Below, piece by piece: positions 1-64,000 of a stretch of DNA of 64,000 bases. Below the pieces are notes generated by a model. That model saw nothing but the letters and a program-made list of their open reading frames with translations. It was not told the origin of the DNA and did no database searches. This DNA comes from Glycocaulis sp. GTDB lineage: Bacteria > Pseudomonadota > Alphaproteobacteria > Caulobacterales > Maricaulaceae. Position 1 is the stretch's first letter, and the number at the start of each line of letters is the position of its first letter. Location: contig JAIUMI010000006.1 in assembly GCA_022565665.1 (NCBI GenBank), positions 62,001 through 126,000 of the forward strand, given 5' to 3'. A program made the position numbers and the translations under genes.

Positions 1-514
1 CCTCGCCCAGCGCGCCGGACACCTCCACCCGGATGGTTTCGGGCACCATGGTCCAGGTCTCGCCGGTTGCGACAATCGCGGTCATGTCGGTCGCGCCGAA
101 ACCGGCGGCATAGCAGCCAAACGCGCCGGCATTGGTGGTGTGGGAATCCCCGCCCGCCAGAAACAGTCCGGGCCGCAAATGGCCATGCTCGGGCAAGATG
201 ACATGGCAGATGCCGCGCATGTCGTAGAAGTGCTCGACGCCAAAGTCGCGGGCAAAATCGCGGGTGGTTTTCAGGATCGCCGCGCTTTCCGCATCGACCG
301 CAGGCACATAGTGATCCGACACGATCACGACGCGGGACGGATCCCACAGACCCACACCCAGCGCTTCGAGCCGGGCGCGCCAGCGGCGCGGGCCGGAACT
401 GTCATGCGCCATGGCAAGGTCCACGCTCACCGTGACGATCTCGCCCGGCTCCACACGGCTCTTCCCGGCGGCGCGCGCCAGGATTTTCTGAGCCAGAGTA
501 GCGGGTTGCGTCAC
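1..514 (-). CDS. Aconitase/3-isopropylmalate dehydratase family large subunit (partial)
   Basis: N-terminal 171 residues of an iron-sulfur (de)hydratase large subunit; the gene runs off the left edge. It starts with GTG, preceded by GAGGAA. The N-terminus ([12 protein letters not shown]) and the motif [19 protein letters not shown] at about residues 119-137 are typical of the LeuC/HacA group, which isomerises isopropylmalate or homologous hydroxy-acids using a 4Fe-4S cluster. The Cys ligands would lie in the missing part. The closest architecture is the shorter LeuC2/homoaconitase type. It may serve leucine synthesis (leuB lies at 52 kb), but related dimethylmalate or homoaconitate dehydratases cannot be excluded. 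It is divergent from gcdH. Confidence 0.8.
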
Positions 515-580
515 GGTGTCAGTTTCCTCTAAAGCCTGCCATGTGCGAGGTTACGCACTCTGGCATTGGCCCGGCAATGG

Positions 581-599
581 ATAAAGGATATATCTTTAT
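581..599. promoter_or_regulatory. AT-rich palindrome in the leuC-like/gcdH divergent promoter
   Basis: ATAAAG-N7-CTTTAT, an AT-rich block in very GC-rich surroundings, lies 71 bases before the gcdH start and 67 bases before the leuC-like start. It probably overlaps promoter elements and could bind a regulator. No specific regulator can be named from sequence alone. Confidence 0.4.
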
Positions 600-669
600 A
601 ACATTTGTTGGGAAGCCCCGATCAGCAATCGCCGCAAATTTGCCAGCAGGCTACACAGGAAACACGACC

Positions 670-1869
670 ATGGCCGTTCAGGACGCCGCGAAATCCTCCG
701 CCCTCTCCTTCCGCTGGGACGATGCGCTGCATCTCGATACCCTGCTGACGGAAGAAGAACGCATGGTGTCGCAGGCGGCGCGCGACTATGCCCGCGGCGA
801 GCTCCTGCCGCGCGTCATCGAGGCCGCGCGCGAGGAAAAATTTGACCGCAAGATCATGAACGAGATGGGCGAGCTAGGTCTTCTGGGCGCAACGCTTCCC
901 GAAGCCTATGGCGGTTCGGACCTTTCCCATGTCGCCTACGGCCTGATCGCGCGCGAAGTGGAAGCGGTTGATTCGGGCTATCGCTCCGCGATGAGCGTGC
1001 AGTCCTCCCTCGTCATGTATCCGATCTTCGCGTTCGGGTCGGAAGAGCAGCGCAAGAAATACCTGCCCAAACTCGCCAGCGGCGAGTTTGTCGGCTGCTT
1101 CGGCCTGACGGAGGCCGATGGCGGCTCCGATCCGGGCTCCATGCGCACCACGGCGAAGAAGGTTGATGGCGGCTACGTCCTCAACGGCTCGAAAATGTGG
1201 ATCACCAACTCGCCGATCTCCGATCTGGCAGTGGTGTGGGCCAAGCTGGATGGCGAGATTCGCGGCTTCATCGTGGAGCGCGGCACGCCGGGCTTCGACA
1301 CGCCCAAGATCGAGGGCAAGCTCTCGCTTCGTGCCTCCATCACCGGCTCGATCTCATTGAATGACGCGAAGGTCCCTGAAAGCGCCATCCTGCCGAATGT
1401 GAAGGGCCTGCGCGGGCCGTTCTCCTGCCTGAACAAGGCGCGCTATGGCATTGCCTGGGGCGCGATGGGCGCGGCCGAGTTCTGCTTCCACGCCGCCCGC
1501 GAATACGCGCTGGAGCGCGTCGTGTTCGGCAAGCCGATTGCCGCCACCCAGCTGGTGCAGAAGAAGCTCGCCGACATGCAGACCGAGATCACGCTGGGCC
1601 TGATCGGCGCGTGGCAGCTTGGCCGTCTGCTCGATGAAGGCGCCTGGGTGCCGGAAGCCATCTCCCTGATGAAGCGCAATAATTGCGGCAAGGCGCTCGC
1701 CATCGCCCGCGAGGCGCGCGACATCCATGGCGGTAACGGCATCGCCGAGGAATATCACGTACTGCGCCACGCCATGAATCTGGAAACGGTGAACACGTAT
1801 GAGGGTACGCATGACGTCCATGCGCTGATCCTTGGCCGCGCCATCACCGGCCATCAGGCGTTTGCGTGA
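670..1869 (+). CDS. gcdH: Glutaryl-CoA dehydrogenase
   Basis: A 399-residue acyl-CoA dehydrogenase that oxidises and decarboxylates glutaryl-CoA to crotonyl-CoA in lysine/tryptophan/aromatic catabolism, passing electrons to ETF (the ETF-quinone oxidoreductase is at 35-36.6 kb). The subfamily is indicated by [18 protein letters not shown], by [15 protein letters not shown] and WITNSP in the middle domain, and by [20 protein letters not shown] at the C-terminus, whose Glu (about 378) is the catalytic base. The reading frame stays open upstream to 541, but ATG 670 gives the usual family length and N-terminus. The last bases overlap the next gene. Confidence 0.93.
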
Positions 1870-2252
1870 TCGGGGCGCTGGCCGCGATGACACTCCTGTC
1901 AGCGCCGCCTGAACAGGTGGCGCGGCCGCAGCCGGTCATCGTGATCCGGGCTATTGACGATCCCGCCCGTGTGCATGTGCGCGAAGAGCAGCTCGCCGCC
2001 CATATCGCCTTCGTGGAAGCCCATTTCGCGCGTTATGCGATGGCAGGGCCGATACTGGATGAGGCGGGCGCGATGATCGGCTCGCTCTTCATCCTGCACG
2101 CTGAAGACGAAGCCGATGCCCGCGCCTTCATGGCTGACGAGCCCTACGTGGTTCACGGGCTTTACGGTTCGCTGGAATACCAGACGGTCCGCCCGGCAGC
2201 CGGCAGCTGGATTGGCGGCGTTATCTGGCCGCCAGCGGGCGCCGGGGACTAA
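1866..2252 (+). CDS. YciI-like protein
   Basis: A 128-residue protein (GTG start overlapping the gcdH stop; ATG at 1887 is an alternative) with the dimeric alpha-beta barrel pattern of the YciI family: an initial strand (VIVIRAIDD), a conserved His in HIAFVEAHF, then [30 protein letters not shown] and a C-terminal strand. YciI proteins are small putative enzymes of mostly unknown substrate. The overlap with gcdH suggests co-translation and perhaps an accessory catabolic role, which is inference. Confidence 0.75.
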
Positions 2253-3016
2253 TCCTCCAGTCCGGCTGCCCAGGCGATGCCGCCGCGAATGTGTTCAAGA
2301 ACCAGCGGCTCGGAGAAGCTTTCGCGGGTATGGCCCAGCGCCGTGTAGAACACCCGCCCGCCCTCGAATTCATGCGACCAGGCCATCGGCACCTCGCCGC
2401 CCTCTTCCCCGATGGAGGCGGCATCGAGCGTCATCAGCAGGCGCACCCGGCTCTCGTCAAAATCGGTGAACCAGTACCATTCATCGGTGCGGGTGAAGCG
2501 CTCCGGCAGGGTTCGGGTAGAGGGGTGATCGCCGTCCACCACGGTCAGATCGCCATCGGGCGTGCCGGGCGGGTGCATCTCGAACGCTGCACCAATCATC
2601 TGCCGGTACCAGGGCCAGTTGTAATGCGCGTCCGCAGCGGCATGGACCGCCACGACACCGCCCCCGCCGCGCACAAAGCCCTGCAAGGCCGCGCGGCCTT
2701 CATCGGTCAGCCATTCGCTGTCCGGCGTGCTGCCCGTGGTGGAGCTCAACAGCACCAGCACGTCGGTGTGCTCCAGCGCGCCATCATCAAATATCGAAGG
2801 GTCTTCGCTCGCTTCAAACTGCCAGCCATTCTCTTCGGCCATCACACGTAGCGCTTCGATGCCCGGCTCGATGGAGTCATGGCGCCATCCGGTTGTGTGG
2901 GAGAAGACGAGAACGCGGGTCGTTTCATCGGTGACGCCCGCCGCATCATCGGCGCAGGCTGATGTTACCGCTATCATCGTCAGCCCCAGAAGGGCCGCGA
3001 GAACTGTGTTGCGCAT
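2249..3016 (-). CDS. ThuA domain lipoprotein
   Basis: A 255-residue protein with a lipoprotein signal peptide (MRNTVLAALLGLTMIAVTSAC, lipobox TSAC), so likely membrane-anchored in the periplasm. The mature part fits the ThuA/trehalose-utilisation fold, related to class I glutamine amidotransferases: VLVFSHTTGWRHDSI, DVLVLLSSTTG, GGGGVVAVHAAADA and the C-terminal GRVFYTALGHTRESF. An in-frame extension exists upstream, but the ATG at 3016 has a good AGGAGG-like site and starts the signal peptide. ThuA proteins are linked to sugar metabolism, and the substrate is unknown here. It lies 70 bases downstream of the aldehyde dehydrogenase and may be its operon partner. Confidence 0.82.
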   Translation of the reverse strand: MRNTVLAALLGLTMIAVTSACADDAAGVTDETTRVLVFSHTTGWRHDSIEPGIEALRVMAEENGWQFEASEDPSIFDDGALEHTDVLVLLSSTTGSTPDSEWLTDEGRAALQGFVRGGGGVVAVHAAADAHYNWPWYRQMIGAAFEMHPPGTPDGDLTVVDGDHPSTRTLPERFTRTDEWYWFTDFDESRVRLLMTLDAASIGEEGGEVPMAWSHEFEGGRVFYTALGHTRESFSEPLVLEHIRGGIAWAAGLED

Positions 3017-3086
3017 GGCGTTTCCTCCCTGTCCGCATGCAGCAAAGCAGGCGAAGCGCGACGGGGCAAGGCTGGGGTAGGCGCTT

Positions 3087-4511
3087 CTACCCTTCGGAAA
3101 ATGCCGACAACGGCGCGGGCGCACCGGTTTGCGCGATCAGGGCCTTGCGCCGGTAGAAGCGCAACAGCCCCGCCGCGCCCATGCGCGACGGTCCAAGGCC
3201 GGATTGCTTGAAGCTCTGCTTCTCCGCTTCATGGAAGAGTGCGGTGAGCGCGGCGTCATTGAGCGTGACCGCCCCGGCGTCCAGCTGCCGGCCCACTCCT
3301 TCAGCTTCCTCAATCGTCCCGGCGATCACAGCGGCGGAAAGGCCATAGACCGTATCATTGGCGAGGCGCACCGCCTCCTCCACGCTGTCAAACGCCATCA
3401 CGGGCAGGATGGGGCCGAACGTCTCGTCGCGGATGATGGCCATGTCATGGGTCACATCGGTGAGCACGGTCGGCGCGATCCAGTAACCGCCGCCATGACG
3501 GTCGATTTTGCCGCCGGTCAGGACTTTCGCGCCGCGCGCCACCGCATCTTCCAGCTGGCCAGCGATGATGTCGGCCTGACGGGCAAAGATCATCGGCCCC
3601 AGCTCACCCGAATTGATGTCCGGCCAGTTGAAGCGCACGGCTTCAGCCGCTGTGACCAGCCGGTCCAGGAAATCGGGGTAGATCGCGCGGGCGACGTAAA
3701 TGCGCTCGATGGACTGGCAGGCCTGCCCGGTAGAGAGCACCGAGCCGCGCAGCGCCGCCGTGACCGCGCGGTCCATATCCGCGCTTTCAAGGATGATGAG
3801 CGGGTCCTTGCCGCCCAGCTCCAGAAAGGCCGGGATGAGGCGTCCTGCCGCGCGCACGGCCACCTTCTTGCCCGTAGGCACGGAGCCGGTGAAGCACACC
3901 ACGTCCACCTGGTCGACAAGGGCCGCGCCCGTTGCGCCATCGCCCGGCGCGAACGCCAGAAGATCGGAAAGCCCCGCCTCGGCTATGGCTGCACCCAAGG
4001 GTTCAGCAAAGCGCGGCGTGACCTCGGACGGCTTCACGATCACCGCAGAGCCCGCAATCAGCGCCGGAATGGTGTCGATGAGCGAGAGCGTCAGCGGGAA
4101 GTTCCATGGACTGATCACGCCGGTCAGCGCGTAGGGCACGTCCTGCGCCTGATGGCGGATGGCGGGGTTCATCCGCCCTTCCGCCCATTGGGGCTGGGGC
4201 AGGAGGTGCGGCGCGCCTGCGGCCCAGCCGCGGATCGAGGCAATCGCGCCTTCCACCTCCAGCCGGGCAATGCGGCGGCGGCCGGTATCGGTCTCCAGCG
4301 CTGCGGCAATCGCGTCCTTGTGGCGGTCGATTGAATCCGCCCAGCCGAGCAGCGCCTCGCAGCGGTCTTCGATTGTCCTGGCCGCCCACTGGCCTTGAGC
4401 CGCGCGCAGGCGGGCGGCGAGCTTTGAAAGCCCTGCCTCATCGACGGCGTCGAAACGGTAATCCACCGCGCCCGTGCGCGGATTGGCGACTTCGATCATG
4501 CGTCCGCTCAA
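3087..4511 (-). CDS. NAD(P)-dependent aldehyde dehydrogenase
   Basis: A 474-residue aldehyde dehydrogenase converting an aldehyde to an acid. Seen: ISPWNFPL (about 133-140), FTGSVPTGKK cofactor loop (about 207-216), ELGGKDP with the general base Glu at about 231, TGQACQSIERIYV with the nucleophile Cys at about 265, and ETFGPILPV. The TTG start overlaps the stop of the upstream FAD oxidase and sits 6 bases after GGAGAG, so the two are probably translationally coupled; ATG at 4499 lacks a well-placed site. Downstream of the oxidase it probably oxidises that enzyme's aldehyde product (inference). Confidence 0.9.
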   Translation of the reverse strand: MSGRMIEVANPRTGAVDYRFDAVDEAGLSKLAARLRAAQGQWAARTIEDRCEALLGWADSIDRHKDAIAAALETDTGRRRIARLEVEGAIASIRGWAAGAPHLLPQPQWAEGRMNPAIRHQAQDVPYALTGVISPWNFPLTLSLIDTIPALIAGSAVIVKPSEVTPRFAEPLGAAIAEAGLSDLLAFAPGDGATGAALVDQVDVVCFTGSVPTGKKVAVRAAGRLIPAFLELGGKDPLIILESADMDRAVTAALRGSVLSTGQACQSIERIYVARAIYPDFLDRLVTAAEAVRFNWPDINSGELGPMIFARQADIIAGQLEDAVARGAKVLTGGKIDRHGGGYWIAPTVLTDVTHDMAIIRDETFGPILPVMAFDSVEEAVRLANDTVYGLSAAVIAGTIEEAEGVGRQLDAGAVTLNDAALTALFHEAEKQSFKQSGLGPSRMGAAGLLRFYRRKALIAQTGAPAPLSAFSEG

Positions 4512-6100
4512 AGCTTGCTCTCCAGACCCAACACGCCGGGATTGATGATGTTGTGAGGATCGAGACCGGATTTTAGCCTGTCCAGCAGCGCCCGCACTGG
4601 CGCCGAGCGCGTCTGCGCGAAGGAATAGGACCGGCCGATCTGGAAGTGCACGCCGCCAAAGCGGGTGAACACCTCCACCACCGCCTGACGGGCCTCAGCG
4701 ACCACGGCGGTGGCTTCCGGGTTCGCTGCATGGCGCGGCAGCTTGTCGAGCCAGGATTTCTCCACCGCCTCCTCATGCAGCGCGAACAGCGCCTCAGGCC
4801 AGAGGAAGACAGGCTCGATCAGGAAGCCCGTGGTGGAGAGCGTGGTCACGAGATAGCCCGTCTCCACGCCATGCCTGGCAAAGGCTTTCGCCCGCGCGGC
4901 GAACACCGCCTCGATAGCCTCCCAGCAGGCCTTCGCATCGGAATGGCGCACAATGCCGTGGACGGGCACCCAGCGCTCGCCTTCCGGGCCGAGCATGTTG
5001 TTCAGCGGCGTGAACGGGTTGGCCCGGATGACCTTGGGAATCGTGTTCTCGATCTTCTTCGCCCCAGCCTTGAGGGCCAGTGCCTCGACGCGGGCAAAGT
5101 CCTCTGCCACCCCGGCCTTTGAGCGGCCTTCGACGACGATGTGCAGCGTGTAGTCGGCCTCGCCCACGAAGGACCGGCCCGCGAGCGCCATTTTCGCGCC
5201 TTCAGCCACGCCCTTGAGAAGATTGCCCTGCCCGGTCACCACCTTGGCCAGCGCCTTGGCGTCCCCAGCGAGAGACGCGCGCTTCAGGCGCACGCGGGCA
5301 AGCCCCGGATCAAAGCCGAAGACTTCGCTGGCGATGTTGGCGCGAGCGACATCGCTCATCGCTTTTGTCAGCGAGGCCGCATCGGCAAAAGCATAGGAGC
5401 CATAGGCCTCATGTTCGGGCGTGGGGATCAGGCGCAGGGTCGCTTCGGTCTTGAAGCCCAGCGCCCCGCAATCAGAGAGGAACAGACCCGTCAGGTCCGG
5501 GCCGTAGGTACGGAAGAAAGGATGGGCGCCGTCCGCGCCTGCACTGCCGGTTTTCAGCAAGCTGCCGTCAGCAAGCGCGATTGAGAGCGACAGCACACTA
5601 TCCACGCTCGGCCCGTAAAGCCCCGCCCCGAAGAAGGCATTGTTCTGCGAGAGCCCGCCGCCAATCGTGGAGCTGAGGCCCGATAACGGCCCCCAGAAGG
5701 GCGTACGCAGGCCCAGAGGCTTCAGCGCGCGGTAGAGCGCATCCCACGTACAGCCCGCCTCCACGCGCACATACATGTCATCGGCGTTGATCTCGATAAT
5801 GCGGTCGAGCGCGGTGAGATCCACCACCACGCCCGGCCGGTCCGGCGTATAGCCCTTGGTGTAGGACATGCCCCCGCCACGCGGAAACGCCGGTACGCCC
5901 TCAGCCGCCAGCACGGGCAGAAGCGCGGCGACGGCGTCTTGCGTTTCGGGCCTTACGACCGCCAGCGCTGTCTGCCCCTTCGCCCAGACATCCTGCGAGA
6001 ACAGGGCAAGGCGGGCGGGATCGGTGCTGACACTGCCCTTGCCCGTCACCGCCTCAATCGTGGCAGCAAGATCATTGCGGCGGGCAATCGCATCATCCAT
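4508..6100 (-). CDS. FAD-binding oxidoreductase, VAO/PCMH type
   Basis: A 530-residue flavoprotein. The N-terminal FAD-binding half shows FPRGGGMSYTKGY (PP-loop region), GVVVDLTALDRIIEIN and PLSGLSSTIGGGLSQNN. The C-terminal half fits the vanillyl-alcohol oxidase/cresol dehydrogenase or glycolate oxidase-like cap and ends HNIINPGVL. Such enzymes oxidise alcohols, phenols or hydroxy-acids. The ATG at 6100 is chosen because the upstream gene ends 10 bases earlier and MDDAIARRND begins the recognisable protein; the frame remains open further upstream. Paired with the aldehyde dehydrogenase it suggests stepwise alcohol-to-acid oxidation. The substrate is unknown. Confidence 0.85.
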   Translation of the reverse strand: MDDAIARRNDLAATIEAVTGKGSVSTDPARLALFSQDVWAKGQTALAVVRPETQDAVAALLPVLAAEGVPAFPRGGGMSYTKGYTPDRPGVVVDLTALDRIIEINADDMYVRVEAGCTWDALYRALKPLGLRTPFWGPLSGLSSTIGGGLSQNNAFFGAGLYGPSVDSVLSLSIALADGSLLKTGSAGADGAHPFFRTYGPDLTGLFLSDCGALGFKTEATLRLIPTPEHEAYGSYAFADAASLTKAMSDVARANIASEVFGFDPGLARVRLKRASLAGDAKALAKVVTGQGNLLKGVAEGAKMALAGRSFVGEADYTLHIVVEGRSKAGVAEDFARVEALALKAGAKKIENTIPKVIRANPFTPLNNMLGPEGERWVPVHGIVRHSDAKACWEAIEAVFAARAKAFARHGVETGYLVTTLSTTGFLIEPVFLWPEALFALHEEAVEKSWLDKLPRHAANPEATAVVAEARQAVVEVFTRFGGVHFQIGRSYSFAQTRSAPVRALLDRLKSGLDPHNIINPGVLGLESKL

Positions 6101-6110
6101 CGCTGCCCCC

Positions 6111-6770
6111 TCAGACCGGAACCGCGATGCCGAGGAAGGCCGCCGCGAGCAGCAGCGCCCACAAGCCGACGACCAGCACGCGAACGCGTATGATCGCGCT
6201 TGAGATGACCGCGTTGGTGGCATCATCGGCCGCACCGCGCGCCAGCGTGCCGATGGCGGCCTCAAAGGGTTTGAGCACAATACGGATCGCGAGGCCCAGG
6301 CCCACCGCAAGCCCCAGAATGGCGAGCTTCAGGGCGAGGAAGAGCGCGAGATCGATCAGGCCCGCAATGCCCGCGACGGCAACCCCGAGAAGCGCGAGCG
6401 CGAAGACCATGCGCCAGATGCGGTCTGCCTGCGCTACAATCGGTGCGCGGCCATGGGCGAGATGTATCCGCCAGGCAAACCCCGCCCAGACCAGCGCAGT
6501 AAGGAAGGCGGCCGCAATCCACACGGGTTCGAGCGCCAGCCAGCCTCTGGCATTGGCCAGCGCCAGCCCGGTTGGCAGGGCGAAGATCAGCGCCATGCGC
6601 GGCGCCATATCGACATTGAGGAGAATGCCGGCTGCGGCCATGCGCGCGGGCGCTGGCTTCGACGCATCGGCCAGCACGGAGGCGGACAGGAAGGCGCCCA
6701 GATCAGCCCCCAGCCAGTAAACCAGCACCAGTATGTGCAGAAGTGTGAGCCAGCCGCCCGCGTCCATCAT
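6111..6770 (-). CDS. Integral membrane protein, first gene of oxidase operon
   Basis: A 219-residue protein with about six hydrophobic segments (TLLHILVLVYWLGADLGAF near the start, then MALIFALPTGLALA, VWIAAAFLTALVWAGF, MVFALALLGVAVAGI, LALKLAILGLAVGLGLAI, and a C-terminal VVGLWALLLAAAFLGIAV). ATG-ATG at 6770 follows AAGGA. It resembles the CopD/DUF2269-like membrane proteins of alphaproteobacteria, though I do not assign a function. It leads the operon with the FAD oxidase and aldehyde dehydrogenase. Its promoter carries a perfect HutC-like operator, so it may be a transporter-like or redox-coupling partner (inference). Confidence 0.7.
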   Translation of the reverse strand: MMDAGGWLTLLHILVLVYWLGADLGAFLSASVLADASKPAPARMAAAGILLNVDMAPRMALIFALPTGLALANARGWLALEPVWIAAAFLTALVWAGFAWRIHLAHGRAPIVAQADRIWRMVFALALLGVAVAGIAGLIDLALFLALKLAILGLAVGLGLAIRIVLKPFEAAIGTLARGAADDATNAVISSAIIRVRVLVVGLWALLLAAAFLGIAVPV

Positions 6771-6788
6771 GCTCGTCCTTGGCGAAGT

Positions 6789-6806
6789 TGGTATAAGTCT
6801 ATACCA
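6789..6806. promoter_or_regulatory. Putative HutC/GntR operator
   Basis: A perfect inverted repeat TGGTATA-AGTC-TATACCA, 19 bases upstream of the membrane protein ATG. On the minus strand it overlaps a plausible promoter, TTGGCG (6818-6813) - 17 bases - TATACC, so binding should block RNA polymerase. The core matches the TGGTATAGACCA-type sites known for HutC-subfamily GntR regulators such as PhnF. The HutC-type regulator gene lies just upstream. Confidence 0.65.
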
Positions 6807-6859
6807 TTTGCTCGCCAAAGCCCTGCAAGGTCAACCCGTCAGGCGCGTTGGAGGCAGGC

Positions 6860-7705
6860 TTATTTCCGGTCGACCGGCGTCCAGGCCGGGCCGTTTTCCG
6901 CATCGCGCTGGAGGTGCATGTGATAGCTGAACCGCTCCGGCCGGTAATAGGCGGTGATGTGCTGGATCGCCCGGCCGGTCTTGTCGCGCATGATGCGCAC
7001 GATCTTGAGAAGCGGCGAGCCCGGAGACACTTTCAGCGGCGCGGCGATGTGCGGTTCTGCCGCAACTGCCGTGATGGTCTGTTCGGCCTCGGTCGCCACC
7101 CTGCCGGACCGCTCCAGAAGCGAGAGCAGCGGCTCGCGCGCCAGCTCGTCACGTGTGTAGGATTGGGCGATGTCGCCGGGCACATGGGTCAGGAGGTAGG
7201 AAAAGGTGTCGCCTTCAAGGCTTCTCAGGCGTACCGCGCGCTGCACTGGTTCGCCCTCGTCAATGCTCATTTCGGCGGCCAGCGTCGCATCGGCCTTGAT
7301 GTCGGCTACCTCCAGCAGCGCGACCTTGGTTTCCAGCCCCATGCGCTTGAGGGCGTCAAACAGCGTGTCGAACCGGCCATAGACCACTGGCACCGCCGCA
7401 TTGTAGGCGACCACTGTCCCGCGCCCGCGATGGCGCGTGACAAAGCCGTGGGCGGCCAGCTCGTTCATCGCGCGCTTGACCGTAATGCGCGAGACATTGA
7501 ACAGGCCGGTCAGCTCCTGCTCGCCCGGCATTACCGCGCCGGTCGGAAAATCGCCCGAGCGGATGCGGTCACGCAGAACAAGAAAAATCTGGTGATAAAG
7601 CGGCGTAGGCAGGCTTTCATCGATCATGTCCGGACCGAGCTTTGCCTTGGGCTTGCGATGAGACGGTTCAGCCTTCACCGGTGACTCCCCCATGTTTTGC
7701 ATCAT
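6860..7705 (-). CDS. GntR-family regulator, HutC (UTRA) subfamily
   Basis: A 281-residue repressor-type protein. The N-terminal winged helix-turn-helix (about 33-100) shows PLYHQIFLVLRDRIRSG, MPGEQELTGLFNVSRITVKRA and GRGTVV; the C-terminal UTRA ligand domain follows (about 110-275). ATG at 7705, 7702 or 7693 could start it. It reads toward the oxidase operon, whose promoter carries a matching palindrome, and is divergent from the nitrilase-like gene. HutC itself senses urocanate and represses hut genes. A related site lies in the hutI-hutF promoter of this window, so it could be this genome's HutC or a close paralogue (inference). Confidence 0.88.
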   Translation of the reverse strand: MMQNMGESPVKAEPSHRKPKAKLGPDMIDESLPTPLYHQIFLVLRDRIRSGDFPTGAVMPGEQELTGLFNVSRITVKRAMNELAAHGFVTRHRGRGTVVAYNAAVPVVYGRFDTLFDALKRMGLETKVALLEVADIKADATLAAEMSIDEGEPVQRAVRLRSLEGDTFSYLLTHVPGDIAQSYTRDELAREPLLSLLERSGRVATEAEQTITAVAAEPHIAAPLKVSPGSPLLKIVRIMRDKTGRAIQHITAYYRPERFSYHMHLQRDAENGPAWTPVDRK

Positions 7706-7764
7706 CTTCTAACCTGTTTTGCCTTTCCCGCCAGCCTCCCAATTCCACCCCTGTTTGCGGAACC

Positions 7765-8823
7765 ATGATGAACCAGAAGACCGACACCCCGCCCGCCTAT
7801 ATCGCCCTTGCCCTGCAAAGCCTTTGCGAGGCGGTCAATGACTGTGCCAGCGTGGAGGATGCCCGCGCGCGCATCCTGGCCTCCATAGCGCGCATGAACC
7901 GCGAGATCGCGGGCTCCAAGGCCTTTATCGGCGACGGGGTGAAACTCGCCGTGCTGCCCGAATATGCCCTGACCGGCTTTCCGATGGGCGAAACGGCGGC
8001 GCAGTGGCGCGCCAAGGCGGCCTTCGACCCTGAAGGCGCGGAATATGCGGCGCTCGCCGAACTGGCGGCGAAGCACCAGCTCTATCTCGGCGGCAATGCC
8101 TACGAGACCGATCCACATTTTCCCGAGCTTTATTTCCAGGCCTGTTTCGTGATCGCGCCGGATGGCCGGACCGTGCTGCGCTACCGGCGCCTCATCTCCA
8201 TGTATGCGCCAAGCCCCTATGACGTGCTGGACCGGTATCTCGATGCCTATGGCGCGGACGCGCTCTTCCCTGTCGCCGATACGGAAATCGGGAGGCTCGC
8301 TGCCATCGCGTCGGAGGAGATCCTCTATCCGGAGATCGCGCGCTGTCACGCCATGAAGGGCGCGGAAGTGTTCATCCACCCGACCAGCGAAGCGGCAAGC
8401 CCGCTGCCCACGCCGAAGAATATCGCCAAGCAGGCCCGCGCCATCGAGAACCTCGCTTACGTGGTCTCGGCCAATACCGGCGGCATGACCGGTACGCCCA
8501 TTCCGCAGAACTCCGCTGACCGGGGATCGAAGATCGTGGACCCGAGGGGCCTTGTCATCGCGGAGGCGGCGGGCGGACCGTCCATGTGCGCCTATGGCGA
8601 GGTGGATATCGCGCTGGTGCGCCGTGCACGCCGCCGGGCGGGTATGCCGAACCTCTTCGCGCGCACGCCTGCCGCGCTCTATGCGGGCGAATATGCCCGC
8701 GCCGCCATCCATCCTGCGAACACGCTGGCGAATGACGGCGCGGTCAGTGTGCCGGGGCGCGATTTCTACAAGGCGCGTCAGGAAAAGGTGATCGAGGCAC
8801 TGGCCAAGCGCGGGGTGATCTAG
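7765..8823 (+). CDS. Nitrilase-superfamily protein with altered catalytic triad
   Basis: A 352-residue carbon-nitrogen hydrolase fold. The triad Glu is present (LAVLPEYALTG, Glu66). The usual Lys position in the YRK motif reads YRRL (Arg142), and the usual nucleophile in the CYDxxFPE motif reads IASEEILYPE, with Ser183 in place of Cys. Cys194 lies nearby but is out of register. The downstream strand and loop (GAEVFIHPTSEA) are well conserved. The family hydrolyses amides or nitriles; this member may have lost that chemistry or changed it. ATG 7765 is chosen because the open frame upstream overlaps the divergent regulator. The stop overlaps that of the convergent HTH gene. Confidence 0.8.
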   Translation: MMNQKTDTPPAYIALALQSLCEAVNDCASVEDARARILASIARMNREIAGSKAFIGDGVKLAVLPEYALTGFPMGETAAQWRAKAAFDPEGAEYAALAELAAKHQLYLGGNAYETDPHFPELYFQACFVIAPDGRTVLRYRRLISMYAPSPYDVLDRYLDAYGADALFPVADTEIGRLAAIASEEILYPEIARCHAMKGAEVFIHPTSEAASPLPTPKNIAKQARAIENLAYVVSANTGGMTGTPIPQNSADRGSKIVDPRGLVIAEAAGGPSMCAYGEVDIALVRRARRRAGMPNLFARTPAALYAGEYARAAIHPANTLANDGAVSVPGRDFYKARQEKVIEALAKRGVI

Positions 8824-9014
8824 CCCTTCGGGTCGAAAATGTCCTCGATCCTCAGGCCAAACACCTCGGCAAGGGTGAAGGCGAGCGGCAGGGACGGATC
8901 GAACTTTCCGGTCTCCACCGCATTGATCGCCTGACGCGACACCCCTGCCCGTTCGGCCAGATCAGCCTGGCTCCAGTCGCGTTCGGCGCGCAGCACTTTG
9001 AGGCGGTTTTTCAT
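8820..9014 (-). CDS. Small XRE-family HTH regulator
   Basis: A 64-residue protein that is almost only a helix-turn-helix domain (WSQADLAERAGVSRQAINAVETGKFDPSLPLAFTLA split over residues 14-48), ending with IEDIFDPKG, typical of the YozG/Cro-like regulators. The ATG at 9014 is 6 bases after AGGAGG; GTG directly before it is too close. It follows a membrane protein gene by 9 bases, a common pairing in which the small HTH protein controls the pair. Confidence 0.85.
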   Translation of the reverse strand: MKNRLKVLRAERDWSQADLAERAGVSRQAINAVETGKFDPSLPLAFTLAEVFGLRIEDIFDPKG

Positions 9015-9023
9015 CACGCCCTC

Positions 9024-9428
9024 CTAGCGATAGCGCAGTCGCACGATGCACATCGCCAGCCCCTGCCCGCCGACAATCGCCGGCAACACCCAGATAAGGC
9101 CGATTTCGGGAAGCAGGTCGCTCGCCTGCTGGGCGAAGGCATAGGCAAAGCTCAGGAAGGCCACGGCTCCTGCCGAGATCAGATTCGCCTCGGCAATCAC
9201 CGCGCGCTGGAACTCGTCCATGGAGCGGAAGAAAGTGATGAAGGCGTGCAGGCCGTAAAGCGCGGGCAAGACCGGCGATACGGCGATGAGGATGCGCAGC
9301 CAGTCCGCTTCGATCATATCGCCCCGGATCACCGTGATGGAGCCGAACAGTATGGCGGTATACCCCGCCATGGCGAAGAACATGTGCAGCATATAGCGGC
9401 GGGCGTGGGGGTTTGGTGTCGATGTCAT
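9024..9428 (-). CDS. Four-helix membrane protein, HTH partner
   Basis: A 134-residue protein with four predicted membrane segments (about 12-32, 43-65, 82-100 and 110-130) and a short soluble patch RSMDEFQRAVIAEANL between the second and third helix. This layout recurs in proteins encoded immediately upstream of small XRE regulators; no enzymatic role is known. It is likely co-transcribed with the following HTH gene. Confidence 0.7.
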   Translation of the reverse strand: MTSTPNPHARRYMLHMFFAMAGYTAILFGSITVIRGDMIEADWLRILIAVSPVLPALYGLHAFITFFRSMDEFQRAVIAEANLISAGAVAFLSFAYAFAQQASDLLPEIGLIWVLPAIVGGQGLAMCIVRLRYR

Positions 9429-9446
9429 GTGTCTTTCTCCCGTGAT

Positions 9447-10331
9447 CTAGCGGCGTTCGGAAAGGAAGCGGGCAAGGCGCGCATTGAAGGCGTCCGGCTG
9501 GTCGATCATTATGAAGTGGCGCGCGCCTTCGATGACCTCCACGCGGCTATTCGCAAGCGGCGCGTACTGGGCCGCGTACATCGCCTCCAGCGTCGCCGCG
9601 TCAACCGGCGAACCGTCAGCCCAGGCCGTCAGCACCAGAACCGGTGCGCGCACCTCGTCCAGCACCGGCGTGAAGTCGCTGCCCGAAACCTCGCCGAAGG
9701 CGCGGGCAATCGTCTGCTGGTCAGAGGCGGCAAACCATTCCCGCATCGTGTCGTGAAACCCCGTATCGAGGCTCTGCACCGGCAGGCCCTGCTCCATCAT
9801 GGCGAGAAACTGGGCATGAGGCACGGCGCTCATCTGGGCGGCGAACATCTCTCCAGACGCGGCGGCCTGCTCCGGCGTTGCGGCCGGATTGAACAGGCGC
9901 GCATAGAAAGGGACCGAATCGACCGCCATCACGGCGCTGACGGCTTCGGGCGCGCGCGCCGCCACCTGCAGGGCGACCTGCCCGCCCAGCGAGTGGCCGA
10001 TCAGGCTGACATGGGTGTAACCGCCTTCAGCGATATAGCCCGCCAGCGCCTCGGCAGCGCCCTCGATGAAACTGCCCTCATGTCCGGTGGCAGGCACCCC
10101 AGCAAAACCGGCCAGCGTGAAGACGTGGATGTCTGCGCTGTCACCCAGCGCCGCCACGGCGCCGTCCCACGTCGCGCCCGAGGAGGCGAGCCCCGGAACG
10201 AAAAACACCGTCTGGCCCGAACTGTCGCCAGAACGCTCCACCACGAACCGGTCTTCAGCATGCGCTGTGCCTGCCAGAACGAGCGCGCTTGCCACCCCGG
10301 CCATCACTGAACTTTTCAAACTCGCCCACAT
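9447..10331 (-). CDS. Secreted alpha/beta hydrolase
   Basis: A 294-residue protein with a signal peptide (hydrophobic stretch about 9-24 ending GTAHA-ED), so probably periplasmic. The hydrolase fold shows VFFVPGLASSGATW (oxyanion loop), the nucleophile elbow GHSLGG (Ser about 115), the acid region APVLVLTAWADGSP, and the catalytic His in GARHFIMIDQP near the C-terminus. The triad is therefore complete. Substrate unknown; esterase or lactonase are equally possible. It stands alone between a membrane protein and a repeat-filled intergenic region. Confidence 0.87.
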   Translation of the reverse strand: MWASLKSSVMAGVASALVLAGTAHAEDRFVVERSGDSSGQTVFFVPGLASSGATWDGAVAALGDSADIHVFTLAGFAGVPATGHEGSFIEGAAEALAGYIAEGGYTHVSLIGHSLGGQVALQVAARAPEAVSAVMAVDSVPFYARLFNPAATPEQAAASGEMFAAQMSAVPHAQFLAMMEQGLPVQSLDTGFHDTMREWFAASDQQTIARAFGEVSGSDFTPVLDEVRAPVLVLTAWADGSPVDAATLEAMYAAQYAPLANSRVEVIEGARHFIMIDQPDAFNARLARFLSERR

Positions 10332-10476
10332 CGGAACCTCCGTTGAATGTCATGGGTGATAGTCACTTTGTAAGGTATTCATGACACCATCGAACACATA
10401 TGTCAACTACACCTGACTTATTGTCGGGCGAGGCTGATTTTGGGTTGAGCCCGGTCTGGCGACGCGGTGGGAACAT

Positions 10477-10582
10477 GGGTCCCGGCTCGGGGACCGGGAC
10501 CCCGGTGGAGGTGCCGGCGGCAACGCAGCCAGAATAGCTCAAATGCTCAAAGTCCGGGGCCCCGGCCCCCGAGCCGGGGTCC
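10477..10582. repeat. Palindromic repeat family A, copy 1
   Basis: Two 27-bp arms, each built on CCCGGCTCGGGG, face each other around a spacer of about 52 bases. The arms are near-identical inverted copies. The same arm sequence recurs at 46585-46692. It lies in a 346-base gap between the hydrolase and the Lrp regulator, which holds no supported gene. Confidence 0.8.
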
Positions 10583-10590
10583 ACCCTTTT

Positions 10591-10651
10591 CGTTTTCCCG
10601 GCGAAAGCCGGTGCCCAGTGTTTCTGGATCCGGGCTTCCGCCGGGAAAACG
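10591..10651. repeat. Palindromic repeat family B, copy 1
   Basis: A 61-base inverted repeat, from CGTTTTCCCGGCGAAAGCCGG to its mirror ending GCCGGGAAAACG. It directly follows repeat A copy 1, and a second copy lies at 15447-15508. It resembles REP-type intergenic palindromes and could fold as a hairpin in RNA. Confidence 0.8.
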
Positions 10652-10677
10652 AAGAATGGGACGAGGGAAAAGAGATC

Positions 10678-11136
10678 CTAAACCGGCAATTCCGTGGTGT
10701 TCTTGATCGCTTCCATCGCAAAGCTGGCGCTGACGTCCGACAGCGGCGCTATCGCAATGAGTTTCTTGTAGAAGGCGTCATAGGCCGCGATCTCGGGCAG
10801 GACGATCTTGATAAGATAATCCACATCCCCGCTCATCCGGTAGAACTCCAGTACTTCCGGCAATCGCTCCACGCCGCGCGAGAACGCGCTTAGCCATTCG
10901 GCGTCATGGCGATTGGTGCGCACGAAGATGAAGAGCGTGGCTTTCAGACCCAGCGCATCGGGCTCCAGCAGCGCGACGCGCTTGCGGATAATGCCCGCCT
11001 CCTCCAGCCGCCTGATGCGCCGGGCGACAGGCGTGGCGCTGAGGCCCACCGCATCGGCAAGCTCCTGCACCGTGCGGTCTGAATCGTCCTGCAACAGGCG
11101 CAGCAGCTTCACGTCATGATCATCAAGCGCCACCAT
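10678..11136 (-). CDS. Lrp/AsnC-family transcriptional regulator
   Basis: A 152-residue regulator with an N-terminal helix-turn-helix (LDDHDVKLLRLLQDD, VQELADAVGLSATPVARRIRRLEEAGII) and a C-terminal ligand-binding RAM domain (about 60-145; LEFYRMSGDVDYLIKIV). The family senses amino acids or related small molecules and often controls itself and a divergent neighbour. Here the divergent neighbour is a class V aminotransferase 84 bases away, making it the natural target (inference). Confidence 0.92.
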   Translation of the reverse strand: MVALDDHDVKLLRLLQDDSDRTVQELADAVGLSATPVARRIRRLEEAGIIRKRVALLEPDALGLKATLFIFVRTNRHDAEWLSAFSRGVERLPEVLEFYRMSGDVDYLIKIVLPEIAAYDAFYKKLIAIAPLSDVSASFAMEAIKNTTELPV

Positions 11137-11220
11137 TTCGGCCTCCCGTGGTGATTTTCGCTATTTCCTAGCACAAACTGGCTGAAAACAGGCAAAAACC
11201 GCTTCACGAAGCATGGTTTC

Positions 11221-12915
11221 ATGTCCTCCATGGACAGAACCGCGACACATACCGCCCCCGAAACGATCCGCGACGGCCTGATCGCCGGAAACGCGATGAT
11301 CCGCACCCCGTTCGGGGAGCGTCCGCTGGTCTATGCCGACTACACCGCCTCCGGCCGCCCTCACCGCGCCGTCGAGGAGAAGATTTCTGCGCTCCACGCC
11401 CTCCTCGCCAATCCGCATACTGAAGACAGCGCTACCGGCCGGGCCTCCAATGCCTGGCTGCGCGAAGCAGAAGCCATCATCAAGCGCGCGGTCAACGCCT
11501 CTGCCGAAGATGCCCTGATCCCGTGCGGGACGGGCGCGACGGCGGCGATCCACAAGCTGCAGGAAATCCTCGGCATTGCCTGCCCGCCCGCCAGCTGCGC
11601 GCGCCTGTGGGAGGCCGCAGAGACCGCCCTTGGCGCCGAGGCGCGCGCCGCGCTGGAAGAAGCCATCCGCGCACAGGGCCCTGTCGTCTTCATCGGCCCT
11701 TATGAGCATCACTCCAATGAGCTGACCTGGCGCGAAAGCTTTGCAACCGTCGTGCGCGTGGACCTCGCGGCTGATGGCGGGATCGATTTTGACCATCTGG
11801 AATCCCTGCTCACCGATCCGCGCTGGCAGGGCCGCATGCGGATTGGGGCGTTCTCGGCAGCTTCCAACGTGACGGGGCTGAAGACCGATGTGCGCCGCCT
11901 TGCGCGCCTCCTGCACGCGCATGACGCCATCCTCGCGCTCGATTGCGCGGCCAGCGCGCCCTATACGCAAATCGACATGCACCCCGAAGGCGACCCGCAG
12001 GCGCGCATTGATGCCGTCTATTTCTCGCCCCACAAATTTGTCGGCGGGCCGGGATCGTGCGGCGTTCTGGTGTTCGACAAGACGCTCTACCGGCGCGACC
12101 TGCCCCCGACCGTCAGCGCAGGCGGCACGGTCCGCTATGTCTGGGATGGCGGGCACGATTTTATCGAGGACATTGAGGGCCGCGAAAAGCCGGGCACGCC
12201 CGGCCTGCCGCAGATCGTCCGCGCGGCGCTGGCGATGGAGCTGCGTGATGCGGTGGGGGTAGAGACCATCCAACAGCGCGAGCATGCGGCGCTGGAGCGG
12301 GCCTTTGCCCTGTGGAGCCAGAGCCGGGGCGTGGAGGTGCTGGGGCCTGCCGATGCCGGCCGGCGGCTCGGCATCGTCTCCTTCAACCTGATGGACCCGC
12401 GCGGGGGATATCTCCATCCGCGCTTTGTCACGACTCTCCTGAGCGATCTGTTCGGCATTCAGGCGCGGGCGGGCTGTGCCTGCGCTGGCCCGTATGCGCA
12501 TACCTTGCTCGGCATTGATGATGCTCGCACGCAAAGCTTTCGCTCGGCGGTCCTCTCCGGCCATGCGGGCCTGCGGCCGGGCTGGAGCCGGGTCAGCCTG
12601 CACTGGGCGATGGACGAGGCCGAGATCGACTATGTGATCCGCGCCATCGCCTTCATCGCCGAAGAGGGCTGGAAATTCCTAGACCTCTACCGGTTTGATC
12701 TTGCAAGCGGCGCGTGGAGCTGGCGCGGGGCGACGCGTGTGGATGCGCGAGAGGCGATCTGCGGCGCATATCCTGATGATCGCGCCGCGCTCTTTGCCGT
12801 CCTGTTGAAGGAAGCCAGGACACGCGCCTGCGCCCTCTCCCCCTGCCCGGACGCCCGGCCCCGCCTGCCCGAGGCGGTGGAGGAGTTGCGCCAGTTTTCC
12901 CTGCCGGTGGAGTAG
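11221..12915 (+). CDS. Class V aminotransferase (cysteine desulfurase-like)
   Basis: A 564-residue PLP enzyme of the SufS/CsdA-like group. Seen: VYADYTASGRPHRAVEE, PCGTGATAAIHKLQ, the PLP-aspartate region ALDCAASAP, the PLP lysine in SPHKFVGGPGSCG and a Cys-rich loop ARAGCACAGPYAHTLLGI in the place where desulfurases carry their catalytic Cys. It is longer than SufS (about 410), with about 100 extra C-terminal residues of unclear role. No suf/isc genes are adjacent, so it may be a Cys- or kynureninase-like lyase rather than the Fe-S assembly enzyme. It is divergent from the Lrp regulator. Confidence 0.85.
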   Translation: MSSMDRTATHTAPETIRDGLIAGNAMIRTPFGERPLVYADYTASGRPHRAVEEKISALHALLANPHTEDSATGRASNAWLREAEAIIKRAVNASAEDALIPCGTGATAAIHKLQEILGIACPPASCARLWEAAETALGAEARAALEEAIRAQGPVVFIGPYEHHSNELTWRESFATVVRVDLAADGGIDFDHLESLLTDPRWQGRMRIGAFSAASNVTGLKTDVRRLARLLHAHDAILALDCAASAPYTQIDMHPEGDPQARIDAVYFSPHKFVGGPGSCGVLVFDKTLYRRDLPPTVSAGGTVRYVWDGGHDFIEDIEGREKPGTPGLPQIVRAALAMELRDAVGVETIQQREHAALERAFALWSQSRGVEVLGPADAGRRLGIVSFNLMDPRGGYLHPRFVTTLLSDLFGIQARAGCACAGPYAHTLLGIDDARTQSFRSAVLSGHAGLRPGWSRVSLHWAMDEAEIDYVIRAIAFIAEEGWKFLDLYRFDLASGAWSWRGATRVDAREAICGAYPDDRAALFAVLLKEARTRACALSPCPDARPRLPEAVEELRQFSLPVE

Positions 12916-12935
12916 GAAGCGGGTCCCTCTCCGCC

Positions 12936-13044
12936 TGTCATCCTCCGGCCAAGCGTTAGCGAGGTCCGGGGGACCCATGCCTGCAAAGGGCAATCAAACG
13001 GAATCTCTCAGGCATGGGTGGCCCGGATAAACCGGGCCATGACA
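12936..13044. repeat. Palindromic repeat family C, copy 1
   Basis: A 109-base element bounded by TGTCAT and ATGACA, with inner arms GGGACCCATGCCTG and CAGGCATGGGT. It lies between the convergent aminotransferase and nadC genes. Three more copies are near 38.8, 40.8 and 42.7 kb. Confidence 0.8.
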
Positions 13045-13069
13045 ATGATTGGCGGCAGGGGAAAACCCC

Positions 13070-13903
13070 CTACCCCTCATCCATGCCGAAATCGAAATTC
13101 GGCGCGGAATGGGTGAGCGCACCGACCGAGATCACATCGACGCCGGTTTCGGCGATTGCGCGCACCGTCATCAGATCAACGCCGCCAGAGGCCTCAAGGA
13201 TGGCCCGGCCCTTGGCGGCTTTGACCGCGGCCTTGAGATCATCCAGCGGGAAATTGTCGAGCAGCACGCTTTCTGCGCCCGCTGCCAGCGCTTCATCGAG
13301 CTGGTCCAGCCGGTCGATCTCGACCGCGACGCGGGTCATGTGCCCGGCATGGGCTTTCGCGCGGCTCACCGCCTCGCCCACGCTGCCCGCAACCGCCACG
13401 TGATTATCCTTGATCAGGATGGCATCATCCAGCCCGAAGCGGTGGCTGGCCCCGCCTCCCGCCCGCACTGCGCTGAGCTCCAGCGCCCGCAAAGTGGGCG
13501 TTGTCTTGCGCGTGTGGGCGATTGCCGCGCCCGTGCCCTTCACCGCCTCCACATAGCGCCTTGTCAGCGTCGCGATACCACTGAGCCGTCCGAGGAAGTT
13601 CAGCGCCGTGCGCTCGGCCACCAGAATGGCCCGTACGGAGCCTTCCACCGCCAGCACTACATCACCTGCCGCCAACGCATCGCCGTCATGAGCGCGCCAG
13701 TAGATCTTCAAGGTGGGATCGCACTGGCGGAAGACCTCCGCCGCGACCGCCTGCCCGGCCAGCACGCCTTCGCCGCGCGCCGCTATCACGAAACCGGCAT
13801 GGGCGTGGGCGGGGATGACCGCTTCGCTGGTGACATCGCCGCGCCCGCCCAGATCCTCGGCCAGCGCGCGCGTCACGATGTCCTGCAAGTAGGCGCTATT
13901 CAT
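13070..13903 (-). CDS. nadC: Nicotinate-nucleotide pyrophosphorylase (carboxylating)
   Basis: A 277-residue quinolinate phosphoribosyltransferase that turns quinolinate and PRPP into nicotinate mononucleotide, the third step of NAD synthesis. Characteristic segments: EDLGGRGDVTSEAVIP near the N-terminus, RTALNFLGRLSGIATLT, HTRKTTPTLRALE, AVRAGGGASHRFGLDDAILIKDNH, EVDRLDQ-like EIDRLDQLDEAL, and the ending ISVGALTHSAPNFDF. The length is normal. It overlaps nadB by four bases, as the last gene of a nadA-nadB-nadC operon. Confidence 0.97.
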   Translation of the reverse strand: MNSAYLQDIVTRALAEDLGGRGDVTSEAVIPAHAHAGFVIAARGEGVLAGQAVAAEVFRQCDPTLKIYWRAHDGDALAAGDVVLAVEGSVRAILVAERTALNFLGRLSGIATLTRRYVEAVKGTGAAIAHTRKTTPTLRALELSAVRAGGGASHRFGLDDAILIKDNHVAVAGSVGEAVSRAKAHAGHMTRVAVEIDRLDQLDEALAAGAESVLLDNFPLDDLKAAVKAAKGRAILEASGGVDLMTVRAIAETGVDVISVGALTHSAPNFDFGMDEG

Positions 13904-15441
13904 TCGGCAGGCTCCGCCAGCGGGGAAATGTGGGGATGCACGGCGCGCGCCTCGGCCAGCGTCAGGCGGGTGTGCGTCGCGACGGCACTGGTGGAGGGAT
14001 GATCGCTGCGGAAATGCCCGCCCCGGCTCTCGGTGCGCAGCATGGCCCCTGCCGCCACGAAACGCGCGGCGATAAGCGCATCGGCTTCGCCGTGCTTGGC
14101 CTCCAGCGCGTTGATAGTGTCAAGCAGGCGTGCAAGCCCCGCCGCCTCCCGCTCCACGCCTGCCTCAATGGCCATGGCCGCGCGCAAGCGCGCCAGCGCC
14201 TCGGCCGGCAGGGCCGGGGCCGGATCGGCCGGGACCGGCTTCAGCGCGCGCTGAGGGGCGTTTGCCAGTGCCTCCGCCGCCCGCCGCCCGAAGACCAGCC
14301 CTTCCAGCAGGGAGTTTGACGCCAGCCGGTTCGCGCCATGCACGCCGGTCGAGGCGCATTCGCCCACGGCCCACAGGCCCGGCACGCCGGTAAAGCCTTC
14401 GGTGTCGGCCGCCACCCCGCCCATGTGATAATGCGCCGCCGGGGCGACGGGGATGGGCGCAAGGCGCGGATCAATGCCCGCCGCCCTGCAAGCCGCAAAC
14501 ACGGCCGGGAAGCGCTCGGGGAACTCCGCGCCCACCGCCGCGCGGGCATCGAGATACGCGCCGCGCCCCGTTTTCACCTGCCGGTGTACGGCGCGGGCCA
14601 CCACATCGCGCGGGGCAAGCTCGGCTTGCGGATGAACGCCGCGCATGAAGCGGGTGCCGGTGCGGTCGATCAGCGTCGCGCCTTCACCACGCAGGGCCTC
14701 GGTGGCGAGCGGCGCAGGATCACGGCCCACATCAATGGCGGTGGGGTGAAACTGGACAAATTCCGGGTCCTGGATGACTGCGCCAAGCCGCGCTGCCCAG
14801 CTGAGCGCCTGTCCCTGGCTGGAAGCCGGCGTGGTGGTCACGCCATAAAGCCCGCACAGACTGCCGGTGGCGAGCACGACATCGCTGGCAAGGAGGTCGT
14901 GGAGGTTTCCTGAGGGATCAAACGCCATCACGCCCGCGCACCCACCCGCCGCATCGGGGATCAGACCGGACGCGCGCCAGCCCTCGCGGATCTCGATATG
15001 GGGGGCGGCCTGCACGGCACGGATCAGCGCGGCAAGAATCCCTGCGCCTGCCTGATCGCCCTTCACCCGCGCCACACGGGCGCGCGAATGCGCCGCTTCG
15101 CGCGACAGGGACCAGCTGCCGTCCGCCTCACGCTCGAACGGCGCGCCCAAGCCGTAAAGCGCCTCGATCTCGGCAGGTCCGGCTTCAGCCAGCAGGTAGG
15201 CTGCGGCCTCATAGACCAGCCCGGCTCCGGCGGCAATCGTGTCGCGCGCATGCAAGGACGGTCTGTCATCGGTGCCAAGCGCTGCCGCCACTCCTCCCTG
15301 CGCCCAGCCGGTAGAGCTGCCCTCACCCAGCCTTGCGCCCGTCAGCAGGATCACCCGGCGCGGGGCGGCATGCAGCGCGGTCCAAAGACCGGCTATGCCT
15401 GCGCCAATGATGATGAGGGGGTGGGACAAGGAAAACCTCAA
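13900..15441 (-). CDS. nadB: L-aspartate oxidase
   Basis: A 513-residue flavoprotein oxidising L-aspartate to iminoaspartate, the substrate of NadA. Seen: LIIIGAGIAGLWTAL dinucleotide-binding motif, GSSTGWAQGGVAAALG (FAD-linked), EFVQFHPTAI, HYHMGGVAADTEG and the ANRLASNSLLEGLVFGRRAAEA signature. No ATG or GTG is in frame at the N-terminus, so the start is TTG, at 15441 or more likely 15429, which follows GAGG by 6 bases. The C-terminal three-helix region is present. It is co-operonic with nadC and nadA, although a 79-base gap with a repeat separates it from nadA. Confidence 0.96.
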   Translation of the reverse strand: MRFSLSHPLIIIGAGIAGLWTALHAAPRRVILLTGARLGEGSSTGWAQGGVAAALGTDDRPSLHARDTIAAGAGLVYEAAAYLLAEAGPAEIEALYGLGAPFEREADGSWSLSREAAHSRARVARVKGDQAGAGILAALIRAVQAAPHIEIREGWRASGLIPDAAGGCAGVMAFDPSGNLHDLLASDVVLATGSLCGLYGVTTTPASSQGQALSWAARLGAVIQDPEFVQFHPTAIDVGRDPAPLATEALRGEGATLIDRTGTRFMRGVHPQAELAPRDVVARAVHRQVKTGRGAYLDARAAVGAEFPERFPAVFAACRAAGIDPRLAPIPVAPAAHYHMGGVAADTEGFTGVPGLWAVGECASTGVHGANRLASNSLLEGLVFGRRAAEALANAPQRALKPVPADPAPALPAEALARLRAAMAIEAGVEREAAGLARLLDTINALEAKHGEADALIAARFVAAGAMLRTESRGGHFRSDHPSTSAVATHTRLTLAEARAVHPHISPLAEPAE

Positions 15442-15446
15442 TCAAG

Positions 15447-15508
15447 CGTTTCACCGGCGAAAGCCGGTGCCCAGCTTTTTCTGGGTCCCGGCTTGCGCCG
15501 GGAAAACG
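15447..15508. repeat. Palindromic repeat family B, copy 2
   Basis: A 62-base inverted repeat like 10591-10651 (ACCGGCGAAAGCCGGT core, mirror ending GCCGGGAAAACG), placed inside the nad operon between nadA and nadB. In the transcript it would form a hairpin that could stabilise or process the mRNA, which is inference. Confidence 0.8.
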
Positions 15509-15520
15509 AGAAATGGGCGG

Positions 15521-16648
15521 CTAAACGCTCACATACGGAACGGAGACCACAGGCTTGCTGGTGTCGAAGGCAGGCGGCTTGCCGAGCGATGGCAGCGCCA
15601 GCATCGCATCAACGCTCGCCTTGGCGCGCGCGGCGATCACCGGATCAACATGCACCTCGTGCTTCATGTCGCGCAGGGCTTCATAGATGCCTTTCAGCGT
15701 GATGCGCTTCATGTGCGGGCAGAGATTGCACGGTTTGACGAAATTCACGCCCGGATTTTCCACCGCCACATTATCGCTCATCGAGCATTCGGTGATGAGG
15801 ATGGCCGTGTGCGGCTGGTGATCCTTCACATAGGCCGCCATCGCGCCGGTGGAGCCGGCAAAGTCAGCCGCTTTGAGCACATCCGGCGGGCATTCCGGGT
15901 GGGTGATGATCATGGCGTCCGGGTGAGCGGCGCGCAGGGCCTCGATATCGTCCACCGTGAACTGCTCATGCACCTCGCAACTGCCCTTCCAGGTGAGGAT
16001 GCGGATGCCGGTCTGGCTGGCGACATTCTTCGCCAGATACTCGTCCGGAATGAGGATGACCGTGTCGGTATTCCATTCCGCTGCGATGGCCTCGACAACC
16101 TGCACGGCATTGGACGAGGTGCAGCAGATGTCGGAATACGCCTTCACTTCCGCCGACGTGTTTACATAGGTGACGATTGGGTAGTCGGGATAGGCCTCTC
16201 GGATGGCGCGCACATTGGCGCCACTGATCGAGGCGGCGAGCGAACAGCCCGCGCGCTCGTCAGGGATCAGCACGGTCTTTTCCGGCGACAGGATTTTCGC
16301 CGTCTCGGCCATGAAGTGGACACCCGCCTGCACGATCACGCTGGCTTCGGTTTTCGCCGCTTCCTGCGCAAGTTTGAGCGAATCCCCCATGATATCGCCC
16401 ACCGTGTGGAAGATATCGGCGGTCATGTAATTGTGGGCGAGGATGACGGCGTCGCGCTCGACTTTGAGCCGGTTGATCGCGTCGATCAGCGGCGCATGCA
16501 GCGGCCACTCCATCGGCGTCACCACCGATTTCACTTTTTCATAGAGGTGATCGGTGCGCGCCTTCACGCCCGCATCATAGACCAGCGCATCGGCTTCGGG
16601 CCATGCATTATCAAGGGCTTGCATGCGGGTCGGGTCGTGCCGGTCCAT
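15521..16648 (-). CDS. nadA: Quinolinate synthase
   Basis: A 375-residue 4Fe-4S enzyme condensing iminoaspartate with dihydroxyacetone phosphate to quinolinate. Seen: ILAHNYMTADIFHTVGDIMGDSL split over the first pseudo-repeat, Cys in ERAGCSLAASISG, Cys in DICCTSSNAVQVV, and Cys-Asn-Leu-Cys near residues 301-304 (CNLCPHMKRITL), giving the three cluster ligands of the family, plus TGSTGAM-like GSTGAMAAYV. It is the first gene of the nad operon. Its upstream region carries two TGCTC-N4-TGAGC inverted repeats. Confidence 0.97.
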   Translation of the reverse strand: MDRHDPTRMQALDNAWPEADALVYDAGVKARTDHLYEKVKSVVTPMEWPLHAPLIDAINRLKVERDAVILAHNYMTADIFHTVGDIMGDSLKLAQEAAKTEASVIVQAGVHFMAETAKILSPEKTVLIPDERAGCSLAASISGANVRAIREAYPDYPIVTYVNTSAEVKAYSDICCTSSNAVQVVEAIAAEWNTDTVILIPDEYLAKNVASQTGIRILTWKGSCEVHEQFTVDDIEALRAAHPDAMIITHPECPPDVLKAADFAGSTGAMAAYVKDHQPHTAILITECSMSDNVAVENPGVNFVKPCNLCPHMKRITLKGIYEALRDMKHEVHVDPVIAARAKASVDAMLALPSLGKPPAFDTSKPVVSVPYVSV

Positions 16649-16676
16649 CGCGTCTCATCCTCCTTCTGCCCGCTTT

Positions 16677-16691
16677 TGCTCATTTTGAGCA
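16677..16691. promoter_or_regulatory. nadA-proximal inverted repeat (putative NAD-regulon operator, site 1)
   Basis: TGCTCA-TTT-TGAGCA, a perfect palindrome 28 bases upstream of the nadA ATG. The same TGCTC-N4-TGAGC pattern recurs at 16740-16754. Alphaproteobacterial nadABC operons are often controlled by a dedicated repressor (NadQ); I cannot confirm from memory that this is its motif. Confidence 0.6.
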
Positions 16692-16739
16692 TTAAGGGGA
16701 GCCAGAAAATCGGCGGGCCGTTCACCGGTCTCGCCGTTA

Positions 16740-16754
16740 TGCTCTTAGTGAGCC
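16740..16754. promoter_or_regulatory. nadA-distal inverted repeat (site 2)
   Basis: TGCTC-TTAG-TGAGC, with the same half-sites and spacing as site 1, 63 bases further from nadA. Two copies in a 187-base promoter region that is otherwise featureless support a paired operator. Confidence 0.55.
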
Positions 16755-16835
16755 TAAGGTGGGATGTTTCTACGCCCCGGCAAGGGGGGATGCAAGACAG
16801 TTTTCTTACACCCCCGCCCGAGGAGGGGATTGCAG

Positions 16836-17396
16836 CTATCTCACGCGGGCATAGCGCAAGAGCACAACATCGTTTTTCATTGGCCGCGCTTCAAGCAGAG
16901 ACAGCTTTCTGCGGCCCATCCACTCCTTGAACAACGGGACGCCTTCACCGTGCAATAGCGGCGCGACGCCGATACGGTACTCGTCAAACAGATCCGCCTC
17001 GATCAGCGGACGGGCCAGCTGTGCGCTGCCGAAAAGATAGAGATTCTTGCCGCCTTCGGCCTTCAGCCGCGCAATCTCCGCCACCGGATCACTGTTGAAC
17101 ATGGTCACATTGGCCCAGTCGGAGTGCTTGATGGAGCGGGAGAACACATATTTCGGCAGTGTATTCATGAAATGGGCGACATTGGCCTCCGGCCCGTCTG
17201 CCGCGCCCGGCCAGTAGCCCGCCATCAGATCATGGGTGCGCCGGCCGAACACCATGCCGCCCATCGCCTCCCCCTGCTGGATGGAGATTGCTTCCAGATC
17301 TTCGCTCCAGGCATCGGCCATCCACGAAATATCGTGGCCGGGACCTTCAAACCGGCCATCCAGCCCCATCAGATTCCACATGATCAGCTTGCGCAT
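16836..17396 (-). CDS. Dihydrofolate reductase-family protein (RibD C-terminal type)
   Basis: A 186-residue protein of the DHFR/RibD C-terminal superfamily: MRKLIMWNLMGLDGRFEGPG, GGMVFGRRTHDLMAGYWP, YVFSRSI, NLYLFGSAQLARPLIEADLFDEYRI and GEGVPLFKEW. Stand-alone members like YwjB/YyaP are uncharacterised NADPH-dependent reductases. ATG 17396 follows GAGGAG by 8 bases and fits the family start. It is the last gene of a four-gene block (SnoaL-like, two SRPBCC, this) pointing away from an HxlR regulator. Confidence 0.87.
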   Translation of the reverse strand: MRKLIMWNLMGLDGRFEGPGHDISWMADAWSEDLEAISIQQGEAMGGMVFGRRTHDLMAGYWPGAADGPEANVAHFMNTLPKYVFSRSIKHSDWANVTMFNSDPVAEIARLKAEGGKNLYLFGSAQLARPLIEADLFDEYRIGVAPLLHGEGVPLFKEWMGRRKLSLLEARPMKNDVVLLRYARVR

Positions 17397-17441
17397 GGAT
17401 TTGCTCCTCACGCCGCGCGGGCGCGTTCAATGTCAGGGTAA

Positions 17442-17837
17442 TTATTCAGCGAGACGCCAGTAGCCGGCCCGATAGCCATCCACCAGTCCGGGCGCGAGCT
17501 CGGCAATCTGGCACGTCACTTCAAGCCGGGTCTGCGCGCCGTTGGGTCTGAAAGCGACGCTTACCAACGTTGCACACAGTTGCCTGCCTGCCTCGCTGAC
17601 GGTTTCAGCAAAGACGATCCGCTCATTCTCCACGATATCGAGATACACGACCTCTACACGGAATCTGAGATCACCGTCGTGGCCGCAATGACAGATATCG
17701 CGTCCGCCGACGCGAAAGTCGGCCTGCTCATAGGGCCAGGGAGTGGTTGCTCGCGGATCCTTCCAATCGGCGAATACCTGTTCAAGCCGGGCGTCATAGA
17801 TGCGCTCAAACCGCACCGTGCCGTGGGAAAGGCCCAT
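17442..17837 (-). CDS. SRPBCC/AHSA1-family protein, second paralogue
   Basis: A 131-residue START-like protein nearly superimposable on its upstream neighbour: SHGTVRFERIYDARLEQVF, DFRVGGRDICHCGHDGDLRFR, VVYLDIVENERIVFAETVSEAG. It lacks about 10 residues between the first helix and the DFRVGGRD strand, and its C-terminus is shorter and different (YWRLAE). These proteins bind hydrophobic ligands; many belong to stress-type operons with ArsR or HxlR regulators. ATG 17837 follows GAGGAAAG; the GTG at 17852 is less likely. Confidence 0.85.
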   Translation of the reverse strand: MGLSHGTVRFERIYDARLEQVFADWKDPRATTPWPYEQADFRVGGRDICHCGHDGDLRFRVEVVYLDIVENERIVFAETVSEAGRQLCATLVSVAFRPNGAQTRLEVTCQIAELAPGLVDGYRAGYWRLAE

Positions 17838-17848
17838 GGACGCTTTCC

Positions 17849-18301
17849 TCACGCAGCGCGGGCGAGTTCGCCAGCGAGATTATCGAGAGACGCGCCATAG
17901 CCATGGCGATAGCCGTCCGCCATGCCGTCCACGAACTCGGTGACCTGACAGGTGACGATCTGGCGAGTGCCCGCGCCAGCCGCCGCAATCTCGATACTGA
18001 CCAGTGCCGCGCAGAGCGGCTTTCCGGCCTCGCTTATCGTTTCGGCAAACACGATCCGCTCGTTCTGGACGATATCGAGATAGAGAACTTCGGCGCGGAA
18101 CCGCAGATCGCCCTTCGCGCCGCAGCGGGCGAGGTCACGGCCGCCCACGCGAAAGTCTGACGCCTCATAGCGTAGTTCATGGTCCGGGCCGGGCACCGCC
18201 CAACGGCTCATCGCCTCACTATCCGCCCCGGCCGCGAACACCTGCTCGGGCATTGCATCGTAGCTGCGCTCAAAACGCACCGTGTCATGGGAAAGGGTCA
18301 T
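17849..18301 (-). CDS. SRPBCC/AHSA1-family protein, first paralogue
   Basis: A 150-residue START/AHSA1-like protein. Seen: MTLSHDTVRFERSYDAMPEQVF, SRWAVPGPDHELRYEASDFRVGGRD, VLYLDIVQNERIVFAETISEAGKPL and a C-terminal helix ending LAGELARAA. It is 12 bases upstream of a clear paralogue, so a tandem duplication is visible. Its ATG overlaps the stop of the SnoaL-like gene, indicating co-translation. The ligand is unknown. Confidence 0.88.
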   Translation of the reverse strand: MTLSHDTVRFERSYDAMPEQVFAAGADSEAMSRWAVPGPDHELRYEASDFRVGGRDLARCGAKGDLRFRAEVLYLDIVQNERIVFAETISEAGKPLCAALVSIEIAAAGAGTRQIVTCQVTEFVDGMADGYRHGYGASLDNLAGELARAA

Positions 18302-18645
18302 GGCTGCACCTCCTCGACATTGCGGCCGAAATACACATCGACCTCAACAATCTGCCCGCCTTCAAATCGGAACAGCTCCATATTGCGCATCCACCGCCCG
18401 TCCTGCATCTCAAGAACATAGCGCACGACCACCTCGTCATCATTCTCGACGACGCGTTCAAGATCAAAGCTCCGGATCGAATGCGCGTTCGGCCAGCAAT
18501 CCCTGAAATACGCGTCGCGGCCGATCCGGTCGTCCTGCGGGCTGGAGAAGGTGAACCCGGCTGCCAACAGAGGCTCGATGGTCGCCCTGTCCTTGTTCTC
18601 ATACGCCTTGAAATACCGCTTTACCGCGTCTGTCTGGCCACTCAT
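18298..18645 (-). CDS. SnoaL-like/NTF2-fold protein
   Basis: A 115-residue cone-shaped NTF2-fold protein: VKRYFKAYENKDRATIEPLLAAGFTF split over the first helices, then SPQDDRIGRDAYFRDCW, and strands VVRYVLEMQDGR, NMELFRFEGGQIVEVDVYFG. Family members are isomerases, hydratases or ligand binders; no catalytic residues can be assigned. ATG 18645 follows GGAGCGG. It is the first gene of the block, divergent from the HxlR regulator, with two AACCA-N15-TGGTT repeats between them. Confidence 0.82.
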   Translation of the reverse strand: MSGQTDAVKRYFKAYENKDRATIEPLLAAGFTFSSPQDDRIGRDAYFRDCWPNAHSIRSFDLERVVENDDEVVVRYVLEMQDGRWMRNMELFRFEGGQIVEVDVYFGRNVEEVQP

Positions 18646-18656
18646 CAGCCGCTCCA

Positions 18657-18720
18657 CAACCAATTGCAAACATCAACTGGTTGCAGCATGATCCGAACCA
18701 CATCAGGCATGCAAGTGGTT
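18657..18720. promoter_or_regulatory. Two AACCA-N15-TGGTT inverted repeats (putative HxlR operators)
   Basis: Repeat one has AACCA at 18658-18662 and TGGTT at 18678-18682; repeat two has AACCA at 18696-18700 and TGGTT at 18716-18720. Half-sites and 15-base spacing are identical, with centres 38 bases apart, between the divergent HxlR gene and the SnoaL/SRPBCC/DHFR block. This geometry suits cooperative binding of dimers on one DNA face. Confidence 0.6.
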
Positions 18721-18741
18721 TTTTGAGGAGAATTGCAGGCC

Positions 18742-19236
18742 ATGACCGACGCGCCCCGCTCGGGCTGTCCGATCAATCTGTCGCTGGAAGTGTTCGGCGA
18801 CCGCTGGAGCCTGCTCATCCTGCGCGACATCATCTTTGGCGGACGCAGGCATTTTCTTGACCTGATGAACAATCAGGAAGGCATCTCCACCAACATCCTT
18901 GGCGACCGGCTGAAACGCCTCGTGGCGCTGGGCATGCTGACCGCCGCGCCGGACCCCGCCCATCGCCAGCGCACGATCTACTCGCTGACCGAGCCCGCCA
19001 TACAGCTCATTCCCATCATGGCGCATCTGGGCGCGTGGGGGCGCCGGCATCTGCCCGTCACCCCTGCCCTCTCCATCCGCGCGCAATTACTCGAGGAAGG
19101 CGGCCCGGCCATGTGGGAGGACTTCATGGAGGATCTGCGCTTCGAGCACCTCGGCCAGCCGCGCAGAATGCCCTGCCGCCCATTGGTGCGCGACCGGCTG
19201 CAGGCCGCCTATGAGGCGATAGCGGGCGAGACTTGA
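18742..19236 (+). CDS. HxlR-family transcriptional regulator
   Basis: A 164-residue winged helix-turn-helix protein: CPINLSLEVFGDRWSLLILRD (Cys at about residue 9), FLDLMNNQEGISTNILGDRLKRLVALGML, and RTIYSLTEPAIQLIPIM. HxlR regulators commonly sense thiol-reactive or aldehyde stress through an N-terminal Cys such as the one seen. The C-terminal 50 residues extend beyond the core domain. ATG 18742 is preferred to an upstream TTG. It is divergent from the block it probably controls. Confidence 0.92.
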   Translation: MTDAPRSGCPINLSLEVFGDRWSLLILRDIIFGGRRHFLDLMNNQEGISTNILGDRLKRLVALGMLTAAPDPAHRQRTIYSLTEPAIQLIPIMAHLGAWGRRHLPVTPALSIRAQLLEEGGPAMWEDFMEDLRFEHLGQPRRMPCRPLVRDRLQAAYEAIAGET

Positions 19237-19243
19237 GCGCGGC

Positions 19244-20133
19244 CTAAAGCCCGAAGATCAGCGAGCGGTGCGCGGCAAGGCCTGCCATCATGCCCTCGGC
19301 CACCGCGAAGCCGACAGAACCGGCAGGACGGGCCATGTCCCCGCAGGCGAACACGCCCGGACGGCTGGTCTGCTTCACATTGCGTCGGTCTTCACGAAAG
19401 CGCCCAGCGGCCCTTCCTCGAAGGCAAGGCCCATCTGGTGTGCGATCCCCGACGCCATCTCCATACGGGGTTGGACGAACAGACCCGCCAGAGAAGCCGT
19501 GCGGTCATCAGCCAGCAGAAGATTCACGCCTTCGCCTTCCAGACGGGCCACCGGCACATTTTCCACCGTCACCCCGCGGCGTTCGAGGCCTGCGAGTTCC
19601 TCCGCGCCCGGCATGAACACGCCATCTAAATACAGGGTCGTCGGGCCCCAGTCGGGCAGCATCATCGCCTGATGCACCGCCATGGGCGAGCTGGCGATCA
19701 CGCCGAGCGGGCCTCCACCCAGCTCAAAGCCATGGCAGTAAGGACAGTGGAAAACGTGCCGGCCCCAGCGCTCCTCCAGCCCCGGAATATCGGGCAGAAC
19801 ATCGCGGATGCCGGTCGCCAGAATGATGCGGGAGGCTCTGGCGGAAATATCGCCGAGGCAGACCGCATATCCGCCCTCCACCGGCTCCACCGCGCGCGCC
19901 TCACCCTCGTGCCATTCCACGGTCGGGTAGGCCAGCAACTGCTCGCGCCCCAGCGCGGCCAGTTCCGCGGGCGGCACACCGTCATGGCCGAAAAAGCCGT
20001 GTGAGGCGGCGGCAAAGCGGTTGCGCCTGACCCCGCCATCCACGACCAGAATCCGCCTGCGCGCCCGCGCCAGCTGCAATCCGGCCGCGAGCCCTGCATA
20101 GCTGCCCCCGATAATGATGATGTCGAACTGCAT
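19244..20133 (-). pseudogene. Thioredoxin-reductase-like FAD oxidoreductase, frameshifted
   Basis: The first 252 codons encode a small NAD(P)/FAD oxidoreductase: FDIIIIGGSYAGLAAGLQLARA (FAD motif), the redox pair CPYC in HVFHCPYCHGFELGG, ASSPMAVHQAMMLP, and then FVKTDAM followed by a stop at 19375. Adding one base near 19380 restores KTDANVKQTSRPGVFACGD, then MARPAGSVGFAVAEGMMAG, and an ending at 19244. This gives the normal length of about 296 residues including the C-terminal FAD-binding motif. It is either a recent inactivating deletion or a sequencing error. It is divergent from an Rrf2 regulator. Confidence 0.85.
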
Positions 20134-20169
20134 GGCGCGCTCCTTTTGCCGTTTCTCGCCACTTTAATT

Positions 20170-20218
20170 GTTACATGTTTGCATGGGAGTCAATCCCACG
20201 CTACTTTGCAAGTTACAT
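20170..20218. promoter_or_regulatory. Divergent promoter with repeated GTTACAT boxes
   Basis: GTTACAT occurs at 20170-20176 and 20212-20218, flanking a TGGGA-GTCAA-TCCCA inverted repeat, between the oxidoreductase and the Rrf2 gene. This is an AT-rich island of about 50 bases in GC-rich DNA and a plausible Rrf2 operator. Confidence 0.4.
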
Positions 20219-20240
20219 TTGCCAGAAACAGGACGCCCCG

Positions 20241-20699
20241 ATGAGCCGTGACTACAGGCTGAGCCGCATGCTCCACGTGCTGATCCATATGGGGCAGAGT
20301 GAAAAGGCCTGCACGTCGCAGGAGATTGCGGCGATGCTGAACACCAATCCGGTGGTGGTCCGGCGTACGCTGGCGGGCCTGCGCGACCAAGGCTATGTGA
20401 TGTCGGAAAAGGGACATGGCGGCGGCTGGCGCCTCACCCGGCCGCTTGACCAGATTACCCTGCTGGACGTTCACCGCGCGCTCGGGCCGGGCGCGCTGTT
20501 CGCCATAGGCCCCAGCCGGGACAGCCCGGACTGCCTTGTGGAGCGCGCCGTGAATGCCTCCATGGCGGACGCTTTCGCCCGCGCCGAAGCCGTGCTGATC
20601 AAGGAACTGAGCGCGCGCACGCTCGCTGACATCGTGGACGGCATGCCGCACGTAGCCCGGCGCAAGACACATCACGGATCACGCGGCCACACCCCCTGA
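20241..20699 (+). CDS. Rrf2-family transcriptional regulator
   Basis: A 152-residue regulator: DYRLSRMLHVLIHMGQ, CTSQEIAAMLNTNPVVVRRTLAGLRDQGYV (helix-turn-helix), and the wing GHGGGWRLTRPLDQITLLDVHRAL. The three-Cys cluster of IscR/NsrR members is absent (only Cys in SPDCLVERAV remains in that region), so it resembles the YwnA/CymR-like cluster-free group. The open frame starts upstream, but ATG 20241 begins the conserved domain. It probably controls the divergent oxidoreductase. Confidence 0.9.
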   Translation: MSRDYRLSRMLHVLIHMGQSEKACTSQEIAAMLNTNPVVVRRTLAGLRDQGYVMSEKGHGGGWRLTRPLDQITLLDVHRALGPGALFAIGPSRDSPDCLVERAVNASMADAFARAEAVLIKELSARTLADIVDGMPHVARRKTHHGSRGHTP

Positions 20700-20771
20700 T
20701 CTGCGGCTTGATTGCGGGCGCGGGCGCGCCTAGGTTCGCGCGCGTTTTCAAACCCCGCCGGAACCTGCGCC

Positions 20772-21653
20772 ATGGCCACCAAAAAAGCGCCGTCCTTTCA
20801 GGAGCTGATCCTGACGCTCCAGCACTACTGGGCCGATCAGGGCTGCGCCATATTGCAGCCCTATGATGTGGAAGTGGGTGCCGGCACACTGCATCCGGCG
20901 ACGACGCTGCGCTCGCTGGGTCCGAAGCCATGGCGAGCGGTCTATGTGCAGCCCTCGCGCCGTCCGGGCGACGGGCGCTATGGCGAGAACCCGAACCGGC
21001 TGCAGCACTATTACCAGTTCCAGGTGCTGTTAAAGCCCTGCCCGGCCGATATTCAGGACCTCTATCTCGGCTCGCTCGATGCGCTGGGAATCGACCGGCG
21101 CTTACACGATGTGCGCTTTGTCGAGGATGACTGGGAGAACCCGACCGTCGGCGCATGGGGGCTGGGCTGGGAGGTCTGGTGCGACGGCATGGAAGTGAGC
21201 CAGTTCACTTACTTCCAGCAGGTCGGCGGGCTTGATGTGGAGCTGGTCTCCGGCGAGCTGACCTACGGGCTGGAACGCCTCGCCATGTATGTGCAGGGCG
21301 TGGAGAATGTCTACGATCTCGATTTCAACGGGGCGGGCCTGACATACGGCGATGTGTTCCTTGAGAATGAGCGCCAGCACTCGGCCTTCAATTTCGAGCA
21401 TGCCGATGTCGATATGCTGATCGAATGGTTCAAGGGCGCGGAGAAGCAGTGCATGGCGCTGCTGAGCCTGCCGACGCCCCTGCCCCTGCCCGCCTATGAC
21501 TGGTGTCTGAAGGCCTCGCACCTGTTCAACCTGGTCGATGCGCGCGGCGCGATTTCGGTCGCCGAGCGCGCCAGCTGGATTGCGCGGGTGCGCGAGCTCG
21601 CCAAGGGCTGCGCCAGCGCCTGGGTGGAACAGCAGAAAAAGGATGCCGCCTGA
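20772..21653 (+). CDS. glyQ: Glycyl-tRNA synthetase alpha subunit
   Basis: A 293-residue class II catalytic subunit that activates glycine and, with GlyS, charges tRNA-Gly. Seen: [25 protein letters not shown] split near the N-terminus, motif 2 region [32 protein letters not shown], and motif 3 [16 protein letters not shown] 20772 is the family start; an upstream in-frame ATG at 20712 would add 20 unsupported residues. Two GST genes separate it from glyS. Confidence 0.97.
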
Positions 21654-22246
21654 TGAGTGTGAAACTTTACCACAACCCGCAATCGCGCGCCGTGATGATG
21701 CACTGGCTGCTGGAGGAAATCGGCTGCCCGTACGAGCTGGTGCCTGTCCAGTATGATGACGGCTCGATGCGCTCGGACTCCTTCCTGAAGCTGAACCCGA
21801 TGGGCAAGATCCCGGTGCTGGTCGATGGCGACACGGTGGTCACCGAAACCGTCGCCATCGCGCTCTATCTCGCCGACAAGTTCAAGACGCCTAACGATCT
21901 CGCCCCTGCGATCGACGATGCCACGCGCGGCGACTATCTGCGCTGGATAGCCTTCCAGTCCGGCGCGGTGGAGCCGGCCATGATGCAGGCTGGCGCAAAG
22001 TTCGAGGCACGGCGCGAAACGGCTGGCTGGGGCTCTGCCGAACTGGTGGTAGACGTCCTGGAACAGCGCATATCGCAGGCGAGCCCGTGGCTGCTGGGCG
22101 AGAAATTTTCCGCCGCAGACGTCGTGCTCGGCGGCTCATTGAGCTGGGCGGTGGGCTGGAAGCTCTTCCCGGCAAAACCAGGCTTTGCTGACTACCTTGA
22201 ACGCCTCACCGAACGGCCCGCTTACAAGCGTGCTTATGCAACCTAG
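21653..22246 (+). CDS. Glutathione S-transferase family protein 1
   Basis: A 197-residue GST: N-terminal thioredoxin-fold (LYHNPQSRAVMMHWLLEEIGCPYELV), the cis-Pro region GKIPVLVDGDTVVTETVAIALYL with Glu-Thr for glutathione gamma-glutamyl binding, and an all-helical C-terminal domain (WLLGEKFSAADVVLGGSLSWAV). Ser in NPQSRA is the likely catalytic residue. Its ATG overlaps the glyQ stop, so the two are co-translated. Substrate unknown. Confidence 0.92.
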   Translation: MSVKLYHNPQSRAVMMHWLLEEIGCPYELVPVQYDDGSMRSDSFLKLNPMGKIPVLVDGDTVVTETVAIALYLADKFKTPNDLAPAIDDATRGDYLRWIAFQSGAVEPAMMQAGAKFEARRETAGWGSAELVVDVLEQRISQASPWLLGEKFSAADVVLGGSLSWAVGWKLFPAKPGFADYLERLTERPAYKRAYAT

Positions 22247-22264
22247 TAGAAAGCCCCGACCCTC

Positions 22265-22870
22265 GTGAGTGACGCGAAAGACCTCATCGTCTGGCATGGC
22301 CCCAATACCCGCTCCACCGGCACGGTCTGGCTGGTGGAAGAACTCGGCGTGCCCTACGAGCTGCGCAAAGTGGACGTGTTCGGCGGCGAGACGCGCGAGG
22401 CGGAATTCCTGAAAATCAATCCGGCCGGGAAAGTCCCTGCCATCCGCCACAAGGGCAAGACGCTGACCGAGATGGCCGCGATCTCGCTCTATCTGTGCGA
22501 TGAATTTCCAGATGCCGGGCTGGCACCGGCCATCCATGACCCGCTGCGCGCCGATTATCTCTACTGGAGCATTTTCCGCCCCGGCGTGCTGGAACCCGCC
22601 CTCATCACCAAGGCGCAGAACCTTGATGTAGACCCGCGCACGGTCGGCTGGGGCGAATGGGAAACCGTCATCACCCTGATCGAGACGGCGCTGAATGACG
22701 GCCCCTGGCTGCTGGGTGAGCGCTTCAGCGCGGCTGATATCCTGATTGGCGGCGCGCTCGGCTGGATGAAGCATTTCAACCTGATGCCGGGCCACTCGCC
22801 CATCAACGCCTATCTCGACCGCCTCAATGCCCGCCCCGCGCGCCAGCGCGCGCAGGCCACCAACTCCTGA
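22265..22870 (+). CDS. Glutathione S-transferase family protein 2
   Basis: A 201-residue GST (GTG start) related to the preceding gene: GPNTRSTGTVWLVEELGVPYEL, NPAGKVPAIRHKGKTLTEMAAISLYLCDEF, and GPWLLGERFSAADILIGGALGW. The shared WLLGE-FSAAD core indicates a tandem duplication that has diverged considerably. It lies 20 bases upstream of glyS. Confidence 0.92.
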   Translation: MSDAKDLIVWHGPNTRSTGTVWLVEELGVPYELRKVDVFGGETREAEFLKINPAGKVPAIRHKGKTLTEMAAISLYLCDEFPDAGLAPAIHDPLRADYLYWSIFRPGVLEPALITKAQNLDVDPRTVGWGEWETVITLIETALNDGPWLLGERFSAADILIGGALGWMKHFNLMPGHSPINAYLDRLNARPARQRAQATNS

Positions 22871-22890
22871 ACAACCGGAACGCGAAACCC

Positions 22891-25461
22891 TTGGCCCAGC
22901 TACTCATTGAAATCTTCTGCGAGGAAATCCCGGCCCGCATGCAGGCTCGCGCCGAGGATGATCTTGCCCGGCTGATGGGCGATGCGTTCAAGGCGGCGGG
23001 CCTTGGCGTGGAAAGCCTTCAAACCTTTTCCGGCCCGCGCCGTATCGGGCTGGTGGCGGAAGGTGTCCCTGCCCGCACGGCCGATGTGAGCGAGGAACGC
23101 AAGGGCCCGCGCGTCGGCTCGCCGGATAAGGCGGTACAGGGCTTTTTGCGCGGCGCGGGGCTGACGAGCCTTGATCAATGCCGCATCGACACCACCCCCA
23201 AGGGTGATTTCTACGTGGCGGTGATCGAAAAGCCCGGCCGCGATGCGGGCGAAGTGATTGCGCAGACGCTGGAAAGCACGATCCGCAATTTCCCCTGGCC
23301 GAAATCGATGAAGTTTGGCGAGGGCGAGAAGGCCCAGCGCTGGGTGCGGCCCCTGCACCGCATCATCTGCCTGCTCGACGGCGCGGTCGTGCCGGTGAAG
23401 GTGTTCGGCATTGAAGCCTCCAACCTCACCGAAGGCCACCGCATCCATTCGAAAGAGAGCCGCGTCTTCGCGGTGAAGGATTATGCCGATTACGCCGCAA
23501 AGCTGCGCGATAACGGCGTTGTCCTGACCCGCGCAGAGCGCTCAGAGATCATTCTGGACGGCGCAAAGCGCGTGTGCGCCGATGCCGGGCTGGAACTGAT
23601 CGAGGATGAGGGATTGCTGGCCGAAGTGACGGGGCTCGCCGAATGGCCGGTGGCTGTGCTGGGCGAGATCGACCCGGCCTTCCTGGATCTGCCCGCCGAA
23701 GTCATCGCGCTGACCATGAAGGTGCACCAGAAATACTTCGCGGTGCGTGATCCCAAGACCGGCCAGATCGCCCCGAAATTCGTCAAGATCGCCAATCAGG
23801 ACGCCACAGATGGCGGTAAGGCGATTGCGCACGGCGCAGGCCGCGTCGTCTCCGCGCGCCTGTCCGATGCCCGCCATTTCTGGGATCTCGACCGCAAGCG
23901 CGGGCTTGAGGCGATGGCGGGTGAGCTTTCGAAGGTCACCTTCCACGAAAAGCTCGGCACGCTGGCCGACAAGGTGGAGCGGGTCGCCGCGCTCGCGCGC
24001 GAGCTTGCCCCAGCCGTCGGTGCAGACCCGGAGCTGGCATACTGCGCAGCAAAGCTCGCCAAGGCGGACCTCGTCAGCCAGATGGTCTATGAATTCCCCG
24101 AGCTTCAGGGCGTGATGGGGCGCTATTATGCTCTGGCGGCGGGTGAACCGGCGGAGATCGCCGATGCCATCCGCGATCACTACAAGCCGCAAGGCCCGTC
24201 AGACGCGGTGCCGACAGCGCCGGTCAGCGCGGCCGTGGCGCTCGCCGACAAGCTCGACACGCTGGTCGGCTTCTGGGCGATTGATGAAAAACCCACCGGC
24301 TCGAAAGACCCGTTCGCCCTGCGGCGCGCAGCGCTGGGGGTGATCAGGATTCTGTCTGTTCAGAACCTATCTCTGCCCATTCAGCGAGCCATGTGGTTAG
24401 CCCATGTTGCATTAGTCGCGACTTGGGCAAGACCGAACGCAGATTACTCGCATTCAGCGTCTAGCTACTGGGAAGGTGAAAGCAGGCCAACGCCCAACTT
24501 GTTTGCGCCTCCTATTTCACAATGGGTAAACTGGGACGGAATTTTGGGCGGCGAACGCGGAGAGTATGTTGCCGGCGCTCAAATGGGCTTTCCCGAACTG
24601 CTTCCGCCCGACGAACCGAGCGACAAGCACCTTGCAGGCGATCGGGACCTCGAGATCGTTCGGCAAAGAGCAAAAGCGCTTGATACTGCCATCCTGAATT
24701 TCATTTTTGATGGTCCTCCTGAAAAAGCGCACGATTGGCTAACCGCGGCATCCAACACCCTTGATGAGCAGCTACCCGAATCTGCGCTGTATCTTAGCGA
24801 CCTCCTCGCCTTCTTCGCCGACCGGCTCAAAGTCCACCTCCGCGATGAGGGCATACGCCACGACGTGATCGATGCGGTGTTTGCGCTTGGCGATGATGAT
24901 CTGGTGCGCGTCACCGCGAAATCACGCGCGCTGCAGGGCTTCATTGATACCGATAATGGCGCGGCGCTGCTGGCCGGCTACCGGCGCGCGGCGAACATAT
25001 TGAAGGCCGAGGAAGGCAAGGGCTTTGACGTCGCGGCGGCGCTCAAAGAGCTTGATCCCTCTTCAAGTCCCCCCCTCGGCCCTTCGGGCCACTCCCCCCG
25101 CAAGCAGGGGGAGAAAGAGGAGGCAGCACTTTCCTCCCCCGTTCACGGGGGAGGTGTCAGCGAAGCTGACGGAGGGGGGATACTTTCCGGCCTCGCCGCT
25201 GCCGCGACCGAACCCGAAGAAGCCGCCCTCATCGCCGCACTGAAAGCCGCGTCTCAGGACGCCGCCACCGCCCTCGAAACCGAGAACTTTGAAGGCGCGA
25301 TGCGTGCGCTGGCGGGCCTTCGCGCACCCGTTGATGCCTTCTTCGAGGCGGTTACGGTGAATGCCAGCGAGGAAATGTTGCGGCGCAACAGACTTGTTCT
25401 ATTGTCGCGCATCCGCGATGCCGTCAGGGCTGTGGCAGACTTTGACCGGCTGGAAGGCTGA
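22891..25461 (+). CDS. glyS: Glycyl-tRNA synthetase beta subunit with two insertions
   Basis: An 856-residue tRNA-recognition subunit; most GlyS proteins are about 690-710. It starts with TTG (AQLLIEIFCEEIPARMQARAEDDL). Conserved blocks include GPRRIGLVAEGVP, FPWPKSMKFGEGEKAQRWVRPL, ALTMKVHQKYFAV, LSDARHFWDLDRK, DPFALRRAALGVIRI and LLAFFADRLKVHLRDEGIRHD. The extra length is explained by about 130 residues around 490-620 from lower-GC DNA, and about 40 residues around 725-765 from a hairpin cassette. Both stay in frame, so the protein is presumably functional. The C-terminal anticodon-binding-like domain continues after the cassette. Confidence 0.95.
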   Translation: MAQLLIEIFCEEIPARMQARAEDDLARLMGDAFKAAGLGVESLQTFSGPRRIGLVAEGVPARTADVSEERKGPRVGSPDKAVQGFLRGAGLTSLDQCRIDTTPKGDFYVAVIEKPGRDAGEVIAQTLESTIRNFPWPKSMKFGEGEKAQRWVRPLHRIICLLDGAVVPVKVFGIEASNLTEGHRIHSKESRVFAVKDYADYAAKLRDNGVVLTRAERSEIILDGAKRVCADAGLELIEDEGLLAEVTGLAEWPVAVLGEIDPAFLDLPAEVIALTMKVHQKYFAVRDPKTGQIAPKFVKIANQDATDGGKAIAHGAGRVVSARLSDARHFWDLDRKRGLEAMAGELSKVTFHEKLGTLADKVERVAALARELAPAVGADPELAYCAAKLAKADLVSQMVYEFPELQGVMGRYYALAAGEPAEIADAIRDHYKPQGPSDAVPTAPVSAAVALADKLDTLVGFWAIDEKPTGSKDPFALRRAALGVIRILSVQNLSLPIQRAMWLAHVALVATWARPNADYSHSASSYWEGESRPTPNLFAPPISQWVNWDGILGGERGEYVAGAQMGFPELLPPDEPSDKHLAGDRDLEIVRQRAKALDTAILNFIFDGPPEKAHDWLTAASNTLDEQLPESALYLSDLLAFFADRLKVHLRDEGIRHDVIDAVFALGDDDLVRVTAKSRALQGFIDTDNGAALLAGYRRAANILKAEEGKGFDVAAALKELDPSSSPPLGPSGHSPRKQGEKEEAALSSPVHGGGVSEADGGGILSGLAAAATEPEEAALIAALKAASQDAATALETENFEGAMRALAGLRAPVDAFFEAVTVNASEEMLRRNRLVLLSRIRDAVRAVADFDRLEG
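24350..24795 (+). other. Lower-GC in-frame insertion within glyS
   Basis: Between GVIRI and LLAFFADRLKV, which are close together in ordinary GlyS, this segment encodes about 100-130 extra residues. Its codon choice (tta, cat, gtt, ttt, aga) and base composition are visibly less GC-rich than the flanks. No known domain is recognised. The edges are approximate. Confidence 0.7.
25064..25183 (+). repeat. Translated four-hairpin cassette inside glyS
   Basis: Four short hairpins follow one another: arms GGCCC/GGGCC (25078-25090), CTCCCCC/GGGGGAG (25092-25113), CCTCCCCCG/CGGGGGAGG (25133-25154) and GTCAGC/GCTGAC (25156-25170). This resembles the C-rich palindromic repeats often found between genes in Caulobacterales, here read in frame as a Ser/Pro/Gly-rich stretch. 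Confidence 0.8.
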
Positions 25462-25480
25462 TTAGCAAGGCGAGTGAAGC

Positions 25481-28153
25481 ATGACGAAATGGGTTTATGC
25501 CTTTGGCGGCGGCGCAGCCGATGAACTAACCGGCGATGCGCGCGCGCTTCTGGGGGGCAAGGGGGCCAACCTTGCCGAGATGGCGCGCCTTGGCCTGCCC
25601 GTCCCGCCCGGCTTCACCCTGACCACCGAGGTCTGCACCGCGTTTTACGCCAATGACCGCGCCTATCCGGCCGAGCTGGAAGCCCAGATGGAAGAGGCGC
25701 TGGCGGGCCTTGAAAAGAAGGTGGGCAAGGTGTTTGGCGATCCGGCCAATCCGCTGCTGGTCTCGGTGCGTTCAGGCGCCCGCGCCTCCATGCCGGGCAT
25801 GATGGATACCGTGCTCAATCTGGGGCTCAATGACGAGACGGCAGAGGGGCTGGCGAAACTCTCCGGCGACCGCCGCTTCGCGCTCGACAGCTATCGCCGC
25901 TTCATCACCATGTATTCCGATGTCGTGCTGGGTGTGCCCCATGCCGAGTTCGAGGAAATCCTGGAACGCTACAAGGAAGAGAACGATCTCCAGCTCGACA
26001 CCGAAATCACGGCCGAAGGCTGGGAAGAGATCATCGTGGACTACAAGGCGGCGGTGAAATCGGCGCTGGGCGAGCCCTTCCCCACCGATCCGCGCGACCA
26101 GCTCTGGGGTGCTATCGGCGCGGTGTTCGGCAGCTGGATGAATGACCGGGCCATCACCTACCGGCGCATGTATGACATCCCGGCGAGCTGGGGCACGGCG
26201 GTCAATATACAGGCCATGGTGTTCGGCAATATGGGCGAAAGCTCCGCCACGGGCGTGGCGTTTACCCGCGATCCCTCCACCGGCGAGCGCGCCTATTACG
26301 GCGAATTCCTGATCAATGCCCAAGGCGAGGACGTGGTGGCGGGCATCCGCACGCCGCAATGCCTGACCAAAACCATGCGCGAAAAGATGGGCGATCCCGC
26401 CCCCTCCATGGAAGAGGCCCTGCCGGTTGTCTATGCCGAGCTGGCAGCGGTATTCGACACGCTGGAGCGCCACTATCGCGACATGCAGGACATCGAGTTC
26501 ACCGTCGAGATGGGCCGGTTGTGGATGCTGCAGACCCGCAACGGCAAGCGCACCGCGCGCGCGGCGCTGAAAATCGCCTGCGACATGGTCGATGACGGCC
26601 TGATCACGGAAGAGGAAGCCGTGCTGCGCGTGGACCCGTCCGCGCTCGACCAGCTGCTCCACCCGACCATCGCCGAAGACTACAAGCGCGACGTGATCGC
26701 CAAGGGCCTGCCCGCCTCTCCGGGCGCGGCCTCTGGCCGGGCCGTGTTTGACTCTGACGAGGCCGAGCACCGCGCTGCCCTTGGCGAAAAGGTCATTCTC
26801 GTCCGCGTGGAAACCAGCCCTGAAGACATTCACGGCATGCACGCGGCGCAGGCCATCGTGACGGCGCGCGGCGGCATGACCAGCCACGCGGCGGTGGTCG
26901 CGCGCGGCATGGGCCGGCCTTGCGTCTCCGGTGCGGGCGAGATCCGCATTGATGCGGCCAAGAAACAGTTCATCGCCCGCGGGCGCGTGATCACCGATGG
27001 CGACATGATCACGGTCGATGGCGCGACGGGCGAAGTGCTGTTCGGTGAAGCGAAGATGATCAAGCCGGAGCTGACCGGCGATTTTGGCAAGCTGATGGTC
27101 TGGGCCGATGGCGCGCGCCGCATGAAGGTGCGCACCAATGCCGAAACGCCGGCCGACGTGCAGACCGCCAAGGAGTTCGGCGCAGAGGGCATTGGCCTGT
27201 GCCGCACCGAGCACATGTTCTTTGACGCTGACCGGATCGCGGCGGTACGCGAGATGATCCTGTCTGAAGATCAGGACGGGCGCATCGCGGCTCTGGCCAA
27301 GATTCTCCCCATGCAGCGCGATGATTTTGCTGAAATCTTCCGCATCATGGAGGAACGCCCCTGCACGATCCGCCTGCTCGACCCGCCGCTTCACGAATTC
27401 CTGCCGCACAGCGCAGAGGACGTGAAAGCCGTCTCCGAAGCGACGGGTCTCTCCGGCGAGCTTCTCATGGAGCGCGCGCGGGCGCTTGCGGAGACCAATC
27501 CGATGCTCGGCCATCGCGGCTGCCGCCTCGGCATCACCTTCCCTGAAATCTACGAGATGCAGGCGCGCGCGATCTTCGAGGCGCAGGCGCTGGTAGAGAA
27601 GGAAACCGGCTTCAAACCCGTCGCCGAAGTGATGATCCCGCTCGTTGCCACCGCGAAAGAGCTGGAAATCCTCAAAGTGCGCGTTGCGGCGGTCGCCCGC
27701 GATGTGGAGCGCGAGACGGGCGTGGCGCCAGTGTATCTTATCGGCACCATGATAGAACTTCCGCGCGCGGCGCTGCGCGCGGGCGATATCGCGGCCCACG
27801 CCGAATTCTTCTCCTTTGGCACGAATGACTTGACCCAGACCACGTTCGGGCTCTCGCGCGACGATGCAGGCAAGTTTCTGGGCGCCTATCTTGAAGCACA
27901 GATTTTCGAGCGCGATCCGTTCGTGACCATCGACCAGGACGGCGTCGGTGACCTCATCCGGCTGGGTGTGGAGCGCGGGCGCGCCGCCCGTCCGGAGCTA
28001 AAGCTCGGAATCTGCGGGGAACATGGCGGTGATCCGGCATCGATTCGGTTCTGCGAGTCGGTTGGCCTCGATTACGTCTCGTGTTCACCTTACCGTGTGC
28101 CGATCGCCCGGCTTGCTGCGGCGCAAGCAGCGCTGAAAGCAAGGCAAGACTGA
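25481..28153 (+). CDS. ppdK: Pyruvate, phosphate dikinase
   Basis: An 890-residue enzyme interconverting pyruvate + ATP + Pi with PEP + AMP + PPi. Domains in order: N-terminal ATP-grasp (LLGGKGANLAEMARLGLPVPPGF, SVRSGARASMPGMMDTVLNLG), phosphohistidine swivel domain with the catalytic His at about 469 (GGMTSHAAVVARGMG), and the C-terminal PEP/pyruvate TIM barrel (EGIGLCRTEHMFF, MLGHRGCRLGI, FFSFGTNDLTQTTFG, catalytic Cys in LGICGEHGGDP). The length is normal. It is 19 bases after glyS; a supply of PEP for gluconeogenesis from amino acids would fit the hut and gcdH genes. Confidence 0.97.
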   Translation: MTKWVYAFGGGAADELTGDARALLGGKGANLAEMARLGLPVPPGFTLTTEVCTAFYANDRAYPAELEAQMEEALAGLEKKVGKVFGDPANPLLVSVRSGARASMPGMMDTVLNLGLNDETAEGLAKLSGDRRFALDSYRRFITMYSDVVLGVPHAEFEEILERYKEENDLQLDTEITAEGWEEIIVDYKAAVKSALGEPFPTDPRDQLWGAIGAVFGSWMNDRAITYRRMYDIPASWGTAVNIQAMVFGNMGESSATGVAFTRDPSTGERAYYGEFLINAQGEDVVAGIRTPQCLTKTMREKMGDPAPSMEEALPVVYAELAAVFDTLERHYRDMQDIEFTVEMGRLWMLQTRNGKRTARAALKIACDMVDDGLITEEEAVLRVDPSALDQLLHPTIAEDYKRDVIAKGLPASPGAASGRAVFDSDEAEHRAALGEKVILVRVETSPEDIHGMHAAQAIVTARGGMTSHAAVVARGMGRPCVSGAGEIRIDAAKKQFIARGRVITDGDMITVDGATGEVLFGEAKMIKPELTGDFGKLMVWADGARRMKVRTNAETPADVQTAKEFGAEGIGLCRTEHMFFDADRIAAVREMILSEDQDGRIAALAKILPMQRDDFAEIFRIMEERPCTIRLLDPPLHEFLPHSAEDVKAVSEATGLSGELLMERARALAETNPMLGHRGCRLGITFPEIYEMQARAIFEAQALVEKETGFKPVAEVMIPLVATAKELEILKVRVAAVARDVERETGVAPVYLIGTMIELPRAALRAGDIAAHAEFFSFGTNDLTQTTFGLSRDDAGKFLGAYLEAQIFERDPFVTIDQDGVGDLIRLGVERGRAARPELKLGICGEHGGDPASIRFCESVGLDYVSCSPYRVPIARLAAAQAALKARQD

Positions 28154-28165
28154 TCTGCATTAAAC

Positions 28166-28192
28166 TCCCACTTGCCCAGTATTCAAGTTGGG
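28166..28192 (+). terminator. Possible terminator after ppdK
   Basis: CCCACTTG and CAAGTTGGG form an imperfect stem around CCCAGTATT, 13 bases past the ppdK stop. No T-run follows, so it is weak. The rest of the 224-base gap to the SleB-like gene is more AT-rich and probably holds that gene's promoter. Confidence 0.3.
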
Positions 28193-28377
28193 CGGAATTG
28201 TGGCCATAGTTAACGTGCAGTGCAGCGCGGTTGACCGCACGCGCACACTTGGGTATGCATGCCGTGATTTCGTTCACACCTTGCTAACCGAAGCGGCTCA
28301 CCTATCTGGAGTGCTTACGGCAAGTGGCGCGCGGCTTGCATCGCAGCGCCACGAACAAGGTAGAAGAAGAGGTTTGC

Positions 28378-29130
28378 ATGGCTATCGCGACGCGATTGCG
28401 TTCGACGCTTGCCAGTTTTACGCGCATGTCGGCTATCGCCCTTGCCCTTGGCGGCATGGCGGCATTGCCGGTGGCCAGCGGTCATGTGCGCACCCAGGCC
28501 GATGCGGCCGTGTGGGCGGCCATTGCAGAGCGCTATCTGGAAAGCGCGCTGGAAGGCGCGTTCGAGGACGGCATGGCCCTGTTCCAGACGGCATCCTTCA
28601 CCATTGACGCGCCGGACGGGGAAATGGTTCCGCTGGTCTCGGGCCGGACGCTGGATGATCTGCAGACCTTCGACCTTGAGCACCTGGCGCTGGCGCGTGA
28701 TGCGCGCCGCGAACAGGATTGCCTGGCCCAGGCCGTCTATTACGAGGCACGTGGCGAGAATGTGCGCGGCCAGATTGCCGTCGCCGAAGTGGTGCTGAAC
28801 CGGGTGCGCCACCGCGCCTACCCTGACAGCATTTGCGGCGTGGTCTATCAGGGTTCCGAGCGCGTCACGGGCTGCCAGTTCTCCTTCACGTGTGACGGCT
28901 CTATGGACCGGGCACCGCGCGGACGCGCCTGGCGCCAGTCCCAGCTGGTGGCCAAGCACGCCATGCTGGGCTTTGCCCCGCAGCTGACCCGTTCGGCCAC
29001 GCACTATCACACAACGGCGGTGAACCCGCACTGGTCGGGCAGCCTTGTGCAGACCCGCCAGATCGGCGTGCACATCTTCTACCGCATGCCGAACCGGGCC
29101 GAACGCGACCTGATTGACCGGGGCGTCTAA
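28378..29130 (+). CDS. SleB-like cell wall hydrolase
   Basis: A 250-residue protein with an N-terminal hydrophobic export segment (MSAIALALGGMAALPVASG) and a C-terminal Hydrolase_2/SleB domain (about 115-245): CLAQAVYYEARGENVRGQIAVAEVVLNR split over the catalytic region (Glu in YYEARGE), YPDSICGVVYQGSERVTGCQFSF, and THYHTTAVNPHWSG. This is the lytic transglycosylase-like fold found in SleB and RcsF-type proteins, acting on peptidoglycan. The ATG after GAAGAGGTTTGC is chosen. It converges with a 46-codon gene. Confidence 0.88.
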   Translation: MAIATRLRSTLASFTRMSAIALALGGMAALPVASGHVRTQADAAVWAAIAERYLESALEGAFEDGMALFQTASFTIDAPDGEMVPLVSGRTLDDLQTFDLEHLALARDARREQDCLAQAVYYEARGENVRGQIAVAEVVLNRVRHRAYPDSICGVVYQGSERVTGCQFSFTCDGSMDRAPRGRAWRQSQLVAKHAMLGFAPQLTRSATHYHTTAVNPHWSGSLVQTRQIGVHIFYRMPNRAERDLIDRGV

Positions 29131-29267
29131 CGCTTCTTGTTGAGCTTGTCCTCAACCGCCTTGCGGGCCGCTTCGGCGGCCCGTTCGCGTCTGGCGCGCG
29201 TGCCGCGTCCGAACAGGAAGCCCAGCACCACGGCCAGCAGCAGGATACCAAGGGTCGTTTCCAGCAT
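29127..29267 (-). CDS. Small single-helix membrane protein (46 aa)
   Basis: The ORF begins METTLG-like (MLETTLG), continues with one hydrophobic helix (ILLLAVVLGFLFG) and ends in a strongly charged tail rich in Arg/Ala/Lys (RARRERAAEAARK). Its ATG overlaps the stop codon of the methyltransferase (TGATG), implying translational coupling, and its stop overlaps the convergent SleB-like gene. No family is recognised. It looks like a genuine small inner-membrane protein and is easily missed because of length. Confidence 0.65.
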   Translation of the reverse strand: MLETTLGILLLAVVLGFLFGRGTRARRERAAEAARKAVEDKLNKKR

Positions 29268-30037
29268 CAGCGCACCTTTCTGCCCGCGCCCATGTCGATG
29301 AGCACCCGGCCCTGCAATATGTCCAGCGCTTCGTGCGTATAGCGCTCCTCCGGCCCGCCATGGACGACGAGGCCGGGCAGTAGCGCAAAGGGGCCCCGCG
29401 CGCCTTTCACGGCCCGCACGATCACCCGCTTGGCAGGTCTGTCCCCATGGGAATGCACCGGCAGCACAGTGATATCGCCGACACCGCGCCTCAGGGCGGA
29501 GAGAATATCCGCCATACGGTCCGCCCGATGCACCAGCGTCAGCGCGCCCTTGGGCCTTAGCGCCTTCAGGCCCGCCTTGATCCAGTCTTCCAGCGGAGCC
29601 TCGCTGATCCAGGCGCCCCTGCGCTCCGGCGCGGGCGGACGCAGCGCGCTTTCATCGTCAAAGAAAGGCGGGTTGAAGAACACCGCGTCGAACGCCTCGC
29701 GATAGCCCGCCGCCAGCGCATCGCCGGTGTCCAGCGTTATGCGCTCTGCCACCTCATTGAGCGTGATATTGGCGGCGCACAAAGCCGCCATGGCCGCGTC
29801 CTGCTCAATGGCGGTGAAGCGCGCCTGCGGGTAGAGCCGGGCGGCGGAAAGCAGGGCCGCCCCTGCCCCGCAGCCAAACTCGCAGGCCAGCGCGCCGGGT
29901 CTGAGGCCCAGCGCGGCGGCCAGCAGGGCCGCATCAATCCCTGCCCGGTAGCCCTTTACAGGCTGGTCGAGCAGCACCTTGCCGCCCAGATAGGTGGAAC
30001 GCGAAACAGGCGCGGCAATCGCGCTGTCATCGGGCAT
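29267..30037 (-). CDS. Class I SAM-dependent methyltransferase, TrmN6-like
   Basis: A 256-residue methyltransferase: LDQPVKGYRAGIDAALLAAAL, SAM motif I CEFGCGAGAALLSAARLYP, acidic residue in FTAIEQD, and the base-methylating signature NPPFFDD. This combination is that of TrmN6/YfiC, which methylates A37 of tRNA1(Val). The ATG at 30037 overlaps the stop of the upstream DUF2007 gene; a GTG one codon earlier is possible. Good family match, exact substrate inferred. Confidence 0.87.
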   Translation of the reverse strand: MPDDSAIAAPVSRSTYLGGKVLLDQPVKGYRAGIDAALLAAALGLRPGALACEFGCGAGAALLSAARLYPQARFTAIEQDAAMAALCAANITLNEVAERITLDTGDALAAGYREAFDAVFFNPPFFDDESALRPPAPERRGAWISEAPLEDWIKAGLKALRPKGALTLVHRADRMADILSALRRGVGDITVLPVHSHGDRPAKRVIVRAVKGARGPFALLPGLVVHGGPEERYTHEALDILQGRVLIDMGAGRKVR

Positions 30038-30258
30038 CACGGCTTGTCTGTTGCCGCCAGCGCTTCGGCCAGCACGCGCCGGGCCTTGTCGGCCAGTTCG
30101 TCGGGCACCAGTACGCGCCGCTTGATCCAGGGCAGCGCCCCGCCAAACATGCCTGCAGTTTCCGCGTCCAGCACAACTGCCTTGATTCCGGCTTCTTTCA
30201 GCACGGCCTGTGCGAAAGACAGTTTTACCGGATCATTGGTGTTCAGAACCTCGATCAC
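30037..30258 (-). CDS. DUF2007 family protein
   Basis: A 73-residue protein with the DUF2007 pattern: MIEVLNTNDPVKLSFAQAVL, EAGIKAVVLDAETAG, PWIKRRVLVPDELADKARRVL. The fold is a small ferredoxin-like domain sometimes annotated as a putative signal-transducing or PII-like protein; function unknown. It is coupled to the downstream methyltransferase and divergent from the prenyl synthase. Confidence 0.88.
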   Translation of the reverse strand: MIEVLNTNDPVKLSFAQAVLKEAGIKAVVLDAETAGMFGGALPWIKRRVLVPDELADKARRVLAEALAATDKP

Positions 30259-30390
30259 GCGCTATCTCCGTTCGTGCTGCTGATGGGCCGGGCTGGCTGA
30301 TTGGCCGCAGCGCGGCACGCTTGCTGACAAGGGGCCGCGTTTCTATTGTGCCGGTCAAACCCCGGCCCTAGCAAGAGTGACGCGAAGCCC

Positions 30391-31407
30391 GTGAACGGCC
30401 TGCCTGCAAAAACCACGGCGGAAGCCCTGCCCGATCCGGTTACCACGCTGATGGCGCTGGCCGGAAACGACATGGCGCGCGTGGAAACCCTGCTGACCGA
30501 GCGCATGGGCAGTCCGGTGGCGCTGATACCGGAACTGGCCAACTGGCTGGTCAATGCCGGGGGCAAGCGTATCCGCCCGCTGATCACGGTGAGCGCCGCG
30601 CGCATGCTGGGCTATGAGGGCGACGGCCACCTCGCGCTCGCGGGCGCGGTGGAATTCATCCACACCGCCACCCTGCTGCACGATGATGTGGTGGACGATT
30701 CCGCCCTGCGCCGGGGCAAGGAATCGGCCAATCAGGTCTGGGGCAATCCCCATTCGGTACTGGTCGGTGATTTCCTGTTCGCGCAGGCCTTCACCCTGAT
30801 GGTCGATGCGCGGTCCCTGGACGCGCTGCACGTGCTTTCGCGCGCTGCCGCCATCATCGCAGAAGGCGAGGTGCGTCAGCTCTCCATGGTGCGCGATATC
30901 GCCACCAGCCGCGAAGCCTACATGGAAGTGATCGACGCCAAGACGGCGGCACTCTTTGCCGCGGCGGCGCGCGTATCGCCCATCCTCGCCGGTCGTCCGA
31001 AGGCGGAAGAAGATGCGCTGAACACCTATGGGCGCGAGCTGGGCCTCGCCTTCCAGCTGGTTGATGATGCGCTCGATTATGGCGGGCTCGCCGCCATTCT
31101 TGGCAAGAATACCGGCGATGACTTCCGCGAGGGCAAGATCACCCTGCCCGTCGCCATCGCGCTGGAGCGGGCCAGCGATGAAGAGCGCGCCTTCTGGCAG
31201 CGCACCTTTGTCGATGGTGATCAGAACGAGGCCGATCTGGATGAGGCCATCGCCATACTGAAACACCATGGCGCGCTGGACGAGACGCTGGAAGCGGCGC
31301 GCGGCCATGCGCAGAACGCGCGTTCCGCCCTGTCGGTCTTCCCTGAAAACGATTGGTCGCAGGCGCTCTCCGCGCTGGCCGGCTTCGTGGTCGACCGGGC
31401 CTACTAG
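30391..31407 (+). CDS. Polyprenyl diphosphate synthase (ubiquinone side chain type)
   Basis: A 338-residue trans-prenyltransferase. The two aspartate-rich motifs are LLHDDVVDDSALRRG (first, magnesium-binding) and QLVDDALDYGG (second), with GGKRIRPLI near the N-terminus and GNPHSVLVGDFLFAQAF. The gene size and helix pattern fit IspB-like octaprenyl/decaprenyl synthases making the quinone tail. The start is uncertain: GTG 30391 is chosen, while TTG 30346 and ATG 30451 are alternatives. It ends overlapping the convergent glycosyltransferase gene by four bases. Confidence 0.92.
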   Translation: MNGLPAKTTAEALPDPVTTLMALAGNDMARVETLLTERMGSPVALIPELANWLVNAGGKRIRPLITVSAARMLGYEGDGHLALAGAVEFIHTATLLHDDVVDDSALRRGKESANQVWGNPHSVLVGDFLFAQAFTLMVDARSLDALHVLSRAAAIIAEGEVRQLSMVRDIATSREAYMEVIDAKTAALFAAAARVSPILAGRPKAEEDALNTYGRELGLAFQLVDDALDYGGLAAILGKNTGDDFREGKITLPVAIALERASDEERAFWQRTFVDGDQNEADLDEAIAILKHHGALDETLEAARGHAQNARSALSVFPENDWSQALSALAGFVVDRAY

Positions 31408-32411
31408 CAAACGCGCCTGTGCACGAGGGCGTAGAGCCCGCTCAATACCATCGCCGCGCCCCAGAACACCCAGAACACGGCCCCGTCCGGCCCCTGCAGC
31501 GCCATTAGGCCTGCAATGACGCAGGCCGCGGCCAGCGCATTGTAGGCCAGCGCCACCTGACCATGGCTCCAGCCCGCCGCCACAAGGCGCTGATAGGCGT
31601 GCTCCCGGTGGGCTTCCAGCGACAGCCGCCCGCCTGCCGCGCGCTTGGCAAGCGTCAGCAGAACATCGGCAAGGAAGGGCAGGATGAAGAGCGGGGCGAG
31701 CCAGAGCGCCACCGCCAGGCCTTCCACCGCCATGGCCAGTGCCCCGCCCGCATAGAGCGCGCCGGCACACAGCGAACCGGCATCGCCTGCGAACACCTGC
31801 GCAGGCGGGCGGTTGAGCACCAGAAAGCCGGCAAGCCCGCCCGCCACCGCCACACCGGCAAGGCTCGCGGCCAGCACGCCGGTAGCCAGTCCTGCCGCCG
31901 CGAGGCCGAGCCCTGCCGGTATCAGGGCAGAGGCAAGCATGCCGTCTGACCCGTCCATGAAATTGGCGGCGTTCACGGCCACGAAGAGGAACAGCGCCGC
32001 GCCGGGCAGCGCGATCCAGACGGGCAGAGGCAGGGCGGTATTCTGACTGACCGCCATCGTCTCCGGCACACCGGTCCATCCCGCCGCCATCAGGCAAAGA
32101 AGTCCCATCAGGGCGAGCTTCAGCCGGCCCGACAGCGCATAGAGATCATCGGCCAACCCCAGCGCCGTCATCGCGGCAGTGAAGGCGAGGAGCGGCGCAG
32201 CGCCCTCCAGCGGTACAGGCTGGCCGGAAGCAAACAGGAAGACCGCGCCTGTGCCCGCCAGAATGCCGATCCCGCCCCCGCGCGGCGTGGGGCTGGCATG
32301 CAGGGAGCGGTGGCCGGGCATGTCCAGCATCTGCGCCCGCCAGACCAGGGCGGCAATGCCAAGGCCAAGGCTGAACGCCAGAATGAAGGCAGGCATCAGC
32401 AATTGCATCAT
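31404..32411 (-). CDS. MraY/WecA-like undecaprenyl-phosphate sugar-phosphate transferase
   Basis: A 335-residue protein with about ten membrane segments. It shows the family motifs DMPGHRSLHASPTPRGGGIG, LADDLYALSGRLKL, NAANFMDGSDGMLA (active-site Asp pair) and HREHAYQRL. Such enzymes place a sugar phosphate on undecaprenyl phosphate to start O-antigen, capsule or cell-wall glycan synthesis. It is closer to WecA/WbpL than to MraY. ATG-ATG overlaps the ispE stop. No other polysaccharide genes are adjacent. Confidence 0.9.
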   Translation of the reverse strand: MMQLLMPAFILAFSLGLGIAALVWRAQMLDMPGHRSLHASPTPRGGGIGILAGTGAVFLFASGQPVPLEGAAPLLAFTAAMTALGLADDLYALSGRLKLALMGLLCLMAAGWTGVPETMAVSQNTALPLPVWIALPGAALFLFVAVNAANFMDGSDGMLASALIPAGLGLAAAGLATGVLAASLAGVAVAGGLAGFLVLNRPPAQVFAGDAGSLCAGALYAGGALAMAVEGLAVALWLAPLFILPFLADVLLTLAKRAAGGRLSLEAHREHAYQRLVAAGWSHGQVALAYNALAAACVIAGLMALQGPDGAVFWVFWGAAMVLSGLYALVHRRVC

Positions 32412-33304
32412 GAGAGAGCGCCCCCGAAAACCACCGGCCGGACCAGCCATCCCGGCTGCTGCGCGCAGAGCGTGTCCGCCGCCGCTTCGGCCTCTCCGGC
32501 ATTATCGAACAGGGCAAAGCAACTCGCCCCGGAACCGGACATGCGCGCCAGACGCGCGCCGGGAAGCCTCCCCAGCGTCTTCAGGACCTCCCCCACCGGT
32601 GGCGCGAGCGACATCGCGGCGCTTTCCAGATCATTGCGGCCTTCCAGAATGCGCCCGAATGCGGCCTCCGCCGTTCCGGCCACTGGCCGGAGGGCATTGG
32701 CAGCGAGCTTGCTGGCAGGCCCTTGCGTATCAAATGCCGCGAACACGTCCGCCGTGGACAGCGCCACGCCCGGATGGACGATCACGCCATGCAGGGCGGG
32801 CCAGGCCACCAGCGGGGTGATCGTCTCGCCAATCCCCTCCATCACCAGCGGGCGCGACCAGACGCAGGCGGGCACATCGGCGCCGACCACGCTGGCGATT
32901 TCTGCGAGCTGCTTCAGCGAAAAGTCCAGCGACCACAAACGGTTGAGGAGGCGCAAGGCGGCCGCCGCGTCCGCTGACCCCCCGCCCAGCCCGGCCGCGA
33001 CCGGCAGATGCTTTTCCAGCACGAGGCGTGCGCCAAGTTCGGGCTTGTCTGCCGCCGCGCGCAGCGCCCAGGCGGCTTTCAGCACCAGATTATGGGGATC
33101 ATCGCGCAAGCCGTCCGCACCCGGCCCTTCCAGCGACAGGGACAACGTATCGGCCGGTTCGGCGCGCAGCGTGTCCCGCCAGTCAGCGAACACGACAAGG
33201 CTGTGCAGCGGATGATAGCCATCCGCGCGCGGCGCCGCGCAATGCAGGGTCAGATTGATCTTGGCCGGAGCCGGTTCGGCAAGGCCATCACGCGCCGGGC
33301 TCAT
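32408..33304 (-). CDS. ispE: 4-diphosphocytidyl-2-C-methyl-D-erythritol kinase
   Basis: A 298-residue GHMP kinase that phosphorylates CDP-methylerythritol in the MEP isoprenoid pathway. Seen: PAKINLTLHCAAPRADGYHPL (substrate-binding Lys/His region), LPVAAGLGGGSADAAAALR (GHMP ATP-binding loop) and the third motif MSGSGASCFALF. It is co-operonic with the lipid-linked transferase and close to the prenyl synthase, grouping three isoprenoid-related functions. Confidence 0.96.
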   Translation of the reverse strand: MSPARDGLAEPAPAKINLTLHCAAPRADGYHPLHSLVVFADWRDTLRAEPADTLSLSLEGPGADGLRDDPHNLVLKAAWALRAAADKPELGARLVLEKHLPVAAGLGGGSADAAAALRLLNRLWSLDFSLKQLAEIASVVGADVPACVWSRPLVMEGIGETITPLVAWPALHGVIVHPGVALSTADVFAAFDTQGPASKLAANALRPVAGTAEAAFGRILEGRNDLESAAMSLAPPVGEVLKTLGRLPGARLARMSGSGASCFALFDNAGEAEAAADTLCAQQPGWLVRPVVFGGALS

Positions 33305-34959
33305 TCGATGTCAGCGGGGGCCGCATCCAGCCCTTCTGCCAGCCGGATCTCGATCAGGGCTTCCTCGCGCGGATCATTGGTCAGGTCGCGCGCACGCCGC
33401 CACTGAAAGCCTGCTTCCAGCTCCCTGCCTGTACGGGCATAGGCATCGCCCAGATGCCAGTGAATGGTGGGATTGGCAGGCGACAGCTCGACCGCCCGCT
33501 CCAGCCATTCCACGGCCTCGTCATAGCGGCCCAGCTTGAAATGCCCCCATCCCAGACTGTCCAGAATGGCGCCATTGTCCGGTGCCAGTTCCGCTGCGCG
33601 CTCGACCAGCGCAAAACCCTCATCGACGCGGTGACCCAGCACGATCCAGTTATAGCCCAGATGGTTGAGGACCCGGGCTTCGTCCGGCGACAGCTCCAGC
33701 GCCTGCAGGAAGCCAGCCTCGGCACCCTGCCAGTCCCCGGCAATCTGCAGGCAGACCGCGCGGTAGAAGACATGGCGCCAGTCCTGCTCGAACCCGCCCG
33801 CCTCGCGCTCGGCCATCACCGTATCGTAAAGCGCGCCCGCTTCCGGGCAATGCCCGGTCAGCCGGTAGATATCGGCCAGAAGGAGGCGGGGCTGCTCGCT
33901 CATCGTATCGGCCGCGATGGCGCGTGCACGGGCCAGCGCGTCGGTCTGCCGGCCGGTGCGGAACATCATCCAGGCCGCATCCACCTGGGCCTGTTCAGCC
34001 AGCGGACCGCTGCGGACGGCATCGAAGGCCGTGATCGCATCGGCTTCCAGCCCCAGCCGGTCCAGCATGGTGGCAAGGAACAGGGTGTTGCGGTGGAACT
34101 GGGGGTCCAGGCTCTGCACCAGCCGCAGATAGAGCGCGGCATATTCGGCAGGCGCGGACGCATTGAGCAGGGCCGCGGGCGCAAACAGGGCGCGCGCCGC
34201 CCCTTGTGCGGGCGTGTGGCGCGGCGGCGGACGCCCGCCTGCATCGACACGGGCCAGGGCAGCACGTACTTCCAGATCCGGCGAGCTGGCCCGCTGCAGA
34301 TGACGCATATAGAGCTGGCGGGCTTCATCGGTGCGGCCCTGACGCTCCAGGAACGCCCCGCGAAGCACGGTGGAAAAGCCTTCCATGTCGAGGCTGGAAT
34401 AGGCGGCGCGGTAGGCCTCGTTGGCGGCGTCCATGCGTCCGGCCGATTCAAGGATCATCGCCCGGTGGATCATCAGATGGCCGGTCAGCCCTGCCGTCGG
34501 CGTCACCGGACGGTCGGCAGCGGCATCGGCCCGGCCTGCCCGCACCAGCGCCCAATCGTCCAGCATGGTGGAGATCATCGCGGCGAAAGGCCCGAAGGAA
34601 TCCGACAGCTCTGCACCGGGCGGACGGGCGCGGCCGGTAATCGCCGCCGCCTTCAGATAGATATGGGCCAGCTGCAGCCCGTTCTCGTGATCGCCCGCAG
34701 GACGGGCCGCCTCGTCCGCGCGCGCGAAGTCGCCCGCCAGCAGCGAGGAATAGAAAGCCCGCTCGGACAGGAAGCCCGATGCCGGATCATGGCTGAGCGC
34801 ATCGGCATAAAGGCGCGAGGAAGCCGAGGTCTCGCGCGCCGCGCCGGCATAGCGGGCCGCCAGAAAAGCGCCGTAGACGTTCGGCTCTTCCTGCAGCTCG
34901 AACCCGTGCGGCACCGCGCATGACACAGCCAGCACCGGCAGGCACAGCACGATGCGCAC
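33301..34959 (-). CDS. TPR-repeat lipoprotein
   Basis: A 552-residue protein. A short lipoprotein-type signal (VRIVLCLPVLAVSC) suggests anchoring in the periplasm. The rest is helical repeats throughout; three clear tetratricopeptide units lie near the C-terminus (LNHLGYNWIVLGHRVDEGFALV, ILDSLGWGHFKLGRYDEAVEWL, IHWHLGDAYARTGRELEAGFQW, each about 34 residues apart). The GTG at 34959 after AAGGG is chosen, while GTG 35016 would overlap the ETF-QO gene. Its stop overlaps ispE by four bases. Such proteins often assemble outer-membrane or secretion complexes; the specific role is unknown. Confidence 0.82.
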   Translation of the reverse strand: MRIVLCLPVLAVSCAVPHGFELQEEPNVYGAFLAARYAGAARETSASSRLYADALSHDPASGFLSERAFYSSLLAGDFARADEAARPAGDHENGLQLAHIYLKAAAITGRARPPGAELSDSFGPFAAMISTMLDDWALVRAGRADAAADRPVTPTAGLTGHLMIHRAMILESAGRMDAANEAYRAAYSSLDMEGFSTVLRGAFLERQGRTDEARQLYMRHLQRASSPDLEVRAALARVDAGGRPPPRHTPAQGAARALFAPAALLNASAPAEYAALYLRLVQSLDPQFHRNTLFLATMLDRLGLEADAITAFDAVRSGPLAEQAQVDAAWMMFRTGRQTDALARARAIAADTMSEQPRLLLADIYRLTGHCPEAGALYDTVMAEREAGGFEQDWRHVFYRAVCLQIAGDWQGAEAGFLQALELSPDEARVLNHLGYNWIVLGHRVDEGFALVERAAELAPDNGAILDSLGWGHFKLGRYDEAVEWLERAVELSPANPTIHWHLGDAYARTGRELEAGFQWRRARDLTNDPREEALIEIRLAEGLDAAPADIE

Positions 34960-34990
34960 GAGGCCCTTAAGTCCCGCCGGGCGGGCCGGT

Positions 34991-36658
34991 TTACATATTG
35001 GGGTAGTTCGGGCCACCGGCTCCCTCGGGCGTTGTCCAGTTGATGTTCTGGTTCGGATCCTTGATGTCGCACGTCTTGCAGTGCACGCAGTTCTGCGCGT
35101 TGATCACGAATTTGGGCGCGCCGCCCTCATCGACCCACTCATAGACCGCCGCCGGGCAATAGCGCGCAGACGGACCTGCGAATACATCGTGCTCGCTCGA
35201 TTTCTGCAAGGCCAGATCGGCGACCTTCAGGTGAACGGGCTGGTCTTCCTCGTGATTGGTGTTGGAGATGAACACCGAAGAGAGCCGGTCGAAGGTGAGC
35301 ACGCCATCGGGCTTGGGATAATGGATCGGCTTGCATTGGCTGGCCGGCTTGGTCGCCTCGTGATCCGCCCCGCCATGGCCGAGCGTGCCGAAGATGGAAA
35401 AGCCGAACAGTTCGTTCGTCCACATATCCATCCCGCCAAGCCCGATACCGATGAGCGTGCCCCATTTGGTCCAGAGCGGCTTGACGTTGCGGACCTTTTT
35501 CAGCTCCGCCTTCACCCATGATTTGTCGTAGGCCGCCTCATAGGCGGTCAGCACGTCATGCTCGCGGTTCTCGCCGAGCGCCGCAAAGGCGGCTTCAGCG
35601 GCCATCATGCCGGTCTTCATGGCGTTATGGCTGCCCTTGATGCGCGGCACGTTTACAAAACCGGCCGAACAGCCGATCAGCGCGCCGCCGGGGAAAGCCA
35701 GCTTCGGCACGGACTGGTAGCCGCCCTCGGTGATGGCGCGCGCGCCGTAGGACAGGCGCTCTGCCCCTTCAAGGATGGGCGCGATATCCGGGTGGGTCTT
35801 CAGGCGCTGGAACTCGCCGAACGGGAACAGGTTCGGGTTCTTGTAGTTGAGGTGCACCACAAAGCCGATGGCGACGAGATTATCGCCGAAATGATACATG
35901 AAGGAGCCACCGCCCGTATCGTTGGAGAGCGGCCAGCCCATGGTGTGCATGGCCAGCCCCTTCTTGTGGTTCTCCGGCTTCACCCGCCAGAGCTCCTTCA
36001 TGCCGAGCCCGTATTTCTGCGGTTCGCGCCCCTCATCGAGATCGAAGCGCTTGATCAGTTGTTTCGACAGGCTGCCGCGCGCACCTTCCGCAAAGAGGGT
36101 GTATTTCGCGCGCAGCTCCATGCCGGGCTGGTACATGTCCTTCTTCGAACCGTCGCGGGCCACGCCCATATCGCCGGTGACGACGCCCTTGATGGCGCCG
36201 TCTTCCTCTATCAGCTCGGCCGCCGGGAAGCCGGGATATATCTCCACGCCCATGCCTTCGGCCTTTTCGGCAAGCCAGCGGGTCAGATTGCCCAGCGAGC
36301 CGATATAGCAGCCGTGATTGTGCATGAAGCCCGGCATGGCAAAGCCGGGGAAGGTCGCAGAACCGGACTCGCCCAGCGCCACGAACTTGTCGCTCGTCAC
36401 TTCGGTGTCGAAGGGCTGGGCGGGATCATCGCGCCAGTCGGGGAAAAGCTCGTCGAGCGCTTTGGGATCAAACACCACGCCGGAGAGAATATGGGCGCCG
36501 ACCTCGGAGCCCTTCTCGATCACCGCGACCGAAACCTCGCGGCCCTCTATTTCAGCAAGCTGTTTGATGCGGATGGCGGCGGACAGCCCGGCCGGGCCTG
36601 CGCCAGCAATCACCACATCATATTCCATCGCCTCGCGTTCGATGTCCCCGTCTGCCAT
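34991..36658 (-). CDS. Electron transfer flavoprotein-ubiquinone oxidoreductase
   Basis: A 555-residue membrane-associated flavoprotein passing electrons from ETF to the quinone pool. Seen: DVVIAGAGPAGLSAAIRIKQLA (FAD motif), GAHILSGVVFDPKALDELFP, GGYQSVPKLAFPGGALIGCSAGFVN split across the ubiquinone region, and the C-terminal 4Fe-4S ligand run CVHCKTCDIKDPNQNINW. Length and motifs are standard. It serves the acyl-CoA dehydrogenases of this window (gcdH and the gene at 44.7 kb). It is divergent from the uracil-DNA glycosylase gene across 214 bases. Confidence 0.96.
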   Translation of the reverse strand: MADGDIEREAMEYDVVIAGAGPAGLSAAIRIKQLAEIEGREVSVAVIEKGSEVGAHILSGVVFDPKALDELFPDWRDDPAQPFDTEVTSDKFVALGESGSATFPGFAMPGFMHNHGCYIGSLGNLTRWLAEKAEGMGVEIYPGFPAAELIEEDGAIKGVVTGDMGVARDGSKKDMYQPGMELRAKYTLFAEGARGSLSKQLIKRFDLDEGREPQKYGLGMKELWRVKPENHKKGLAMHTMGWPLSNDTGGGSFMYHFGDNLVAIGFVVHLNYKNPNLFPFGEFQRLKTHPDIAPILEGAERLSYGARAITEGGYQSVPKLAFPGGALIGCSAGFVNVPRIKGSHNAMKTGMMAAEAAFAALGENREHDVLTAYEAAYDKSWVKAELKKVRNVKPLWTKWGTLIGIGLGGMDMWTNELFGFSIFGTLGHGGADHEATKPASQCKPIHYPKPDGVLTFDRLSSVFISNTNHEEDQPVHLKVADLALQKSSEHDVFAGPSARYCPAAVYEWVDEGGAPKFVINAQNCVHCKTCDIKDPNQNINWTTPEGAGGPNYPNM

Positions 36659-36872
36659 TTTGCCTCTCTCTCGTCAGGTCTTTGTCTTGCCGGCTTTTGC
36701 CGGATCGGAGGGGTTGGTCTGCATACTGCCGGCGGGTTTGCGCCGGAGCTGCTCCCGTCTTAGCTTACGAATATGCAATGAGCTAGGGCGTGGCGGTAGT
36801 TCCGCCAGCGTCTTGCATGCCATCAGGATGTATTCGTTGACCCCTCCCCGAGCCATAGATCCGCGCCGTGCG

Positions 36873-37622
36873 ATGAACAGCCTGATCGGCTGGTGGGAGG
36901 ATGCCGGGATCGAGACCGACATTCCGGTTCTGCCGCCCGCTGGCACGCGCACCGCGCCTGCAGCGCGCACTCAGGCCCCGCCTGCCCCTCCTTCCAAACC
37001 TGCCGCCAAGGCCCCTTTAAAGCCCCACCAGGACGCGCGCGCGATGGCGGGCAGTGCAGACAGCGTAGAGGCGCTCAAGGCCGTCCTGGAGCAATATGAG
37101 GGCTGTGCGCTCAAGTTCACCGCCACCAACACCGTCTTTGCCCGCGGCAATCCGGCTGCGCCGCTTATGGTGATCGGTGAAGGGCCCGGCGCGGAAGAGG
37201 ACAGGCAGGGCGCCCCCTTTGTGGGGCGTTCCGGCCAGCTGCTCGACCGGATGCTGGGCGCGATCGGCCTTGATGAAACCGGGTTTCACATCACCAATGT
37301 CGTCTACTGGCGACCGCCCGGAAACCGCAAACCCTCATCCGAGGAAATTGAAGCCTGCCGCCCCTTCGTGGAGCGCCATATCGCGATTGCGAAGCCACGC
37401 GTGATCCTGCTGGCGGGCGGCATTGCGGCCCAGGCCCTGCTGAACACGCCGCAAGGCATCATGGCGCTGCGTGGGCGCTGGGCGGAGATCAGCGCAGGCG
37501 GACACACCGCCCCTGCCCTGCCCACCTTCCACCCGGCCTTCCTCTTGCGCCGTCCGCAGGAAAAGGCAAAGGCCTGGGCGGACATGCTTTCGCTTGCCGA
37601 TAAGCTGGAAGAGCTGGGCTAA
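36873..37622 (+). CDS. Uracil-DNA glycosylase family 4-like
   Basis: A 249-residue base-excision repair protein. The UDG-like motifs are GEGPGAEEDRQGAPFVGRSG (motif A region, about 102-121) and the C-terminal HPAFLLRRP. Canonical family 4 enzymes use four Cys for a 4Fe-4S cluster. Here the first position is Tyr75 and the third is Trp146 (VVYWRPPGNR), leaving only Cys78 and Cys162, so the cluster is probably lost. An Ala/Pro-rich linker occupies about 25-50. ATG 36873 starts the recognisable N-terminus (MNSLIGWWEDAG). Confidence 0.9.
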   Translation: MNSLIGWWEDAGIETDIPVLPPAGTRTAPAARTQAPPAPPSKPAAKAPLKPHQDARAMAGSADSVEALKAVLEQYEGCALKFTATNTVFARGNPAAPLMVIGEGPGAEEDRQGAPFVGRSGQLLDRMLGAIGLDETGFHITNVVYWRPPGNRKPSSEEIEACRPFVERHIAIAKPRVILLAGGIAAQALLNTPQGIMALRGRWAEISAGGHTAPALPTFHPAFLLRRPQEKAKAWADMLSLADKLEELG

Positions 37623-37685
37623 CCTGCATCGCATCTCCGCATTTTGTTCTTGAATTGTTCCATCTGGTGAGTCACCTTCGGGCGC

Positions 37686-38792
37686 ATGAACGCGATTACG
37701 CCCGCCCGCCAAAGTGAAGCCCTGCCCGAACCTTTCCGCGCGCATGGACGCGGCGCAAAATCCAATGCCTCAGGCCGGTTTGAACGCACCACGGCAGAGC
37801 CCGCCGATGATGGCTGGGGCAGTATGGAGACGCCGCAGGGCAAGCTGCGCACCACGCTGATCCGCGATGCCGCGCGCACCATCATCACCCGCAATGACAG
37901 CCCCGATATCAGCTTTGACCAGTCGGCCAATCCCTATCGCGGCTGCGAGCATGGCTGCATCTACTGCTTCGCCCGGCCCACCCACGCCTATTGGGGCTAT
38001 TCGGCGGGGCTCGATTTTGAAAGCGTGATTTTCTACAAGCCGCGCGCGGCGGACCTGCTGGCAAAAGCGTTCGTCAAGCCCTCTTACAACCCCCAAGTGC
38101 TCGCGCTCGGCACCAATACCGACCCCTATCAGCCGGTGGAGCGCCAGCTCTCCATCACGCGCTCCATCCTTGAAACCTGCGCCGCGTTCAGCAATCCGGT
38201 CAGCATCGTCACCAAGTCGGCAGGCGTGCTGCGCGATCTTGATATCCTCTCGGACATGGCCGCGCGCGGGCTTGCCCATGTGGCGATCTCGGTGACGACG
38301 TTGGACAGTAAGCTCGCCCGCACGATGGAGCCGCGCGCCTCCACGCCCGCCCGCCGCCTGAAGGCCATTGAGGCGCTAAGCCAGGCGGGCGTGCCGGTCA
38401 GCATTTTCACCTCGCCCATGATACCGGGCCTCAATGATCACGAGCTGGAAAAGCTGCTGGAGGCGGGCGCGAAGGCCGGGGCCAGCCATGCGAGCTATGT
38501 GCTGATCCGCCTGCCGCTGGAGGTGGAACCGCTCTTCCGCCAATGGCTCGCCATCGAGCGCCCGCTGGCGGCGAAGAAGATCATGGGCCTGATCGAGAGC
38601 ACCCATAACGGCAAACCCTATGACAGCGCCTTCCACACCCGCATGAAGGGCGAAGGACCGGTGGCCGAGCTGATCCGGGCCCGCTTTGCCCGCGCCTGCA
38701 AGGCCTATGGGCTTTCGCGCCGCGTGGAGCCCCTGCGCACCGACCTCTTCACCCGCCCGAAGGAGGGGGCAGAGCAGTTGAGTTTGTTTTGA
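37686..38792 (+). CDS. Radical SAM protein, PA0069 family
   Basis: A 368-residue radical SAM protein with the cluster motif CEHGCIYC (Cys 87, 91 and 94) in NPYRGCEHGCIYCFARPTHAY, followed by LALGTNTDPYQPVE and VSIVTKSAGVLRDLDIL, typical of the PA0069/SplB-like group. The reaction is not established for the family; some members are annotated as photolyase-like. It follows the glycosylase by 63 bases in the same direction, so a DNA-repair context is tempting but unproven. Confidence 0.9.
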   Translation: MNAITPARQSEALPEPFRAHGRGAKSNASGRFERTTAEPADDGWGSMETPQGKLRTTLIRDAARTIITRNDSPDISFDQSANPYRGCEHGCIYCFARPTHAYWGYSAGLDFESVIFYKPRAADLLAKAFVKPSYNPQVLALGTNTDPYQPVERQLSITRSILETCAAFSNPVSIVTKSAGVLRDLDILSDMAARGLAHVAISVTTLDSKLARTMEPRASTPARRLKAIEALSQAGVPVSIFTSPMIPGLNDHELEKLLEAGAKAGASHASYVLIRLPLEVEPLFRQWLAIERPLAAKKIMGLIESTHNGKPYDSAFHTRMKGEGPVAELIRARFARACKAYGLSRRVEPLRTDLFTRPKEGAEQLSLF

Positions 38793-38806
38793 GGTGGCTC
38801 TTGGAT

Positions 38807-38924
38807 TGTCATTCCCCGGTGGCGTGAGCCATCCGGGGAACCCATGCCTGCAACGAGCTCGCAAGCTCAGGCCTCTCTGGCGTGGGTCCCCGGGACCTCG
38901 CTGGCGCTCGGCCCGAGGATGACA
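38807..38924. repeat. Palindromic repeat family C, copy 2
   Basis: A 118-base element with TGTCAT and ATGACA ends, inner CCGGGGAACCCATGCCTG and the mirrored GTGGGTCCCCGGGACC, between the radical SAM gene and rnhB. About 30 bases further on begins the leader of rnhB. Confidence 0.8.
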
Positions 38925-38992
38925 CTGTGGGGAGGACGAGGGAAAAGCCCCGCCCCCTTTACCCCGCAGCCGTAGCGCCCTAGCAGGTCGTC

Positions 38993-39571
38993 ATGACAAT
39001 CGGTCATCCAATCGCAGGCATAGACGAGGCCGGGCGCGGGCCGCTGGCCGGGCCGGTGGTCGCCGCCGCCGTGATCTTGCCCGAAAACTTCTCGGCGATC
39101 AGCGCGTTGCGGGACTCCAAGAAGCTCACAGCCAGACGCCGCGAGGCGCTGGCCGCCATCATCCGCGCAGAGGCGCTTGTAGGCGTCGGCATTGCCGAAC
39201 CGGCCGAGATCGACCGGGTGAATGTGCTGGAAGCCACCATGCGCGCGATGGCGCGGGCCGTAGACCGTCTGCCCGTGCGTCCGGCCCGCGCGCTCATCGA
39301 TGGCAACCGCCTGCCCGCCCTTTCCTGCCCCGCAGAGGCGATTATTGGCGGGGACGGGCTGGAACCGGCGATTTCCGCAGCTTCGATCATCGCGAAGACA
39401 GTACGCGATACAGTGATGGCCCATGCCGCAAATCATTGGCCACAATACGGGTTTGAAGGCCATAAGGGCTATGGCGCAGCCTTGCATATGCAGGCTCTGG
39501 AGACCTTCGGCCCCACCCCCATCCACCGGTTTTCCTATGCGCCGGTGAAGCGCGCTGCAGAAAAAATATGA
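38993..39571 (+). CDS. rnhB: Ribonuclease HII
   Basis: A 192-residue RNase HII removing ribonucleotides and RNA from RNA-DNA hybrids. Seen: IAGIDEAGRGPLAGPVVAAAV with the first two acidic metal ligands, DSKKLTARRREALA, ALIDGNRLP (third Asp), EPAISAASIIAKTVRD and HKGYGAALH. The compact length is usual for alphaproteobacteria. It lies directly upstream of ccrM, a conserved pairing in this class. Confidence 0.96.
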   Translation: MTIGHPIAGIDEAGRGPLAGPVVAAAVILPENFSAISALRDSKKLTARRREALAAIIRAEALVGVGIAEPAEIDRVNVLEATMRAMARAVDRLPVRPARALIDGNRLPALSCPAEAIIGGDGLEPAISAASIIAKTVRDTVMAHAANHWPQYGFEGHKGYGAALHMQALETFGPTPIHRFSYAPVKRAAEKI

Positions 39572-39578
39572 GGCGAGT

Positions 39579-40738
<1,160 letters not shown>

Positions 40739-40769
40739 GGGGGCGAGCACGTTCTTGCCTTCCCAAGGC

Positions 40770-40885
40770 GTCATTCCCCGGCTGAGCGCACGCGAAGTCC
40801 GGGGAACCCATTCCGGCAAGGAACGCGCAAGCTTCAAACTTTGGGGCATGGGTCCCCGGGACCGCTACGCGGCCCGAGGATGACA
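40770..40885. repeat. Palindromic repeat family C, copy 3
   Basis: A 116-base element (GTCATTCCCCGG at one end, CCCGAGGATGACA at the other, GGGTCCCCGGGACC inside) between convergent ccrM and mutY. It may serve as a bidirectional terminator. Confidence 0.8.
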
Positions 40886-40893
40886 ACCTGCGT

Positions 40894-41997
40894 TCAAAGC
40901 GCCGCCTGCACGGCCTTCTTCATCACAGTGGGCAGGCCGGCTGCCCGGCTCGGGTGCACGGCCACCCAGCGCGTGCCATCTGGCAGGTTTGCCTCTCCCG
41001 TCAGCAATGCCGCAAAGACCGCCAGCCGCAATTCAAAATGCGCGAAAACATGGACCACCCTGCCCGCCTCTCGCCAGTGAAACCCGTCCGGCGCGGCCTC
41101 TGACAAAGCTGGCAAAGCGTCGGCATCGTCCAGCCAGTCCGTGCCCGGCACTTCCAGCATCCCGCCCAGAAGCCCGTTATCGGGCCGGGTCCGCACCAGC
41201 ACCTCGCGCGCCTCTCCCTCGCCACGCAGGATGACGAAAGCCAGCCCATGGCGTACCGGCTTGGCCTTCTTCGCGGCCTTGACCGGATAGCGCTCCTGCG
41301 TCCCCTCCGCATGCGCCTTGCATTGTGAAGCCCACACGCACGCGCCGCAGGCGGGACTACGCGGCGTGCAGATGACGGCGCCGAGATCCATGACGGCCTG
41401 TGCGTAGTCGCCGGGCCGGTCCGGATCGGCGAGCGTGCGGGCGGTGTCGGTGATCTCCCGCTTGGCGGCGGGCAGCGGCGTTTCAATCGCAAAGACGCGC
41501 GAGATCACCCGCTCCACATTCGCGTCCACCACGCTGGCAGGCAGGTCAAAGGCGGCTGCGCGGATGGCATTGGCGGTGTATTCGCCAATGCCCGGCAAGG
41601 CGCGCAAGGCCTCGAGATCCATGGGAAACACCCCGCCAAGCTCGCGCGATACGACCTGCGCACAGGCATGCAGATTGCGCGCGCGGGCGTAGTATCCAAG
41701 CCCCGCCCATTCGGCCATCACATCCTCGCGCGGGGCCGCAGCGAGATCATGCACGCTGGGCCAGAGTATCAGGAAGCGTGCGTAATACGGCGCGGCATGG
41801 GGCACGGTCGTCTGCTGCAGCATGATTTCCGACAGCCACACCGCATAGGGGTCTGCTGCGCGGCCCGCCGCCCGGTCTTCGGGCCGGATACGCCAGGGCA
41901 GCGTCCGCCCTTCCCGGTCATACCAGGCGAGAAGCGCCGCGCGCATGGCCGTGATGTCGCGCGCTTTCAACGCCCCCGCCCTCGATCGGCTCTCCAT
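40894..41997 (-). CDS. mutY: A/G-specific adenine DNA glycosylase
   Basis: A 367-residue MutY removing adenine mispaired with oxidised guanine. Seen: DPYAVWLSEIMLQQTTV (minor-groove reader), ALPGIGEYTANAIRAAAF (helix-hairpin-helix), VVDANVERVISRVFAI with the catalytic Asp, the cluster ligands C-x6-C-x2-C-x5-C in CTPRSPACGACVWASQC, and a C-terminal NUDIX-like 8-oxoG recognition domain. ATG 41997 follows AGGAGC; longer starts would overlap the divergent DUF721 gene. Confidence 0.95.
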   Translation of the reverse strand: MESRSRAGALKARDITAMRAALLAWYDREGRTLPWRIRPEDRAAGRAADPYAVWLSEIMLQQTTVPHAAPYYARFLILWPSVHDLAAAPREDVMAEWAGLGYYARARNLHACAQVVSRELGGVFPMDLEALRALPGIGEYTANAIRAAAFDLPASVVDANVERVISRVFAIETPLPAAKREITDTARTLADPDRPGDYAQAVMDLGAVICTPRSPACGACVWASQCKAHAEGTQERYPVKAAKKAKPVRHGLAFVILRGEGEAREVLVRTRPDNGLLGGMLEVPGTDWLDDADALPALSEAAPDGFHWREAGRVVHVFAHFELRLAVFAALLTGEANLPDGTRWVAVHPSRAAGLPTVMKKAVQAAL

Positions 41998-42034
41998 GCT
42001 TGCTCCTGATGCGTGAAGGCACGACACTGGCCCC

Positions 42035-42607
42035 ATGAGCACAGAGTTCGAGGGTCACGCTGAGGTTTCAAGGCTGGTGCGCAGGCGCGTGCGTGTCGAT
42101 GCCAGCCGTCCGGGCTATCGCGAGGACGCTGAAGCCTGGGCCAGCACCCATCGCGGACGGCCCGCCGCCCCGCCCCCCCCCGCTGCAGCGCGCGCGCTCG
42201 GCGCGGTCATGCGTCCGCTCGCCAAGGCGTTCGGGCCGGGCGTGAGTGAGCTGGATGAGCACTGGGAAGCTATTGTCGGCGAAGCACTGGCGCGCTGGTC
42301 GAGCCCGGAAAAGCTCTCCGCAGGCCTTCTGACGGTGCGGGCACGCGGACCTGCCGCTGCCCTTATCGAAGCGCAGTCGGCGGTGATCCTGGAGCGTGTG
42401 GCGCAGTATGCAGGCCGGGCACCGAAACGCCTGCGCATCGTGCAGGGCAGCCTGGCCGCGCCCGCAGGCCCGGTCAGGAAGCGCGTCCAGCGCGGCGTGC
42501 GCCGGGACGACGTTGCGAGCTTCGCACACAGCACCGCGCCGCAGGACCGGCTGGAAGCCGCGCTGGCTGATTTCCAGGCGGCAATACGCGAGCGCGAAGG
42601 GCGTTAG
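42035..42607 (+). CDS. DUF721 (DciA-like) protein
   Basis: A 190-residue protein with a DUF721 domain at about 55-150 (HWEAIVGEALARWSSPEKLSAG, LTVRARGPAAALIEAQSAVILERV, APKRLRIVQG) and a Pro/Ala-rich linker before it. The DciA-related domain is linked to replicative helicase loading in bacteria without DnaC. The divergent DUF721/mutY arrangement is common in alphaproteobacteria. Confidence 0.88.
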   Translation: MSTEFEGHAEVSRLVRRRVRVDASRPGYREDAEAWASTHRGRPAAPPPPAAARALGAVMRPLAKAFGPGVSELDEHWEAIVGEALARWSSPEKLSAGLLTVRARGPAAALIEAQSAVILERVAQYAGRAPKRLRIVQGSLAAPAGPVRKRVQRGVRRDDVASFAHSTAPQDRLEAALADFQAAIREREGR

Positions 42608-42623
42608 AGCGCTCGCTAAACGC

Positions 42624-42739
42624 TGTCATCCTCGGGCCGAGCGAATGCGAGGTCCCGGGGACCCATGCCTCCATCTTTCCGCCCAGTCGCTCTTTGCAGG
42701 CATAGGTTCCCCGGATGGCCACGCCACCGGGGAATGACA
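42624..42739. repeat. Palindromic repeat family C, copy 4
   Basis: A 116-base element (CATCCTCGGGCCGAGCG at one end; CCACCGGGGAATGACA at the other; CGGGGACCCATGCC and GCAGGCATAGGT inside), between convergent DUF721 and yceI genes. Confidence 0.8.
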
Positions 42740-42751
42740 CCTAGCGGAAAC

Positions 42752-43297
42752 CTAAACCGCGTCCGCCTCGATATGCAGATGCAGCGTCACGGTGGGCGCA
42801 ACCTCGGCCCAGGCGCTGCCGCCTACACCATAATCGGCGCGGATCACGTCCAGCGTGCCCTGCGCTATCGCCCGGCCTTCATTGATCTCGACGGTGAAGG
42901 GCAGCACGGCCTCCCGGCTCTCGCCCTTGATGGTCAGGGTGCCGCGTGCCTCGTAACCGTCATCTGTCGCCACGATCTCCTCGCACACGAAGAGCGCTTC
43001 CTCATGGTTTTGCGGATCGAGCCCGTCCCGGCTGACCAGCGCGGTCTGAAAGTCCCGGTTGGCAATCGCGCCGGAGCCGGTGGAGACGCGCGCGGAAATA
43101 CGCGCATTTTCAAGTGCTTCGGGATCGAACGTGATCTCGGCTGAGAACTCGGCGAACTCTGCCGTCACGGCCTGGCCGAAAACGCGGGTTTCAGCGCGCA
43201 CCGATGAGGCACCGGCATCCAGCGCCCAGTCCTGCGCCGATAGCGGCATGGTGCCGGTCAGGGCGAGAAAGCTCGCGAGCAATGTGGAACGGATCAT
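42752..43297 (-). CDS. YceI-family periplasmic protein
   Basis: A 181-residue secreted protein with a signal peptide (cut near MPLSAQ-DW) followed by a lipocalin-like YceI domain: SSVRAETRVFGQAVTAEFAEFSAEITFDP in broken form, EEALFVCEEIV, GYEARGTLTIKGESREAVLPF, VIRADYGVGGSAWAEVAPTVTLHLHIEA. YceI proteins bind isoprenoid-like ligands in a barrel and are often encoded with a cytochrome b561. It is the third gene of that operon here. Confidence 0.93.
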   Translation of the reverse strand: MIRSTLLASFLALTGTMPLSAQDWALDAGASSVRAETRVFGQAVTAEFAEFSAEITFDPEALENARISARVSTGSGAIANRDFQTALVSRDGLDPQNHEEALFVCEEIVATDDGYEARGTLTIKGESREAVLPFTVEINEGRAIAQGTLDVIRADYGVGGSAWAEVAPTVTLHLHIEADAV

Positions 43298-43333
43298 GGG
43301 GAGGTCTCCGTAAAAGACTTGTTTTTCTGATAT

Positions 43334-43918
43334 TTATACGCGGGATTTGAGGAAGGGGATCATGCGGGTCAGTACGTCATCCCGGTCCCCGAAATGGTGC
43401 TTCAGCGCCGCGCCGATATGCAGGGCAAGAAAGGCGAAGATCACCCACGCACCCGCCCCGTGCATTGCACCCAGGGTTTCATAGAGCGCGTTGGGCACCG
43501 GCAAATGGGGCAGTTCAAGCGCGGGATTATTGGCAATATAGCTCGGGAAATTGGTCGCCGAAGCGGTCAGCCAGCCGCCCACCGGCATGGCGATCATGAT
43601 GACATAGAAGCCGGTATGGCTGAGGCGGGCCGCCACCCGCTCCCACGATTTCATCCCCGCCGGCAGAGGCGGAACGGGGTGGGTCAGCCGCCACCCCAGC
43701 CGCGCCAGCGCGAGGATCAGCAGGCCGATCCCGATCGTCTTGTGCCAGTTATAAAAGGCCTGCACCTCGGCAAAGCTCATCTGGCCGGCCAGCGCCTGCT
43801 CGCGCATGCCCTCCATCGCCCAGCCCAGGAAGATCATGCCGATAATCAGCGCGGCCATCAGCCAGTGAAGGATTATGGCCACGGCCGTATAGCGCGGCGT
43901 CTCGGTAGTGCTCGTCAT
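43334..43918 (-). CDS. Cytochrome b561
   Basis: A 194-residue, four-helix membrane cytochrome. Heme ligands: His in YTAVAIILHWLMAALI and NWHKTIGIGLL, and two further His in the later helices (TGFYVIMIAMPVGGW and ALHIGAALKHHFG). Such proteins shuttle electrons between quinols or periplasmic donors. It is flanked on both sides by YceI-family genes in one operon, a known functional association. Confidence 0.93.
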   Translation of the reverse strand: MTSTTETPRYTAVAIILHWLMAALIIGMIFLGWAMEGMREQALAGQMSFAEVQAFYNWHKTIGIGLLILALARLGWRLTHPVPPLPAGMKSWERVAARLSHTGFYVIMIAMPVGGWLTASATNFPSYIANNPALELPHLPVPNALYETLGAMHGAGAWVIFAFLALHIGAALKHHFGDRDDVLTRMIPFLKSRV

Positions 43919-43924
43919 CGCGTC

Positions 43925-44521
43925 CTAATCCCTTGCGATAAACTCGGCTTCGATAGATAGGCGCACCGTGTCGCCAATGAAATTGCCCGGCAAGCGGCCA
44001 ATATCGAACTGCGTCCGGTCGATCTCGAAATAGCCTCTAAATCCCAGCATGTTGCGCCGGATTAGCGGATTGAAGACGCCGCCGTAAAACTCTGTTTCCA
44101 TAATGACAGGCCGGGTCACGCCCTTGAGGGTGAGAAGGCCATGGACTTCGCCCGTCACCTCACCTGTCACCACTATCCGGTTTGAAACAAAGACGATTTC
44201 CGGATGGCGGGCAGCATCCAGCCAGCCGGAGCCGCGCAGGATCTCGTCAAATTCCGGATCACCGGTGGAAACCGAGGCCGCGTCGACGATTGCGGTGAGT
44301 TCCGCCGCTTCGGGGCGGGCGGGATCGAACTCGAGACTCGCGCGCACGCCGTCAAAGCGCGCCGTGTACCAGGACAGGCCCAGATGGCGCACCTGCCAGG
44401 TGACGCTGGTGTGTTCCGCGTCCAGTTCCCACGTGCCCGCGGGTAGCCGCGCCGGATCGGTTAACGGCGCGGAAACGCAGGCGGTGAGCAGCAGGGTTAT
44501 CGCGGCAAAGGCCAGACGCAT
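43925..44521 (-). CDS. YceI-family lipoprotein
   Basis: A 198-residue protein with a lipoprotein signal peptide (MRLAFAAITLLLTAC, lipobox LLTAC) and a YceI domain: WELDAEHTSVTWQVRHLG, ASLEFDPARPEAAELTAIVDAASVSTG in part, VSNRIVVTGEVTGEVHGLLTLKGVT and FEIDRTQFDIGRLPGNFIGD. ATG 44521 has AAGGAGA upstream. It leads the YceI - cytochrome b561 - YceI operon and is divergent from the acyl-CoA dehydrogenase. Confidence 0.9.
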   Translation of the reverse strand: MRLAFAAITLLLTACVSAPLTDPARLPAGTWELDAEHTSVTWQVRHLGLSWYTARFDGVRASLEFDPARPEAAELTAIVDAASVSTGDPEFDEILRGSGWLDAARHPEIVFVSNRIVVTGEVTGEVHGLLTLKGVTRPVIMETEFYGGVFNPLIRRNMLGFRGYFEIDRTQFDIGRLPGNFIGDTVRLSIEAEFIARD

Positions 44522-44671
44522 GCGGCCAGTCTCCTTCAAGGCAGAACTCAAAGCTAGGGCGCTGGGCGTCATTTTCTCGTGACGACGCGCCGCACACCTT
44601 CGCCCTCGCGTTCGGCGCGCACTGCGCTATGTTCTGCCCTCGCCTGAACAATCCGTGGGGAGAGACCGTCC

Positions 44672-46456
44672 ATGAGCTATCGCGCGCCCGTTCGTGACTT
44701 GCGCTTCTGCCTTGAGGAAATCGCGGCGCTGGACAGCGTCAGCGCCACGCGCGCCTTCCCGGAGTTTTCCCGCGAACTGACGGGCGCCATCCTCGAGGAG
44801 GCAGCAAAGCTCTGCAATGACGTGATCGCGCCCCTGAACTGGCCGTCCGACCAGCAGGGCTGCACGCTGGAAGACGGCGTGGTGAAAACCCCCAATGGCT
44901 TCCCGGAGGCCTATGCCAAGTTTGTCGAAGGCGGCTGGCAGGGCCTGCAGTTTGGCACCGAGCATGGCGGCATGGGCCTGCCCCGCGCGCTGGGCTGCGC
45001 GCTGATGGAGATGCTCCAGAGCGCCTCAATGAGCTTTGGCCTTGGCCCGATGCTCTCCTTCGGGGCGATCGAGGCGCTGATCGCGCATGGCTCGGACGAG
45101 CAGCGCGCGCTCTACCTGCCCAAAATCATTTCCGGCGAATGGTCGGCGACGATGAACCTCACCGAGCCGCAGGCGGGCTCTGACGTTGGCGCGCTGCGTA
45201 CGAAAGCCGAGCCCAATGGTGATGGCAGCTGGGCGATTTCGGGCCAGAAAATCTACATCACCTGGGGCGAGCATGACTGCGCGGAAAATATCGTGCATCT
45301 GGTGCTGGCGCGTACCCCCGACAGCCCGGCGGGCACCAAGGGCATCTCGCTCTTCCTGGTGCCGAAATTCCTCCCCGATGAAAACGGCAATCCGGGCAAG
45401 CGCAACGGCGTGAAGGCCATTGGCCTCGAACACAAGATGGGCATTCACGGCTCGCCCACCTGCACGATGGAGTTTGCGGGCGCCACCGGCTGGCTGATCG
45501 GGGCGGAGCACAAGGGCATGGCCGCGATGTTCACCATGATGAACTCGGCGCGCCTCAATGTCGGCGTGCAGGGCGTAGGCATTGCCGAGCGCGCCTATCA
45601 GCAGGCTTTCAGCTTTGCCAAGGATCGCCGTCAGGGCCGGGCGCCGGGCGCGGAAGGCCCTGCCCCGCACGCGATCATCGATCATCCCGATGTGCGCCGT
45701 ACACTCAGCGTCATGAAGGCGAAGATCGAAGCCGCGCGCGCCATCTGCCTGCATGCCGCCGTTGAGGCCGATCTGGGCGAATACCATCCCGACGCGGAGG
45801 AGGCCGTCTGGTCGCGCCGCCGCGAGGAATTGCTCATCCCCGTCGCCAAGGCCTGGTCCACCGATGTGGGTGTCGAAGTCGCCTCGCTCGGCATCCAGAT
45901 CCATGGCGGGATGGGCTTTATCGAGGAAACCGGTGCCGCCCAGCACTATCGTGATGCCCGTATCGCCCCGATCTATGAAGGCACGAACGGCATTCAGGCC
46001 ATCGATCTGGCAGGCCGCAAGCTTGCCATGGAAGGCGGGCTCGCCTTTGCCGAGCTGATCGAGGATGTCCGCCAGACAGTGGAAGATTGCGAAACCTCGT
46101 CCAACCCGGCCCTGCCGCCACTGGCCAGCAGGCTGCGCCCGGCGGTTGATGCGCTGGAAGAGGCCGCCGGCTGGATGGCGAGCGCGTCCATGGAGGACAA
46201 GCTCTCCGGCGCGACGCAGTTTCTCAAACTCACCGGCGATGTCACCGGCGGCTGGCTGCTGTGCGTTGGCGCAGTCGCCGCCCAGCGCCGCCTGAAAGAG
46301 GCGGAAGGCGATCCGGCCCATGCCGAAACGCGCATCGCACTCGCGCGCGTCTTCGCCGATACGGTGCTCGCTGCCGCACCGGGCCTGATCAGCGATATCC
46401 AGCTTGGCGCCGAAGCCCTTTTCGCACCCGGCGAGGTGATGCTGGAGAGTGCGTGA
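44672..46456 (+). CDS. Acyl-CoA dehydrogenase, DmdC/FadE-like
   Basis: A 594-residue acyl-CoA dehydrogenase with the extra C-terminal domain (about 465-594) of the DmdC/AcDH_C group. Seen: TEPQAGSDVGALRTKA, GQKIYITWGEHDC, KMGIHGSPTC, GIQIHGGMGFIEETGAAQHYRDARI in parts, and the catalytic Glu in IYEGTNGIQAIDL. DmdC oxidises methylmercaptopropionyl-CoA, but most homologues of this length act on fatty acyl-CoA; the substrate is not resolved. Electrons would go via ETF to the quinone oxidoreductase at 35 kb. Confidence 0.92.
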   Translation: MSYRAPVRDLRFCLEEIAALDSVSATRAFPEFSRELTGAILEEAAKLCNDVIAPLNWPSDQQGCTLEDGVVKTPNGFPEAYAKFVEGGWQGLQFGTEHGGMGLPRALGCALMEMLQSASMSFGLGPMLSFGAIEALIAHGSDEQRALYLPKIISGEWSATMNLTEPQAGSDVGALRTKAEPNGDGSWAISGQKIYITWGEHDCAENIVHLVLARTPDSPAGTKGISLFLVPKFLPDENGNPGKRNGVKAIGLEHKMGIHGSPTCTMEFAGATGWLIGAEHKGMAAMFTMMNSARLNVGVQGVGIAERAYQQAFSFAKDRRQGRAPGAEGPAPHAIIDHPDVRRTLSVMKAKIEAARAICLHAAVEADLGEYHPDAEEAVWSRRREELLIPVAKAWSTDVGVEVASLGIQIHGGMGFIEETGAAQHYRDARIAPIYEGTNGIQAIDLAGRKLAMEGGLAFAELIEDVRQTVEDCETSSNPALPPLASRLRPAVDALEEAAGWMASASMEDKLSGATQFLKLTGDVTGGWLLCVGAVAAQRRLKEAEGDPAHAETRIALARVFADTVLAAAPGLISDIQLGAEALFAPGEVMLESA

Positions 46457-46584
46457 TACTCTGAATGCCTGGACTTATCCCTGTGTCATCCCCCGCTTTA
46501 CCTGTCCTCGCGGCGGAGGCGGGGATGCGGGGGACCAATTCCTCTTTAGCTCCGCAACGCATCCGCGTTGCGAAACATCAAAAT

Positions 46585-46692
46585 GGACCCCGGCTCGGGG
46601 GCCGGGGCCCCGGCTTGTGTTCCGCTTTTGATAGTGCTGGCGGATTTGGCGCTGACCTCTCCACCGGGGTCCCGGCCCCCGAGCCGGGATCC
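46585..46692. repeat. Palindromic repeat family A, copy 2
   Basis: A 108-base element with 27-bp arms around a spacer of about 53 bases, nearly identical in arms to 10477-10582. It lies in a 649-base region between convergent genes (46457-47105) that contains no supported protein-coding gene. Confidence 0.8.
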
Positions 46693-46978
46693 ATGGTGAC
46701 AGCTCCACGCAAGACCAGACTGGACATTCTGCCAATCGGGTACACGGAACTCACCGCTCGTCAGTGGCAACTTATCCCCCTCCCCTGACCTTGCCCGTAT
46801 GATGGGTCTTGCCGGTCTGGTGGAAGGGCATGTTCGCGACACGCTCACATGACAGGCCGGCGCGGGGATCACATGTCCCCCGCTCCGGGTGTTGGATGGT
46901 TGTTCGATCTGAACGGTGCATCCCTCACTGCCCCCTCATGGGGCTTAATGGGGATACGGGACGACAGAAGCCCCGCCC

Positions 46979-47052
46979 GTGCGGACGGCCCTTGAAGGCC
47001 ACGCATAAGACTGCCCCGACTACCCTATCCGGCCCCAAGTGGCCGTCCGCAC
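46979..47052. ncRNA. Candidate structured RNA or regulatory stem-loop
   Basis: A 74-base extended hairpin: a perfect 12-bp outer stem (GTGCGGACGGCC with GGCCGTCCGCAC), continuing as CTTG/CAAG and GGCC/GGCC inner stems with small asymmetries, and a 30-base loop. Immediately left, GGGGCTT (from about 46940) and AAGCCCC form another stem around a 21-base loop. No known RNA motif (tmRNA tag, RNase P, SRP, tRNA arm) was recognised; either strand is possible. Confidence 0.35.
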
Positions 47053-47105
47053 CCCTTCCATGCTCTCGCAGGCAAACCTGGCGGAGATGTCGGCGCGTGA
47101 CTCTT

Positions 47106-47492
47106 CTAGACCCAGAACCCCGTCGGATCGGTGTGCGTGCGCCCTTCTGACAGGCGGATCAGGCCGACAATGGCCCGCACGATGAACCAGATCGCCGTCA
47201 CCAGCATGATCAGGAAGCCCAGCCCCAGCACCCAGATGGTCAGGATACCGACAATCCACCCTGCCAGCCCGTACCAGAAGGTGCGTATCTGGTAGGTATA
47301 GTGGTTTTTCAGCCAGTCCGGCGCCTGATCCTTGCGAACATAGGCGATGATCACCGCAATGACGGCGACCAGACCCGCAGTGACTACCGAAACGGCCTGC
47401 AATATGTAGCAGATGAGGGCGACGGTGCGGTCGCTGTCGTCTGACGGCGCGGCGGGCGGCGGGGCTGCGGGGGGCGTTTCGGTCTCGCTCAT
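47106..47492 (-). CDS. DUF4870-like membrane protein
   Basis: A 128-residue protein with a Pro/Ala-rich N-terminus and three membrane helices (VALICYILQAVSVVTAG, VAVIAVIIAYV, and GLAGWIVGILTIWVLGLGFLIMLVTAIWFIV). The central segment KDQAPDWLKNHYTYQIRTFW fits the DUF4870/TIM44-like small membrane proteins of proteobacteria, of unknown function. Confidence 0.8.
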   Translation of the reverse strand: MSETETPPAAPPPAAPSDDSDRTVALICYILQAVSVVTAGLVAVIAVIIAYVRKDQAPDWLKNHYTYQIRTFWYGLAGWIVGILTIWVLGLGFLIMLVTAIWFIVRAIVGLIRLSEGRTHTDPTGFWV

Positions 47493-47618
47493 TATCTCTG
47501 TCCTTCACTATTGGCGTTGTTCGCAGGTGCGGCGCGGATACGACACACGCCCGGCATTCATGCGGTCCGTGTGGTGTTTCGCCTTGGTCTTGCCACCGGG
47601 CCCGGCCAATATCGGCGC

Positions 47619-47864
47619 ATGATTGATGCACATAATCAAGCGGCCAGCGGCCCGCCCGTCTGGCTGGAGCGAACCCTGTTCGCCAGTGGCGCCGTGATTT
47701 TTGCGGTCATGGGCATTTTGCGCTTTGGCGTTGAATATGTGCCCGGCTACCCTCTCTCCCTTGTGTGGCTTGCCGGAGCCGCGCTAATGGGAGCGGGCAT
47801 TGCGCTGACATACTGGCGCCTGGCCGGCCAAGACAAAGCGCGAGAGGACGACATCACCCCATGA
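47619..47864 (+). CDS. Small two-helix membrane protein
   Basis: An 81-residue protein with two membrane helices (LFASGAVIFAVMGILRFGV and LVWLAGAALMGAGIALTYW) and a polar N-terminus. Family not recognised. The ATG at 47619 is the most economical start, and the stop overlaps the YbjQ-like gene start (ATGA), so the pair is co-translated and continues with lepB. Confidence 0.6.
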   Translation: MIDAHNQAASGPPVWLERTLFASGAVIFAVMGILRFGVEYVPGYPLSLVWLAGAALMGAGIALTYWRLAGQDKAREDDITP

Positions 47865-48190
47865 GCGAACCTGCCATCATCGTCACCATGGCCGACACCG
47901 TGCCAGGCAAGGAGAATGCACAAATCCTCGGCATCGCACGCGGCAGCGTGGTGCGTGCACGCTTTGTCGGCCGCGACTTTGTCGCGGGCCTGCGCAATCT
48001 CGTCGGCGGCGAGGTCAATGAATATACAGAGCTGATGGCCCAGGCGCGCGAGCAGGCGCTGGGCCGGCTGATCACCCACGCGAAAGAGCTGGGCGCCGAT
48101 GCGGTCGTCACCTTCCGCTTCTCCACGTCAACCGTTACCGAAGGCGCTGCAGAAATCCTTGCCTATGGCACCGCAGTGAAATTCCAATGA
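47861..48190 (+). CDS. YbjQ/UPF0145 family protein
   Basis: A 109-residue YbjQ-like protein: VTMADTVPGKENAQILGIARGSVVRA, FRNLVGGE-like LRNLVGGEVNEYTELMAQARE, GADAVVTFRFSTSTV and AEILAYGTAV. The family forms pentameric barrels and its function is unknown. It overlaps both neighbours by four bases. Confidence 0.92.
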   Translation: MSEPAIIVTMADTVPGKENAQILGIARGSVVRARFVGRDFVAGLRNLVGGEVNEYTELMAQAREQALGRLITHAKELGADAVVTFRFSTSTVTEGAAEILAYGTAVKFQ

Positions 48191-48978
48191 CCGACCAGTC
48201 CCGCGAAGAGACGGCCCAGCCGCAGAATATCGTTGTGGCGTTTTTCCGCCGCGTGATCTCCGAATTTGGCGAGACGATCCGCTTCTTTGCCGGCGTGGCC
48301 GTGGTGTGGTTTGCGCTGGTCACGTTCGGCTTTGCCGCCTTCCACATCCCCTCTGAAAGCATGCAGCCTGCTCTGCAGGTGGGTGACCGCGTGCTGGTGT
48401 CGAAGTTCACCTATGGCTATTCGCGCCACTCCCTGCCGCTGGGGCTCGGCTATCTCGTACCTGACAGCCTGTCGGGCCGCGTCCTGCACTTTGGCGGCCC
48501 AAGCCGGGGTGAGGTCATCGTGGTGCGTGATCCAGGCCAGGGCATCAATATCATCAAGCGGGTGATCGGCCTGCCCGGCGACACGATCGAGGTGCGCGGC
48601 GGGCGCCTGATCATCAATGGCGATGTGATGGAGCGCGTGGAGCAGGACGTGATCCGCTACCGCACGCGCGAAGGCCAGATCGTGGCGGTGACGGTGTATG
48701 AGGAAATCATGCCCGAAGGTAACAGCCACATCATCTATGAGCGTTCCGACAACGCCCCGCTGGACAATGCCGGCCCGTTCCGCATTCCGGAAAACAACTA
48801 CTTCCTTATGGGCGATAACCGCGACGCCTCTGCTGACAGCCGCGTGGCAAGCCAGCTTGGCTATGTCCATCGCGACGAGATTGTCGGCCGGGCCAATACC
48901 GTGCTCTTCACCTTCGCCAATTGCCGGCGTGAGGAAGGGCTGACCTGCCCGCCCTGGCGGGTCTTCCGCGGGCTGTGA
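48187..48978 (+). CDS. lepB: Signal peptidase I
   Basis: A 263-residue membrane protease removing signal peptides. An N-terminal membrane helix (about 32-50) precedes the catalytic Ser58 in IPSESMQP; the general base Lys124 lies in IIKRVIGLPGD; and MGDNRDASADSR is the conserved box E. All family boxes are present. It overlaps the YbjQ-like gene. No RNase III/era genes follow, unlike in many proteobacteria. Confidence 0.96.
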   Translation: MTDQSREETAQPQNIVVAFFRRVISEFGETIRFFAGVAVVWFALVTFGFAAFHIPSESMQPALQVGDRVLVSKFTYGYSRHSLPLGLGYLVPDSLSGRVLHFGGPSRGEVIVVRDPGQGINIIKRVIGLPGDTIEVRGGRLIINGDVMERVEQDVIRYRTREGQIVAVTVYEEIMPEGNSHIIYERSDNAPLDNAGPFRIPENNYFLMGDNRDASADSRVASQLGYVHRDEIVGRANTVLFTFANCRREEGLTCPPWRVFRGL

Positions 48979-49022
48979 TCGGGGGCTAGTGTTCTTCCCT
49001 GACATGGGAGGAACACACAGCC

Positions 49023-49895
49023 ATGACCCTCAAGGGCAAGACGATTTTCATTACCGGCGCCAGCCGCGGCATTGGCCTGGCCATTGCCGAGCGCTGCGCG
49101 CGCGACGGCGCCAATATCGCCATTGCGGCCAAGACGGTGGAGCCGCAGCCGAAGCTCGAAGGCACCATCCACACGGCCGCAAGATCAATCGAGGCGGCTG
49201 GCGGCAAGGCCCTGCCCATACAGTGCGATATCCGTGATGAGGCCAGCGTTGAAGCGGCGGTGAAGGCCACGGCGGACACGTTTGGCGGCATCGACATCGT
49301 GGTCAACAACGCCTCGGCCATTTTTCCGATGCCGACCAAAGACACGCCCGCGAAGAAGTGGGATCTGATGCATCAGGTCAATGCGCGCGGCACCTATGTG
49401 GTCACCCGCGCCTGCCTGCCCTTCCTTGAAAAGGCCGAAAACCCGCACATTCTCGCCCTCTGCCCGCCGCTGGACATGCGTAGCCATTGGTTTGGCCCGC
49501 ACGTCGCCTATACCAGCGCGAAATTCGGCATGAGCCTGTGCATCCTCGGCTGGTCGGACGAGTTCCGGGGCAAAATCGCCGCCAACGCCATCTGGCCGCG
49601 CACGGCTGTGGCGACCGCCGCCATCGCCAACATTCTGGCAGGCGAGGAGGCGATGAAAAACTGCCGCAAGCCCGAAATCCTAGCCGAGACGGCCTATCGC
49701 GTGCTGACCAAGCCTGCCGCCAGCTTCACCGGCAATTTCCTCATCGATGACAGCTTCCTCGTCTCCGAAGGCGTCACCGATCTGGAGCAGTACTCGATGG
49801 AGCCGGGCGTGGAGCTATTGCCGGACTTCTTTGTCCCTGAAGACCCGCCCGCCCCGCCGGGCGTGCGCATCATGGACGTGAAGCTGGGGCATTAG
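49023..49895 (+). CDS. Short-chain dehydrogenase/reductase, HSDL2-like
   Basis: A 290-residue SDR. Cofactor motif TGASRGIGLAIAERC, NNASAI, and the active-site Tyr-x3-Lys in VAYTSAKFGMS; the segment AAKTVEPQPKLEGTIHTAA matches the hydroxysteroid dehydrogenase-like 2 subgroup. The family oxidises or reduces hydroxyacyl or steroid-type substrates, unassigned here. The catalytic Ser of the usual triad appears replaced, with the region reading ILALCPPLDM. A strong hairpin follows. Confidence 0.9.
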   Translation: MTLKGKTIFITGASRGIGLAIAERCARDGANIAIAAKTVEPQPKLEGTIHTAARSIEAAGGKALPIQCDIRDEASVEAAVKATADTFGGIDIVVNNASAIFPMPTKDTPAKKWDLMHQVNARGTYVVTRACLPFLEKAENPHILALCPPLDMRSHWFGPHVAYTSAKFGMSLCILGWSDEFRGKIAANAIWPRTAVATAAIANILAGEEAMKNCRKPEILAETAYRVLTKPAASFTGNFLIDDSFLVSEGVTDLEQYSMEPGVELLPDFFVPEDPPAPPGVRIMDVKLGH

Positions 49896-49919
49896 GGCTT
49901 TCCGACAGACCTCACGCAA

Positions 49920-49947
49920 AACGGGCGGACCCGAAGGTCCGCCCGTT
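49920..49947. terminator. Bidirectional intrinsic terminator
   Basis: A 12-bp perfect stem closed by a CGAA loop (minus-strand loop TTCG), between convergent SDR and chemotaxis genes. On the minus strand TTTT follows the stem, so it should terminate the chemotaxis transcript best. Confidence 0.85.
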
Positions 49948-49970
49948 CGCCATGCTTAGCGTTTTAAAGC

Positions 49971-51668
49971 CTAAGCCGCCTGCACGTCGCGGATATACTG
50001 CTCGATATCCGACCTGATGCGCGCGGAGCGCTCGGCCACCTGCGCCGCCGTGGTCGCCACCTGGCTGGCCGCCGCCGACGTGGTGCCTGCCGCCTGTTCC
50101 AGCCCGCCAAGCGAGCGGGACACCGCTTCTGCGCCTTGTGCGGCCTCGTTCACATTGGGGCTGATCTCGCCGGTGACGGCCACCTGCTCCTCGGCAGACG
50201 AGGCCACGGCGGTCGATATCTGGCTGACCTCGTCCACCACCTGTTCGATCGCCTTCACCGCCGATACCGCGGTCTGTGTGCCTTCCTGGATGGCGCGGAT
50301 CTGCTCGATCACGGTGGCGGTGGCCTTCTCGGTCTGTTCGGCCAGCTGCTTCACCTCGCTCGCGACCACCGCAAAGCCCTTGCCAGCCTCGCCGGCGCGG
50401 GCCGCTTCGATGGTGGCGTTGAGCGCCAGCAGCTTGGTCTGCTCGGTCACCGCGCCGATCAGGGAGGCCACTTCATCAATCGCGCTGGCGGCGGCAACCA
50501 GCGTGTCGATGCGGCGCAGGGCCTCGTCCACACGGTTGGTCGCATCAGCCGCGATTCCCGAGGTGCGCCCGATCTGGACAGAGACCTCCTTGATCGAGCT
50601 GGTCAGCTCTTCAGCAGCACTGGCCACCGTCTGCACATTGGCCGCGGTCTGGGTCGTGCTGGCCGACACGGTCTGCGTCTCGGCGGAGCTTTCCTCGGCG
50701 GTTGAGGCCATGGACTGAGCGGTCGACTGCAGCTCTTCAGCGGCGCTGGCAAGCGTTTCCACCGCCTCGTCGATCTCGCGTTCGAATTTTGATGTCAGCG
50801 CCGCGACGCGTTCGGCCTGTTCCAGCTTGCGCCGGGACTCCGTCTCCTGCTGGGCAGCGAGGTCACGGGCCGTGATGGATTGCGCCTTGAAGGCATCGAG
50901 CGCCTTGTTGAGTACGCCGATCTCATCACCCCGGTCGGTTTCCGCAATCTGGATTTCCAGATCACCACCCGCCAGCCGGTTCAGGCGGTCGATGGCGCGG
51001 GTCATGGGCTGACCGACACCATAGCGTCCGATCAGAATGCTGACAGCACTGCCCAGAACGAGGCCGATCACGATACCGATGATCATCAGGGTACGCGCCA
51101 ACTCGGCGGTGGCCACAGCCTGCTCGAAAGCCGCCAGTTCGGCGGCCGCCTCGTACGCCAGAAATTCATCAAGGGCTTCACGCACCTCAACACCGACCGG
51201 ATACGCTGCCATGGCCGCCGTTTCGGCGCGTGCCTGCAGAGACTGCCGATCAGCGCCACGCAGCCTGCGCAGCTGCGCCGCTTCGGCCTCAAACGCCGTC
51301 ACAAATCGCTCAAAGGAGGCTTGTATCGTATTGAGGTGGCGCTGGGCCTGCCCGTTGCTACCGCTGTTCAACAGCGCGGTATGCTCTGCGGCAAATCGCT
51401 CGCGCGCGGTACGTACTATATTGCTGAGCTGATCTACCTCTTCCGGCTGAATGGCCAATCGATACCAGGACCCGCGAACAGTGGTGAAAGCATCGGCCAT
51501 ATTCGCGGCCCGCTGCTGGTCAGTGGAGGCGGTGTGAATACGGTAGGCCGAGTCTCGCACTTGATGGATTTCATAAATCCCGAACGCGCCCAGTCCGGCG
51601 AGCGCTATCGCCATGGCAGCCACGATCAGCATCAGTTTGCCCATAACAGGCAGGTTGGACAGGCGCAT
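49971..51668 (-). CDS. Methyl-accepting chemotaxis protein
   Basis: A 565-residue receptor: transmembrane helix 1 (about 9-30), a periplasmic helical sensor of about 155 residues, helix 2 (about 190-212), a HAMP domain (about 212-265) and a long coiled-coil signalling domain whose tip reads [32 protein letters not shown] across 425-460. The ligand is unknown. It stands alone without che genes nearby. The promoter region has a CtrA-like box. Confidence 0.93.
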
Positions 51669-51722
51669 TGACGATATCCTTCAATTGAAGCAAATTCTTC
51701 ACCGACAGGTTGAATAGTTTTG

Positions 51723-51737
51723 GTAAACGGACGTTAA
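51723..51737 (-). promoter_or_regulatory. CtrA-like box upstream of the chemotaxis receptor
   Basis: On the minus strand TTAA-N7-TTAC, matching seven of eight fixed positions of the CtrA consensus, about 55 bases before the start. The rest of the 295-base gap to leuB shows no gene. Chemotaxis genes are known CtrA targets in related bacteria. Confidence 0.45.
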
Positions 51738-51963
51738 ATCATTCGGCGCGGCACCGGGTGCAACCCTATATATTGCAAGAGAACATTATAACTATACTTT
51801 GGGTTGTCTGCTGGAAGCGGTGAAAGCTTGCTACAGGCAGGTGGGCGCAGACGCTCCCGCCAGAAACTGGCCCGTATCGCTCTGATCGTAACGACCGTGC
51901 CGAACGCCTTCTGGAGAACTCAGGGGCGACGCACTCGCTGCACGCCGATGAGATAACCGTCAC

Positions 51964-53049
51964 TCACTGGATGGCCTGCACCACCGCATCGCAAAAACCT
52001 TCCGTACCGGTCTGGCTCGTGCCCGGCCCGGCATGGAGGTCGGGCGTGCGCAGACCCGCATCCAGCACGGCGGCCACCGATCCTTCCACCCTGTCTGCAA
52101 GGTCCGGGCGGCCAAGCTGAAGGCGCAGCGCCATGGCAAGGCTCAATATGGCCGCGCATGGATTGGCGACGCCCTTGCCGGCAATGTCGGGCGCAGAGCC
52201 ATGGATCGGCTCATAAAGCCCCGGCGAGCCGGATGCGCCCAGCGCCGCGGACGGCAACATGCCAAGCGAGCCGGTGAGCATCGCTGCCTCGTCGGAGAGA
52301 ATGTCGCCAAAGAGATTGTCGGTGAGGATCACGTCGAACTGTTTCGGCGCGCGGGCAAGCTGCATGGCGCAGTTATCGGCATACATGTGGGTCAGCGCGA
52401 TATCGGGGTATTCCCCGGCCGCCAGCGCGGTCACCGTCTGACGCCAGAGGAGGCCCGACTCCATCACATTGGCCTTGTCGACCGAACACACCGCCCCCTG
52501 GCGTTTGCGCGCAAGCTCGAAGGCGGTGCGCGCCACGCGCTCGATTTCGCTGGTCGTATAGCTCTGGGTGTTGAAGCCGCGCTTCTGGCCATCGGGCAGC
52601 TCATCAATGCCGCGCGGCGTGCCGAAATACACACCCCCGATCAGCTCGCGCACGAAGATGAGGTCCAGCCCCTCGACAAACTCGCGCTTCAGACTGGAGG
52701 CATCGGCGAGCGCGGAGAAGCAGTATGCGGGGCGCAGATTGGCGTAGAGCCCGAGGCCTTTGCGCAAATCCAGTAGGCCCTGCTCGGGGCGCAGATGATA
52801 GGCCACGCCCTCCCATTTCGGCCCGCCGACCGCACCCATCAGCACCACGTCTGACGCTCTAGCCTGATCCAGCACGGCTCCGCTCAGCGGCACGCCATGG
52901 GCGTCGATGGAGGCCCCGCCAATCTCGCCCGTCTGGGTTTCAAGGCCGAGACCGTGAGCGGCGTTCAGCGCGCCGATCACGCGCTGGACAGCCTCCATCA
53001 CGTCCGGGCCGATTCCATCACCGGGCAGAAGAAGGGCGCGCTTGGCCAT
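51964..53049 (-). CDS. leuB: 3-isopropylmalate dehydrogenase
   Basis: A 361-residue enzyme oxidising 3-isopropylmalate in leucine synthesis. Seen: LLLPGDGIGPDVM, ELIGGVYFGTPRG (substrate region), SVDKANVMESGLLWRQTV, DNCAMQLARAPKQFDVILTDNLFGDILSDEAAML in pieces, and GSAPDIAGKGVANPCAAILSLAM. Length is standard. It is not adjacent to leuC/leuD here; the leuC-like gene at the left edge is 51 kb away. Confidence 0.97.
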   Translation of the reverse strand: MAKRALLLPGDGIGPDVMEAVQRVIGALNAAHGLGLETQTGEIGGASIDAHGVPLSGAVLDQARASDVVLMGAVGGPKWEGVAYHLRPEQGLLDLRKGLGLYANLRPAYCFSALADASSLKREFVEGLDLIFVRELIGGVYFGTPRGIDELPDGQKRGFNTQSYTTSEIERVARTAFELARKRQGAVCSVDKANVMESGLLWRQTVTALAAGEYPDIALTHMYADNCAMQLARAPKQFDVILTDNLFGDILSDEAAMLTGSLGMLPSAALGASGSPGLYEPIHGSAPDIAGKGVANPCAAILSLAMALRLQLGRPDLADRVEGSVAAVLDAGLRTPDLHAGPGTSQTGTEGFCDAVVQAIQ

Positions 53050-53131
53050 GAGGAATGTCCCTGTGCTGATACAAGGACACCCTCATGACGCGCCGCAGCA
53101 CGATGTGCAAGGCCCCGAAGCGACTTGCGCC

Positions 53132-54310
53132 CTAATCGGCGTGTACGGCCAGTAGCGGAATCCGCGCGGCCCGCATGGCCGGCACGAAGCCGCCAAGGAA
53201 GCCCACGATCATTGCGAGGATCACGCCCTGCACGACCGCATCAGGCGTCACCGCAAAGGCAAACACGATCTGGGTGAAACCTGAGCCGAGTGTGGAAGCG
53301 CTGACCCCGTCAAACAGGATCCATGTCGCCACAGCGCCCACAAGCCCGCCGAAGAAGGCCAGAACGATGGCCTCCACCATGGCCGCTATGAAGGCCGGGA
53401 AGCCGCCAAAGCCAATGGCCCGCAAGGTCGCCAGTTCGCGCGTACGCGCATCAACCGAGGCGTACATCGCGTTCCAGGCACCGGCCAGCGCGCCGATGGC
53501 CATGGCAATGGCCAGAGGCCAGCCCAGGAACATGATGAGATTGGTCGTGCCGCCCGCCGAACGGGCGAAATAGGCCCGCTCGGAGAGGACTTCGAGATTG
53601 AGCCGGGGCTCGTTTTCGACATATTCGCGCAAGGCCTCGATGGCGTCCGGCGAGGTCAGCCGGGCGCGCACGGTCTGCACGCTGGAGCCACGCTGATAGA
53701 GGTTCTGCACCACGCCGAGTTCGGTCCAGATTTCGGAATCGAACACCGATCCGCCGGTGGAGAACACGCCTACGACGGTCCAGTTATTATTGCCAAGCCG
53801 CACACTGTCGCCGAGCGCAAAGCCCTCAAACTCGCGCTGCACGCTCTCGCCAACCACCAGCTCAGCCGAGCCGGGCTCGAACATACGCCCCTCTACCAGA
53901 TCGAATTGCGGGCGCATGTCCGGACCATGCAGGCCCAGCCCGCGCAAGGCGAGATTGGCCGGGGTCTGGCTGGCGCGCCGGATCCCGTCGGCGACGACAT
54001 AGAGCTCTGACGAGATGAGCGGTTCGCCTTCAGGGCTCGCCGCGATGCCCGGCGCAACTTCGAGAAGGCGCACCTCGTCCCGGCTGATATTGGAGTTCAT
54101 CTCCGCCATTGCCCCGCCGCGCAGCATGATGGCCACATCGTCAGAGCCCGCGCCGTCAACGGTGGCGCGAAAGCCGCTGGCCATCGCCATGAAACCGAGC
54201 AGCACACCCACCACAAGCGCGATGGAAAGCACCGTGGTCAGCGACATGCCCCAGCGCTGGGGTATGGAGCGCAGATTGAGAAGCGTCACCGCTGTTGTCT
54301 GTTTTAACAT
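53132..54310 (-). CDS. ABC transporter permease, MacB/FtsX-like (second)
   Basis: A 392-residue permease of the MacB/LolC type: an N-terminal helix (LTTVLSIALVVGVLLGFMAMA), a large periplasmic domain (about 60-275), and three C-terminal helices with the conserved RTRELATLRAIGF. ATG 54310 begins the typical N-terminus; the open frame upstream overlaps the next permease. It is the fourth gene of an HlyD - ATPase - permease - permease operon. Confidence 0.92.
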   Translation of the reverse strand: MLKQTTAVTLLNLRSIPQRWGMSLTTVLSIALVVGVLLGFMAMASGFRATVDGAGSDDVAIMLRGGAMAEMNSNISRDEVRLLEVAPGIAASPEGEPLISSELYVVADGIRRASQTPANLALRGLGLHGPDMRPQFDLVEGRMFEPGSAELVVGESVQREFEGFALGDSVRLGNNNWTVVGVFSTGGSVFDSEIWTELGVVQNLYQRGSSVQTVRARLTSPDAIEALREYVENEPRLNLEVLSERAYFARSAGGTTNLIMFLGWPLAIAMAIGALAGAWNAMYASVDARTRELATLRAIGFGGFPAFIAAMVEAIVLAFFGGLVGAVATWILFDGVSASTLGSGFTQIVFAFAVTPDAVVQGVILAMIVGFLGGFVPAMRAARIPLLAVHAD

Positions 54311-54321
54311 GATGTCTCTCC

Positions 54322-55479
54322 TCAGACCTTGCCGAGCGCTTCGGAAATACGCACCCGCATGGCGTTCCAGGCCGGCAGGATGCCAGTGATGAGGCCAAGG
54401 GCCACCATGAAGGCGATAGCCGTCAGCGCGTTCGTCCAAGTCAGCCCGAAGCTGGGCAGGAAGCCCGCCAGCGCCGCGCTTGCGCCCTGGGCCGCAAGCG
54501 CGGCCAGCCCCAGACCGATAAGCCCGCCGATAAAGCTGAGCAGCAGGGCTTCCCAGAGCACCATGCGGAAGATGCGCGGGGCGGTGAAGCCGAGCGTTTT
54601 CAGCACGGCGATCTCACGCGTGCGCTCATTGACGGCCATCACCATGGTGGTGCCGACAATCATCAGGATCGTCGCGAACGCGGCGCCGATCACCCAGGTC
54701 AGAATGAGACCGATATTACCGAACTGCTCCATGAAGGCGGCGTTGAAGGCCGCTTCCGTGGTGGTGGAGGTCTCCGCCGGCGAGTTGGCGAACAACTCGT
54801 CGATCTCCCGGCTGATCCGGTCATTCTGGCTGGTATCTTCGGTGGTGATGGCGATCCAGTGGAAGCTGTCACGTCCGAACAGCAGGCTCTCATTGAAATA
54901 CTCGTAGTGGAGCATGAGATAATTGGTCGGATAGGTGCCGTCGGCATCATCGAAGATGGCGCAGATATCCAGCTCCCAGGCCTGACTGCCATCCTGCTGC
55001 TGCCAGATATTGGACATGAGCGGGATGCGTTCGCCTACCGTCCAGCCATACTGGGTGGCCAGTGCCTGACCGACTGCCGCGCAGGTGCGCCCCTCTATGA
55101 AGGCCAGGCGCTGGTCTTCCTGGAACACCAGTTCGGGATAGGCCTCGATATAGCTTTCGGGATCGACCGCGAAGCTCTGCACGAAGTTCTGCGGTTCCTG
55201 ATAATACCCGCCAAACCAGCTGGCCGGGGCGACCGTACGCACGCCCTCCACCTGCTGGATACGGCCCCAGTAGGCGTAAGGCAGGGCGACGGTGAAATTG
55301 ATCCGGTTGACCGTCACCAGCCGGTCCTGCGCCGCGCCTTCCGTGCCCATGGAGAAGGCGTTCTGCATGGCGCCGAGCATGCCGTAGATCAGAAAGGCGA
55401 TAAGGATCGAGATCATGAGAAGAACGGCCCGCAAACGCTTGCGGAACAGGTTCTTCCTTACAAGGGTTGCGTCATTCAT
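54322..55479 (-). CDS. ABC transporter permease, MacB/FtsX-like (first)
   Basis: A 385-residue permease with the same layout: helix near residue 20 (LLMISILIAFLIYGML), a periplasmic domain with WGRIQQVEGVRTVAPASWFGGYYQEP in part, and C-terminal helices with ERTREIAVLKTLGFTAPRIF. Having two distinct permeases suggests a heterodimer. It shares one base with the ATPase gene stop. Confidence 0.92.
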   Translation of the reverse strand: MNDATLVRKNLFRKRLRAVLLMISILIAFLIYGMLGAMQNAFSMGTEGAAQDRLVTVNRINFTVALPYAYWGRIQQVEGVRTVAPASWFGGYYQEPQNFVQSFAVDPESYIEAYPELVFQEDQRLAFIEGRTCAAVGQALATQYGWTVGERIPLMSNIWQQQDGSQAWELDICAIFDDADGTYPTNYLMLHYEYFNESLLFGRDSFHWIAITTEDTSQNDRISREIDELFANSPAETSTTTEAAFNAAFMEQFGNIGLILTWVIGAAFATILMIVGTTMVMAVNERTREIAVLKTLGFTAPRIFRMVLWEALLLSFIGGLIGLGLAALAAQGASAALAGFLPSFGLTWTNALTAIAFMVALGLITGILPAWNAMRVRISEALGKV

Positions 55480-56174
55480 CAGGCTTTCCCCTTCTCCTCG
55501 AAGCGGCCCTTGTTCAGGTGCAGCTCGCGCTTGGCGTGGCTGGCCGCCGCCGGGTCGTGGGTGACCATGATGATGGTCTTGCCCATTTCGGCATTGAGCA
55601 GCTGAAGCGTTTCGAGAATTTCGTCGGCCGTGGTGCGGTCCAGATCACCGGTCGGTTCGTCGGCCAGCAGCACTTTGGGATCGGCGACGATGGCGCGGGC
55701 GATGGCCACGCGCTGTTGCTGGCCACCGGAGAGCTGTCCGGGGCGGTGACGGGCGCGCTCGCCCATGCCGACAATCTCCAGCGCGGTCTTCACCCGGTCC
55801 TTGCGGGCCTTGCCTGAAAGGCTGGTCAGAAGCAGCGGAAGTTCGACATTCTGCGCGGCGGTCAGCGTCGGCATCAGATTGTAGAACTGGAAGATGAAGC
55901 CGGCATTGGCCGCACGCCATTTGGCAAGCTTGCCCTGGCTGAGATTGTCGATGCGCTGGCCTTCAAACAGCACCTCGCCCGACGAGGGCCGGTCAATCCC
56001 GCCCAGAAGGTTCAGCAGCGTCGTCTTGCCCGAGCCTGACGGCCCCATGATGGCGATGAAATCGCCTGTATTGATCGTCATGTCGAGCGCGTCGAAAATC
56101 GTCACCGTCTCCTTGCCGCGCGTATAGCGCTTGGAGAGGTCTTTCAGCTCATAGAGCGGGGAGGTTGCGTTCAT
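55479..56174 (-). CDS. ABC transporter ATP-binding protein, MacB/LolD-like
   Basis: A 231-residue ATPase: Walker [13 protein letters not shown] (Lys50), [16 protein letters not shown] signature, Walker [13 protein letters not shown] and switch His in MVTHDPAAA. It resembles the LolD/MacB class (short, no membrane part), which drives lipoprotein or antibiotic export. It sits between the HlyD-like adaptor gene and the two permeases. Confidence 0.95.
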
Positions 56175-56218
56175 TATCCTGTCCTCAGCCTTGATATCCG
56201 TCCACCAGCCCGGACGGC

Positions 56219-57280
56219 CTATTCGATGAATGTCACGCGCGCGGCCATGTCGGGCAGGATGCGCGCATCGCGCTCCTCCAGGGCCACACGCACCTTGATC
56301 GTTGCCCGGCTGCGGTCCGCAGTCGGGATGATGGCTTCCACGCGCGAGGCGATGCGCCAGTTGGGATAGGCGTCGAGTATCGTTTCCACCCTTTGCCCGG
56401 GGGTGACGCGCTGGATCTGGCCCTCATTCACATCGACCTCAATCTCCAGCGAGTCCATGTCGACGAGCGTGGCCACGCCGGTACGGGTGAACCCGCCCCC
56501 GGCCGAACCCGGAAACAGGATTTCGCCGACTTGCGCATTTTTCGCGATCACCACGCCTGCAAAGGGCGCGCGCACCGTGTGGCGGGCAATGAGGTCTTCC
56601 TGGCTGGTCAGGCGCACACGCGCGCTGTCCAGCTCGGCCTGCGCGGCGCGCAGCTGGGCCTGAAGGCTGGCCTGCTGCGCCTCGGCGGCGGTCATCGTGG
56701 CTTCTGCGGCGATATCGCGTTCAAACAGGCGCGAAGCCCGTTCGCTGACCCGGCGCGCTTCACGCGTCTGGATATCCAGCGAGCGCACGCGGGCCTGCGC
56801 CGCGGCGATCTGGGACTGGATCAGTTCCAGATCGAGCTGCGCGCGCGCCTCATCAAGCCGGGCCAGCACCTCGCCCGCGGCAACGCGCGTGCCTTCTTCC
56901 ACCAGCACCTCGGCAATCGTGCCGGTGATTTCAGCGGAGACCGTCGCCTGACGGCGCGCCACGACATAGCCGGACGCCACCAGCCCGGTGGCGCGGGGCG
57001 TACGTGCTGCCGGCGGCGTTTCGGGCCCATTGCCAGCAGATCCGCTGGCGCTGTTGCCTGTGCTGTTATTGGCCGGGGCCTGCGCGGTCTGCACCGGCGC
57101 GGGCGCGCTGTCACCCGATCCATTGCCCTGCAACAGATACCAGGCCGCACCGCCCGCCAGTGCGGCGGACACCACGATCGCGCCCAGCAGAACGGGGAGC
57201 GACACCCCGCCCCCGCCGCGCGGCTCATCATCGCGGTCAATGCTCAGCGAGCGCAGCTGATCGCGCCTGTCACCACTCAT
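56219..57280 (-). CDS. HlyD/MacA-like periplasmic adaptor
   Basis: A 353-residue membrane-fusion protein: a cytoplasmic N-terminus, one helix (VLLGAIVVSAALAGGAAWYLL), a Gly/Ala/Pro-rich linker, then a biotinyl-lipoyl half-domain (ATVSAEITGTIAEVLVEEGTRV), a coiled-coil hairpin (about 155-240), a second lipoyl half (HTVRAPFAGVVIAKNAQVGE) and a beta-barrel. It connects the ABC permeases to an outer-membrane channel. It leads the operon; a 16-base palindrome lies 106 bases upstream. Confidence 0.93.
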   Translation of the reverse strand: MSGDRRDQLRSLSIDRDDEPRGGGGVSLPVLLGAIVVSAALAGGAAWYLLQGNGSGDSAPAPVQTAQAPANNSTGNSASGSAGNGPETPPAARTPRATGLVASGYVVARRQATVSAEITGTIAEVLVEEGTRVAAGEVLARLDEARAQLDLELIQSQIAAAQARVRSLDIQTREARRVSERASRLFERDIAAEATMTAAEAQQASLQAQLRAAQAELDSARVRLTSQEDLIARHTVRAPFAGVVIAKNAQVGEILFPGSAGGGFTRTGVATLVDMDSLEIEVDVNEGQIQRVTPGQRVETILDAYPNWRIASRVEAIIPTADRSRATIKVRVALEERDARILPDMAARVTFIE

Positions 57281-57385
57281 CGCCCGCCCTCGATTCCTGT
57301 CATCAATGCCCCCATTCGTGCCGTCCCGCCGCGCTCCCGCCCGGCTGCGTTCCGTCTATCACCGCTATAGATCGCGCCGATGCAT

Positions 57386-57401
57386 GTAAAGGGCGCTTTA
57401 C
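57386..57401. promoter_or_regulatory. Palindrome upstream of the MacAB-like operon
   Basis: GTAAAG-GGCG-CTTTAC, a perfect inverted repeat in the 317-base gap between the adaptor and hutU. Its size suits a TetR- or MarR-type repressor; no regulator gene is adjacent. The remaining gap is otherwise featureless, with an AT-rich run near 57500-57530. Confidence 0.45.
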
Positions 57402-57597
57402 TATAAGTTTTCGTAATGTTGCGCGCCGGTGCTGTTTCGCCAGTCCGCCAACGCGCCTGACCGTCATCACCTCACAGCACGGCCCGCTCCGCAAATCTCT
57501 TTCTCAAATTACTTTTTATTACAAAGTTATGGGTGTCAAGCGAAACCGGGAAGCCGCGCCGGCGAAGCTTTACCCGGGCCGGGCAACGGGGCCACCC

Positions 57598-59283
57598 TCA
57601 ACCCGTTATCCCCGGCAGGTTGAGGCCGTGCTCGCGCGCGCACTCCAGCGCGATTTCATAGCCTGCATCGGCATGGCGCATCACGCCGGTCGCCGGATCG
57701 TTCCACAGGACGCGCTCCAGCCGCCTGTCCGCATCCGCGCTGCCATCACAGCAGATCACCATGCCGGCATGCTGGGAGAAGCCCATGCCGACCCCGCCGC
57801 CATGATGCAGGCTGACCCATGTGGCCCCCGACGCCGTGTTCAACAGTGCATTGAGAAGCGGCCAGTCGGAGACGGCATCAGACCCGTCCTTCATCGCTTC
57901 GGTCTCGCGGTTGGGCGAGGCGACAGACCCACTATCGAGATGGTCCCGGCCAATCACGATAGGCGCTTTCAGCTCGCCATTGCGCACCATTGCGTTGAAG
58001 GCAAGGCCCGCCTTGTGCCGCTCGCCCAGCCCGATCCAGCAGATGCGCGCCGGCAGGCCCTGAAAGGCAATGCGTTCCGCCGCCATGTCCAGCCAGCGAT
58101 GAAGATGGGTGTTGTCCGGGAAGAGTTCCTTCATCTTCGCATCGGTGCGGTAAATATCTTCCGGATCGCCCGACAGCGCACACCAGCGGAACGGGCCGAC
58201 ACCGCGGCAGAAGAGCGGGCGGATATAGGCTGGCACGAAACCGGGGAAGGCGAACGCATTCTCCAGCCCCTCCTCCAGCGCCATCTGCCTGATATTATTG
58301 CCGTAATCGAGCGTCGGCACGCCCGCCTCGTGGAAGACCACCATGGCCGCAACCTGGGTCTTCATCGAGGCGCGGGCCGCGCGCTCCACCGCTTGCGGGT
58401 CGCTTTCCTGCTTCGCGCGCCATTCGGCCACGCTCCAGCCCTGCGGCAGATAGCCATGCAGCGGATCGTGGGCGCTGGTCTGGTCGGTGACGATATCGGG
58501 GCGCGGCCCGCCCGCCTGCATGCGCTTTACCAGCTCCGGGAACACGTCTGCAGCATTGCCGACAAGGCCCACCGATTTGGCTTCACCGGCCTTCGTCCAG
58601 CGGGCGATCATGTCCAGCGCCTCGTCGAGACTGTGCGCCTTTTCATCGAGATAGCGGGTACGCAGGCGAAAATCGATGCGGGTCTCGTCGCACTCGACGG
58701 CAAGGCACGACGCCCCGGCGAAGACAGAGGCCAGCGGCTGGGCGCCGCCCATCCCGCCAAGCCCCGCGGTGAGTATCCAGCGGCCCTTCAGGTCGCCGCC
58801 ATAATGCTGGCGCCCGGCCTCGGCGAAGGTTTCATACGTGCCCTGCACGATGCCCTGGGTCCCGATATAGATCCACGATCCGGCCGTCATCTGGCCGTAC
58901 ATCATCAGGCCCTTGCGGTCCAACTCGTTGAAATGCTTCCAGTTCGCCCAGTGCGGCACGAGGTTGGAATTGGCGATCAGCACGCGCGGCGCGTTGGCGT
59001 GGGTGCGGAACACGCCGACCGGCTTGCCGGACTGCACCAGAAGTGTCTCATCGGCCTCCAGATCTTTCAGCACCGCGACGATCCGGTCGAAATCCTCCCA
59101 GGTGCGCGCGGCCCGGCCGATCCCGCCATAGACCACCAGTTCATGTGGATTTTCAGCGACATCCGGGTGGAGATTATTCATCAGCATCCGCATGGCGGCC
59201 TCGCCCTGCCAGTGCTTTGCGCTGATCTCGGGCCCCGTGGGAGGGTAGATATCGCGCATATTGCGCCGCGTGCCGGTCATCAT
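57598..59283 (-). CDS. hutU: Urocanate hydratase
   Basis: A 561-residue enzyme converting urocanate to imidazolone propionate with bound NAD. Seen: [49 protein letters not shown] in parts, [14 protein letters not shown] (NAD motif), [30 protein letters not shown], and the catalytic Cys (about 415) in [16 protein letters not shown]. Length and motifs are standard. It is the last gene of hutI-hutH-hutG-hutU, one base behind hutG. Confidence 0.97.
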
Positions 59284-59284
59284 G

Positions 59285-60076
59285 TCACCTCAGATCAGGG
59301 GCAAGGGTTTCCAGCGCGCCCAGCACGTCCGACAGGACGCTGCGCAAGGCGCCTGCCTTTGCCGTATCGTATTGAAAGGGTTCGGTTTCGCTTACGAGAT
59401 GGGTGGACTGGGCGAGCTCCATCTGGATGGCGTGCACGCCCGTTTCAGGCCGTCCGTAATGCCGGGTCGTCCAGCCCCCCTTGAAGCGGCCGTTTACAAT
59501 GTGGCTATAGCCGCCCGCCCGTGCACACACTTCTGCGACCGCCGCCCCGATGCGCGGATCGCAGCTTGTCCCGCCTGCCGTGCCGATATTGAAATCCGGC
59601 AGAACACCTTCAAAAAGATAGGGAATTTCAGACCGGATGGAGTGCGCGTCATAGAGAATGGCAACGCCATGGGCGGCCTTCGCGCGCGCGATCTCCGCCG
59701 TCAGCGCCGCATGATAGGCGCCGTGGTAATGCTCCAGATATTTGTCCTGTTCGGTCTTGCCCGGCGGGTCGGACCAGATCGGTTCGCCGTCGAAATCCGT
59801 CAGCGGAATCAGTCCGGTAGTATTCTGGCCCGGATAGAGGCTCTCATCCTCGGGCGGCCGGTTCGGATCGATCACATAGCGGTGGAAATTGGCGATCACC
59901 ATGGACGCACCGGGCAGCAGGCCCTCATAGAGCCGGTCCACATGCCAGTCGGTATCGGCGAGGCGTTTCCCCCGCGCATTCAGGCGCGTTTTCACCGCGT
60001 CCGGCAGCCAGGTACCCGCATGGGGAACCCCAATGATAACAGGGCCTTCTCCCTTTATGACCCGCACCGGATTCAC
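59285..60076 (-). CDS. hutG: N-formylglutamate deformylase
   Basis: A 263-residue metal-dependent amidohydrolase that splits N-formylglutamate into glutamate and formate. Seen: [12 protein letters not shown] (first metal ligand region), [38 protein letters not shown] in pieces, [12 protein letters not shown], and [14 protein letters not shown]. The GTG start overlaps hutH by four bases. With HutF it forms the two-step route from formiminoglutamate to glutamate rather than a direct formiminoglutamase. Confidence 0.95.
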
Positions 60077-61590
60077 AGGCCGAACTCCAACCCCGCTGCC
60101 GCAACCAGCGCGCCGGAGCGGACCAGACCCGCAGCGGCCTCGATATCAGGAGCGAGATAGCGATCGCCGTTGAGTCGCGGTGCCGCTTTTTCAAGCGTTT
60201 TCAATGCGCTCTGCAAAGATATTGACGTGACCAGCGGCGCGCGGAAGGCGACGCCCTGGGCCGCGCACATCGCCTCCACGGCAAGGATCACGGAGAGGTT
60301 GGCATTCATCGCTTTCAGCCGCCGCGCGCCGTGGGCCGCCATCGAGACATGGTCTTCCTGATTGGCCGATGTGGGCGTGGAATCGGTCGAGCATGGATTG
60401 GCCAAGTGCTTGTTTTCACTCATGAGAGCGGCGGTCGTCACCTCCGCGATCATATAGCCGGAATTGAGCCCCGGTTCGGGGGTGAGGAAGGGTGGCAGAT
60501 CATGGCTCAGCGTGGGGTCCACCATCAGCGCGACACGGCGCTGGGCGATGGCCCCGATCTCGGCAATGGCAAGCGCAATCGTGTCGGCGGCAAAGGCCAC
60601 CGGCTCGGCGTGGAAATTGCCGCCCGATACGATACCCGCTTGAATTACAAGCGGATTATCGGTGACGGCATTGGCCTCAGTCTCCAGCGTGGAGGCCGCA
60701 AAGCGCAACATGTCGACCGCCGCGCCGGCCACCTGGGGCTGACACCGGATGCAGTAGGGATCCTGCACGCGGGCATCATCCTCGCGATGGCTTTCCCGGA
60801 TCACCGAGCCGTCCATCAAAGCGCGCATGGCGGCGGCAACCTCGATCTGGCCGCGATGGCCACGCAGGGTATGGATTTCGGCCTGCAAAGGCGCGGTCGA
60901 TCCCATGATGGCATCGGTGGAAAGCGCTGAAGTTACAAGACAATTCTGCGCATTGCGCCAGGCATCGAAGAGGCCGGTGAGGGCCAGCGCGGTAGAAAAC
61001 TGCGTGCCATTGATAAGGCCGAGCCCTTCCTTCGGGCCGAGCACGACGGGCTCCAGCCCCGCCGCCGTAAGCGCTTCCTTTCCTTGAAGTTTCTTGCCCT
61101 TAAAGAGCGCTTCGCCCTCACCGATCAGCACCGCGCTCATATGGGCGAGCGGGGCGAGATCGCCGGACGCCCCGACCGAGCCCTGCACCGGGATGACGGG
61201 CGTCACGCCGCGCTCCAGCATGGCCTCGATCAGCGCGATCACCTCCCAGCGCACGCCGGAGGCTCCGCGCCCAAGGCTCAATAATTTCAAGGACATCATC
61301 AGGCGCGTCGTGGCTTCATCCAGCGCCTCGCCCACCCCGCAGCAATGCGACAGGACGAGATTGCGCTGTAATGTGGCGGTGTCGCCGGGTGCGATTTTCA
61401 CGGAGGCGAGTTTGCCGAACCCGGTATTCACACCATAGACGGCTGCCTCCCCGCGCGCCGCCTGCGATACGATTTGTGCTGATTTTTCAACTGCTTTCTG
61501 GCATTTCCTGTCCAGCCTTGCGGGCGCGCCGGAGCGCCATATCGCTTCAAGCGTCTCCAGCCGGGTCTCGCCGGGAATGAGGGTCAGCAT
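60073..61590 (-). CDS. hutH: Histidine ammonia-lyase
   Basis: A 505-residue enzyme converting histidine to urocanate and ammonia. The Ala-Ser-Gly that forms the MIO cofactor lies at 141-143 ([16 protein letters not shown]); YGVNTGFGK at 52-60, [38 protein letters not shown] in the C-terminal half. ATG 61590 gives the family length; the frame stays open upstream into hutI. It overlaps hutI by seven bases and hutG by four. Confidence 0.97.
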
Positions 61591-62786
61591 GGCCGGCCTC
61601 CAAAATAGCGCTGATGCAGCGGGTTGAAGCCGACCCGGTAGCAGAGCTCGGCCGGGCTCTCGACATCCCAAACCGCCAGATCAGCGCGATAGCCCGGAGC
61701 GATAACGCCGCAATCAGAAAGGTTTAGCGCCTTCGCGGCGTTGATGGTGACGCCCCTTAAAGCCTCTTCCACGGTGAGCTGGAAGAGCGTGCAGCTCATA
61801 TTCATGGCCAGCAGGAGCGAGGTCAGCGGCGAGGAGCCGGGATTGCAGTCCGTCGCCAGCGCGATGGGCACGCCAAACTCACGTAAGGCCTTGATCGGAG
61901 GCAGTTTTGTCTCGCGCAGGAAATAGAAGGCGCCGGGCAGGAGCACGGCCGTCATACCGGCCTCCGCCATCGCCTTCACGTCATTTTCATCAGCATATTC
62001 AAGATGATCGGCCGACATCGCGCCATGGCGCGCCGCCATCGCCGTGCCGCCCTGCCAGGAGAGCTGCTCGGCATGGATTTTCGCCGGCAGGCCAAGAGTT
62101 AACGCAAGATTAAAAACCTCTTCCATCTCATTGGCAGAAAAGGCGATACTCTCGACAAAGCCATCAACCGCATCGACCAGCCCCTCTTCATGCGCCGCGC
62201 GCAGGGCCGGGATCACCATTTCCTTGATGTAAGCTGCTGAATTGTATTTATATTCCGGCGGAATGGCATGGGCGCCGAGAAAGCTGGTGCGCACGCGCAC
62301 AGGCCGCAGGGTTTGAAGCCTTCCGGCCGCCCGCAGCATTTTCAATTCCGTTTCAATATCAAGGCCGTATCCGGACTTTATCTCGACCACACCCACCCCT
62401 TCAGCCAGCAGCGCATCAAGGCGTGGCAGGGCAGCTTCCACCAGCTCGTCCTCGCTCGCGGCGCGGGTGGCGGCGACGGTGGACAGAATGCCCCCGCCCG
62501 CACGGGCGATATCGGCGTAACTTGCTCCTTTCAAACGCATTTCGAACTCGCGCGCGCGATGGCCCGCATGCACGAGATGGGTATGACAGTCGATCAGCGC
62601 AGGGGTGATGAGACGGCCCGAAACACCCTGTCTGGGGGCCTCAATCCACCTGTCCGGCAGCTCGGAAACATGTCCCACCCAGGCGATTTCGCCCCCTTCG
62701 ATGACTATGGCACCGGGGGATAAGTCAGGCCCCAGCCCGGTCCAGATCCGGGCCTGGGTCAGAATGTGGGTCTCGGCGGCGCTCAC
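61584..62786 (-). CDS. hutI: Imidazolonepropionase
   Basis: A 400-residue amidohydrolase opening imidazolone propionate to formiminoglutamate. Seen: [17 protein letters not shown] (metal His pair), [21 protein letters not shown] split over the substrate region, [35 protein letters not shown] and [20 protein letters not shown]. The start is GTG after GAAGGA. It leads the hut operon; the promoter contains a HutC-like site. Confidence 0.96.
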
Positions 62787-62811
62787 GGGTGTTTTCCTTC
62801 AAAATCCGTCG

Positions 62812-62841
62812 TATTAAGTATAGACATATTTTTGGAGTCAA
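62812..62841. promoter_or_regulatory. hutI-hutF divergent promoter with HutC-like site
   Basis: GTATAGAC-A-TAT (62818-62829) matches, in one orientation, the core GTATAGAC-T-TAT of the palindrome at 6789-6806. On the minus strand TTGACT (62841-62836), 18 bases, TTAATA (62817-62812) forms a plausible hutI promoter, with the site between the two boxes. Confidence 0.55.
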
Positions 62842-62852
62842 CGGATCAGGCC

Positions 62853-64000
62853 ATGACGATCATCCATGCCAGACGCGCCCTCCTGCCCGAAGGCTGGGCG
62901 GAGGCGGTGACGGTCACGCTCGATGGCGGGCGTATCGCTGCGGTCGGCACCGGCGCGCCTGCGCCAGCCCATGCCGTGCGTGTGGGCGTGCTGCTGCCTG
63001 CGCCGGCCAATATCCATTCTCACGCCTTCCAGCGGGCGATGGCGGGCCTGACCGAACGGCGGGGCCCGGACCCCTCTGACAGTTTCTGGACCTGGCGGCG
63101 GCTCATGTACCGCTTCCTGGAAGCGCTCACCCCTGAAGACGTTACGGCGATCGCGGCCTTCGTGCAGATGGAGATGCTGGAGGCGGGCTATGGCGCCAGC
63201 GTGGAGTTTCACTATCTCCACCATGCGCCGGGCGGAGCGCCCTATGACAATATCGCCGAGATGAGCGCGAGCATCGCTGACGCCGCCGCGCAGAGCGGGA
63301 TCGCTCTGACCCTGCTGCCCGTACTCTACCAGCAGGGCGGATGCGACGGCCGTCCGTTGCAGGGCGGGCAGACCCGGTTTGGCAATTCCGATGAACAATT
63401 CGCCCGGCTGGTCGAGGGGGCTGAGGCCGCCCTTGCCCCCCTGCCCGATGATTGCCGCCTCGGCATTGCCGCCCACTCTTTGCGCGCCGTCACACCGCAG
63501 GCGCTGGATTTTGCAGGCGCGCTTCGTCCCGGCGCGCCCTTCCACATGCATCTGGCCGAACAGATCGCCGAGGTGGAGGAGGTGGAGGCCCATCTCGGTG
63601 CCCGGCCCGTGCGCTGGCTGCTGGACCATGCCGAAATCGACGCGCGCTGGTGCCTTGTCCACTGCACGCAGATGGAGCGCGATGAGACACTGGCGCTGGC
63701 GCGCTCCGGCGCGGTAGCGGGCCTCTGTCCGATTACCGAGTCCAGCCTTGGCGACGGCATTTTCGATGGCGTGGCCTATCTGGGCGCGGGGGGGCGCTTC
63801 GCCATCGGATCGGACAGCAATATCCGTATTTCGCTATCAGAAGAGCTTCGCACGCTGGAATATTCCCAGCGTCTGCGCGATGGCTCGCGCGCCGCGCTCG
63901 CCAGGCCGGACAAATCCACCGGGCGGGTGCTTTTTGAGGGCGCGTGCCTTGGCGGGGCGCAGGCCGCAGGGCGGCAGGCGGGCGCAATCGCGCCGGGCCT
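62853..64000 (+). CDS. hutF: Formimidoylglutamate deiminase (partial)
   Basis: The first 382 residues of an amidohydrolase that deiminates formiminoglutamate to formylglutamate; the end is cut by the window. Seen: PAPANIHSHAFQRAMAGLTERRG in parts (metal His pair), FWTWRRLMYRFLEALTPEDV, GYGASVEFHYLHH, AAHSLRAVTPQAL, HMHLAEQIAEVEEV and IGSDSNIRISLSEELRTLEY. Together these define HutF. It is divergent from hutI and shares its promoter region. Confidence 0.95.
   Translation, partial: MTIIHARRALLPEGWAEAVTVTLDGGRIAAVGTGAPAPAHAVRVGVLLPAPANIHSHAFQRAMAGLTERRGPDPSDSFWTWRRLMYRFLEALTPEDVTAIAAFVQMEMLEAGYGASVEFHYLHHAPGGAPYDNIAEMSASIADAAAQSGIALTLLPVLYQQGGCDGRPLQGGQTRFGNSDEQFARLVEGAEAALAPLPDDCRLGIAAHSLRAVTPQALDFAGALRPGAPFHMHLAEQIAEVEEVEAHLGARPVRWLLDHAEIDARWCLVHCTQMERDETLALARSGAVAGLCPITESSLGDGIFDGVAYLGAGGRFAIGSDSNIRISLSEELRTLEYSQRLRDGSRAALARPDKSTGRVLFEGACLGGAQAAGRQAGAIAPG

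Follow-up and report, generated by a model that had tools for sequence, protein, structure and literature searches.

Modules that are swapped within a conserved protein frame are familiar from the tips of Rhs and CDI proteins and from the specificity domains of restriction systems, which sit in dispensable conflict genes. The glycyl-tRNA synthetase beta subunit (GlyS) described here shares with these systems conserved flanks, an unrelated swapped module, lower GC content and patchy sharing, but here the module is part of an essential enzyme of the cytosol, and a swapped module is very unusual in a housekeeping enzyme. Wholesale replacement of this kind is also unlike the action of a diversity-generating retroelement, which is marked by adenine-directed changes, a template repeat and a reverse transcriptase. 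Palindromic repeat elements are a further point of comparison, as they place in-frame repeat DNA inside conserved genes; the RPE of Rickettsia and the MITEs of Coxiella (PMC5896051) are of this type. Two other GlyS sites, A and C, resemble such elements, whereas the module considered here is protein-like and low in GC, and a protein search of its own genome showed no second copy.

The closest formal category is that of segmentally variable genes, which passages of Zheng, Roberts and Kasif (2004; PMC387263) define by a variable stretch of 70 or more amino acids within a conserved gene and for which binding functions are proposed. The glyS gene reaches that length with its insert of 139 amino acids, the flanks of which are conserved in all four congeners compared. 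In the same passages most housekeeping genes are classed as fully conserved; the synthetase example is a prolyl-tRNA synthetase (ProRS) in which an inserted domain is less conserved, and synthetase variability is discussed as tRNA recognition. The GlyS segments differ from that example in having no recognisable similarity to one another and in turning over between sister species, and the word ‘glycyl’ is absent from the text of PMC387263. Other synthetases also carry an extra domain near the tRNA-binding surface, such as the YbaK-like domain of ProRS (PMC387263) and Ins3 of human GlyRS (PMC8464048); as excerpts from these sources present them, each is a single homologous domain, whereas the GlyS stretches fall into 193 groups with no editing-domain match. 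In the open-access literature searched, none of the titles and abstract openings described an insert of this variable kind in GlyS. Essential synthetases are usually treated as conserved markers, yet in GlyS one module often gives way to another between sister species, and modules are shared by different genera. The observation is relevant to structural work on bacterial GlyRS, to inhibitor design and to phylogenies based on glyS.

The gene lies in the window (the whole 64,000-nucleotide stretch of DNA that was analysed). Its product matches the TIGR00211 profile (709 bits, E = 5.5e-213) and the Escherichia coli beta chain 7yse_C (E = 1e-102), with an alignment to the latter that breaks off at residue 499 and picks up again at residue 632. 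An AlphaFold2 model has a mean pLDDT of 83, and its best PDB matches are GlyRS structures. According to parts of PMC9908026 and PMC8464048, the HD domain of E. coli GlyRS (residues 341–540) is the acceptor-stem clamp, with contacts at Gly473, Asp474, Asp476, Arg481, Arg482 and Arg531. Read from the 7yse_C alignment, R478 and R479 of the window protein appear to be equivalent to E. coli R481 and R482, and R645 to R531, a contact to the acceptor-stem backbone (PMC9908026, in part). R478 and R479 are invariant in the GlyS alignments of relatives and R645 is invariant in 31 of 31 sequences. The two anchors that bear them would thus correspond to tRNA contacts (R482 and R531 in E. coli), so that the segment between them probably joins two tRNA-contacting elements (Table 1).

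Table 1 Features of the glyS locus, in window coordinates
Feature	Coordinates	Strand	Basis or remark
glyS, glycyl-tRNA synthetase beta subunit, 856 aa	22891..25461	+	TTG start at 22891, stop at 25461; TIGR00211, 7yse_C, AlphaFold2
Upstream conserved anchor DPFALRRAALGVIRI	24307..24351	+	Contains R478/R479
Junction LSVQNLSLPI	24352..24381	+	Departs from the usual xLExxxRLxL of relatives; comparison with relatives
Hypervariable cassette, 139 aa, in frame, low GC	24382..24798	+	blastp grouping, DNA profiles, congener comparison
Best conserved core of the window's insert family, SQWVNWDGILGGERGEYV	24517..24570	+	Also in the GlyS of G339
Downstream conserved anchor DLLAFFADRLKV	24799..24834	+	Contains R645
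Second, different glyS insert (site C), edges approximate	25060..25188	+	Pro/Ser/Gly-rich, palindrome-bearing, repeat-like; outside the cassette

Between the end of DPFALRRAALGVIRI and the start of DLLAFFADRLKV lie 149 residues, about 10 of which replace a helix end that is conserved in relatives; the other 139 are the insert. Not counting its first 10 residues, the stretch has 140 amino acids in the window and 33, 79, 73, 34 and 69 in five congeners, and E. coli has roughly 15–20 at the same place (7yse_C alignment). The first-pass annotation of this DNA was therefore right that about 100–130 extra residues separate two normally adjacent GlyS blocks, and its coordinates (24350–24795) were off by no more than a few tens of bases. 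It had also described the block as poorer in GC than its flanks, with unusual codons, and both descriptions hold: GC content is 0.544 compared with 0.646 for the whole window, a value as low being found in 9 of 2,505 same-length stretches elsewhere in the window (taken every 25 bases and mutually overlapping), and GC at third codon positions (GC3) is 0.518 in the insert and 0.759 over the remainder of glyS. AlphaFold2 places helices at residues 497–513, 585–606 and 610–623, but its confidence is low over most of the insert, which lies below or near a pLDDT of 50 (517–538 and 546–585 are below 50). The segment is not shared at similar length and composition by all close relatives: both its length and its family vary among the five congeners, and the window's insert falls into a blastp group with none of theirs, so an objection that would have undone the first-pass interpretation does not apply.

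GlyS was matched in all 61 genomes of the first search for relatives (its own included), and in those that were read, the stretch between DPFALRRAALG and DLLAFFADRLKV usually differed in length and sequence. We assembled a larger set from 330 loci, of which 6 had no usable flank pair in the same frame and 3 had no downstream anchor pattern; removal of 25 duplicates from the remaining 321 left 296 distinct alphaproteobacterial GlyS sequences with both anchors. Boundaries are uncertain in 2 of these (anchor offsets of -17 and -27), and one locus that was kept, filed in the Brevundimonas search, has Rhodobacterales-like flanks and may come from a contaminant contig (L300). Counted beyond the first 10 residues, stretch lengths range from 3 to 161 amino acids (median, 50). 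Leaving aside the 39 of 296 stretches shorter than 20 amino acids, single-linkage blastp (E < 1e-3) sorted the other 257 into 29 multi-member groups and 164 singletons, 193 groups in all, which is an upper figure as two groups join in a longer comparison. There are 42 groups among 63 inserts from the genus of the Brevundimonas search, and 89 among 108 from the window's family and other relatives of its order.

Even between close relatives, the stretch is usually unrecognisably different, and its edges are sharp. Where the 100 flanking residues were at least 99% identical, both inserts belonged to the same group in 7 of 29 pairs; the figures were 12 of 367 pairs at 95–99% identity and 23 of 1,373 at 90–95% (pairs within a class are not independent of one another). 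When relatedness was judged from the N-terminal part of GlyS, 55 sequences had a nearest relative at 0.95 or above, and 4 of the 55 shared its group. At the DNA level, in 60-nt windows, flanks within about 300 nt were 92–100% identical and the insert 48–77% identical in one pair (L308/L309); in another (L195/L196), the ranges were 82–100% and 40–63%.

In three pairs, the cassette is far less diverged than its flanks, as after recent transfer. The clearest is that of two loci filed in different species (L055/L329), in which 255-nt inserts are identical (0 differences), flank divergence is 7.8% and the closest flank differences stand at -25 and +23 nt (binomial P = 9e-10). Weaker forms of the same case are L213/L215 (5 differences, P = 8e-7) and L024/L290 (8 differences, P = 1.5e-5). 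The shortage of differences is not significant in L303/L306 (P = 0.25) or L314/L315 (P = 0.08); all five pairs were chosen after pairwise divergence results had been seen. Three other pairs go in the opposite direction, their inserts diverging more than their flanks at synonymous sites (L076/L294, L186/L190 and L174/L195). In 20 of 28 multi-member groups under a strict rule, and 22 of 28 under a looser one, an outsider was closer by the N-terminal part to both members of a pair than the members were to each other, a discordance that can also come from intervening loss and replacement. One mark of an arms-race locus is thereby present, namely unrelated alleles common to several species together with horizontal exchange, recent exchange being significant in 3 of the 5 pairs.

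When the window's insert was searched on its own against genomes of the order (348 in all), a single clear relative emerged, at the same site in the GlyS of a different genus (G339; 35% identity over 138 positions, with the core WVNWDGIL.GERGE); the insert matches no recognised family (no Pfam or NCBIfam family at E = 0.01). Hits at E ≤ 0.01 occurred in eight other genomes: besides this relative, four contain stops, and the rest are G014, G454 and one in a frame that we take to be ArgS-like (L335). A second family, A5, was found in 8 of 348 genomes, spanning 5 genera of 2 families and always in GlyS; 7 of the 8 are its own alignment rows, and only G526 is new. The relatives recovered for the two insert families searched are thus all in GlyS. 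For the horizontal acquisition that had been proposed from the window alone, the general case is supported by unrelated segments in congeners and by near-identical inserts within diverged flanks in a few pairs, but no donor was found for the window's own insert.

Searches for a wider origin gave little. The window's insert had no match among phages and plasmids, four other inserts had none among phages and two others none among plasmids, and viral contigs searched with the window's insert and two others returned nothing credible (a 23-amino-acid match, L340, was set aside). We compared 105 inserts (that of the window plus 104 others, each representing one of the 193 groups and 58 or more amino acids long) with Pfam, PHROGs, NCBIfam and PADLOC, and obtained isolated matches at chance level (best E = 0.001) and no convincing defence or phage family. 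Profile searches with the window's insert showed no sequence similarity to a known editing domain, so that the suggestion of an editing-like domain has no backing at the level of sequence; the fold of the insert is modelled with low confidence. In the insert's own genome, its protein matched itself only and a glyS profile matched glyS only, giving no sign of silent cassettes. One other insert family was modelled as all-helical (mean pLDDT of 69), with no PDB fold match at E ≤ 0.001.

The inserts look like evolved protein, and homologous cassettes are conserved as protein. Across the 193 group representatives, cysteine makes up 0.4% of residues, close to the 0.3% of flanks and far from the 3.0% of shuffled DNA, which rules out random non-coding filler, and first codon positions are as purine-rich in inserts (0.63) as in flanks (0.64). 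The other five reading frames are open in only 25 to 62 of the 193 representatives, and a hidden gene in another frame is therefore unsupported. Among 63 homologous insert pairs (at least 55% identical over at least 20 codons, a cut-off that favours constrained pairs), 44 had a measurable dN/dS, with a median of 0.15 and values below 0.5 in 41; the three highest were 0.55, 0.87 and 0.92, and these 44 pairs show no general excess of amino-acid change. In 27 of 35 pairs, the insert was the faster-evolving part when set against its flanks.

Insert GC is below that of flanks in 177 of 193 representatives (median gap, 11.7 points). For singletons, GC3 is 0.54 compared with 0.76 in flanks. In seven groups examined, insert GC3 is near that of the flank in four (insert/flank 0.67/0.76, 0.56/0.54, 0.80/0.86 and 0.27/0.27) and below it in three (0.68/0.89, 0.60/0.80 and 0.60/0.89); short loops have 0.60/0.76 and class-wide loci 0.72/0.78. 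This pattern fits recent import followed by amelioration. However, GC3 is also lowered in the low groups and in short loops, so low GC is no proof of import.

At about even confidence, we read the window's segment as an allele of a protein cassette that is polymorphic, occupies a fixed HD-domain site of alphaproteobacterial GlyS and is exchanged among glyS genes, perhaps driven by an intracellular antagonist; that confidence covers the allele, the exchange and the driver jointly. Exchange is seen in a few pairs, and the driver is what we infer from the pattern. Incoming glyS DNA would recombine through the conserved flanks and replace the cassette, and many cassettes would derive from an AT-richer source outside this sampling. 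Because the clamp residues are unchanged, tRNA charging would be kept. Less certainly, turnover may be driven by escape or by rare-allele selection against the antagonist, for which a phage protein and an interbacterial toxin that encounters GlyRS are candidates; it would recognise the face of the HD domain. That something keeps selecting for change at this spot is what the pattern suggests; replacement of the glyS module beside 39 neighbouring genes that look ordinary in comparison with congeners points to an unrecognised selection pressure or insertion process acting on the GlyRS of a large bacterial class. More tentatively, and with the odds leaning against it, the GlyRS of Alphaproteobacteria may be a cytosolic conflict locus at which a large repertoire of unrelated, horizontally exchanged cassettes is maintained in populations and serves to escape or sense a widespread antagonist, either a phage protein or a transferred toxin, that recognises the HD-domain face.

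The main rival, which we consider unlikely without discounting it, holds that this HD-domain loop tolerates nearly any soluble segment, so that in-frame captures of foreign coding sequence are neutral and selection acts on folding and solubility alone. It would account for the lack of any common motif (the 105 inserts have no invariant column), for stretches as short as 3 amino acids, for the low GC3 of singletons and for the failure of phage, plasmid, viral-contig and family searches with selected inserts to yield an antagonist or partner. Two further GlyS loops also speak for tolerance: at site A (about residue 418) and site C (about residues 727–766, of which 727–758 are modelled below a pLDDT of 50 by AlphaFold2), inserts are sometimes Pro/Ser/Gly-rich and palindrome-like, which shows that GlyS loops tolerate insertions, although these repeat-like inserts look like a different phenomenon from the cassette. 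Turnover at the cassette site is extreme, whereas inserts of at least 45 amino acids at site A occur in only 21 of 236 sequences and segments of at least 80 at site C in only 11 of 189 (the patterns recovered 236 and 189 of the 296). Nor do neighbouring genes behave in this way. When 40 window genes were compared with four congeners (126 gene-by-genome comparisons, some genes being found in fewer than four), internal non-homologous stretches between well-conserved flanks were seen in glyS, in 4 of 4 congeners, and in 0 of the 39 others. This comparison supersedes a cruder control that was insensitive, detecting glyS in 1 of 4 congeners and flagging two other genes. PheT gave one contiguous match in 57 of 61 genomes (partial in the other 4) and GlyS in 27 of the same 61, its splits including other insert sites. 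If segments were captured at random, matches in other genes might be anticipated, but the relatives found for both searched families sit in GlyS, and homologous inserts are constrained. A permissive loop explains tolerance; it is a poorer account of the constraint, of the rate and of the restriction to GlyS.

If instead the cassette were selfish and the site a target for cleavage or recombination, for example by a nuclease whose substrates are glyS alleles that are empty or unmatched, any filler that broke the target would be favoured. The fixed insertion point and very high turnover would follow, as would the one exchanged tract that comprises the cassette and about 20 nt on each side. We regard this explanation as improbable: none of the 105 inserts matched a nuclease or recombinase family (the inserts themselves were searched), and filler would not be expected to resemble evolved protein. 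A still more doubtful proposal is that each insert is a lineage-specific adjustment of tRNA-Gly binding, of regulation or of a partner enzyme. The position of the site between residues equivalent to acceptor-stem contacts, together with insert families that have conserved cores, agrees with such tuning, which leaves unexplained both replacement between species with near-identical flanks and patchy sharing across genera.

Relaxed drift, or the remnant of an intein or intron, for which the lower GC and odd codons of the window's insert would speak, has a very low probability, as the median dN/dS of 0.15, the protein-like composition and the sharp, non-homologous edges count against drift, and a remnant is at odds with the lack of a family hit in the window's insert, the lack of conserved ends in the 105 inserts and stretches of 3 amino acids. 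An intein begins with Cys, Ser or Thr and ends with Asn followed by Cys, Ser or Thr. The insert starts with Q and ends with S followed by D, confirming the earlier remark that splice residues are missing at its edges, and no splicing-domain profile of Pfam or NCBIfam matched it at E = 0.01.

Hypervariability across much of the class had not been foreseen by the first-pass annotation. In 29 class-wide loci, the stretch is short (median, 25 amino acids; range, 10–60), which indicates that hypervariability reaches its peak in the order of the window and in genomes of the Rhodobacterales type. Among the matches listed from outside the Alphaproteobacteria, full-length GlyS rows span 2,031–2,118 nt, and a few are split or partial.

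An insert family with an HGVFGAAF-like core, predicted to be helical, is common to 13 GlyS (glycyl-tRNA synthetase beta subunit) loci (L075, L080, L097, L101, L103, L106, L113, L116, L117, L121, L123, L125 and L300), 12 of which come from records with Rhodobacterales-type names. This insert is a long-resident allele, and the family is a good candidate for structure work.

The glyS gene of the window carries a second insert, at site C, which is probably a repeat element translated in frame. The repeat family behind it stays putative because a 23-mer from the site (GTCAGCGAAGCTGACGGAGGGGG) occurs only once in the genome when up to 2 mismatches are allowed. Repeat-like inserts of at least 45 amino acids that resemble the site C insert were found at a third site, site A, in 21 of 236 GlyS; the GlyS of the window has no insert at site A.

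Insert sites of GlyS and neighbouring ORFs
Feature	Position	Description
Site C, second glyS insert	25060–25188	Pro/Ser/Gly-rich, palindrome-bearing
Site A, third GlyS insert site	residue ~418 in relatives	for example, loci L037, L266 and L284
Two ORFs	21503–22870	between glyQ and glyS; presumably resemble glutathione S-transferases

Elsewhere in the window, the ORFs at 36324–37619 and 15239–16927 showed short diverged inner stretches relative to congeners in a cruder control; the stricter congener control revealed no such stretches in either.

Outside the Alphaproteobacteria, GlyS open frames of 1,016–1,110 amino acids were present in the genus g217 among the matches listed (genomes G653, G671, G675, G691, G703, G714 and G729). 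The ordinary GlyS match is contained within these long frames, which possibly reflect a fusion of GlyS to another protein or an upstream frame left open.
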